A stretch of DNA of 64,000 nt from Crossiella cryophila (GTDB taxonomy: Bacteria > Actinomycetota > Actinomycetes > Mycobacteriales > Pseudonocardiaceae). The stretch is taken from positions 3,493,001-3,557,000 of the forward strand of contig NZ_JACHMH010000001.1 in assembly GCF_014204915.1 (NCBI RefSeq), written 5' to 3'. Made by a program: the position numbers and the translations under genes. The notes beneath the pieces were generated by a model. That model did no database searches and was not told the origin of the DNA. It saw only the letters and a program-made list of their open reading frames with translations. This document shows positions 1 to 64,000 of the stretch, piece after piece; the first letter of the stretch is position 1; the number at the start of each line of letters is the position of its first letter.

Positions 1-1
1 C

Positions 2-3000
2 GGCTTCCTCGACGGCGCGACCGAGTTCGACGCCAAGTTCTTCGGCATCTCCCCGCGGGAGGCCCTGGCCATGGACCCGCAGCAGCGACTGCTGCTGGAG
101 ACCACCTGGGAGGTGTTCGAGCGGGCCGGGATCGACCCGGCCACCCTGCGCGGCAGCCAGTCCGGCGTGTTCGTCGGCGCGATGACCCAGGACTACGGGC
201 CCCGGCTGCACGAGGCGGCCGAGGAGTTCGCCGGGCACCTGCTCACCGGCGGCACCGCGAGCGTGCTGTCCGGGCGGATCGCCTACACCTTCGGCCTGGA
301 AGGCCCCGCGGTCACCGTGGACACCGCCTGCTCGGCCTCGCTGGTCTCGCTGCACCTGGCCGTGCAGTCGTTGCGGCGCGGGGAATGCGGGCTGGCCCTG
401 GCCGGTGGCGTGGCGGTGCTGCCAACGCCGGGCATGTTCGTGGAGTTCTCCCGGCAGCGCGGGCTGGCCCCGGACGGGCGCTGCAAGGCATTCGGCGCCG
501 AGGCCGACGGCACCGCCTGGGCCGAGGGCGTTGGCGTGCTGCTGCTGGAACGCCTCTCCGACGCTCGCCGCAACGGGCACCCGGTGCTGGCCATCGTCAA
601 GGGCAGCGCGGTCAACCAGGACGGCGCCTCCAACGGACTCACCGCGCCCAACGGCCCGGCCCAGCAGCGGGTGATCCGCGGCGCACTGGCCGAAGCCGGA
701 CTGTCCACTTCGGACATCGACGTGGTGGAGGCGCACGGTACCGGCACCGCACTGGGCGATCCCATTGAGGCGCAGGCGTTGCTGGCCACCTACGGGCAGG
801 ACCGGGAGCGGCCGCTGCTGCTGGGCTCGCTGAAGTCCAACATCGGGCACGCCCAGGCCGCGGCCGGGGTCGGCGGCGTGATCAAGATGGTCGAGGCCAT
901 CCGGCACGGGGTGCTGCCCCGGACGCTGCACGCGGACACGCCCTCGCCGCGGGTGGACTGGTCTTCGGGCGCGGTATCGCTGCTGACCGAGGCGCGGGAG
1001 TGGCCGGAGACCGGGGCGCCGCGGCGGGCCGGGGTGTCCTCCTTCGGGATCAGCGGGACCAACGCGCACGTGCTCCTGGAGCAGGCACCCGAGGTCGCTT
1101 CGACTGTTGCCGAGGCCGTGCAGGCCGGGCCGGTGGTGTTGTCCGGGCGGACGCCGGAAGCGTTGCGGGCCCAGGCGGAAGCGCTGCTCGCGGCCGAGGT
1201 CGAGCCCGTGGACCTGGCGCACACGCTGGCCCGCCGGGCCCTGCACGAGCACCGGGCCGTGGTGCTCGGTGACCTCCAGGCCGGGCTGACCGCGCTGGCG
1301 GCGGGGGAGTCCGGTGCGGTGCGGGACAGCGTGGTGGATGGGCAGGTCGCGTTCCTGTTCTCCGGGCAGGGGTCGCAGCGGCTGGGCATGGGGCGGGAGC
1401 TGGCCGGGGCGTTCCCGGTGTTCGCGGACGCTTTCGCCGCGGCGAGTGCCGAGCTGGACAAGCACCTGGACCGGCCGCTGGGCGAGGTCCTGGACACTGA
1501 GGAGCTGCACCAGACCGGGTTCACCCAGCCCGCGTTGTTCGCGATCGAGGTGGCGCTTTACCGGCTCGTGGAGTCCTGGGGTGTGCGGCCGGATTACCTG
1601 GTCGGGCACTCGATTGGTGAGCTGGCCGCGGCGCACGTCGCCGGGGTGCTGTCGCTGGCGGACGCGGCGAAGCTGGTTGCCGCGCGGGGCCGGTTGATGC
1701 AGGCCGTGCCGGGTGGCGGGGCGATGCTCGCGGTGCAGGCGACCGAGGACGAGGTCCGGCCGCTGCTCACCGGGCTGGACGCGGATGTCGCGGCGATCAA
1801 CGGGCCGACCGCGATCGTGGTGTCGGGGACCGAGGCCGCGGTGACCGAGGTCGCGGCGCGGCTGGTGGACCGCAAGACCAAGCGACTCACCGTGAGCCAC
1901 GCGTTCCACTCGCTGCTGATGGACCCGATGCTCGCGGAATTCCGGGCGGTCGCGGAGAGCGTGCGCTACTCGGCCGCGCGGATTCCGGTGGTGTCCAACG
2001 TGACCGGCGAGCTGGCCGGGGACGAGCTGGGGACCGCGGAGTACTGGGTCCGGCACGTCCGGCAGGCGGTGCGGTTCGCCGACGGCATCCGGACCCTGGA
2101 AAACGCGGGGGTGTCGACGTTCTTGGAGCTTGGCCCGGATGGCGTGCTGTCCGGGATGGGGCAGGACTGCCTGACCGGTGACGCCGCGCTGATCCCGTTG
2201 CTGCGCAAGGGGCGTGCCGAGGCCGAGTCGGCCGGGCAGGCACTGGCAAGGCTGATCTGCCGGGGTGTTCCGGCTGACCTGGCTGGGCTGACCGCCGGTG
2301 GACGACTGGTGGAACTGCCGACCTACCCGTTCCAGCGGCAGCGGTTCTGGCTGGCGCCGAGTTCGTCCACTGTGGACTCCGGCGTGCACCCGCTGCTGGC
2401 CTCGGCGGTGCCGATCGCCGGGGCCGGGGGCGTGCTGCTGACCGGCAAGCTGTCCCGGCGGACGCACCCGTGGCTGGTCGACCACCAGATCCTGGGCTCC
2501 GTGCTGGTGCCGGGGACCGCGCTGGTCGAGCTGGCGCTGCGGGCGGCCGACGAGGTCGAGTGCGCGGCGGTGGAGGAGCTGACGCTGGCCGCGCCGCTGG
2601 TGCTGCCCGAACAGCGTGCGGTGCAGGTGCAGGTGGTGGTCGCGGCCGAACAGGACGGGCGGCGCGACCTGCAGCTGTACTCGCGACTCGACGACGAGGA
2701 CTGGACACTGCACGCCAACGGCGTGCTCGCGGTGGACGGCGACGCGCCCCTGGAACTGGGGGAGTGGCCGCCCGCACAGGCCGACGCGGTGGACCTGGAC
2801 GGGTTCTACCGGCGGCTCGCGGACAAGGGTTACGGCTACGGGACCGCGTTCCAGGGTGTGCGCGGGGTGTGGCGACGTGGCGAGGAGATCTTCACCGAGG
2901 TCAGCCTGCCGTCCACTGTGGAGGGTGCGGGCTTCGGTGTGCACCCCGCGCTGCTGGACGCCGCCCTGCACGGACTGGTCGCCGCGGCCGAGGGCGACAA

Positions 3001-4880
3001 CCCGCCGCTGCCCTTCGCCTGGACCGGGATCCGACTGCACGCCACCGGCGCGAGCACACTGCGGGTGAAGCTGAGCCCGGCCGGGCCGGACGCGGTGTCG
3101 CTGGCCGTCACCGACCCGGCAGGCACCCCGGTGGTCTCCATCGACTCGCTGGTGCTGCGGCCGGTGTCCCCGGACGCACTGCGGATCCGGCCCGAACTGG
3201 ACTCGCTGTTCCGGGTCGACTGGCCGGTGCTCACCCTGCCCGAGCAGCCCACACTGCCCGCCAAGGTGGTCCTGCTGGGCGGCGACGAGTACAAGGCCGG
3301 GGTCGCCCTGCGGGCCGCCGGCATCCAGGTCGAGGAGCGGGCCGAACTGGACCCGGCCGCCGACCTGGTGCTGCTGACCTGCCCGGAGGGACCCGCGGGC
3401 GAGGTGACCGCGCAGGTGCTGGAACTGTTGCAGCGCAGTGAGTCCCGGGTGGTCGTGCTCACCAGGGACGCCGTGCTCGCCGACTCCCCCGATGTGGCCG
3501 GTGCCGCGGTGTGGGGGCTGTTGCGGGCCGCGCAGACCGAGCAGCCGGACCGGTTCCAGCTCATCGACCTGGACGCCCAGTCCGCCGCCGCCCTGCCCGC
3601 CGCGCTCACCACGGACGAGCCGCAACTCGCCCTGCGCAACGGGATCGCGCACGCTCCCCGGCTGGCCAAGATCACCGAGGTGACCGAGGCCGCCTGGGAC
3701 CCGGACGGCCTGGTGCTCATCACCGGCGCCACCGGCGCACTCGGCGGACTGCTCGCCAAGCACCTGGTCACCCGGCACGGCGTGCGCCGCCTGCTGCTCA
3801 CCAGCCGCCGCGGCCCGGACGCCCCCGGTGCGGACGAACTCCGCGCCGAACTGGCCGGGCTGGGGGCCGAGGCGATCATCGAGGCATGTGACGCCGCGGA
3901 CCGGTCCGCGCTGGCCGCGCTGCTGGCCCGGCACCCGGTGACCGCGGTGATCCACACCGCCGGGGTGCTCGACGACGGCGTGCTCTCCGCACTCACCCCC
4001 GAACGCCTGGACACCGTGCTGCGGCCCAAACTCGACGCCGCGATCAACCTGCACGAGCTGACCCAGGAGCACGACCTCACCGCGTTCGTGCTGTTCTCCT
4101 CGGTGATCGGGGTGCTCGGCGGCGCGGGCCAGGCCAACTACGCCGCCGCCAACGCCGCCCTGGACGCCCTCGCCCAGCGCCGCAAGGCAGCCGGACTCCC
4201 GGCGCTGTCCCTGGCCTGGGGGCCGTGGGCCGAAGGCGGCATGGCCGCCCGGCTCGCCGAGGGCGACCGCAACCGGATGTCCCGCGCGGGCATGGCCCCG
4301 CTGCCGCCCGAGCTGGGTCTGGCCCTGTTCGACCTGGCGCTGGGCCAGGCCGAGGCCGCGCCGGTGCCGTTCAAGCTGGACGCCAGCGTGGTGCGGCAAG
4401 GAACCGTCCCGGCGTTGCTGCGGGGGCTGATAGCGCCCAAACGCACCCGGCGCACCGCGGCGGCCAAGGCCACTGAGGAGTCCTTTGTGGACAAACTCAC
4501 CGCGACCCCCGAGGAGCGGCGCGCGCAGCTCGTGCTGGATGTGGTCCGGGTCAACGCGGCCGGGGTGCTCGGGCACAGCGGCGACGGCTCGGTCGAGGCC
4601 GAATCCTCTTTCAAGGAACTGGGTTTCGACTCGCTGACCTCGGTGGAGCTGCGCAACCGGCTCAACACCGCCACCGGGCTGCGGCTGCCGCCCACCCTGC
4701 TCTTCAACTACGCCACCCCAGCCAAGCTGGCCGAGCACCTGCTCGACCGGCTCGCCCCCGCCCCGGCCGCCCCGGTCGCGGAACCCGAACTCGAAGTGCC
4801 GGAAACCGAGTTCGCCCAGGAACTTGACGCGGTCTCCACCGCCGACGAGATCTTCGCCTTCATCGACAAGGAGTTCGGCA

Positions 4881-4888
<8 letters not shown>
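2..4888 (+). CDS. Modular type I PKS, 5'-truncated: KS-AT(malonyl)-DH-KR-ACP (module A)
   Basis: The reading frame is open from the first full codon, so the gene starts upstream; 1628 residues are visible. In visible numbering the KS runs to about 360, with Cys110 in DTACSASL plus HGTGT and KSNIGH motifs. The AT is about 448-760, with GHSIGE (Ser537) and HAFHS at 633-637, the malonyl-CoA signature. The DH is about 797-1060, with His828 in [11 protein letters not shown] and an Asp in [10 protein letters not shown], so it looks active. The KR is about 1237-1420, with TGATGALG, an LDD motif (B-type) and a QANYAAAN active site. The ACP carries Ser1544 in GFDSL. The C-terminus ends in an acidic docking helix ([15 protein letters not shown]). 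The predicted step adds an acetate unit and leaves a trans double bond. It overlaps the next gene by 8 bp, so the two are probably translationally coupled. Its first domain is incomplete only because the window begins there. Confidence 0.95.
4868..4873 (+). promoter_or_regulatory. Ribosome binding site fixing the GTG start of the second PKS gene
   Basis: AAGGAG lies inside the 3' end of the first PKS gene, 7 nt before the GTG at 4881. It supports that start over the in-frame ATG at 4824, because the residues between them are Ser/Pro/Arg-rich translation of the upstream gene's end and not docking-domain sequence. Confidence 0.75.
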
Positions 4889-18806
<13,918 letters not shown>

Positions 18807-18845
18807 CGCAACAACAACCCGTATCGGCTTTGGGGGCTGAGGGCA

Positions 18846-21800
18846 GTGTCGAACGAAAACGAGCAGAAGCTCCTGGACTACCTCCGGCGGGCCACCGTGG
18901 ATCTGCGCGACGCGCGGCGCCGGGTGGCCGAGCTGGAGTCCAGTGACCAGGAGCCGATCGCGATCATCGGCATGGCCTGCCGGTTCCCCGGCGGAGTCAC
19001 CAGCCCCGAGCAACTCTGGGACCTGGTCGCGGCTGGCGGGGACGGCATCTCGCCGTTCCCCGTCAACCGCGGCTGGGACCTGGATGGCTTGTACGACCCC
19101 GATCCGGACCGTTCCGGCACCGCGTACGTGCGCGAAAGCGGGTTCCTGCACGAGGCCGACGAGTTCGACCCGGACTTCTTCGGCATCTCCCCGCGCGAGG
19201 CCCTGGCCATGGACCCCCAGCAGCGGCTGCTGCTGGAGACCTCCTGGGAGGCGTTCGAGCGGGCCGGGATCAACCCGGAATCCCTGCGTGGCAGCAAGAC
19301 CGGCGTGTACGCGGGCCTGATGTACCACGACTACGCGCCCCGCATGCACGAGGTCCCGCCGGGCGTCGAGGGCTACCTCGCCACCGGCAGCTCCGGCAGC
19401 GTGGTCTCCGGCCGGGTCTCCTACACCCTTGGCCTGGAAGGGCCTTCGGTCACCATCGACACTGCCTGCTCCTCCTCACTCGTCGCACTGCACCTCGCGG
19501 TCCGCTCACTGCGCAAGGGTGAGACCAGCCTGGCGCTGGCCGGTGGCGTCGCGGTGATGGCCACCCCGGCCGCGTTCGTGGAGTTCTCCCGGCAGCGGGG
19601 CCTGGCCCCCGACGGCCGGTGCAAGTCCTTCGCCGCCGCCGCGGACGGCACGTCGTGGTCCGAGGGCGCGGGCATGATCCTGCTCGAAAAGCTCTCCGAC
19701 GCGCAGCGCAACGGCCACCCGATCCTCGCCGTGGTGCGCGGCACCGCGGTCAACCAGGACGGCGCCAGCAGCGGACTGACCGCCCCCAACGGTCCCTCCC
19801 AGCAACGCGTGATCCGCCAGGCACTGGCCGACGCCGGACTCACCGCCGCCGACGTGGACGCGGTCGAGGCACACGGCACCGGCACCAAACTCGGCGATCC
19901 CATTGAGGCACAGGCACTGCTGGCCACCTACGGCCAGGAACACAACGACGAACTGCCGCTGTGGCTGGGCTCGCTCAAGTCCAACATCGGGCACACCCAG
20001 GCCGCGGCAGGTGCGGGCGGCATCATCAAGATGGTCATGGCCATGCGCCACGGTCTGCTGCCCAAAACCCTGCACGTGGACGAGCCCTCACCGCAGATCG
20101 ACTGGTCCGCCGGTGCGGTCTCGCTGCTCACCGAGGCCCAGCCGTGGCCGGAGACCGGACGGCCACGCCGGTCCGCGGTGTCCAGCTTCGGCGTCTCCGG
20201 CACCAACGCGCACGCCGTGATCGAAGCCGCGCCGGAACCCGAACCCGTTGAGCGCTCGGCAGATCCGCAGGTGCTGCCCTGGCTGCTGTCCGCCCGCACC
20301 CCCGAGGCACTGCGCGAGACCGCCCGCCGACTTAAGTCCACTGTGGACGGTGAGTCGGACCTCTCGGTGCTCGACACCGCCTACTCGCTGGCCACCGGCC
20401 GCGGCGCCTTCGAGTACCGCGCCGTGGTCATCGCCGCCGAACGGGACGGCTTCAGCACCGCACTGCATGCCCTCGCCGAGGGCGGCAGCGCGTCGAACCT
20501 GGTGCAGGGCAACGCCCGCCCCAGCGACAAGGTCGCCTTCGTCTTCCCCGGCCAGGGCTCGCAGTGGGCCGGGATGGCCCTGGAACTGCTCGACTCCTCG
20601 CCGGTGTTCGCCGCCCGGATGACCGAATGCGCGGACGCGCTGGCCGAGTTCACCGACTGGTCCCTGCTGGATGTGTTGCGCGGCAAGGACGGCGCACCCA
20701 CCCTGGACCGGGTCGACGTGGTGCAGCCCGCGCTGTGGGCGATGATGGTGTCCCTGGCCGCGGTGTGGGGCTCCTTCGGGGTCAACCCCTCCGCCGTGGT
20801 CGGCCACTCGCAGGGTGAGATCGCCGCCGCCGCGGTCTCCGGCGCACTGTCCCTTCAGGACGCCGCCCGGGTGGTGGCGTTGCGCAGCAAGGCGATCCGG
20901 GCGCTGGCCGGTAAGGGCGGCATGATGTCCGTGCCACTGCCGCGCACCGAGGTCGAGACCCGCATCGACCGCTGGGACGGCCGGATCTCGGTCGCCGCGG
21001 TCAACGGACCAGCCTCCGTGGTGGTCGCCGGTGAACCCGGCGCGCTGGACGAGCTGTTCGCCGAATGCGAGACCGAGGGCATCCGGGCCCGCAAGATCCC
21101 GGTGGACTACGCCTCGCACTCCGCCTACGTGGAGGAGATCCGGGACGACATCCTCCAGGTGCTCGCCCCGATCCAGCCGCGGTCCGCCGAGATCCCGTTC
21201 CACTCCACGGTGACCGGCGAGCTGCTCGACACCGCCGCGCTGGACGCCGAGTACTGGTACACCAACCTGCGCCAGACCGTCCGGTTCGAGGACACCGTGG
21301 GTGGCCTGGTCGAACAGGGCTACCGGTTCTTCATCGAGATGAGCCCGCACCCGGTGCTCACCGTCGGCGTGCAGGACACCGTGGACGCCGCGGGCAGCGA
21401 GGCCATCGTGGTCGGCTCGCTGCGCCGCGAGGAGGGCGGCCTCACCCGCTGCCTCACCTCGCTGGCCGAGGCCTACGTCGGCGGCCTGGAACTGGACTGG
21501 CAGGTCGTCTTCGCCAACTCCGGCGCCCGCCGCCGCGAACTGCCCACCTACCCGTTCCAGCGCAGGCGGTTCTGGCTGGAACCGCTCGCCCCGGCCGCCG
21601 CGGCCGACCCCGCCGACGCCGGATTCTGGGCCGCGGTGGACCGCGCCGACCTGGACGCGGTCACCGCCACCCTGTCCGTCGAAGGCAGCACCCCGCTCAG
21701 CGAGGTCCTGCCCGCGATGACCAGCTGGCGCCGCCAGCGCAAGGAACTCGCCGCGGTGGACGGCTGGCGCTACCGGGTCACTTGGACCCCGCTCAGCACC

Positions 21801-24800
21801 CCTACCGCCCCTACCCTGACCGGGAACTGGCTGCTCGCACACGCCGGTTCGGTGCCGGGTGGGCTGGTCGCCGCGCTCACCGCGCACGGCGCACAGGTCA
21901 CCGAGATCGACATCCACGGCGACCGCGGCACCATCGCGGACACCCTGACCAGCGCGGGCATCGCCGAGGCCGCCGGACTGATCTCCGTGCTGGCTCTGGA
22001 CGAGACCGCACACCCCGAGCACCCGGAGCTGAGCGCGGGCCTGGCCCGCACGCTGCAACTCACCCAGGCCCTCGGCGACACCGGAGCCGCCGCTCCGCTG
22101 TGGTGCCTGACCCGCGGCGCGGTCGGCATCGGCGGCACGGACACGCTCACCAGTCCGGTGCAGGCCCAGGTCTGGGGCTTCGGCCGGGTGGTCGCACTGG
22201 AACACCCCGCGCGCTGGGGCGGCCTGCTCGACCTGCCCGAGTCCCTCGACGAGCGCACCGGCGCACACCTGGCCGCCGCGCTGACCGGCGCCGATGACCA
22301 GGTCGCGCTCCGCCCGGCCGGACTCTTCGGCCGCCGCCTCACCCCGGCCCCGCTCACCGCCCAGCCCGCCCGCGGCTGGCAGCCCGGCCCGGCCGCGCTG
22401 GTCACCGGCGCCGCCGAACCCCTTGGCGCGGAGGCCGCCCGCTGGCTGGCGAGCCAGGGCGTCACCACGCTGGTACTGCCCGGCGCGGCCCCCGGCCTGG
22501 CCGAGGAGCTGGCCGAACTGGGGACGACCGCGCTGGTCACCACCCTGGACCAGCTCGCCGAAGTGCTCGTCGAACACCCCGTCAGCACCGTGCTGCACGC
22601 CCCGCCGGTGGTCGCACCGTCCGAAGTGGACAGTACTGACCTGGCCGGGTTCGCCGCCGTAGTCGCGGCCAAGACCGCCGACCTGCTCGCGGTCGAAGCC
22701 CTCGCCGTCGAGGCCGAGACGGTCATCTTCTTCTCCTCGGTCGCCGCGGTCTGGGGTGGTGGCAACCAGGGGGCTTACGCCGCCGGATCCGCCTACCTGG
22801 ACGCGCTGGCCGAGTACCGGCGGGCCAACGGCCTGCCCGCCAACGTGATCGCCTGGAGCCCGTGGGACGGCGGTACCACCGTCGACGCCCTCGGCGAGCA
22901 GCTGCGCCGACGCGGGGTGCGCGCACTGGCCCCGGCCGCCGCGCTGACCGCGTTGCGCCAGGTGCTCGACCACGACGAGACCGCGGTGACCATCGCCGAC
23001 ATCGACTGGTCCCGCTTCCACCCCGGCTTCACCGCCGCCCGGCCCAGCCCGCTGCTGTCCGCACTGCCCCAGGTCGCCGAACTCCTGGCCGAGGCGGCCG
23101 AGGCCGAGCAGACCGGCTCCCCGCTGGCCCAGCGGCTGGCCGGACTGTCCGAAGCGGACCAGGCGCAGGCCGTGCTCGACCTGGTCCGGGCCCAGCTCGC
23201 CGCCGTGCTCGAACACCCCTCGCCGGAATCGGTCGACGTCAACCGGGCCTTCCGCGAACTCGGCTTCGACTCGCTGACCGCGGTCGACCTGCGCAACCGC
23301 CTCAACACCGCCACCGGGCTCAAGCTCCCGGCCACGCTGGTCTTCGACTACCCGACCGCCACGGTGCTCGCCGAGTTCCTGCGCGGCGAGATCATCGGGG
23401 TCAGCGCCGAGGCCGCGGCCAGCACGGTCGTGGTGCACGACGACGACCCGATCGCCATCGTGGGCATGGCCTGCCGCTTCCCCGGCGGCGTTGACAGCCC
23501 GGAAGCGTTGTGGCGCCTGGTCGCCGAGGGCGTGGACGCCATCTCCGGCTTCCCGGCCAACCGCGGCTGGGACCTGGACGGCCTCTACGACCCCGACCCG
23601 GAACGCACCGGCCGCTCCTACACCCGCGAGGGCGGCTTCCTGCACCAGGCCGACGAGTTCGACCCGTCCTTCTTCGGCATCTCCCCGCGCGAGGCCACCG
23701 CGATGGACCCGCAGCACCGGCTGCTGCTGGAAACCTCCTGGGAGGCATTCGAGCGGGCAGGCATCAACCCGGACTCCTTGCGCGGCAAGCCGGTCGGCGT
23801 GTTCGCCGGCACCAACGGCCAGCACTACGCGCCACTGCTGCTGGACGGTCCGGACAACTTCGACGGCTACCTGGCCATCGGCAACGGCGCGAGCATCCTC
23901 TCCGGCCGCATCTCCTACACCCTCGGCCTCGAAGGCCCGGCGATGACGGTGGACACCGCCTGCTCGGCCTCCCTGGTCGCACTGCACCTGGGCGCGCAGG
24001 CGCTGCGCAACGGCGAATGCTCCCTCGCACTGGCGGGCGGGGTCACGATCATGTCCACCCCGGACATGTTCTTCGAGTTCAGCAGGCAGCGTGGACTGGC
24101 AAGGGACGGCCGGTCCAAGGCCTTCGCGGCCGCCGCGGACGGCTTCGCCCTCGCCGAGGGCGCCGGCATGCTGGTGCTCGAACGACTCTCCGACGCCCGC
24201 CGCAACGGACACCCGGTGCTGGCCCTGGTTCGTGGCAGCGCGGTGAACCAGGACGGCGCCTCCAACGGTCTGACCGCGCCGAACGGCCCCGCCCAGCAGC
24301 GGGTCATCCGGCAGGCGCTGGCCAGCGCCGGGCTGTCCGCCCGGCAGGTCGAGGTGGTCGAGGCACACGGCACCGGCACCACGCTTGGTGACCCGATCGA
24401 GGCGCAGGCCCTGCTCGCGACCTACGGGCAGGACCGGGAAACCCCGCTGTGGCTGGGATCCCTCAAGTCCAACATCGGGCACACCCAGGCCGCCGCGGGC
24501 ATCGCGGGCGTGATGAAGATGGTCCTGGCCATGCGGCACGGCCTGCTGCCCAAGACCCTGCACGTGGACGCGCCGTCCCCGCAGATCGACTGGTCCGCCG
24601 GTGCGGTCTCCCTGCTCACCGAGGCCCAGGACTGGCCCAGCAACGGAGAACCGCGGCGTGCTGGTGTGTCCAGCTTCGGCATGAGCGGCACCAACGCGCA
24701 CGCCATCCTGGAGGAAGCCCCCGCCGAGGACTCCGCCGAGCACTCCACAGTGGACGGTCCGCAGTCCTGGCCCCTCGCTGCCCGCACCCCGGAAGCCCTG

Positions 24801-27800
24801 CGCGGCCAGGCCGAACGCCTGCTCGACTTCCTGGACAACCACCCCGGCTCGGCACCGGTGGACGTGGCCCGCTCGCTGGTCGAGCAGCGCGGCGGGTTCG
24901 AGCACCGCGCCGTGCTGGTGGCCACCGAACGCGCCGACTTCCGGGCCGCGCTCGCCGCCCTGGCCCAGGACGAGCCCTCCGGCGCCCTGGTCCAGGGCCT
25001 GGCGGGGGCCCCGGGCAAGGTCGCGTTCGTCTTCCCCGGACAGGGTTCGCAGTGGCTGGGCATGGCCCTGGACCTCGCCGAGGCCGAACCGGTGTTCGCC
25101 GAGCGACTGGCCGACTGCGCTGCCGCGCTGGCCGAGTTCACCGACTGGGACCTCTTCGAGGTGTTGCGCGGCAACGGCCCCGGCTTCGACCGGGTCGACG
25201 TGGTGCAGCCCGCGCTGTGGGCGGTCATGGTCTCCCTGGCCGCACTCTGGCGCTCCTACGGCGTCGAACCCGCCGCGGTGATCGGCCACTCGCAGGGTGA
25301 GATCGCCGCCGCCGCCGTCTCCGGCGCACTGTCGCTGCGGGACGCGGCCAAGGTGGTCGCGCTGCGCAGCCTGGCCATCCGGGCCCTGGCCGGCAAGGGC
25401 GGCATGATGTCCGTGCCACTGCCCATCGCCGAGGTCGAAGAGCGCCTCACCCGCTGGGACGGCCGGATCTCGGTGGCCGCGGTCAACGGGCCCACCGCGA
25501 TCGTGGTCGCCGGTGACCCCGAAGCCCTGGACGAACTGTTCGCCGAGTGCGAGTCCGAGGGCATCCGGGCCCGCAAGATCCCGGTGGACTACGCCTCGCA
25601 CTCCGCGCACGTCGAACAGATCCGCGACGAGCTGCTCACCGTCCTCAGTGGACTCGACCCGCGCAGCTCCGAGATCCCGTTCCACTCCACGGTGACCGGC
25701 GAGCTGATCGACACCGTCGCGCTGGACGCCGAGTACTGGTACACCAACCTGCGCCGGACCGTCCGGTTCGAGGAGGTCGTGCGCGGACTCGCCGGGCAGG
25801 GCTTCACCGCGTTCGTGGAGACCAGCCCGCACCCGGTACTCACCTTCGGCCTCAACGAGATCCTCGGCGAGCAGGGCGTGGCCACCGGATCCCTGCGTCG
25901 CGAGGACGGTGGCCTGGAACGGTTCCTGCTGTCCCTGGCCGAACTCCAGGTCCGCGGCCACCGGATCGACCTCACCCCGCGCATCGCCGACGGCCGCCTG
26001 CTCACCCTGCCCACCTACGCCTTCCAGCGGCAGCGCTACTGGCCGCGACCGGGCTCCGGCCGGGCCGGTGACGCCGGGTCGATCGGCCTGCACAACGCCG
26101 ACCACCCGCTGCTCGGCGCGGCCGTCGCCCTGGCCGACAGCGACGGCTTCCTGTTCACCGGCAGGCTCTCGCTGCAAACCCACCCGTGGCTGGCCGACCA
26201 CGCCGTGTCCGGCACGATCCTGTTGCCCGGCACCGCCTTCGTCGAACTCGCCGGACACGCCGGGGACGCGGTCGGCTGCCGCCGCCTGGACGAACTGACC
26301 CTGGAAGCCCCGCTGCTGCTGCCCGCCACCGGCGGCGTGGCCGTGCAACTCGTGCTCGGCGCCCCCGACCACGCGGGCACCCGCACGCTCACCCTGCACT
26401 CCCGCCCGGACTCCGCCGACCCGGACCAGCCGTGGACCCGGCACGCCAGCGGCCTGCTCGGCACCACCGAGAGCCCGGCGGAGAGCCTCACCACCTGGCC
26501 GCCGACCGGGGCCACCCCGATCCCGGTCGAGGACATCTACCAGCGCTTCGCCGACCGCGGCTACGAGTACGGCCCCGCCTTCCAGGGCCTGCGCGCGGCC
26601 TGGCGCACCGACACCGAGGTCTACGCCGAGGTCGCCCTGCCACAGGCCGAGGACGCGGGCCGCTACGGCCTGCACCCGGCACTGCTGGACGCGGCCGTGC
26701 AGGCCATCGGCCTCGGCGACTTCTTCGCCGACCCGGAAACCCCGCGGCTCCCGTTCGCCTGGAACGGCTTCACCCTGCACGCCGAGGGTGCCACCGCACT
26801 CCGGGTCCGCCTCTCCGCCGCCGGGGAGGACGCGATCAGCATCACCGTCGCCGACCCCACCGGCGCCCCGGTCGCCGCGGTGGAATCCCTGCAGCTGCGC
26901 CAGGTCAGCGCCGACGCACTCGCCACCAGGGACACCAGCCTGGACCACCTGTTCCGGCTGGAGTGGACAGTCCTCAGTGGACTCACCGCACCCGATGAGC
27001 CAAGCCCGGTCGCGGTACTGGGCCGGGACGACCTCAAGGTCGGCTCCGCACTGGCCAGCAGCGGCAGCACGGTCACCAGTCACCTCGACCTGACCGACCT
27101 GGCCGAGCACGCACCCGAGCTGACCCTGGTCGCCTTCCCCGCGATCAACGGCCCGCGCACCGAGGCCACCCACGCGGCCACCCGCCGCGCCCTGGAACTC
27201 GTGCAGGGCTGGCTGGCCCAGGACGCCCTCGCCGACGCCCGCCTGGTCGTGGTGACCAGGGGCGCGGTCGCCGCCCAGTCCGGGGAGGACGTCACCGACC
27301 TGGCAGGCGCCGCGGTCTGGGGACTGCTCCGTTCGGCCCAGTCCGAGAACCCCGGCCGCTTCCAGCTGCTGGACCTGGACGAGGCCGACGACTCCTACGC
27401 CGCCTTGCCCGCCGCCCTGCACTCCGGCGAACCCCAACTCGCCCTGCGTGCCGGGCACACCCACGCCTTCCGGCTGGCCAGGGCCACCAGCACCGACGCG
27501 CTGATCGCACCTGCCGGCGCGGACGCCTGGCGCCTGGACGTGGCCGGTGAGGGCACCCTGGAGAACCTCGCCCTGCTGCCCTGCCCCGAGGTCCTCGAAC
27601 CCCTGGGCGAGGGCCAGGTCCGGATCGCCATCCACGCCGCGGGCCTCAACTTCCGCGACGTGCTGATCGGCCTGGGCATGTACCCGGACAAGGCGCTCAT
27701 GGGCACCGAGGGCGCGGGCGTGATCACCGAGGTCGGCCCCGGCGTCACCGATCTCCGGCCAGGGGACCGGGTGATGGGCCTGCTGGCCGGTGCCTTCGGC

Positions 27801-29786
27801 CCCTACGTGGTCGCCGACCAGCGCCTGGTCACGAAGATCCCGGCGGACTGGAGCTTCGAGACCGCCGCCTCCGTGCCGGTGGTCTTCCTCACCGCCTACT
27901 ACGCCCTGCACGACCTCGCCGGCCTCAAATCCGGCGAGAAGGTGCTCGTGCACGCCGCCGCCGGTGGCGTGGGCATGGCCGCCGTGCAACTCGCCAGGCA
28001 CTGGGGCGCCGAGGTCTTCGGCACCGCCAGCACCGGCAAGTGGGACACCCTGCGCGCCCTCGGCCTGGCCGAGGACCACATCGCCAACTCCCGCACCCTC
28101 GACTTCGAGGCCGAGTTCGGCGCGGTCACCGGCGGTAGGGGTGTCGATGTGGTGCTGGACTCGCTGGCCAGGGAGTTCGTGGACGCCTCGCTGCGGCTGC
28201 TGCCCGGCGGCGGCCGGTTCGTGGAGATGGGCAAGACCGATGTCCGCGACGCCGACCTGGTCGCCGTCGACCACCCGGGTGTGACCTACCGCGCCTTCGA
28301 CCTCACCGACGCGGGCGAGGACCGGATCGCGGCTATCTTCGCCGCACTGCGACCCCTGTTCGAGCAGGGGGTGCTGCGACCGCTGCCGGTGCGCACCTGG
28401 GACCTGCGCCGGGCCAAGGACGCCTACCGCTTCCTCAGCCAGGCCAAGCACGTCGGCAAGCTGGTGCTCACCATCCCGCGCGGCCTGCGCACCGAGGGCA
28501 CCGTGCTCATCACCGGCGGCACCGGCACCCTGGGTGCGCTGCTGGCCCGGCACCTGGTCACCCGGCACGGCGTCAAGCACCTGTTGCTCACCAGCCGTCG
28601 CGGCCTGGACACACCCGGTGCCAACGAGTTGGCCGCGCGGATCAGAGAACTTGGCGCATCCGTTCGCATCGAAAACTGTGATGCCGCCGACCGGAAGTCG
28701 TTGGCAGCACTGCTGGACAGCGTCCCGGCGGCACATCCCCTCACCGGTGTGATCCACGCCGCAGGGGTGCTGGACGACGGCGTGGTGTCCGCGCTCACCC
28801 CCGAGCGGCTGGCGAAGGTGTTGCGGCCCAAGGTGGACGCCGCGATCAACCTGCACGAGCTGACCTCCGGCCTGGACGCCTTCGTGCTGTTCTCCTCCGC
28901 CTCGGCCACCTTCGGCGGGGCCGGTCAGGCCAACTACGCCGCTGCCAACGCCTTCCTGGACGGCCTGGCCGCCCACCGGCGCGCACAAGGGGTACCCGGA
29001 CAGGCCCTGGCCTGGGGTTTGTGGGCGCAGGCCAGTGGCATGACCGGCCATCTGGACGAGGCCGAACTGGGGCGGATGGCCCGATCGGGCATGACCCCCC
29101 TGTCTTCAGAACAGGGGTTGGCGCTGCTCGACGCCGGACTTAACTTTGACGAGGCGGTGCTGGTGCCGATGGGCCTGGACACCGCGGTCCTGCGACAGAC
29201 GGGATCCGTGCCCACCCTGCTCACGGGGCTGGTGCGGAACCCGGCGCGGAGGACCGCGGAGGCCGGATCGGCGACCGCCGGAGTGTCTGCCCTGGTGCAG
29301 CGGCTGACCGGGCTCCCCGCGGCGGAGCGGGACCGGGCACTGCTGGACCTGGTGCGGGGCAACGTCGCCACCGTACTCGGACACGCCGGGCCGGACGCGG
29401 TGACAGCCGACCGGGCTTTCAAGGAGCTTGGTTTCGACTCGCTCACCGCGGTCGAACTGCGGAACCGGTTGAACGCGGCCACAGGGCTGCGCTTGCCGGC
29501 CACGCTGGTCTTCGACTACCCGACCCCACTCGCGCTCGCGGAACTCCTGCGAGCCGAACTCCTGCCCGACGAGCCTGCCGCGGCCCCGCTGCTGGCCGAA
29601 CTCGAACGGCTGGAGGCGGCACTGGCCATGGTGGCGCCCGCGGACATCTCCGCGATCGCCCCCCGGCTCAAGGCGTTGGCGGCCAGGTGGGTCACCGGGC
29701 CGGAAGAGGACACGGAGGCAATCGAGTCCGCCTCCGATGACGACCTGTTCGACTTCATCGACAAGGAGTTCGGACAGTCCGATTAG
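18846..29786 (+). CDS. Modular type I PKS, two modules: KS-AT-KR(inactive)-ACP / KS-AT-DH-ER-KR-ACP (modules E-F, methylmalonyl)
   Basis: This 3646-residue protein starts at a GTG preceded by a G-rich stretch (GGGGG and GAGGG). Module E: KS 36-460, AT 562-880 with GHSQGE and YASHS (755-759), the methylmalonyl signature. Its KR-like domain is badly eroded: the NADPH loop reads TGAAEPLG near 1185, the usual TSRRG region is lost, and Tyr1311 remains but the Asn four residues later is Ser1315. This is the pattern of reductase-incompetent C2-type KRs, so a ketone is expected; ACP Ser1476. Module F: KS from 1534 (note MDPQHR in place of MDPQQR), methylmalonyl AT 2058-2380, DH 2419-2690 (His2452 in [11 protein letters not shown]), ER about 2894-3212 with the NADPH loop HAAAGGVGM near 3036, B-type KR 3218-3400, ACP Ser3532. 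Full reduction to a methylene is expected. The C-terminus has a docking helix ([13 protein letters not shown]). It closely resembles the gene at 39809-49741. Confidence 0.95.
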
Positions 29787-29824
29787 GACGGACTCGCGGA
29801 GTACGAAAACTGGGGATGGGCTTG

Positions 29825-32800
29825 ATGTCGAACGAAGAGAAGCTCCGCGAGTACCTCAAGCGGGTCACCACCGACCTGCACCGCACCACCAAGAAGCTCC
29901 GAGAGGTCGAGGAGGCCGGGCACGAGCCCGTCGCCATCATCGGCATGAGCTGCCGCCTGCCCGGCGGGGTCGACAGTCCGGAATCCCTGTGGGACCTCGT
30001 CTCCACTGGCGGTGACGCGGTCGGCGGGTTCCCCGCCGACCGCGGGTGGGACGTGGAAGGGCGTTACGACGCCGACCCGGACAACCTGGGCACCTACTAC
30101 GCCCGCGAGGCCGGATTCGTCTACGACGCGGGCAAGTTCGACGCCGGCTTCTTCGGCATCTCGCCGCGGGAAGCCCTCGCGATGGACCCGCAGCAGCGGC
30201 TGATCCTGGAAGCCTCCTGGGAGGCATTCGAGCGCTCGGGCATCGACCCGAACTCCCTGCGCGGCAGCCGGACCGGGGTGTTCAGCGGAGCGTGGTTCTC
30301 CGGTTACACCCCGGGTCTGGACCAGTCCCCGCAGCACCTGGAGGGCCACCTGCTCTCCGGCGCGGCCACCAGCTTCGTCTCCGGCCGGGTCGCCTACACC
30401 CTCGGCCTTGAGGGCCCGGCCCTCACCGTGGACACCGCCTGCTCCTCCTCGCTGGTCGCCCTGCACCTGGCGGTCAAGGCGTTGCGCAACAACGAATGCG
30501 GGCTCGCGCTCACCGGCGGCGTCACCGTGATGTCCAGCCTCAACTCGCTGGTCGAGTTCTCCCGGCAGGGCGGACTCGCCGCCGACGGCCGCTGCAAGCC
30601 GTTCTCCGCCGCGGCCGACGGCTTCGGTTTCGCCGAGGGCGTTGGCATGCTGGTGCTGGAACGGCTCTCCGACGCCCAGCGCAACGGCCACCAGATCCTC
30701 GCGGTCATCCGCGGCACCGCGATCAACCAGGACGGCGCCTCCAACGGCCTCACCGCGCCCAACGGCCCGTCCCAGCGCCGGGTCATCGCCGAGGCACTCG
30801 GCGACGCCCGCCTCACCCCGGCCCAGGTCGACGTGGTCGAGGCACACGGCACCGGCACCTCGCTCGGCGACCCGATCGAGGCCCAGGCCCTGCTCGCCAC
30901 CTACGGCCAGGACCGCGACCGTCCACTGTGGCTCGGCTCGGTCAAGTCCAACATCGGGCACACCCAGGCCGCCGCGGGCGTCGCCGGTGTGATCAAGATG
31001 GTCATGGCGATGCGCAACGGGGTGCTGCCGCAGACCCTGCACGTGGACGAGCCCTCCCCGCACGTGGACTGGTCCGCCGGTTCGGTCTCGCTGCTCACCG
31101 AGAGCCTGGACTGGCCGGACACCGGGCAGCCGCGCCGTGCCGGGGTGTCCTCCTTCGGCATGAGCGGCACCAACGCGCACACCATCCTGGAACAGGCCCC
31201 GGCCGTCGAAACCGTTGCGGCCGAACCGGTCGCGACCACCGTGTCGCCGATCCTGCTCGCCGCCCGCGGCGCCGACGCCCTGCGCGGCCAGGCCGAGCGC
31301 CTGCTGTCCTTCGTGGACAACAACCCCGGCGTCTCCCTGAACGACCTCGGCTTCTCCCTGGCCGCCACCCGCAGCCGGTTCGACCACCGCGCGCTGCTGG
31401 CCACCGGCGACCGGGACGCACTGCGCGCCGGACTCGGCGCCCTCGCTGCGAACATGCCCGACAACGCACTGGTGCAGGGTGTGTCCGGAGTGGACGGCCG
31501 GATCGTCTTCGTCTTCCCCGGCCAGGGCTCGCAGTGGCAGGGCATGGCCCTCGAACTCCTCGACACCGCCCCGGTCTTCGCCGACCGGCTCACCGACTGT
31601 GCCCAGGCCCTGGCCGAGTTCACCGACTGGGATCTCCTGGAAGTCCTGCGCGGCAACGGCCCCGGCTTCGACCGGGTCGACGTCGTGCAGCCCGCACTGT
31701 GGGCCGTGATGGTCTCCCTGGCCGCGCTCTGGCGCTCCTACGGCGTCGAACCCGCCGCGGTCGTCGGCCACTCCCAGGGTGAGATCGCCGCCGCCGCCGT
31801 CTCCGGCGCGCTCTCGCTCCGCGACGCCGCCAAGGTGGTCGCGTTGCGCAGCAAGGCGATCCGCGCGCTGGCCGGTAAGGGCGGCATGATGTCGGTCGCG
31901 CTCTCCGGCGACCAGGCCGCCGACCGGCTGGCCCGCTGGGACGGCAGGATCTCGGTCGCCGCGCACAACGGCCCCGCCTCGGTGGTGGTCGCCGGTGACC
32001 CGGACGCCCTGGACGAGCTGTTCGCCGACTGCGAGGCCAATGACATCCGGGTGCGCAAGATCCCGGTGGACTACGCCTCGCACTCCGCGCACGTGGAAAC
32101 CATCCGCACCGAACTCCTCGACGTCCTCAGTGGACTGGAGCCGAAGACCGCGGACATCCCCTTCTACTCCACCGTCACCGCGGCCGTCATCGACACCGCG
32201 AAGCTGGACGGCGAGTACTGGTACACCAACCTGCGCCAGACCGTGCGTTTCGCCGAGACCACCCGGCTGCTCGCCCAGGACGGCTTCCGCTTCTTCGTCG
32301 AGGCCAGCCCGCACCCGGTGCTCACCTTCGGCGTGCAGGAAACCCTAACCGACCTGGAAGCCGTCGCGGTCGGTTCGCTGCGCCGTGAGCAGGGCGGCCT
32401 GGACCGGTTCCTGCTCTCCCTCGGTGAGGCCGAGACCCGCGGCCTGCCGGTCGACCTGAGCCCGGCTTTCCCCGGCGCGCAGCGGATCGACCTGCCCACC
32501 TACGCCTTCCAGGGCCGCTGGTACTGGCTCGAACCCGAGCACACCGCCGTGGCCGCCGACCCGGCCGACGCCGAGTTCTGGACCGCGGTGGAGAACGAGG
32601 ACCTGGACGGCCTGGCCGGCACCCTGGGCACCGGCACCGAGTCGCTCAGCGGCGTGCTGCCCGCACTGACCGCCTGGCGCAGGCAGCGCCGCGAACAGTC
32701 CACTGTGGACGGCTGGCGGTACCGGGTCACCTGGCAGCAGCTGACCGAACCGGCCGCCGCGCCGCTGACCGGCACCTGGCTCCTGGTTCTCCCCGAACAG

Positions 32801-34603
32801 AACCACCCCTTGACCACCGCGGTTTCGGCCGCACTGCGCGCTCGTGGCGCCGACGTCGCCGAGCTGGTGCTCGACCGCGTTGACCGCGCCGGGCTCGCCC
32901 AGCAGCTCGCCACCCTGCCCGTGGCGCCCAGCGGGGTTCTCTCCCTGCTGGGCCTGGACACCTCGGCCCACCCCGAGGTGTCCAGGGGGCTGCGACTGAC
33001 CGTCACCCTCACCCAGGCCCTCGGCGACGCCGCCGTCGACGCTCCACTGTGGACCGTCACCAGTGGCGCGGTCGGCACCGGACCGGCCGACCCGGTCCGC
33101 GAACCGGTGGCCGCCCAGGTCTGGGGCTTCGGCCGGGTCGCCGCACTCGAACACGCCCGCCGCTGGGGCGGCCTGATCGACCTGCCCGGCAACGCCGACG
33201 AACAGGCCATCCACCGCCTCACCGCGCTGCTGGCCGGTGCGGGGGAGGAGGACCAGCTCGCGGTGCGCGCCAACGGCATCCTGGCCCGCCGCCTGGCGCA
33301 CGCCCCGCGCGGCGCCACCAAACGCGAGTGGCAGCCCACCGGGACCGTGCTGGTCACCGGCGGCACCGGCGCGATCGGCGCCCAGGTGGCCCGCTGGCTG
33401 GCCCGCAACGGCGCCGACCACCTGGTGCTCACCAGCCGCCGCGGCCCGGAGGCCCCCGGCGCGCTCGAACTCGCCGCCGAACTCGGCGAGCTGGGCGCCA
33501 AGGCATCCATCGAGGCATGCGACATCAGCGACCGCGAAGCCGTGCGCGAGCTGCTCGCCCGGCACCCGGTCACCGCGATCATGCACGTGGCCGGCGTCCC
33601 GCAGGCCACCGCCGTCACCGACACCACCCAGGACGAACTGGCCGAGGTCACCGCGGTCAAGATCGCCGGAGCCGCGCACCTGGCCGAGTTCGCAGGCGAC
33701 CTGGACGCCTTCGTGCTGTTCTCCTCCAACTCCGGGGTCTGGGGCAGCGCCGGGCACACCGGCTACGCCGCGGGCAACGCCTACCTGGACGCCCTCGCCC
33801 AGCACCGCCGCGCACAGGGCAAGCCCGCGCTCGCGGTGGCCTGGGGCGCCTGGGCCGAAGGCGGCATGGCCGAGGGCGACGCGGGGGAGCAGTTGCGCCG
33901 CCGCGGCATCCTGGAAATGCGCCCCGACCTGGCCATCGCCGCCCTGCAGCGGGCCATGGACGAGGACGAGACCGTCATCGCCATCGCGGACATGGACTGG
34001 ACCAAGTTCGCACCCACCTTCACCTCGGTCCGCCCCAGCCCGCTGCTGGGCGAGTTGCCCGAGGTCAAGGCCCTGCTCGCCGAGACCGAACCGGAGACCG
34101 ATTCCGGCCTGGCCCAGCGACTCGCCACCGCCTCCCCGCTGGAGCAGCGGCGCGCGCTGGTCGACCTGGTGCGCACCCAGGTGGCCGGGGTGCTCGGCCA
34201 TGACACCGGCGAGGCGGTGGACCCCGGCCGCGCCTTCCGCGAACTGGGCTTCGACTCGCTGACCGCGGTGGAACTGCGCAACCGGCTCACCGCGGCCACC
34301 GGCCTGCGGCTGCCCGCCACCCTGGCCTTCGACCACCCCACGCCCACCGTGCTCGCCGAGTTCCTGCGCGCCGAGCTGTTCCCCGCGGTCGAGGGCGCCG
34401 ACGAGTCCGAAACGCGGATCCGGGCCGCCCTGGCCGCCCTTCCGCTGTCCCGAATCCGGGACGCCGGCCTGCTGGACGCGTTGCTGCGCCTGGCCGACGG
34501 CGACCCCAGTGCAGTTGAGTCCACTGTGGACGAAGGCGAGACCATCGACGAGATGGACGCCGACGACCTGGTGCGCCTGGCCCTGCAGGGCTCCGACTCC
34601 TGA
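29825..34603 (+). CDS. Modular type I PKS, single module: KS-AT(methylmalonyl)-KR-ACP (module G)
   Basis: The protein has 1592 residues from the ATG at 29825 ([11 protein letters not shown]). This start matches the sister docking domains and lies 9 nt after GGGG; an ATG three codons earlier (29816) is possible. The KS is 34-455. The AT is 559-870 with GHSQGE and YASHS at 750-754 (methylmalonyl-CoA). A dimerisation element and KR structural half precede the catalytic KR at 1174-1360. That KR has TGGTGAIG, no LDD, Trp1306, His1311 and Tyr1314. Trp plus His five residues later is the A2 fingerprint, predicting an L-type hydroxyl next to an epimerised methyl. The ACP has Ser1478. The C-terminal docking region is longer and different from its neighbours ([16 protein letters not shown], then an acidic tail) and matches an equally different N-terminus on the next protein. 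Confidence 0.94.
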
Positions 34604-34618
34604 CCTGACCGAGCTTGT

Positions 34619-34622
34619 GGAG
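34619..34622 (+). promoter_or_regulatory. Ribosome binding site for the PKS gene starting near 34629
   Basis: GGAG sits 6 nt before the ATG at 34629 and 3 nt before a tandem ATG at 34626, favouring the second ATG. An in-frame ATG at 34509 lies within the previous gene and is rejected. Confidence 0.55.
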
Positions 34623-34628
34623 ACCATG

Positions 34629-37600
34629 ATGGCTACCCCGACCGACAAGGTCGTCGAGGCCCTGCGCGCCTCGCTCAAGGAGACCGAACGCCTGCGGCAG
34701 CACAACAAGCAGCTCGACGCCGCCACCCGCGAACCCCTGGCCATCATCGGCCTGAGCTGCCGCCTGCCCGGCGGCGCGGACAACCCCGAAGCACTGTGGC
34801 GCCTGGTCACCGGCGGCGTGGACGCGGTCGGCGACCTGCCGACCAACCGCGGCTGGGACCCGGCCACCATCTACGACGCGGACGCCACCGGCCCGCAGGC
34901 CACCGAGGCCGGATTCCTCTACGACGCCACCGAGTTCGACGCCGACTTCTTCGGCATCTCCCCTCGGGAAGCGGCCGCGATGGACCCGCAGCAGCGGCTG
35001 CTGCTGGAGGCGTCCTGGACCGCGATCGAGCACGCGGGCATCGACCCGACCGCGTTGCACGGCAAGCCGGTCGGCGTGTTCGCCGGGGTCTCCGGCCAGG
35101 GCTACGGCGTTGGTCTCCAGCAGGCGGGCACCGGCTCGGAGGGCTACTTCCTCACCGGCGGCGCCACCGCGGTCGCCTCCGGCCGCATCGCCTACACCCT
35201 CGGCCTGTCCGGTCCCGCGGTCACCATCGACACGGCGTGCTCCTCCTCGCTGGTCGCCCTGCACCTGGCCGCGCAGTCGCTGCGCACCGGGGAATGCGAA
35301 CTGGCCCTGGTCGGCGGCGTCGCGGTGATGGCCACCCCCGGCGCGTTCACCGAGTTCTCCCGGCAGAGCGGCCTGGCGCCCGACGGCCGGTGCAAGTCCT
35401 TCTCCTCCACCGCCGACGGCGTCGGCTGGGGCGAGGGCGTCGGCGTGCTGCTGGTCGCCCGCCTCGCCGACGCCCAGCGCCTCGGTCACCGCATCCTCGC
35501 GGTGGTGCGCGGCAGCGCGATCAACCAGGACGGCGCCTCCAACGGCCTCACCGCCCCCAGCGGCCCGGCCCAGCAGCGCGTCATCCGCGCCGCACTGGCC
35601 AACGCCCGACTGTCCACTTCGGACGTCGACGTGGTCGAGGCGCACGGCACCGGCACCACCCTCGGCGACCCGATCGAGGCGCAGGCCCTGCTCGCCACCT
35701 ACGGGCAGGACCGGGAAACCCCGCTGTGGCTGGGATCCCTCAAGTCCAACATCGGCCACACCCAGGCCGCCTCCGGCATCGCGGGCGTCATCAAGATGGT
35801 CCTCGCGCTCAACCACGGTGTGCTGCCGCGCACCCTGCACGTGGACGAGCCGAGCCCGCACGTGGACTGGTCGGCCGGGTCGGTCGCACTGCTCACCGAG
35901 GAACAGCCCTGGCCCGAGGGCGTGCGCCGGGCCGCGGTGTCCAGCTTCGGCGTGAGCGGCACCAACGCGCACGTCATCCTGGAACAGGCCCCCGCCGCCG
36001 AACCAGGCACCCCGGGCACCCCGATCCTCGACGTGGCCCCGATCCTGCTCTCCGCCAAGGGCCTCGACGCCCTGCGCGCCCAGGCCACCGCCCTCCGCCA
36101 GGTGGACGCGCCCCTGTCCGACCTGGCCTACTCGACGCTCACCGCGCGCGCCAAGCTCAGCCACCGCGCCCTCGTGCTCGCCGACACCCGCGACACCCTG
36201 CGCACCGCCCTGGACGCCCTCGCCACCGGTGACACCGCCCCCGGCCTGATCCAGGGCACGGTGACCGAGGGCCGCACCGCGTTCCTGTTCTCCGGCCAGG
36301 GTTCCCAGCGCCTGGGCATGGGCCGCGAGCTGGCCGCGAAGTTCCCGGTCTTCGCCGAGGCATTCGACGCGGTCTGCACCGAACTGGACCGGCACCTGGA
36401 CCGCCCGCTGGGCGAGGTCCTCGACACCGAGGACCTGCACCAGACCGGCTACACCCAGCCCGCCCTGTTCGCCATCGAGGTCGCGCTGTACCGCCTGGTC
36501 GAATCCTTCGGCGTCACCCCCGATGTCGTGGCAGGCCACTCCATCGGCGAGCTGGCCGCCGCGCACATCGCGGGCGTGTTCTCCCTCCCCGACGCCGCCA
36601 GGCTGGTCGCCGCGCGCGGCCGGTTGATGCAGGCGCTGCCCGCCGGTGGCGCGATGGTCGCCGTGCAGGCCAGGGAGGACGAGGTCCGGGCGACGGACGA
36701 GGTGGCCATCGCCGCGATCAACGGTCCGGACTCGGTGGTCATTTCCGGGACCGAGTCCGCCGTGCTCGCGCTGGCCGCCGAGTTCGCCGCCCAGGGCCGC
36801 AAGACCCGGCGGCTCCAGGTCAGCCACGCCTTCCACTCCCCGCTGATGGACGGCATGCTCGCCGACTTCCGCGCGGTCGCCGAGACGATCTCCTTCGCCA
36901 CCCCGGTGATCCCGCTGGTCTCCACGCTCACCGGCCTGCCGGTCTCGGCCGAACTGACCAGCCCGGAGTACTGGGTGCGGCACGTGCGCGAATCGGTGCG
37001 CTTCGCCGACGCACTGCGCTGCCTGGCCGAGGACGAGGTGGTCACCTTCCTGGAGATCGGCCCCGGCGGCGTGTTGTCCGCACTGGGTCAGGAAACCCTG
37101 GACGCGGCCTTCCTACCGCTGCTGCGCAAGGACCGCGCCGAACCCGAGGCCCTGCTCACCGGCCTGGCCGAGGCCCTGGTCCGCGGCGTCGAGGTGGATC
37201 TGTCCACTGTGGCCGGTGGCGGCCGGATCGACCTGCCCGGCTACCCGTTCCAGCGGCAGCACTACTGGCTGGACGGCGCGGCCCCCGCCGACGCCGCCGC
37301 ACTCGGCCTGACCACCGCCGAGCACCCGCTGCTCGGCGCGGCCCTGCCACTGCCCGGCAGCGACGGGTTCGTGTTCACCGGCAGCCTCTCCCTGCGCACC
37401 CACCCCTGGCTGGCCGACCACACCGTGCTGGACACGGTCCTGTTGCCCGGCACCGCCTTCGTCGACCTGGCCCTGCACGCGGGCCGCCAGCTCGGCGCGG
37501 ACACCGTGGCCGAACTGACCATCGAGGCCCCGGTGGTGCTGCCCGCCGACGGCGCGGTCCAGCTCCAGCTCGCGGTCACCGCCCTGGACGAGACCGGCCG

Positions 37601-39779
37601 CCGCGGCCTGACCCTGCACTCCCGCACCGGCGACAGCTGGCTGCGGCACGCCAGCGGCCTGCTCGCCACCGACTCCGCACCCGCCAAGCCGGAAGGCGCG
37701 TGGCCGCCCGCTGACGCCGTCCCGGTGGACGTCTCCGGGCTCTACGACCGGGTCGCCGAATGGGGCTATGACTACGGCCCCACCTTCCAGGGCCTCAAGG
37801 CCGCCTGGCAGCACGGCACCGACGTGCTCGCCGAGGTCACCCTGCCCGACAACGACGGCGCCGCGTTCGGCGTGCACCCGGCCCTGCTGGACGCCGCACT
37901 GCACGCGGTCGGCCTGGGCACCCTGATCGCCGACACCGGCCAGGCCCGGCTGCCGTTCCTGTGGAACGACGTCAGCCTGCACCAGCCCGGCGCCTCCACC
38001 GTCCGCGTCCGCCTCACCCCGGTCGCCGCCGACGCCGTCTCGCTCACCCTGTCCGACACCGCGGGCAACCCGGTCGCCTCGATCGGCTCGCTGGTGCTGC
38101 GCCCGGTCTCCGCCGAAGCGCTCCAGACCGCCAGGGACAGCAACGACTCGCTGTTCCGCCTTGACTGGACCGAACTGTCCACAGTGGAGGCCGAGCTGAC
38201 CGACGCGGTGCTGGTGCACAGCACCGAGTCCGACGTCCGGGCCGCCACCGCGCACATCCTCCAGGCCGCCCAGGACTTCCTGGCCAACCCGGAACTCGCG
38301 CTGGACCGGCTGATCGTGGTCACCGCCAACGCGGACACCGACCTGGCCGCCGCCGCGGTACACGGCCTGATCCGCGCCGCCCAGGCCGAGGAGCCGGGCC
38401 GGTTCGTCCTGGTCGACACCGACGACCAGGCCCTGATCGGCGCCGCGGTGGCCACCGGCGAACCCGAACTCCGGATCCGCGACGGCAAGATCTACGCACC
38501 ACGCCTGGCTCGCGCCACCGGCACCGCGGCCAAGCTCGACGGCCCGGTGCTGGTGACCGGCGCGACCGGCAGCCTCGGCGCGCTGTTCGCCCGCCACCTG
38601 GTCACCGAGCACGGCGTCCGCGACCTGGTGCTCACCAGCCGCCGCGGCCTTGACGCCCCCGGCGCCACCGAACTCCGCGACGAGCTGATCGGCCTGGGCG
38701 CCAACGTGATCGTCGCCGCCTGCGACGCCGCCGACCGCGAGGCCCTGGCCGCCCTGCTCGCCGCGCACCCGGTCAACGCCGTGGTGCACACCGCGGGCGT
38801 GCTCGACGACGGCATGCTCACCGCGCTCACCCCCGCCCGCCTGGACACCGTGCTGCGCCCCAAACTGGACGCCGCCCGCAACCTGGACGAGCTGACCGGC
38901 CCGGACACCACCCTGGTGCTGTTCTCCTCGGCCGCGGCCACCTTCGGCAACGCCGGCCAGGGCAACTACGCCGCCGCCAACGCGGTCCTGGACACCCTGG
39001 CCCGCAAGCGTTCCGCCCAGGGCAGGCCCACCGTGTCACTGGCCTGGGGCCTGTGGGCGCAGGGCATGGCCGACGGCGTGGACACCACCCGGCTCACCCG
39101 CGGCGTCGTCAACGCACTGTCCACAGCGGACGGTCTCGCGCTGTTCGACGCGGCCCTGGGCTCCGGCGAACCGGTGCTGGTGCCGATGCGCCTGTCCACC
39201 AAGGCCACCAGCGCGGAGATCCCGCCGCTGCTGCGCGGCCTGATCAAGCCCAAGCCGCGCAAGGCCACCGAGTCCGGCTCGGACGCGCTGCGCCAGCGGC
39301 TGGCCGGACTCGACCTGGACGACCGGGCCACCGCGCTCATCGACCTGGTGCGGGCCAAGGCCGCCGCCGTACTCGGCCACGGCTCCGCGGGTGCGGTGCA
39401 GGAAAGCCGGGCCTTCCAGGACCTGGGCTTCGACTCGCTGACCGCGGTCGAACTGCGCAACCAGCTCACCGCGGCCACCGGCCTGCGGCTGCCCGCCACC
39501 CTAGTCTTCGACTACCCCACCCCGGTCGCACTCGCCGGCTACCTCCTGGAGGAGCTGCCGGTCGAGCAGACCACCGCCCCGGTGCTGGCCGAACTGGACC
39601 GCCTCGCGGCCAGCGTGACCGCACTGACCGGGGACACCCGCGCCGAAGCCATCGCGAAGCTCAGGGCGCTGCTGTCCACAGTGGACGAAATGCCCGACCA
39701 GACCCCCGCCGCCCAGCTCGACTCGGCCACCGACGACGAACTCTTCGCCCTCGTCGACTCCGAGCTTGGCGTCCACTGA
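34629..39779 (+). CDS. Modular type I PKS, single module: KS-AT(malonyl)-DH(atypical)-KR-ACP (module H)
   Basis: This 1716-residue protein begins [18 protein letters not shown], a docking helix unlike those of the sister subunits; the tandem ATG three bases upstream is an alternative start. The KS is 35-455. The AT is 549-850 with GHSIGE and HAFHS (malonyl) and a shortened stretch between EDEVRA and the INGPDS motif. The DH is 898-1165. Its catalytic motif reads H931-TVL-D935-TVLLPG, so the Gly of the usual HxxxGxxxxP is Asp, while [10 protein letters not shown] and the YGPTFQGL segment are intact. The KR is 1305-1490, B-type (LDD). The ACP has Ser1603. A normal DH would give a double bond; an impaired one would leave a hydroxyl. 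The gene starts 25 nt after the previous stop and ends in an acidic docking helix ([12 protein letters not shown]). Confidence 0.94.
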
Positions 39780-39808
39780 CCACCGACAAGACACACTGAG
39801 GGGGCGGC

Positions 39809-42800
39809 ATGTCGCCGACGACTGAGGACAAGCTCCGCGACTACCTGAAGCGGGTCATCGCGGACCTCCAGCAGACCAAGGCGCGCCTGCACGAGGTGGA
39901 GGCCGAGGACCGCGAGCCGATCGCGATCGTCGGCATGGCCTGCCGCTACCCCGGCGGGGTCAGCTCGCCCGAGGACCTGTGGCGGCTGGTGGACAGCGGC
40001 GGCGACGCCATCTCCGGCTTCCCGGCCAACCGCGGCTGGGACCTCAACGGCCTCTACCACCCCGACCCCGAACACCCCGGCACCTCCTACGTGCGGGAGA
40101 GCGGGTTCCTGCACACCGCCGACGAGTTCGACCCCGGCTTCTTCGGCATCTCCCCACGCGAGGCCCTGGCCATGGACCCGCAGCAGCGCCTGCTGCTGGA
40201 GACCGCCTGGGAGACCTTCGAGCGCGCGGGCATCGACCCGGTCACGGTGCGCGGCAGCAAGACCGGTGTGTTCGCCGGCCTGATGTACCACGACTACGCG
40301 GCCCGCCTGCACAGCGTGCCCGCCGGGGTCGAGGGCTACCTCAGCACCGGCAACTCCGGCAGCGTGGTCTCCGGCCGGGTGTCCTACACCCTTGGCCTGG
40401 AAGGGCCGTCGGTCACCATCGACACCGCCTGCTCCTCCTCGCTGGTGGCACTGCACCTGGCCGTGCAGTCCCTGCGCAACGGCGAATGCACCCTCGCGCT
40501 GGCCGGTGGCGTGGCGATCATGTCCACCCCCGGCGCCTTCGTCGAGTTCTCCCGCCAGCGCGGACTCGCCCCCGACGGCCGCTCGAAGTCCTTCGCCGCG
40601 GCCGCGGACGGCACCTCCTGGTCCGAGGGCGTCGGCATGCTGCTGGTGGAGCGCCTTTCCGACGCGCAGCGCAACGGCCACCCGATCCTCGCGGTGGTGC
40701 GCGGCAGCGCGGTCAACCAGGACGGCGCGTCCAACGGCCTCACCGCCCCCAACGGCCCGTCCCAGCGTCGGGTGATCCGCGCCGCGCTGGCCAACGCCCA
40801 GCTCACCGCCGAGGACGTGGACGCGGTCGAGGCGCACGGCACCGGCACCGTGCTCGGCGACCCGATCGAGGCCCAGGCCCTGCTCGCCACCTACGGCAAG
40901 GAGAAGTCCGCCGAACAGCCGCTCTGGCTCGGCTCGCTCAAGTCCAACCTGGGCCACACCCAGGCCGCCGCGGGCGTCGGCGGCATCATCAAGATGGTCA
41001 TGGCCCTGCGCAACGGGGTGCTGCCGCAGACCCTGCACGTGGACGAGCCCAGCCCGCACGTCGACTGGTCCGCTGGTGCCGTCTCGCTGCTCACCGAGCC
41101 CCAGCCGTGGCCCGAGACCGGCCGCCCGCGCCGCGCCGCCGTGTCCAGCTTCGGCGTCTCCGGCACCAACGCGCACACCATCCTGGAACAGGCCCCCGCG
41201 GCCGAAACCGTCGAGCCCGCAACGGCTCCGGCGGTGCTGCCGATCGCGCTGTCCGCCCGCGGCCCCGAGGCCCTGCGTGCCCAGGCCGCCAACCTGCTCG
41301 GCTTCCTCGACCGGAACCCGGACCTCCCGCTCGCCGACCTCGGCCGCGCCTTGGCCCTGGGCCGCAGTGCCTTCGAGCACCGCGCCGTCGCCCTCACCCG
41401 CGACCCCGCCGACCTGCGCGGCGCCCTCACCGCCCTGTCCGCGGGCACACCCGCCGCGAACCTGGTCACCGGTGAGAGCATCGGCACCGGCAAGGTCGTC
41501 TTCGTCTTCCCCGGCCAGGGTTCGCAGTGGCAGGGCATGGCCGTCGAACTCCTGGAAACCTCCCAGGTCTTCGCCGCCCGCCTCACCGAATGCGCCGAGG
41601 CCCTGCGCGAGTTCACCGACTGGGACCTCCTCGACGTCCTGCGCAGCGGTGACTTCGACCAGGTCGACGTCGTGCAGCCCGCGCTGTGGGCGGTCATGGT
41701 GTCCCTCGCCGCGCTGTGGCGGGCCAACGGCGTCGAGCCCGCCGCGGTGATCGGCCACTCCCAGGGTGAGATCGCCGCCGCAGCCGTCTCCGGCGCGCTG
41801 TCGCTGCGGGACGCGGCCAAGGTGGTCGCCCTGCGCAGCAAGGCGATCCGCGCCCTGGCCGGCAAGGGCGGCATGATGTCGGTCTCGCTGCCGGTCGCCG
41901 AGGTCGAGGCCCGGCTCACCCGCTGGCAGGGCCGGATCTCGGTCGCCGCGGTCAACGGCAGTGCCTCCGTGGTGGTCGCCGGTGACCCGGACGCCCTGGA
42001 AGAGCTGTTCATCGACTGCGAGACCGCGGAAATCCGGGTGCGCAAGATCCCGGTGGACTACGCCTCGCACTCCGCGCACGTCGAGACCATCCACGCCGAA
42101 CTCCTCGAAGTCCTCAGTGGACTGGAGCCGAAGGCCGCGGAGATCCCGTTCTACTCCACGGTTTTCGCCGAGCGGTTCGACACCACCGGCCTGGACGCCG
42201 GGTACTGGTACACCAACCTGCGCCAGACCGTCCGCTTCGAGGAAACCGTCCGGCTGCTGGGCGAGGCGGGGTTCCGGTTCTTCGTCGAGGCCAGCCCGCA
42301 CCCGGTGCTCACCTTCGGCATCCAGGAAACCGTGGAGGCCGTCGCGGTCGGCTCCCTGCGTCGTGACGAGGGTGGCCTGGACCGCTTCCTGACCTCCCTG
42401 TCCGAGGGCCAGGTCCGCGGCCTGCCCGTGCGCTGGGACACCCTGTGGGGCGGCAGCGCGCACCTCGACCTGCCCACCTACGCCTTCCAGCGCAAGCGGT
42501 TCTGGCTGGAGGACGGCGCCCCCGTCGTCGAGCACAGCGCGGACCAGGCCGACGCCGAGTTCTGGGCCGCGGTGGAAACCGAGGACCTCGGCACCCTGGC
42601 CGCCACCCTCGGCGCGGAGGCCGACACCCTCACCGGCGTGCTGCCGGTGCTGGCCGCCTGGCGCCGCCAGCGCCGCGAGCAGTCCACTGTGGACGGTTGG
42701 CGGTACCGGGTGGAATGGCGGTCGGTCACCCCGCCCGCGGCCACCCTCACCGGTGACTGGCTGGTCATCCAGCCCGAGGGCCACACCGAGACCGTGCTGC

Positions 42801-45800
42801 CCGGCGCGCACGTCCTGGAGATCGGCGGGTCCCTGGACCGCGCCACCCTCGCGGACCGCCTGACCGCACTGGACTTCGCCCCCGCCGGGGTGCTGTCCCT
42901 GCTCGCCCTGGACGAATCCCCCCTGGCCGAACACCCCCTGCCCGCCGGACTCGCGGGCACGGTCGTGCTCACCCAGGCCCTCGGCGACGCCGGGATCACC
43001 GCACCGCTGTGGTGCGCCACCCGCGGCGCCATCTCCACCTCGGCCACCGACCGCGTCCGCAGCGCGACCCAGGCCCAGGTCTGGGGCCTCGGCCGGGTCA
43101 TCGCCCTGGAACACCCCGAGCGCTGGGGCGGCCTGGTCGACCTGCCCGACCGCCTCGACGCCACCACCGCCGCCCGCCTGCACGCGGTGCTCGCCGCGGC
43201 CGACGAGGACCAGGTCGCCATCCGCGCGGCCGGGGTCTTCGCCCGCCGCCTCGGCCACGCCCCGCTCGGCTCGGCCGCCCCGGTCCGCGACTGGCAGCCC
43301 ACCGGCACCGCACTGGTCACCGACGGCTCCGGCGCACTCGGCTCGCTGGTCGCGCAGTGGCTGTCCCGCAACGGCATCGAGCACCTGGTGCTCGCCGGAA
43401 CCCACGACGACAACGCGGAAACCCTGCGCGCCCGACTGGAAGCCGACGGCACCCGGGTCACCCTGGCCGCCTGCGAGGTCGGCGACCGGGCCGCGCTGCG
43501 TGCCGTGCTGGCCGAGCACAACCCGGCCACCGTGGTGCACGCCCCGCCGGTCGTCCCGCTGAACCCCTTGGCGGAGACCGATCTGGCCTCCTTCGCCGCC
43601 GTGGTCAACGCCAAAACCGCGGCCGCCGCGCACCTGGACGCCCTGCTCGACGACTCGGTCGAGACCGTGGTGTTCTGCTCCTCGGTCGCCGGGATCTGGG
43701 GTGGCGGCAACCAGGCCGCCTACGCCGCGGGCACCGCCTACCTGGACGCGCTCGCCGAGGCCCGCCGCGGCCGTGGCCTGCCCGGCACCGCCATCGCGTG
43801 GAGCCCGTGGGATGGCGGCGACACCACCACCGAGGACAGCTACGGCGAGTTCCTGCGCCGCCGCGGCGTCACCGCGATGGACCCGGAACTCGCGCTGTCC
43901 GCACTGCGCCAGGCCATCGAGCACGACGAGCCGGTGCTCACCGTGGCCGACATCGACTGGGCCCGGTTCGTGCCCGGCTTCACCGCGGCCCGCCCGAGCC
44001 ACCTCTTCGACGAACTCCCCGAAGCCCAGGTCCTCACCCAGGACGAACCCGCCGCCGCGGTGGAAACCTCCCCGCTGGTGCAGCGCCTCACCGGACTGTC
44101 CGAAGTGGACCAGTCCAAGCTGGTCCTCGACCTGGTCCGCACCCAGCTCGCCGCGGTCCTGGAGCACGCCTCCCCGGAGGCCGTCGACGTCAACCGCGCC
44201 TTCCGCGAACTCGGCTTCGACTCACTCACCGCGGTCGACCTGCGCAACCGCCTCAACACCGCCACGGGCCTCAAGCTCCCGGCCACCCTGGTCTTCGACT
44301 ACCCGACCGCCACCGTGCTCGCCGAGCACCTGCGCGGTGAACTCGTCGGCCACGCCGCCCAGATCGCCGGACCCGTCTACACCGCGGCCGCCGACGACGA
44401 GCCGATCGCCATCATCGGCATGGCCTGCCGCTTCCCCGGCGGCGTCACCAGCCCGGAAGCGTTGTGGCGGCTCATCGAGGCCGGTGGCGACGCCATCACC
44501 GGGTTCCCCACCGACCGCGGCTGGGACCTCGGCGCGCTGATCGACCCCAACGGCCGCACCGGTTCCAGCTACGTCGGCCACGGCGGCTTCCTGCACGACG
44601 CGAGCGAGTTCGACCCGGCCTTCTTCGGTATCTCCCCGCGCGAGGCCCTGGCCATGGACCCGCAGCACCGCCTGCTGCTGGAAACCTCCTGGGAGACCTT
44701 CGAGCGCGCCGGCATCGACCCTGACTCGTTGCGCGGCAGCCGGACCGGGGTGTTCGCCGGGACCAACGGCCAGCACTACGCCCCGCTGCTGGCCGGCGCC
44801 CCGGAGAACCTCTCCGGCTACCTGGCCACCGGCAACGGCGCCAGCGTGCTCTCCGGCCGGGTCTCCTACACCTTCGGCCTGGAAGGCCCGGCGGTCACCG
44901 TCGACACGGCCTGCTCCTCCTCGCTGGTCGCGCTGCACTGGGCGGTCCAGTCCCTGCGCAACGGCGAATGCTCCCTCGCCCTGGCCGGTGGCGTGACGAT
45001 CATGTCCACCCCGGACATGTTCTTCGAGTTCAGCCGCCAGAACGGCCTGGCCCGCGACGGCCGCTCCAAGGCCTTCGCCGCCGCCGCGGACGGCTTCGCC
45101 CTGGCCGAGGGCGTTGGCATGCTGCTGGTCGAGCGCCTCTCCGACGCCCGCCGCAACGGGCACCCGGTGCTGGCCATCGTCAAGGGCAGCGCGGTCAACC
45201 AGGACGGCGCCAGCAACGGCCTCACCGCCCCCAACGGCCCGTCCCAGCAACGCGTCATCCGCCAGGCCCTCGCCAACGCCGGACTGTCCACTTCGGACGT
45301 CGACCTGGTCGAGGCGCACGGCACCGGCACCACCCTCGGCGACCCGATCGAGGCGCAGGCGCTGATCGCGACCTACGGGCAGGACCGGGAAACCCCGCTG
45401 TGGCTGGGCTCGCTGAAGTCCAACATCGGGCACACCCAGGCCGCCGCCGGGGTCGCGGGCGTGATGAAGACCGTGCTGGCCATGCGGCACGGCCTGCTGC
45501 CCAAGACCCTGCACATCGACGCGCCCAGCCCGCAGATCGACTGGTCCGCCGGATCCGTCTCGCTGCTCACCGAGGCCCAGCCCTGGCCCGAGGGTGTGCG
45601 CCGGGCGGCCGTGTCCAGCTTCGGCATCAGCGGCACCAACGCACACGTCATCATCGAAGCGGCTCCAGCCGAGGAGCCGGTCGAAGCCTCCACTGTGGAC
45701 ACCCCGGTGCCGGTGCGGCTCACCGCCCGCACCCCCGAAGCCCTGCGGGGCCAGGCCCGCGCGCTCGCCGCGCACCTGGCGGCCCACCCGCAGACCCACC

Positions 45801-48800
45801 TGCCCGACCTGGCGCACTCCCTGCTCAACACCCGCGGCGGCTTCGACCAGCGCGCCCTGCTGGTGGCCGCCGACACCGCCGAACTGAGCACCGGCCTGGA
45901 CGCGCTCGCCAACGGTGAACCGTGGCCCGGCCTCACCACCGGCGTGGCCGCGGCGGGGGAGCAGGTCGCCTTCGTCTTCCCCGGCCAGGGCTCCCAGTGG
46001 CTCGGCATGGCCGTGGAGCTGTTCGAGACCAACCAGGTCTTCGCCGACCGCCTCACCGACTGCGCCCAGGCCCTGGCCGAGTTCACCGACTGGGACCTCC
46101 TGGAGGTGTTGCGCGGCAACGGCCCCGGCTTCGACCGGGTCGACGTGGTGCAGCCCGCGCTGTGGGCGGTCATGGTCTCCCTCGCCGCCCTCTGGCGCGG
46201 CTTCGGCGTCGAACCCTCGGTGGTCGTCGGCCACTCCCAGGGCGAGATCGCCGCCGCCGCGGTCTCCGGCGCACTGTCCCTTCAGGACGCTGCCCGGGTG
46301 GTCGCGTTGCGCAGTCAGGCAATCCGGGCGCTGGCTGGCAAGGGCGGCATGATGTCCTTGCCGCTGCCGGTCGCCGAGGTCGAGGACCGGCTGACCCGCT
46401 GGGACGGCCGCATCTCGGTCGCCGCCATCAACGGCCCCTCCTCGGTGGTCGTGGCAGGCGAGCCGGACGCCCTCGACGAGTTGTTCGCCGAGTGCGAGAC
46501 CGCGAACATCCGGGCCCGCAAGATCCCGGTGGACTACGCCTCGCACTCCGCCTACGTCGAGGAGATCCGGGACGAGATCCTGCGTGTGCTGGCTCCCATC
46601 CGGCCGCGCAGCTCCGACATCCCGTTCCACTCCACCGTCACCGGTGAGCTGATCGACACCGTCGCGCTGGACGCCGAGTACTGGTACACCAACCTGCGCC
46701 AGACCGTCCGGTTCGCCGAGGTCACCCGCTCGCTCGCCGAACAGGGCTACCGCTACTTCGTCGAGGCCAGCCCGCACCCGGTGCTCCTGGTCGGCCTGCA
46801 GGAAACCCTGGAGGAGACCGGCGGCAACGCCCTCGCGCTCGGCTCGCTGCGGCGCGAGGAGGGCGGCCTCGGCCGGTTCCTGCTCTCCCTCGGCGAGGCC
46901 GCCGTGCGCGGACTGCCGGTCGACTTCGGCCAGGTGCTCACCGGCGCCCGGCGGATCGACCTGCCCACCTACGCCTTCCAGCGCGAGCGCTACTGGCTGG
47001 ACACCCCGCGCGGCACCGGATCCGACGCCGCCGAACTCGGCCTCACCGCCGCCGAACACCCGCTGCTCGGCGCCGCGATCACCCGCCCCGGCAGCGAGGA
47101 ACTGCTGTTCACCGGCAGGATCTCGGTGCGCACCCACCCCTGGCTGGCCGACCACGCGGTGCTCGGCTCGATCCTGCTGCCCGGCACCGCCTTCGTCGAA
47201 CTCGCCCTGCACGCCGCCGCGGCCGCCGGTTGCGACCGGGTGGAGGAACTCACCCTGGCCGCCCCGCTGGTGCTGCCCGAGGACGGCGCGGTCAACCTGC
47301 ACCTCACCGTCGGCGCACCCGAACCGACCGGCGCCCGCACCCTGACCGTGCACTCCCAGACCGGTGCGGACGAGCCCTGGCAGCTGCACGCCACCGGCGC
47401 CCTGCTGCCCGGCCTCGGCACCCCGGTCGCGGTCGGCGCCTGGCCGCCGGCCGGCGCCGAACCCGTTGCCCTGGAAGGTCTCTACGACCGGCTCAGCGAG
47501 GCGGGCTACGACTACGGCCCCAGCTTCCAGGGCCTGCGCACCGCCTGGACCAAGGGCGGCGAGGTCTTCGCCGAGGTCACCCTGCCCGAGGACCACCAGG
47601 ACACCGGCTTCGCGCTGCACCCGGCCCTGCTGGACGCTGCCGTGCAGGCCATCGGCCTCGGCGGCTTCTTCAGCGCCGACCAGGCCCGCCTCCCGTTCGC
47701 CTGGACCGGGGTCAGCCTGCACGCCATCGGCGCCACCAGCCTGCGGGTCCGACTGTCCAAGGTGGACGGTGACGGCATCGCGCTCGCGGTCACCGACCCC
47801 GCGGGCAACCCGGTCGCCACGGTCGACTCGCTGGTGCTGCGGGCGCTGTCCGCGGACGCCCTCGGCGGCGGCCACCACGACTCGCTGTTCCAGTTCGACT
47901 GGGCCACCGTGCCCGTCCCCGGCACCCCGCTGGGCCGGGCCGCGGTCATCGGCGAGGCCCTCGGCGTCGCCGCCGGCCTGCGTACCGCGGGCGTCCGGGT
48001 GGACACCCATGCCACGCTGGCAGAACTGACCGAGGTGCCCGAGCTGGTATTCCTGCCACTGCCCACAGTGGACGGACCACTGGCCAAGGCCGCGCACACC
48101 GCCACCCTTATCGCTCTTGAGGCGGTACAGGGGTGGCTCGCGGGGGAGCGGTTCGCGCACTCCCGGCTGGTCCTGGTGACCCAGGGCGCGGCCGGACAGG
48201 TCACCGATCCGGCCGGGTCCGCGGTCTGGGGCCTGGTCCGCTCGGCCCAGGCCGAGGAGCCCGGCCGGTTCCTGCTCATCGACCTCGACGACCAGGACGC
48301 CTCCGCCCGCCAGCTCGCCGCCGCCGCGCAGACCGGCGAACCGCAGCTGGCCATCCGCCAGGGCAAGCTCACCGCACCCCGCCTGGCCCGCGTCCCCAAC
48401 GTCTCTACCGACCGGTCGGTAGAGAGTGGATCCGCGCTGGTCACCGGCGGTACCGGCACCCTGGGTGCACTGGTCGCCCGGCACCTGGTCACCAGCCGTG
48501 GCGTACGCGACCTGGTGCTCACCAGCCGCAGCGGCCCGGCCGCCCCCGGCGCCGCCGAGCTGCGGGACGAGCTGACCGCACTCGGCGCCCGGGTCCGGAT
48601 CGAGGCCTGCGACGCCGCCGACCGGGATGCCCTGGCCGCACTGCTGGACACCCTTGATCAACCCCTGTCGATCGTGGTGCACGCGGCAGGGGTGCTCGAC
48701 GACGGCGTGCTCGCCGCGCTCACCCCGGACCGGCTGGCCAAGGTGCTGCGGCCCAAGGTCGACGCAGCGGTCAACCTGCACGAACTCACCGGCGAGGTGT

Positions 48801-49741
48801 CCGAGTTCGTCCTGTTCTCCAGCGCCGCCAGCACCTTCGGCGGCGCAGGCCAGGGCAACTACGCCGCGGCCAACGCCTTCCTGGACGGACTCGCCGCCTA
48901 CCGCCGTGAGCAGGGCAAACCCGCCGTGTCCCTGGCCTGGGGCCTGTGGGCGCAGACCAGCGGCATGACCGGCCACCTGGACGAGGCCGAACTGGGGCGG
49001 CTGGCCAGGGCGGGCATGGCACCCCTGTCTTCAGAACAGGGGTTGGCACTGCTGGACGCGGCCAGCACAGTGGAATCGGCGGTGCTGGTGCCCATCAGGT
49101 TGGACACCACGGCGCTGCGGGCACAGGCCGAGGTGCCCGCCCTGCTGCGCGGGCTCGTCCGCAAGCCCGGTCGTCGAACGGCGACCGGCGCGGCCCCGGA
49201 CGCCACGGCGCTCACGCAGCGACTGCACGGCCGCACCGGCGCCCAGCGGCGCGAGGTGCTGCTGGACCTGGTCCGCGGGCAGGTTGCCGCGGTGCTGGGC
49301 CACTCCTCGCCGGAAGCGGTGGAGGAGAGCAAGGGCTTCCTGGAACTCGGGTTCGACTCGCTCACCGCGGTCGAGCTGCGGAACCGGCTGAACGCGGCCA
49401 CCGGCCTGCGATTGGCCGCGACGCTGGTCTTCGACCACCCGACTCCGGAAGCACTGGCCGCGCACCTTGACGACACCGTGCCCCAGGACACGGCCCCGGC
49501 GGGTGGCAGCCCGCTGCTGGCCGAACTGGACCGGCTGGAGGCCAGCCTGTCGGTGATCGTGCCCGACGACCTGTCCGGGATCGCCCCGGACGAGGAGTCC
49601 CGCGCACGCATCACCCTCCGGCTGAAGTCCTTGCTGGACCGGTGGACCGAGGCCAACGGCGCGAGGGCGGCCGAGGACCTGGAGACCGCGACCGACGACG
49701 ACCTGTTCGACCTCATTGGCAAGGAGTTCGGGATCTCCTAA
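39809..49741 (+). CDS. Modular type I PKS, two modules: KS-AT-KR(inactive)-ACP / KS-AT-DH-KR-ACP (modules I-J, methylmalonyl)
   Basis: This 3310-residue protein starts at an ATG 4 nt after GAGGGG. Module I: KS 36-455, AT 562-880 (GHSQGE, YASHS 751-755: methylmalonyl). Its KR-like domain has an altered NADPH loop (TDGSGALG near 1168), has lost TSRRG, and shows Tyr1305 with Thr1309 where Asn is expected, so it looks like a C2-type, non-reducing KR; ACP Ser1472. Module J: KS from 1531 (MDPQHR variant), methylmalonyl AT 2052-2375, DH 2416-2680 (His2449 in [11 protein letters not shown]), then directly a B-type KR 2875-3060 with no ER between, and ACP Ser3184. Expected outcome: a methyl ketone unit, then a methyl-substituted double bond. 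Apart from the missing ER it is a close paralogue of the protein at 18846-29786. A 24-bp perfect palindrome sits in the DH-KR linker. Confidence 0.95.
48402..48425. repeat. 24-bp perfect palindrome inside a PKS gene, at the DH-KR junction
   Basis: The left arm TCTCTACCGACC is followed immediately by its exact reverse complement. It encodes a short polar linker (STDRSVES) between the DH half and the KR of module J. In the paralogous module F an ER domain occupies this interval. The shape resembles TetR-family operators, but a rearrangement scar is equally possible. Confidence 0.8.
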
Positions 49742-49773
49742 GGGATTCCGGAACTGGGGAGAAGGGAACCACA

Positions 49774-52700
49774 GTGTCCAATGAGGACAAGCTCAGGCAC
49801 TTCCTCAAGCAGGTGACCGCCGATCTGCGGCAGACCCGGCAGGAACTGGCCGAGGTCCGCGAGGCCGAGCGGGAGCCGATCGCCATCATCGGCATGAGCT
49901 GCCGCTACCCCGGTGGCATCGGCTCGCCTGAGCAACTGTGGGACCTGCTGGCCGCGGGCGGGGACGCCGTCACCGGGTTCCCGGCCGACCGCGGCTGGCC
50001 CGACCTGCTCGACGACGACCCGTCCGCCACCGGCCGCACCTACACCGGCCACGGCGCGTTCCTGGACGGCGTCGCCGAGTTCGACCCGGCCTTCTTCGGC
50101 ATCTCCCCGCGCGAAGCCCTGGCCATGGACCCCCAGCAACGCCTGCTGCTGGAAACCTCCTGGGAAGCCTTCGAACGGGCGGGCATCGACCCGACCACCT
50201 TGCGCGGCAGCAAAACCGGCGTGTTCGCCGGCGTGATCTACAACGACTACGCCGCGCGGATGCACGAGGTCCCCGAGGGCGTCGAGGGCTACCTCGGCAC
50301 CGGCAACTCCGGCAGCGTCGCCTCCGGCCGCATCGCCTACACCCTCGGCCTGGAGGGCCCCGCCCTCACCATCGACACCGCCTGCTCGTCCTCACTGGTC
50401 GCGCTGCACCTTGCCGCACAAGCACTCCGCAAGGGCGAATGCACCCTGGCCCTGGCCGGCGGTGTGACCACCATGGCCACCCCGCAGATCTTCGTCGAGT
50501 TCAGCCGCCAGCGCGGCCTGGCCACCGACGGCCGCTGCAAGGCCTTCGCCGACGCCGCCGACGGCACCGGCTGGGGCGAAGGCGTCGGCCTGCTCCTGGT
50601 CGAGAAACTCTCCGACGCCCAACGCAACGGCCACCCCATCCTCGCGGTGCTCAAGGGCAGCGCCGTCAACCAGGACGGCGCCTCCAGCGGCCTCACCGCA
50701 CCGAACGGCCCGTCCCAGCAACGCGTCATCCGCGCCGCCCTGGCCGACGCCCGCCTCACCCCGGCCCAGGTCGACGTGGTCGAGGCGCACGGCACCGGCA
50801 CCCGCCTCGGCGACCCGATCGAGGCCCAGGCGGTACTCGCCGCCTATGGCCAGGACCGGGAAACCCCGCTGTGGCTGGGCTCGGTGAAGTCGAACATCGG
50901 CCACACCCAGGCCGCCGCCGGCGTCGCGGGCGTGATCAAGATGGTCATGGCCATGCGGCACGGGGTGCTGCCCAGGACGTTGCACGTGGACGAGCCGTCG
51001 CGGCAGGTGGACTGGTCGGTGGGCGCGGTGTCGCTGCTGACCGAGAACCAGGAGTGGGCTGCGGAGGTGCGCCGGGCCGGGGTGTCGAGCTTCGGCGTGA
51101 GCGGCACCAACGCGCACGTGATCCTGGAACAGGCTCCAGGGGCGGAAGAGCTTCCGGCTGCGGAAGCCCCGGAAGCGTTGCCCTACCTCCTCTCCGGCAA
51201 AACCGCCGCCGCCCTCCGCGCCCAGGCCACCCGCCTCCGCGACCACCTCGCCACCCACACCCCCGCCCCGCTCGACCTCGCGCACACCCTCACCACCCGC
51301 GCCGCCTTCGAGCACCGAGCCGTCCTGCTCGGCGACCCCGCCACCGCCCTGCCCGCCCTGGCCACCGACGAGATCACCCCCACCGTCATCCGCGGCAGCA
51401 CCGCCCGCCCCGGCAAGGTCGTCTTCGTCTTCCCCGGCCAGGGCTCCCAATGGCGGGGCATGGCCGTCGAACTCCTCGACTCCTCCCCGGTCTTCGCCGC
51501 CCGCATCACCGAATGCGCCGAGGCGCTCGCCGAGTTCACCGACTGGAACCTCCTCGACGTCCTGCGCGACAACGACTACGACCAGGTCGACATCGTGCAG
51601 CCCGCACTCTGGGCCGTGATGGTCTCCCTCGCCGCGCTCTGGCAGTCGCACGGCGTCGAACCGGCCGGAGTGGTCGGCCACTCCCAGGGCGAGATCGCGG
51701 CCGCCGCCGTCTCCGGCGCGCTCTCACTCCGCGACGCCGCCAAGGTGGTCGCGTTGCGCAGCAAGGCGATCCGGGCGCTCGCGGGCAAGGGCGGGATGAT
51801 GTCCGTGCCGTTGCCGGTCGCCGAGGTGGAAGAGCGGCTGACCCGGTGGGACGGGCGGATCTCGGTGGCCGCGGTCAACGGGGCCTCCTCCGTGGTGGTC
51901 GCCGGGGACCCGGACGCCCTGGACGAACTCTTCGCCGACTGCGCGGACACCGACGTCAAGGCCCGCCGCATCCCGGTGGACTACGCCTCGCACTCCGCAC
52001 ACGTCGAGGAGATCCGCGAGGAACTGCTCACCGTCCTCAGTGGACTGTCACCGCAGCCCTCCCGGATCCCGTTCCACTCCACCGTCACCGCCGGGCTGAT
52101 CGACACCACCGCCCTGGACGCCGAGTACTGGTACACCAACCTGCGCCGGACTGTCCGGTTCGAGGAGACCGTGCGCGGGCTGCTCGGCACCGGGCACCGC
52201 GGCTTCGTCGAGGTCAGCCCGCACCCGGTGCTCGTGGTCGGCATCCAGGAAACCGCCGACCGGGCCGAGATCCCCGCCGTCACCGTCGGCTCGCTGCGCC
52301 GTGACGAGGGTGGGCCGCAGCGGGTGCTCACCTCGCTCGCCGAAGCCTGGACCCGCGGCCTGCCGGTCGACTTCGCACCCGCGGTCACCGGCGGCAAGCC
52401 GGTCGAGCTGCCCACCTACGCCTTCCAGCACCAGCGCTACTGGCTCGAACCCGCCACCGGCGTCACCGCCGACGAGCAGTTCTGGACCGCGGTGGAGAAC
52501 CAGGACCTCACCGCCCTGGCCGAGTTGCTGCCCGGTCTGGCCGCGCAACGCCGCGCCAAGCCCGAACCCGCGCCGCAGCCCACCCCCGAACCCGGCTTCG
52601 CCGAACGCCTGGCCGCCCTCGACCCGGCCGAGGCCCAGCGCCGCCTGCTCGACCTGGTCCGCGGCCACGCCGCCGCCGTGCTCGGGCACGCGAGCGCCGA

Positions 52701-53736
52701 GGACGTCGACATCGACCGCGCCTTCCTGGAATCCGGCTTCGACTCGCTCACCGCCGTCGAACTGCGCAACCGCCTGACCGGCGCCACCGGCGTCCAGCTC
52801 GCCCCCGGCCTGCTGCTCCAGCACCCCACCCCGGCCGAACTCGCCGCCCACCTGCGTGACCGCCTCGGCACCGCGGAGGCCCCGGCGGACAAGCCCAGCA
52901 CGCTGGCCAACCTCTACCAGGAGTCCGTCCGAAGTGGACGGATCACCCAGTTCATGGACCTGCTGGCCGACACCGCCGGATTCCGGCCGAGCTTCGACGA
53001 GACCAGTGACCGCACCGACCTCACCCGCCCCATCCGCCTGTCCGCCGAGGGCGAGGGCCCGGTGCTCATCGGATGCAGTGGCACCGCGGCCATCTCCGGC
53101 CCGCACGAGTTCGCCCGCCTGGCCACCGCCCTGCGCGGCCAGTACCCGATGGCCGCGCTGCCACTGCCCGGCTACCTCGACGGCGAACCGCTGCCCACCA
53201 CGCTGACCGCCGCCCTCCGGCTCCAGGCCGACGCCGTGCTGGCCCAGGCCGACGGCCGCCCGTTCGTCCTCATCGGACACTCCGCGGGCGCCATCCTGGC
53301 CCACCAGCTCGCCGCGCACCTGACCGGGATCGGGCACCCGCCGGCCGGACTGGTGCTGCTCGACCTCTACGAACCTGACCACAACGGCCCGATCGGCCAG
53401 TGGCAGCGCGAGATGACCGAATGGATGCTCGGCAACCAGGGCGACTACGTGCCCGCCGACGACACCCGGCTCACCGCCATGGGCGCCTACTACCGCCACC
53501 TCGCCGGGTGGCAGCCGACCGAACTGGCCGTGCCCACCCTGCTGGTGCGCGCCAGCGAACCGATGGGGGAGTGGACCGGTGCCGGCGACTGGCGTTCGCA
53601 CTGGCCGTTCCCGCACACCGCGGCCGATGTGCCCGGCAACCACTTCACCATGACCCAGCACCACGCCCAGGCCACCGCTCAGTCCATTGTGGACTGGCTC
53701 GCCGAATCCGCCACCGTCGCCGGACAAGCGAAGTAG
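49774..53736 (+). CDS. Terminal modular type I PKS: KS-AT(methylmalonyl)-ACP-TE (module K and chain release)
   Basis: The protein has 1320 residues from the GTG at 49774, with GAAGGG 7 nt upstream. An earlier in-frame ATG at 49642 lies inside the previous gene and would add Arg-rich out-of-frame sequence. The docking helix is [20 protein letters not shown]. The KS is 34-450. The AT is 548-870 with GHSQGE and YASHS at 737-741 (methylmalonyl). After the AT comes only a dimerisation-element-like helix ([20 protein letters not shown], about 900-930) and no KR, so the last beta-keto group should survive as a C3 ketone. The ACP has Ser991. The thioesterase is about 1093-1315 with GHSAG (Ser1170), Asp1197 and His1290, spaced as in the Ser-Asp-His triads of macrolide TEs. 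It probably releases the chain by macrolactonisation. Confidence 0.95.
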
Positions 53737-53750
53737 GAACAGGAACCACG

Positions 53751-54521
53751 ATGACAGCAGACACCGGCGACAACGGCCTCTGGCTGCGCCGATTCCACCC
53801 GGTCGAGGACAGCAAGGTCCGGCTGGCCTGCTTCCCGCACGCCGGGGGCTCCGCGAGCTTCTTCTACCCGTTCTCCGCCGCGCTCACCCCCTCCATCGAG
53901 GTGCTGGCCGTGCAGTACCCGGGACGGCAGGACCGGCGCGCCGACCCGCGGATCGAGAACGTGCAGGAGTTCGCCAGGGAGATCGTCAAACCCCTGCTCG
54001 CCTGGACCGACAAGCCATTGGCGCTGTTCGGGCACAGCATGGGCGCGAGCATCGCCTTCGAGGTCGCCACCATCCTGGAACAGGAGTTCGACTTCCGGCC
54101 GGCCGCGCTGTTCGCCTCCGGCCGCCGCGCCCCGTCCCGGCACCGGGACGAACGCGTGCACCAGCAGAGCGACGACGGCATCGTGGCCGAGCTGCAACGC
54201 CTCTCCGGCACCGACTCCGCGTTGCTCGGCGATGAGGAACTGCTGCGCATGGTGCTGCCCGCGATCCGCAGCGACTACAAGGCCGCGGAGACCTACCGGT
54301 GGCAGGGCGGGGTTCCGCTGTCCTGCCCGATCACCGCGATCGTCGGCGAAAGCGACCCGAGGGTCACCTTCGACGAGGCCACCACCTGGAGTGAGCACAC
54401 CCGCGACGAGTTCGCGCTGCGCACCCTCTCCGGCGGCCACTTCTACCTCAACCACCACCAGTCGGACGTCGTCAACGAGATCTCCGACCAGCTCATCTCC
54501 TTCTGCGCCAAGGAGGCGTGA
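53751..54521 (+). CDS. Type II thioesterase (editing enzyme for the PKS)
   Basis: This is a 256-residue alpha/beta hydrolase of the stand-alone thioesterase family, which removes stalled or wrongly loaded acyl groups from PKS carrier proteins in the cytoplasm. The expected order of motifs is present: an N-terminal FPHAGG oxyanion segment, GHSMGA with Ser96, Asp202 in GESDPR and His230 in GGHFYL. The ATG at 53751 follows an AGGAACAGGAACC stretch 14 nt after the stop of the terminal PKS gene. Longer readings upstream only translate the end of that gene in another frame. Its stop overlaps the next start (TGATG-type junction), so it is co-transcribed and probably coupled with the P450-like gene. 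Confidence 0.93.
   Translation: MTADTGDNGLWLRRFHPVEDSKVRLACFPHAGGSASFFYPFSAALTPSIEVLAVQYPGRQDRRADPRIENVQEFAREIVKPLLAWTDKPLALFGHSMGASIAFEVATILEQEFDFRPAALFASGRRAPSRHRDERVHQQSDDGIVAELQRLSGTDSALLGDEELLRMVLPAIRSDYKAAETYRWQGGVPLSCPITAIVGESDPRVTFDEATTWSEHTRDEFALRTLSGGHFYLNHHQSDVVNEISDQLISFCAKEA
54510..54516 (+). promoter_or_regulatory. Ribosome binding site of the P450-like gene
   Basis: AAGGAGG lies at the very end of the thioesterase gene, 4 nt before the ATG at 54521. A GTG at 54518 is in frame but too close to the site. Confidence 0.6.
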
Positions 54522-55699
54522 TGTCCGACCGCACGCCGAGCCAACTGGGCCTGCACCTGCAGATGACCCGTGGGCTCCAGTGGCACTTCGGCACCACCGG
54601 CGACCCGTACGCGCTCATCCTGCGCGCCCAGGCCGACGACCCCACCCCTTTCCACGCCATGGTCCGCGAACGTGGCGTGCTGCACCAGAGCCTGCTCGGC
54701 GCGTACGTCACCGCCGACCACGACCTGGGCCGCACCATCCTCACCGACCCGCGACTGGGCCTGCGCAAGGCCGACGGCGAACCGCCGGCGCCGCAGGTGC
54801 TGTCCCTGGACGAGACCTTCCTCGGCCTGGGCGCCGCCGAACACGCCCGGATCACCGAGCGGGCCGCGAACCTGCTCAGCGAGCAGGCCGTGCACATCCA
54901 CGAACCCCACGTCCGCCGCCTCGCCGAGGATCGCATCTCCGGCCACAGTGGACAGTTCGACCTGGTCACCGACTTCGCCGCGCCACTGGCCGTCGATCTC
55001 ACCGCCGACCTGCTCGGCATCCCCGACCCCGACCGCGCGCACTTCGCCGGCCTCTGCGCCGACCTGCGACCCACCCTGGACTCGCTGGTCTGCCCGCAGC
55101 CGCTCGGCCCGACCAGGGCCCTGCTGGCCGCACTGGCCAACGTGACCAGGCTGTTGTCCGACATGGGTTGCACCGTGCCCGAGGCCCGGCACGCCGCGGT
55201 GATCACCGCCACCGCCGGGGTCGAGATCGGCACCACCCTGGTGGTCAACGCGGTCGCCGCACTGCTGGCCCGTCCCGAACAGTGGGCGAAACTGGTCGGC
55301 GACCCCGGCCTGGCCGCCGACGCCATCGCGGAAACCCTGCGCTACGACGCCCCGGTCCAGCTGCACACCCGGGTCGCGTTGTCCGACATGGAGTTCGCGG
55401 GCACCGAGATCCCCAAGGACAGCCAGCTCGTGGTGCTTTCCGGTGCGGCAGGCCGGGATCCGGAACTCTACGCCGACGCCGACGAGTTCGAGCTGACCCG
55501 CAACCCCGGCCCCACCCCACTCGCCTTCACCGGCGGATTCCACAGTGGACTCCTCGCCCCACTGCTGCGGGTACACGCCGAGACCGCGCTACGCGTGCTC
55601 GCGGAGCACACGCCCCGACTCCGCCAAACCGGAAAACTGGTACGCCGCAGGCGCTCCCCGGTCCTCCGCGGCCCCCTAACCCTCCCCGTCACCGCCTGA
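54521..55699 (+). CDS. Heme-less cytochrome P450-like glycosyltransferase auxiliary protein (DesVIII/EryCII/TylM3 type)
   Basis: The protein has 392 residues and P450 topology: it keeps an ETLRY motif (the ExxR region) and a C-terminal segment aligned with the heme-binding loop. That loop reads FTGGFHSGLLAPLLR where true P450s have FGxGxHxCxG, so the thiolate Cys is replaced by Gly343 and no heme ligation is expected. The I-helix also lacks the usual acid-Thr pair layout (ATAGVEIGTT). This loss is typical of the DesVIII, EryCII and TylM3 proteins, which activate or stabilise the partner aminosugar glycosyltransferase rather than oxidise anything. A DesVII-type transferase is indeed the next gene, though a 260-bp repeat-filled gap separates them. 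It overlaps the thioesterase gene by one base. A catalytic P450 role is unlikely. Confidence 0.9.
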   Translation: MSDRTPSQLGLHLQMTRGLQWHFGTTGDPYALILRAQADDPTPFHAMVRERGVLHQSLLGAYVTADHDLGRTILTDPRLGLRKADGEPPAPQVLSLDETFLGLGAAEHARITERAANLLSEQAVHIHEPHVRRLAEDRISGHSGQFDLVTDFAAPLAVDLTADLLGIPDPDRAHFAGLCADLRPTLDSLVCPQPLGPTRALLAALANVTRLLSDMGCTVPEARHAAVITATAGVEIGTTLVVNAVAALLARPEQWAKLVGDPGLAADAIAETLRYDAPVQLHTRVALSDMEFAGTEIPKDSQLVVLSGAAGRDPELYADADEFELTRNPGPTPLAFTGGFHSGLLAPLLRVHAETALRVLAEHTPRLRQTGKLVRRRRSPVLRGPLTLPVTA

Positions 55700-55705
55700 C
55701 CCCTC

Positions 55706-55934
55706 GTGTTGGCCGTTCTCGTACCCCGTGTTGGCCGTTGTCGTACACGGTGTTGGCCGAACCGGTACGCCGCTTTGCCAACACACCGTCCCGGATCGGC
55801 CAACACACCGTCCGGATCGGCCAACACACCGTCCGGATCGGCCAACACACCGTCCGGATCGGCCAACACACCGTCCGGATCGGCCAACACACCGTCCGGA
55901 ACGGCCAACACACCGTGCGATAACGGCCAACACT
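55706..55934. repeat. Array of 11 copies of a GTGTTGGC core, 3 in one direction and 8 in the other
   Basis: Between the P450-like gene and the glycosyltransferase, GTGTTGGCCG occurs at 55706, 55728 and 55750 (22-bp spacing). Its reverse complement core GCCAACAC then recurs at 55777, 55799, 55820, 55841, 55862, 55883, 55904 and 55926, spaced 21-22 bp. The inner units are essentially identical and carry CACCGTCCGGATCGG between cores. The two orientations can pair: for example 55750-55759 is complementary to 55797-55806. The 21-bp period equals two helical turns, so every core faces the same side of the DNA. It also keeps all reading frames open, which creates spurious small ORFs. There are no unique spacers, so this is not a CRISPR array. 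The remaining bases up to the ribosome binding site at 55946 show nothing else. Confidence 0.95.
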
Positions 55935-55959
55935 GCCCTGCTTCTGGAAGGAGCCGCCG

Positions 55960-57243
55960 ATGCGTGTGCTCATGACCTCCTTCGCGCACAACACCCACTT
56001 CTTCAGCATGGTGCCGCTGGCCTGGGCACTGCGCACCGCGGGCCACGAGGTCCGCATCGCCAGCCAGCCCGCGCTCACCGACGCGATCACGCACGCCGGA
56101 CTCACCGCGGTCCCGGTCGGCGAGGACCACGTCATCCACCAGACCCGCGAGCAGAACACCAGCCAGAAGCAGGCCGACCACCCGGAGATCAACTTCTCCG
56201 AGACCAGGCCGGACATCCTCACCTGGGACTACATGCTCGGCATGTACACCATGATGACGCCGATGTTCTACTCGCTGGCCAACAACGACTCCATGGTCGA
56301 CGAGCTGGTCGCCTTCGCCCGCGCCTGGCAGCCCGACCTGGTCATCTGGGAGCCCTTCACCTGGGCCGGTTCCATCGCCGCCAAGGCCAGCGGGGCCGCG
56401 CACGCCCGTCTGCTCTGGGGCCCGGACGTGCTGACCCGCACCAGGAACCGCTTCCTGGAACTGCACGACCAGCAGCCCCCGGCACACCAGGACGACCCGC
56501 TGGCCGAATGGCTGGGCTGGACCATGGAACGGCTCGGCCTGAGCTTCGACGAGGAACTGGTCAGCGGTCAGTGGACCATCGACCAGACCCCGGCCAGCAC
56601 CCGGCTGCCGGTCGGCCAGCCCATCGTGCCCATGGGTTACGTGCCCTACAACGGGCCGGCCGTGGTGCCGGACTGGCTGCGCGCCAAGCCGGAACGCCCG
56701 CGGGTGTGCATCACCCTCGGCGTGTCCGCGCGGGAGAGCCTTGGCGGTGACTCGGTCTCCTTCACCGACCTGGTGCAGGCCATGGCCGACCTGGACATCG
56801 AGGTCATCGCCACCATGAACGCGGCCCAGCAGGCCGAGTTCACCGCGTCGACCACGGTGCCGGACAACCTCAAGCTGGTGGAGTTCGTGCCGCTGCACGC
56901 GCTGATGCCCACCTGCTCGGCGATCATCCACCACGGCGGCGCGGGCACCGCGGCCACCGCGATGCTCTACGGCGTGCCGCAGCTGCTGCTGCCGGAGATG
57001 TTCGACGCCGTGCTCAAGGCCCAGCAGCTGGAGAGCATCGACGCCGGGCTGTACGTGCGCCCGGCCGAGCTGACCGCGCAAGCCCTGCGGGACAAGCTCG
57101 TCCGCCTGCTCACCGACCCCGCCTTCGCCGCCGGTGCGGCCAAGCTGCGCGGCGAGGTGCTGGCCGACCCCAAGCCCAACGAGATCGTGCCGGAGCTGGA
57201 GCGCCTGGTCGCCCGGCACCGTGCCCCGGTCCCCACAGCGTAA
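55960..57243 (+). CDS. Aminosugar glycosyltransferase, DesVII/EryCIII/TylM2 type
   Basis: This 427-residue GT-B fold (GT1 family) enzyme is the same size as the macrolide desosaminyl and mycaminosyl transferases. The N-terminal acceptor half begins MRVLMTSFAHNTHFFSMVPLAWAL. The C-terminal nucleotide-sugar half holds H324-HGGAGTAATAMLYGVPQLLLPE, the family donor-binding motif. It should transfer a dTDP-activated dimethylamino sugar to a macrolactone hydroxyl in the cytoplasm. The family needs a heme-less P450-like partner, which is the gene just upstream. The ATG follows GGAAGGAG with 6 nt spacing. The methyltransferase starts 9 nt after its stop. Sugar and acceptor specificity cannot be read from sequence alone; the neighbouring genes point to a mycaminose-like donor. 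Confidence 0.92.
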   Translation: MRVLMTSFAHNTHFFSMVPLAWALRTAGHEVRIASQPALTDAITHAGLTAVPVGEDHVIHQTREQNTSQKQADHPEINFSETRPDILTWDYMLGMYTMMTPMFYSLANNDSMVDELVAFARAWQPDLVIWEPFTWAGSIAAKASGAAHARLLWGPDVLTRTRNRFLELHDQQPPAHQDDPLAEWLGWTMERLGLSFDEELVSGQWTIDQTPASTRLPVGQPIVPMGYVPYNGPAVVPDWLRAKPERPRVCITLGVSARESLGGDSVSFTDLVQAMADLDIEVIATMNAAQQAEFTASTTVPDNLKLVEFVPLHALMPTCSAIIHHGGAGTAATAMLYGVPQLLLPEMFDAVLKAQQLESIDAGLYVRPAELTAQALRDKLVRLLTDPAFAAGAAKLRGEVLADPKPNEIVPELERLVARHRAPVPTA

Positions 57244-57252
57244 GGAAATCCC

Positions 57253-57966
57253 ATGTACGACACCGAGTTGGCCGACGTCTACGACGCCATCTACCGCGGC
57301 CGCGGCAAGGACTACCCCGCCGAGGCCGCCCAGGTGCACGAGCTGATCACCGACCGCAAGGCCGACGCCACCGACCTGCTCGACGTGGCCTCCGGCACCG
57401 GCGCGCACTTCGGCCCGTTCACCGAGCTGTTCGAGCACGTCGAGGGCCTGGAGCTGTCCGAGGCGATGGTCCGGATCTCCGGCGACCGCCACCCCGCGGT
57501 CACCGTGCACCAGGGCGACATGCGCGAGTTCGACCTCGGCCGCACCTTCCACGCGGTCACCTGCATGTTCAGCTCCATCGGCTACATGAGCGACCAGGCC
57601 GACCTGGACCGCGCGCTGGCCGCCTTCGCCAAGCACCTGGAGCCCGGCGGCGTCATCGTGATCGAGCCCTGGTGGACGCCGGAGAAGTTCCTGCCCGGCT
57701 ACGTCGGCGGCGACGTGGTCAAGGTCGACGGCCGCACCATCGCCAGGGTCTCGCACTCCCGCCGCGAGGGCGACCACACCCACATGGACGTGCACTACAC
57801 GGTCGCCGACGCCGAGAACGGCATCCGGCACTTCACCGACACGCACGTCATCACCCTGTTCACCCGCGAGCAGTACGAGACCGCCTTCGAGCGGGCTGGC
57901 TGCGCCGTGGACTACGTCGAGGGCGGCCCGTCCGGTCGCGGTCTGTTCGTTGGAGTCGTGAAGTGA
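57253..57966 (+). CDS. dTDP-3-amino-3,6-dideoxyhexose N,N-dimethyltransferase (DesVI/TylM1/EryCVI type)
   Basis: This 237-residue SAM-dependent methyltransferase has the length of DesVI and TylM1. The Rossmann motif I is LLDVASGTG at 42-50, followed by the family-typical segments HQGDMREF, CMFSSIGYM and EPWWTPEKFLPGYV. These enzymes add two methyl groups to the 3-amino group of the nucleotide sugar before glycosyl transfer. It lies between the glycosyltransferase and the beta-glucosidase. Its stop codon overlaps the next start (GTGA). Together with the aminotransferase and ketoisomerase on the opposite strand it completes the late steps of a dimethylamino sugar pathway. Confidence 0.93.
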   Translation: MYDTELADVYDAIYRGRGKDYPAEAAQVHELITDRKADATDLLDVASGTGAHFGPFTELFEHVEGLELSEAMVRISGDRHPAVTVHQGDMREFDLGRTFHAVTCMFSSIGYMSDQADLDRALAAFAKHLEPGGVIVIEPWWTPEKFLPGYVGGDVVKVDGRTIARVSHSRREGDHTHMDVHYTVADAENGIRHFTDTHVITLFTREQYETAFERAGCAVDYVEGGPSGRGLFVGVVK

Positions 57967-60398
57967 CACTGCGCAGGAAGCTGTTGGCCGCACTGGCCCT
58001 GGTCACCGCCACCACCCTGGTGGCGAGCACCGGAGCCAGCGCGGCACCGGCCGCCGGACGCACCGGGGTGCATCCGCTGGTCGCCCAGATGACCCTGGAC
58101 GAGAAGCTCTCGTTCGTGCACTGGACGGTGGCCTTCACCGGCCCGTTCAGCGTCGGCTCGCTGCCCGGCGTGCCGCGACTGGGCATCCCGGAGGTCCGCT
58201 CGGCCGACGGCCCGGCGGGCATCCGGCTGAACAACCAGCCGGCCACCGCCATGCCCGCGCCGGTCGCGCTCGCCGCCACCTTCGACGACGAGCTGGCCCG
58301 CAAGTACGGCGAGGTCATGGGCCGCGATGGCCGTGCCCTGCAACAGGATGTGGTCTTCGGCCCGATGATGAACATCATCCGGGTGCCGCAGGCCGGGCGG
58401 AACTTCGAGACCTTCAGCGAGGACCCGCTGGTCTCCGCGCGCACCGCGGCCGCCCAGATCAAGGGCATCCAGAGCCAGGGCCTGATCGCCACCGCCAAGC
58501 ACTACGCGGCGAACAACCAGGAGCAGAACCGGCAAAACGTCAACGTCACCGTCGACGAGCAGACCCTGCGCGAGATCGAGCTGCCCGCCTTCGAGGCATC
58601 GGTCAAGGCCGGCGTCAGCTCGGTGATGTGCGCCTACAACAAGGTCAACGGCACCCCGTCCTGCGGGCACCAGGAGCTGCTGACCTCGATCCTGCGCGAG
58701 CAGTGGGGTTTCCAGGGCTGGGTGATGTCGGACTGGCTGGCCACGCACAGCACCGACTCGATCAGCAAGGGCCTGGACCAGGAACTGGGCATCGACTGGA
58801 GCCAGGGCGTCGAACACGGCATCCCCGGCGGCCTGCACTTCGGCAAGAAGCTCAAGGAAGCCGTGCAGGGCGGCCAGATCCCGGTGTCCACAGTGGACAG
58901 GGCGGTCAGCCGCATCGTCGGCCAGCTGGACCGGCACGGCCTGATCGGCGCCAACCCGCGCCCCCGGCCCACCCGCGACCTGGCCACCGCCAACGCGGTC
59001 ACCCAGCAGGTCGCCGAGGCCGGCGGTGTGTTGCTGCGCAACCAGAACCAGGCCCTGCCGCTGCTGGCAGGCGCTGGCGCCAGCATCGCGGTGATCGGCC
59101 CCCGCGCCAAGGACCCCAAGGTCACCGGCCTGGGCAGCGCGCACGTGGTGCCGGACAAGGCCAACGCGCCGCTGGACACCATCAAGGCCCGCGCCGGAGC
59201 CGGTGCCACGGTCACCTACTCCGCGGGTGAGGAACTCGTCGGCTCGCCCATCCCGGCAGGCACGCTGACCCCGGCCTTCCCGACCGGCGTCCTGCTCCAG
59301 CCGGGCACCGCCGGCCAGTTCTACGACGGCACGCTGACCGCTCCGGTGACTGGGGACTACCGGATCGCGATCGAGGCCACCGGCGGTTTCGCCACCGTGC
59401 AGATCGGCAACCAGACGCCGATCGAGGCGGGCGAGGTCTACGGCAAGATCACCAGCGCCGTGGTGCACCTGACCGCGGGCACGCACAAGATCACCATGTC
59501 CGGCTCGGCACCGGTGGCATCTTCCTTGTCGGCCAAGCTGTCCTGGGTCACCCCGGAGGCAGCCGAGGCCGCCATCGTCGCCGCGGTCCAGGCCGCGAAG
59601 ACCGCCCGCACCGCGGTCGTCTTCGCCTACGACGACGGCATGGAGGGCTACGACCGGGCCAACCTCGGTCTGCCCGGCCGCCAGAACAAGCTGATCACCG
59701 AGGTGGCCAAGGCCAACTCCAACACGGTGGTCGTGCTCAACACCGGCTCCTCGATCACCATGCCCTGGCTGGAGCGGACCGCCGCGGTGCTGGACATGTG
59801 GTACCCGGGCCAGACCGGCGCCGAGGCCACCACGGCCCTGCTGTTCGGGGACACCAACCCCAGCGGCAAGCTCACCCAGACCTTCCCGGTGGACGAGAAC
59901 ACCCACCCCGTCGCCAACAACCCGGAGCGCTACCCCGGGATCGGCAACGAGCAGAAGTACACCGAGGGCATCCAGGTCGGCTACCGCTGGTACGACAAGC
60001 AGAAGGTCAAGCCGCTGTTCCCGTTCGGGCACGGCCTGTCCTACACCAGCTTCACCTACACCGACCTGGCCACCAAGACCGTGGCGGACGGCATCGAGGT
60101 CAGCTTCTCCTTGCGCAACACCGGGATCCACAAGGGCAAGGAGGTGCCGCAGGTCTACCTGGGCGCCAGCCCGCTGGTGACCGCGGCGCAGGCGGACAAG
60201 GCGCTGGCCGGCTACACCAAGGTGGAGCTGTTGCCCGGTGAGACCAAGCGGGTGACGGTGAAGGTGGACGCGCAGCGGCTGAAGTACTGGAACGCCACGA
60301 CCGATCGGTGGGTCACTGGGGGTGGCACCCGGTCGATCCAGGTCGGGCCGTCCTCGGCGCAACTGCCGCTGAAGACGACGGTGGTTGTTCTGCCATAA
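57963..60398 (+). CDS. Secreted GH3 beta-glucosidase (DesR/OleR-like), probable pro-drug activator
   Basis: The protein has 811 residues from the GTG at 57963, which overlaps the methyltransferase stop. The first 27-28 residues form a signal peptide: RRK, then a hydrophobic stretch ending ASA-AP. The GH3 catalytic barrel carries the nucleophile Asp257 in GWVMSDW and the substrate motif AKHYAANNQEQNR. A PA14-like insert (about QFYDGTLTAPVTGDYRI to HLTAGTHKITMSG) splits the second GH3 domain, and a fibronectin-like domain ends the chain. In pikromycin and oleandomycin producers, homologues outside the cell remove a glucose that was added inside to inactivate the macrolide. That role is inferred from family and location. 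No OleI/OleD-type glucosyltransferase is visible in the window to make the glucosylated form. An earlier in-frame ATG (57672) lies within the methyltransferase gene and would bury the signal peptide. Confidence 0.9.
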   Translation: MTLRRKLLAALALVTATTLVASTGASAAPAAGRTGVHPLVAQMTLDEKLSFVHWTVAFTGPFSVGSLPGVPRLGIPEVRSADGPAGIRLNNQPATAMPAPVALAATFDDELARKYGEVMGRDGRALQQDVVFGPMMNIIRVPQAGRNFETFSEDPLVSARTAAAQIKGIQSQGLIATAKHYAANNQEQNRQNVNVTVDEQTLREIELPAFEASVKAGVSSVMCAYNKVNGTPSCGHQELLTSILREQWGFQGWVMSDWLATHSTDSISKGLDQELGIDWSQGVEHGIPGGLHFGKKLKEAVQGGQIPVSTVDRAVSRIVGQLDRHGLIGANPRPRPTRDLATANAVTQQVAEAGGVLLRNQNQALPLLAGAGASIAVIGPRAKDPKVTGLGSAHVVPDKANAPLDTIKARAGAGATVTYSAGEELVGSPIPAGTLTPAFPTGVLLQPGTAGQFYDGTLTAPVTGDYRIAIEATGGFATVQIGNQTPIEAGEVYGKITSAVVHLTAGTHKITMSGSAPVASSLSAKLSWVTPEAAEAAIVAAVQAAKTARTAVVFAYDDGMEGYDRANLGLPGRQNKLITEVAKANSNTVVVLNTGSSITMPWLERTAAVLDMWYPGQTGAEATTALLFGDTNPSGKLTQTFPVDENTHPVANNPERYPGIGNEQKYTEGIQVGYRWYDKQKVKPLFPFGHGLSYTSFTYTDLATKTVADGIEVSFSLRNTGIHKGKEVPQVYLGASPLVTAAQADKALAGYTKVELLPGETKRVTVKVDAQRLKYWNATTDRWVTGGGTRSIQVGPSSAQLPLKTTVVVLP

Positions 60399-60411
60399 GG
60401 ATTTCGCTGGT

Positions 60412-60446
60412 CAAGGAGCCCGGGTGCGCAATACCCGGGCTCCTTG
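60412..60446 (+). terminator. Strong hairpin terminator after the beta-glucosidase gene
   Basis: A perfect 14-bp stem (CAAGGAGCCCGGGT and its complement) closes a 7-nt loop, 14 bp after the stop codon. It lies between two convergent genes (the small secreted protein ends at 60461), so it probably stops transcription from both sides. There is no long T-tract, as is common in high-GC genomes. Confidence 0.85.
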
Positions 60447-60460
60447 GCATGTCCGGGGGA

Positions 60461-60820
60461 TTACCAGCGCAGGCCGAGTTCCCAGTAGGGGGAGGCGAAG
60501 CTGGCCGTGGCGGTCAGCGTGTAGTAGCTGGCTGGCAGCACGCAGGTCCAGGACCGGGGCGGGTCGTTGGCGTAGGCGCCGCCCTTGCAGTTGCCGATGG
60601 TGAAGGTGAACCAGGTCTCCTGGTCGCCCGGCTTCAGGATCGCGTCGATGTCGATGGAGATGGTGCCGCCCTTGAAGTAGCCCGAAGGCAGGCTGCAGCT
60701 CCGGGACGCGCTCGGCTCGCAGCGCTTGGTCGGGTTCGCGGCACTGGCCGTGCCTGCTCCGACGAGCACCCCGGCCAGGACCGTGGCGGCCACCGTGGCG
60801 GTGGACAAGAGCTTCTTCAT
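60461..60820 (-). CDS. Small secreted protein of unknown function
   Basis: The protein has 119 residues with an N-terminal signal peptide (MKKLL, a hydrophobic core, then GTASA-AN, cut near residue 27). The mature part is about 92 residues, rich in beta-prone and aromatic stretches, with four cysteines (34, 42, 78, 93) that could make two disulfides. I do not recognise a family. The start is supported by GGGAG about 8 nt upstream. It is transcribed toward the PKS operon and separated from the aminotransferase operon by a hairpin, so it probably has its own promoter. A TACGAT -10-like box and an AAAGTAGGGG element occur in the 169-bp gap upstream. Any link to macrolide biosynthesis is unproven; it may simply be a neighbour. 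Confidence 0.75.
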   Translation of the reverse strand: MKKLLSTATVAATVLAGVLVGAGTASAANPTKRCEPSASRSCSLPSGYFKGGTISIDIDAILKPGDQETWFTFTIGNCKGGAYANDPPRSWTCVLPASYYTLTATASFASPYWELGLRW

Positions 60821-60944
60821 CGGCTCCCCAGTGATCTTGGGCCCCGCACGGTGCGGAGATCGCCGGGATCGTAGGCAGGCGCATCAGGCGATCGCAGCCC
60901 TTTCAACCCGGGCTGAAGCGGCCCCCTACTTTCGGACAGCACAA

Positions 60945-60972
60945 AGCCCGGGTGCCAGCACGCACCCGGGCT
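60945..60972 (-). terminator. Hairpin terminator of the aminotransferase operon
   Basis: An 11-bp perfect stem (AGCCCGGGTGC and its complement) with a 6-nt loop lies 18 nt downstream of the aminotransferase stop on the minus strand. On that strand it is followed by TTTGTGCTGT. Confidence 0.7.
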
Positions 60973-60989
60973 CCCGCACCCCACATCCC

Positions 60990-62090
60990 CTACCGGCCGA
61001 ATGCCTCCCGCACCCCGGAAATCACCGCGGTGACCTCGTCCTCGGACATGTGCGGCCCGATCGGCAGGCTCAGCACCCGCTCGGCCACCTGATCGGCCAC
61101 CGGCAGCTCCCCCCAGGAGCCGTCGGCGTACGCGGGCGAGCGGTGCACCGCGACCGGGTAGTGGATCAACGTGCCGATCCCCAGCCCCGCCAGGCGTTCC
61201 TGCACCGCGTCCCGCTCAGCGCAGCGCACCACGAACAGGTGCCACACCGGCTCGGCCCACACCGGCACCACCGGCAGCACCAGGTCCTCGATATCGGCCA
61301 GCTCACGCAGGTAGCGGTCGGCGACCTCCTTGCGCCGGTCGTTCCACCGGTCCAGCGCGGGCAGCTTCACCCGCAGCATCGCCGCCTGCAGCTCGTCCAG
61401 GCGGGAGTTGGTCGCCTGGATCTCGTGCTGGTACTTCACCCGCGAGCCGTAGTTGCGCAGCAGCCGCAGCTTGTCGGCCAGCTCCGCCGAGGAGGTCACC
61501 ACCGCCCCGCCGTCACCGAGCGCACCCAGGTTCTTGCCGGGGTAGAAGCTGAACGCGGCCGCGATGGACCCCGCCCCGACCCGGCGACCCTTGTACCGCG
61601 CGCCGTGCGCCTGGGCGGCGTCCTCGACCACGTGCAACCCGTGCTCGGCCGCGATCGCTTCCAGCGCGTCCAGGTCCGCCGGCTGCCCGTACAGGTGCAC
61701 CGGCATGATCGCCTTGGTACGCGGGGTGATGGCCGCCTCGACCTGCTTGGGGTCGATCAGCAGCGTGTCCTCGTCCGGCTCCACCGGCACCGGCGTGGCG
61801 CCGGCCGCCGAGACCGCCAGCCAGCTGGCGATGAAGGTGGCGCTGGGCACGATGACCTCGTCGCCGGGACCGATGTCCAGGGCACGCAGGATGAGTTCCA
61901 GCGCGTCGCAGCCACTGCCGACGGCCACGCAGTGCTCGGCCTCGCAGTAGGCGGCGAACTCGGCCTCGAAGGCGGCGAGTTCGGGCCCGAGCAGGAACCA
62001 GCCGGAGTCCACGACCCGGCGGTAGGCGGCATCCAGTTCGGCGCGCAGTTCCTCATGCGGCGCCTTCAGATCGAGAAAGGGAACAGCCAT
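60990..62090 (-). CDS. PLP-dependent sugar 3-aminotransferase, DegT/DnrJ/EryC1/StrS family (TylB/FdtB/DesV type)
   Basis: The 366-residue length is usual for nucleotide-sugar aminotransferases. The internal aldimine Lys is K186 in [15 protein letters not shown], and the cofactor Asp is in [10 protein letters not shown] (Asp157). It should convert a dTDP-3-keto-6-deoxyhexose to the 3-amino sugar with glutamate as donor. The overlapping upstream gene is a 3,4-ketoisomerase, which makes exactly such a 3-keto substrate. This pairing is that of Tyl1a-TylB, FdtA-FdtB and QdtA-QdtB, and differs from the desosamine route, where DesI and DesII prepare the substrate. The start codon overlaps the ketoisomerase stop by one base (TGATG), implying translational coupling. 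Stereochemistry at C4 of the sugar cannot be decided from sequence. Confidence 0.92.
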
Positions 62091-62536
62091 CAGAGTTTCC
62101 TGGCGTCGCGCTGGAAGTCGGCGTACTCGCGGTAGTAGTCGGCCTCGTCGTAGTGCGTCGAGGCGAGTACCAGACCGACCGCGCCGGGGGAGAAGTTAAT
62201 CAGGTTCCGCCACACCATCGGGCCGACGTAGAGACCGCGACTGGGATTGTCCAGGTGGAAACGGTCCCGGTACTGGCCGTCGTCGACGGTGATGTCGAAC
62301 TTGCCGTGCACCGCGATGATCAGCTGTTCCAGGTTGCGGTGCCCGTGCGCGCCACGGATCGTGGTCGCGGGCAGGTCGTACAGGTAGTACACACGCTTGA
62401 TGTCGAACTTGATCTCCTTGCCCGCCTCCACCACGCACAGGTTGCCGCGCGGGTCGTTGTGCTCGGGCAGGTCGACCATCCGGCAGGGCTCGACCTTGCC
62501 GACGAGAATGCCTTCATCATTTCGGTAGGCGGGCAT
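62090..62536 (-). CDS. dTDP-4-keto-6-deoxyglucose 3,4-ketoisomerase (FdtA/Tyl1a/QdtA, WxcM-like cupin)
   Basis: The protein has 148 residues from the ATG at 62536 ([14 protein letters not shown]), preceded by GGGGG with 6 nt spacing. A longer reading from 62620 adds only Arg-rich residues unlike the family. The cupin shows the family motif [11 protein letters not shown], with the catalytic pair His64 and His66, plus the Tyr-rich strand RVYYLYDLP before it. The enzyme moves the keto group from C4 to C3 of dTDP-6-deoxyhexose, the first committed step to 3-amino sugars such as mycaminose or Fuc3N. Tyl1a-type and FdtA-type enzymes give opposite C4 configurations, and I cannot tell which this is. 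It leads a two-gene minus-strand operon with the aminotransferase. Confidence 0.9.
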
Positions 62537-62601
62537 GAAAAACCCCCAGGGTCTTCGCCGCACAATGCGACGGCGAATGAACGGCGAATTGGTTCCGGAA
62601 A

Positions 62602-62648
62602 ATCGTAGGCCGGGGATCACCCCTACTTTTAACCCCTACGAGCCCCTA
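62602..62648 (-). promoter_or_regulatory. Candidate promoter and operator of the ketoisomerase-aminotransferase operon
   Basis: On the minus strand, three direct copies of TAGGGG (complements of 62620-62625, 62633-62638 and 62643-62648) precede a TACGAT -10-like box at 62602-62607. No good -35 box is present at 17-18 bp, which fits an activator-dependent promoter. One copy forms GGGGATCACCCC, a short inverted repeat. AAAGTAGGGG also occurs upstream of the small secreted protein gene. The nearby LuxR-type regulator is the obvious candidate binder, but this is inference. The rest of the gap down to the ketoisomerase start shows no further feature apart from the ribosome binding site. Confidence 0.45.
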
Positions 62649-62687
62649 AGAACCCATTCGCCATTCACCCACCCCTGGGGGCGTGTC

Positions 62688-62852
62688 AGGTCGTGTTCGG
62701 TGGACCTTGGTCGCGATCGCCGGGCCCAGATCGCCCCTGGCCGCGCCGCCGCGGCGGCCACGTACAACAGCGGTACGAGGCCACCACGGCGACACGACCA
62801 GAAGCAATCTGGACTCCGGCGCTCATCGACCAATACCCACCGAACACGACCT
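62688..62852 (-). repeat. 165-bp imperfect inverted repeat (78-bp stem, 7-nt loop) just after the regulator's stop codon
   Basis: Positions 62688-62765 pair with 62773-62852 around a 7-nt loop at 62766-62772. By hand count 63 of 78 positions are Watson-Crick pairs, including a perfect 16-bp base (AGGTCGTGTTCGGTGG with its complement). There are two single-base bulges (62815, 62826). Of the 15 imperfect pairs, 12 are C/A combinations on the plus strand, which become G-U wobbles in a minus-strand transcript. Only three (at 62706, 62717 and 62760) are true mismatches. The foot of the stem overlaps the TAG stop of the LuxR-type gene (62851-62853). It could be a very long 3' hairpin, a structured RNA or a small palindromic mobile element. 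No coding sequence is credible here. Confidence 0.9.
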
Positions 62853-64000
62853 ACGCGCTTACCGCCGTGTCCGGACTGTGCAGCCCCGACGGCAGATCAG
62901 CCCGCCTGGTCACGTTCAGCTTCTTGTACACCCTGGTCAGATGCTGCTCCACCGTGCTGATCGTGATGCACAGCTTGCTCGCGATCTGCCGGTTGGTGTG
63001 CCCCTGCGCGGCCAGCGCGGCCACCCGCTGTTCGGCGTCGGAGAGCGCGGTCACCTTGTCCGCGTCCACCTCCACCGGCGCGGGCGGGGCCTCGGCCTCG
63101 ACCCCGGCCTGACCCGGCACCAGTTCCTCGCACAGCGGCGCGGCCTGGCATTCCCGCGCCAGGTGCCAGGCCCGGCGCAGGGTCATCCGCGCCTGGGTGG
63201 AGTCCGCCTCGACCTGGGCCTGGCTCAGCTCGCCCAGTGCCCTGGCCAGCTGCAACCGGTCGCCGCCCGCCCTGGACAGCTCGACGGCCTCGGTGAGCAG
63301 GGCCAGTCGCCGGTGCGGTTCGCTGATCGCGGCCAGCAGGCGCAGCGTGACGCCGCGGATCCGCGGCCGGTTGGTGCAGTCCATCGCGAGCTGTTCTTCC
63401 AGCAGCGCCCTGGCCTCGTGGTGCTTGCCCAGCCGGATCAGCACCTCGGCGGCGTCACTGCGCCACGGCACGAACGAGGGCCGGTCCATGCCCCATTCGG
63501 CCATCAGTTCCCCGCACAGCCGGAAGTCGCCCAGCGCCGCGTACAACCGGTCCGCGGCCAGGTGGCACCGGCCGCGCGCGGACAGGTACTGCAGCCCGAA
63601 GGTCGATTCCAGCATGGCGTCGGGGGTGGGCAGGTTGAGCAGTTCCTCGGCCTCGGCCAGCTTGCCCAGTTCGGTCAGCGCCACGATCAGGCACCCCAGG
63701 GGACCCCCTACCGCGACCCCCCAGGTGTGCGGGGTGGTGTGCCGCAGTGCGGCGCGGGCGTGCGCTTCGGCGCCGGGCAGATCGCCCTGGCGCAGGGCCA
63801 TCGCGGCCCGTGCGGAGGCGAACATGGCGTGCCAGCCCGGTGCGTTGCGCTCGGCCGACTCGGCCAGCAGCGCGTCCGCCCAGGGCAGTGCCCGGTCCAG
63901 CCGGTCGGCGAAGTAGAGCACCATCAGCGCGGAGACCAGCGCGTCGAAGGTCTTCTCGGACAGCCGGGAGCCCTGCAGCACCTGCTCGGCGTCCATGATC
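62851..64000 (-). CDS. LuxR-family transcriptional regulator, LAL/PikD-like, N-terminus beyond the window
   Basis: The frame is open to the window edge, so about 382 C-terminal residues are visible. Most of it is helical-repeat sequence rich in Ala and Leu (TPR/MalT-like), for example ALVSALMVLYFADRLDRA and ARALGELSQAQVEADSTQA. The last 70 residues are a LuxR helix-turn-helix: TALSDAEQRVAALAAQGHTNRQIASKLCITIS, then TVEQHLTRVYKKLNV. This layout is that of large ATP-binding LuxR (LAL) regulators, which activate macrolide clusters such as pikromycin. The Walker A/B region that would confirm it lies outside the window. It reads toward the aminosugar genes, and its stop codon touches a long hairpin. 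An apparent Met near the window edge is not necessarily the start. Confidence 0.88.
   Translation of the reverse strand, partial: IMDAEQVLQGSRLSEKTFDALVSALMVLYFADRLDRALPWADALLAESAERNAPGWHAMFASARAAMALRQGDLPGAEAHARAALRHTTPHTWGVAVGGPLGCLIVALTELGKLAEAEELLNLPTPDAMLESTFGLQYLSARGRCHLAADRLYAALGDFRLCGELMAEWGMDRPSFVPWRSDAAEVLIRLGKHHEARALLEEQLAMDCTNRPRIRGVTLRLLAAISEPHRRLALLTEAVELSRAGGDRLQLARALGELSQAQVEADSTQARMTLRRAWHLARECQAAPLCEELVPGQAGVEAEAPPAPVEVDADKVTALSDAEQRVAALAAQGHTNRQIASKLCITISTVEQHLTRVYKKLNVTRRADLPSGLHSPDTAVSA

Follow-up and report, generated by a model that had tools for sequence, protein, structure and literature searches.

A long hairpin at positions 62688–62852 of the window (the whole stretch of 64,000 nt of Crossiella cryophila DNA analysed here) lies between the gene for a regulator and an aminosugar operon, and raises the question of what kind of element it is and why its imperfect pairs are compatible with folding on one strand only. 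The first-pass annotation had described a 78-bp stem with a 7-nt loop, three real mismatches and 12 wobbles confined to the minus strand, and had proposed either a functional RNA made from that strand, possibly controlling the neighbouring genes, or strand-biased C-to-T change. We recounted the pairs in a gapped alignment of the two arms and obtained the same numbers: the arms, of ~78 nt each, enclose a loop at 62766–62772, and on the minus strand they form 63 Watson-Crick and 12 G-U pairs, no A-C pairs and 3 other mismatches. The outermost A-T pair (62688/62852) is part of a flanking TA target duplication, and the element proper is 62689–62851. The features of the locus are:

62689–62851, minus strand (the wobble or G-U strand): palindromic MITE of 163 bp, from copies in the own genome and the genus, empty sites and the arm alignment
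62852–62853, no strand: TA target-site duplication, copy adjoining the regulator gene; the empty site in genomes G003 and G004 is GCATAA
62687–62688, no strand: the other copy of this duplication, now CA when read on the plus strand (minus strand TG) and interpreted as a decayed TA, from the empty sites and 61 of 136 copies with TA on both sides
62689–62706, plus strand: outer 18 bp of one arm, putative transposase-end part; the minus strand ends ...CACGACC; from G-U and A-C counts in 136 copies
62834–62851, minus strand: outer 18 bp of the other arm; the minus strand reads GGTCGTG...; same evidence
62707–62765, minus strand: inner part of the arm forming the 3' side of the minus-strand stem; contains the conserved CTGGGCCCGGCG core; from alignments
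62766–62772, minus strand: apical loop, 7 nt, from the fold
62773–62833, minus strand: inner part of the arm forming the 5' side of the minus-strand stem; contains the conserved GCGCCGGAGTCCAG core; from alignments
62851–63996, minus strand: LuxR-family regulator (host gene), ending inside the element, its frame running past the window; open reading frame, Pfam GerE, E 9.4e-13
62851–62853, minus strand: TAG stop of the LuxR-type regulator, its last base being element sequence; from the ORF table; TAA in G003 and G004, TAG in G002
62090–62536, minus strand: FdtA/WxcM-like sugar isomerase, the next gene downstream; Pfam FdtA, E 9.3e-50
60990–62090, minus strand: DegT/DnrJ/EryC1 aminotransferase of the aminosugar operon; Pfam, E 2.7e-126

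When both strands were folded, as the first-pass annotation had suggested, the minus-strand RNA reached -153.6 kcal/mol (z -17.5) and the plus-strand RNA -119.5 kcal/mol (z -12.6), and none of 200 dinucleotide shuffles was as stable as the fold of either strand. By simple arithmetic, the placement of 12 of 12 wobbles on one strand has p ~0.0005 for a single copy. An intrinsic terminator was ruled out, the stem being without a U-tract: none follows it in 62500–63100, where no promoter match was found either. Similarly, a known Rfam family was ruled out, as nothing in 62000–63200 reached a gathering score and the two hits, of 18.6 and 16.3 bits, lay far under their gathering scores of 45 and 98.

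A search for the element elsewhere in its own genome (G000, 10.06 Mb in one contig) by DNA similarity returned the hairpin itself, five others at 74–97% identity and weak short hits, and 15 copies in this genome were examined. Matches were present in 5 of 5 Crossiella genomes. A core-pattern scan of a named collection returned 10 stretches, all of them from Crossiella sp. SN42 or S99.2. We built a covariance model, R1, from 40 copies; with it, all five genus genomes were matched, with 26 to 97 matches each including doubles on the opposite strand, as were 24 of 60 genomes and 18 of 46 genera in a draw from the family (three of the 24 genomes being Crossiella). A draw from the phylum gave matches in at least 4 of 296 genomes, the own genome included; sensitivity was low and this count is a lower bound, because 9 candidates were scored in each genome (the own genome gave 9 matches there and 28 in the family search).

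Among the matches listed, we took a sample of 136 full-length copies, 113 from the genus and 23 from 20 other genomes, all of them 156–167 nt long and inverted repeats throughout. DNA similarity alone had found 39 of these copies and R1 alone the other 97, so that decayed copies are under-counted, because R1 rewards pairing. Five short copies (L065, L058, L125, L070_3750 and L057) were left out of these counts. Several shortened copies keep the outer stem and are without the tip (L058:2599–2713, 115 nt; L065:2014–2128, 115 nt; L070:3750–3842, 93 nt; L057:4229–4280, 52 nt), and the short copy L058 occupies the same locus as the full-length copy L006. We conclude that the hairpin belongs to a dispersed family, of which it is a single copy, and is not private to the regulator and the aminosugar operon.

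For an empty-site test, the flanks of 12 copies were joined without the element and searched in the five genus genomes. At 10 of the 12 loci, the joined flanks matched across the junction in another genus genome; for L060 and L072, matches elsewhere covered one flank only. We inspected 14 alignments, of which 5 were gapless, 2 (at the window locus) had small gaps beside the site and 7 had indels at or near it. The empty sites read CCTAGG (L242), CCTAGG (L146), CCTAAC (L234), GATAGG (L148) and, in two genomes, GCATAA (window locus); since they carry TA, TA was duplicated on insertion. The counterpart of L069 in G000, CCGAGG, is without TA. TA has been retained on both sides of 61 of the 136 copies; for 43 of the 61, removal of the element gives back CTAG. 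Three loci bear differing hairpins in two species at about the same place (L147/L262, L230/L272 and L231/L273), and the nearest relatives of each such hairpin are found in the genome that carries it or in another genus genome; either reinsertion at a hot spot or replacement by conversion may account for them. In total, the copies behave as a palindromic MITE: they are short and non-coding, and the whole element is an inverted repeat.

The window locus itself is without the insertion in G002, G003 and G004, i.e. in all other genus genomes in which the locus was found (G001 gave no match). The closest relative at this locus is G002, with 96.5% identity; its regulator ends with TAG and is followed by ~730 bp of other DNA. 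Two small overlapping open reading frames stand there in the hairpin's place (L337, 1749–2341); their size and order are toxin-antitoxin-like, and they have no Pfam match.

These observations bear on whether a site-specific RNA control element, such as an attenuator, terminator or processed RNA, evolved here to regulate the regulator and the aminosugar operon. Its position directly behind the stop codon of the regulator and ahead of the operon, and its very stable fold, speak for such a role. However, copies lie at many other loci, the stem has no U-tract, and insertions at stop codons are antisense as often as sense (39 and 39 copies, see below). A private regulator of the operon is ruled out by the empty orthologous loci. 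We therefore consider a site-specific control function very improbable, and the dedicated element that had been suggested between regulator and operon is not upheld.

The position of the copies relative to genes follows from their target. Insertion occurs at TA, often within CTAG, and the element therefore often supplies the TAG stop of a gene; because this stop is supplied in frame at the gene end, the protein is unharmed. A wobble-strand gene takes its TAG stop from the end of the element in 39 of the 136 copies, and a gene of the opposite strand likewise in 39. Among genes called with an in-house codon-position script, TAG accounted for 81 of 115 stops near elements and for 95 of 304 further off. 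With 39 copies each way, the wobble strand is uncoupled from the sense of the host gene. In four Crossiella genomes, A-C pairs amounted to 0.17 per copy in 24 sense-only copies and to 0.15 in 20 antisense-only copies, an equality that a role as 3'-UTR alone does not predict; across all genomes, the values were 0.90 for antisense-only copies (37 in 41) and 0.57 for sense-only copies (17 in 30), a difference that points toward such a role. The uncoupling from sense is the main puzzle: either the copies are too young to have decayed or it is the element, rather than its neighbour, for which the RNA is important.

The one-sidedness of the wobbles extended to the family. The 136 copies contained 1252 G-U and 82 A-C pairs, and G-U exceeded A-C in 133 copies, equalled it in two (L115 and L136) and was fewer in one (L271). 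The 113 genus copies had 1052 G-U and 48 A-C pairs (30 of the 48 in G001), and the 23 copies of the 20 other genomes had 200 and 34. All 39 copies found by DNA similarity alone were G-U-rich (375 versus 11), as were 94 of the 97 copies found only by R1 (877 versus 71), the strand of which was set by R1, itself built on the wobble strand. Wobbles on both strands and a stem lost in relatives, the outcome named in advance as contrary to one-strand function, did not appear: 133 of 136 copies wobble on one and the same homologous strand, and relatives have kept the stem. The wobble split is thus not random decay, as had been surmised from the single copy, and reflects selection for pairing on one strand.

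The two parts of the arms differ. Positions 1–18 held 73 G-U and 10 A-C pairs in 2440 cells, and the remainder held 1179 and 72. Pairing in the outer 18 bp is almost exclusively Watson-Crick, as expected of ends read by a transposase, and the wobbles lie inside. In the covariation search that the annotation had called for, 26 of 69 pairs of the consensus stem were significant, of which 11 fall within the outer 18 bp and 15 further in, and no significant pair lay beyond the stem; the null was tree-based in the manner of R-scape, with parsimony states and 60 replicates. Covariation could come in part from copying of one arm onto the other.

Arm copying by template switching in a palindrome could keep the arms matched with no selection on the folded strand, and in the outer arms changes on both sides of a pair, 227 in number, do exceed those on one side. 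However, copying would be expected to mend A-C and G-U equally, whereas A-C is the rare one; moreover, the most conserved wobble, a single U-G pair, has been kept in 116 of the 136 copies. Arm copying may contribute to the outer arms, and we find it quite improbable as the explanation of the whole pattern.

Changes reconstructed on the tree bear on mutation or editing. On this account, a strand-biased C-to-T process acting on the minus strand would have made the wobbles without any function, and it is true that C/T differences make up most wobbles (the TC kinds mostly outnumber the GA kinds) and that C>T exceeded G>A in unpaired columns (54 versus 36). In the inner stem, however, changes with opposite pairing outcomes were kept unequally: GC-to-GU (C>T opposite G) occurred 125 times and GC-to-AC (G>A opposite C) 19 times, and AU-to-GU (A>G opposite U) occurred 48 times and AU-to-AC (T>C opposite A) 6 times, unlike A>G and T>C in unpaired columns (33 and 39). 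What is retained therefore depends on how a change leaves the pair, whatever the type of substitution. Two further points argue against a mutational bias: wobbles are nearly missing from the outer 18 bp of this very element, and the two orientations relative to the gene at the stop codon are equally frequent. We reject this account, hardly credible to us now, unless the parsimony reconstruction is badly wrong; the C-to-T alternative of the first-pass annotation falls with it.

Copies at the same locus in two species gave a similar picture. In five such pairs, we counted 14 single wobble-type changes, 1 A-C-type change and 3 double compensatory changes; the remainder were 2 transversions breaking or mending a pair, 1 unpaired change and 2 changes unreadable beside a deletion. 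The three informative pairs with a clear stop-codon context all end a sense gene.

The terminal bases divide the family. Of the 136 copies, 19 have IS630-like ends (TAGTG) and 117 have other ends, commonly like CTAGGGCGTGTCC. In their outer 18 bp, family members besides the window copy resemble IS5-family ends, GGGCGTGTCC. We fetched the IS5- and IS630-family transposase loci of the genus, sought their inverted ends and compared the first 20 bases with the hairpins. The IS630-family elements L196 (G004) and L197 (G003) start with GTGTCCTGAGTCG after TA; three hairpins agree with them at 18 of these 20 bases, and 12 of the 136 hairpins share at least 14. The IS5-family element L170 (G003) starts with GGGCGTGTCCTCAAAG after TA; its best hairpins match at 16 of 20 bases, and 26 of 136 reach at least 14. 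These best matches are all flanked by TA. In a background of 10337 TA-adjacent 20-mers of the fetched loci, 14 and 41 reached 14 of 20, the hairpins themselves included. For four insertion sequences of G001, the hairpins at 14 of 20 bases numbered 2 of 136 (L166, best 15), 1 (L205) and 0 (L195 and L212, best 13). The own genome, G000, yielded no IS5 or IS630 gene above the family cut-off. Hairpins with IS630 ends and hairpins with IS5 ends have a common core, 74% identical over ~92 nt. By their first bases, the ends of one subfamily match those of an IS5-family insertion sequence found in the genus, and the ends of the other match those of an IS630-family one.

Selection on a folded single strand does not by itself specify RNA. 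REP/BIME sequences and attC sites are likewise folded palindromes with strand asymmetry; they are single-stranded DNA substrates of Y1 transposases or integrases, and G-T pairs are tolerable in DNA too. A strand-specific DNA hairpin serving transposition or replication, as in REP/IS200-IS605 or attC, would also fit the lack of coupling to host sense, because no transcription is needed. Unlike REP/BIME and attC, the Crossiella subfamilies have ends matching IS5 and IS630 elements, the transposases of which act on double-stranded ends. Moreover, in the one-contig genomes G000, G001 and G004, with dnaA taken as the origin and a circular chromosome assumed, 18 of 55 copies had the wobble strand in leading sense and 37 had it in lagging sense (p 0.014 without correction), so that it is the lagging-strand template less often than the other strand; a hairpin on the lagging template is not favoured. 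We regard a selected DNA hairpin as unlikely.

Altogether, we favour, with a probability of about 0.8, that the hairpin is a non-autonomous palindromic MITE of Crossiella and other family members, the inner hairpin of which is kept paired on one strand. Comparison of loci indicates that the element inserts at TA, often in CTAG, with duplication of TA, and often at a gene end with an in-frame TAG. Matching ends and the same TA/CTAG target suggest that IS5-family transposases move it in trans, and that the sister subfamily with the homologous core is moved by IS630-family transposases; the outer 18 bp would be the part read as DNA. The inner 60 bp would be kept as a one-strand hairpin, most simply an RNA, in which G-U is allowed and A-C is not; the wobbles would break the DNA palindrome yet leave the RNA paired. 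If transcription passes through the wobble strand, the host message would carry the hairpin at its 3' end, and there the hairpin would most likely block exonucleases or be cut by RNase III and so set the message level. DNA-level constraint at the ends together with single-strand constraint inside explains the anatomy, RNA being the simplest single strand. Of the functional minus-strand RNA proposed at first, the part that stands is selection on one strand as an RNA-like single-stranded hairpin, and the part that falls is the dedicated control of this operon. More tentatively, and doubtful in our view, the selfish unit could be the RNA core itself, i.e. a structured RNA gene that moves about on the ends of any TA/CTAG-targeting transposase that happens to be active (IS5 for one subfamily, IS630 for another), its RNA serving its own spread independently of the neighbouring host gene.

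By description, several known repeats are similar. RUP of Streptococcus pneumoniae, an IS630-Spn1 MITE, is given in excerpts of two sources as 107 bp long, with a TA target, ends like those of the host IS630 and a predicted fold with paired ends (PMC2229807, PMC3049150). The Crossiella element is likewise a small MITE with a TA target and ends like an IS630 of the host; it differs in having IS5-ended and IS630-ended subfamilies with a homologous core. Stop-codon placement and one-strand wobbles are features of the Crossiella family that the excerpts compared do not include for RUP (PMC2229807, PMC3049150). Excerpts on ERIC of enterobacteria describe an imperfect palindrome, of a size similar to the Crossiella element, that is present in transcripts and has an orientation-dependent effect on mRNA (PMC3049150, PMC10969869). 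As a control, 10 ERIC stretches, two of which gave identical figures and may be one locus, had 70 G-U pairs on the stronger strand and 47 on the other, flanks included, a mild bias compared with 5–18 and 0–6 G-U per copy in 46 stretches of the Crossiella family. As the mild bias of ERIC is of the same kind, the Crossiella family may not be alone in having a one-strand bias as such. The Correia elements or NEMIS of Neisseria, in the excerpts compared, are also small mobile repeats with terminal inverted repeats, the transcript hairpin of which is cut by RNase III (PMC2229807, PMC10969869); they differ in host and sequence class, and for the Crossiella hairpin RNase III cutting is hypothetical. 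Excerpts of a further source report software-predicted MITEs in Pseudonocardia contigs (PMC12542641), and we found no description of the Crossiella hairpin family in the open-licence PMC literature.

Hairpins of small bacterial transposons are explicable as mere by-products of inverted ends. Here, one element follows two sets of rules: Watson-Crick pairing in the outer 18 bp, the DNA ends, and G-U but not A-C in the inner 60 bp, the folded single strand; moreover, one homologous core bears the ends of two unrelated transposase families. The element is mobile DNA spreading through soil actinobacteria and often landing at gene ends, a clear case of stop-codon insertion that spares the host protein, and its inner hairpin is kept paired on one strand only, as if an RNA copy matters. 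This makes it possible to ask directly if an RNA brought along by small bacterial transposons acts on behalf of the transposon itself.

Apart from the hairpin, the window contains a tandem array at 55777–55933, with 7.4 copies of a 21-bp unit at 96%, directly ahead of an EryCIII-like glycosyltransferase gene. At 55705–55759, 22-bp units resemble those of this array.
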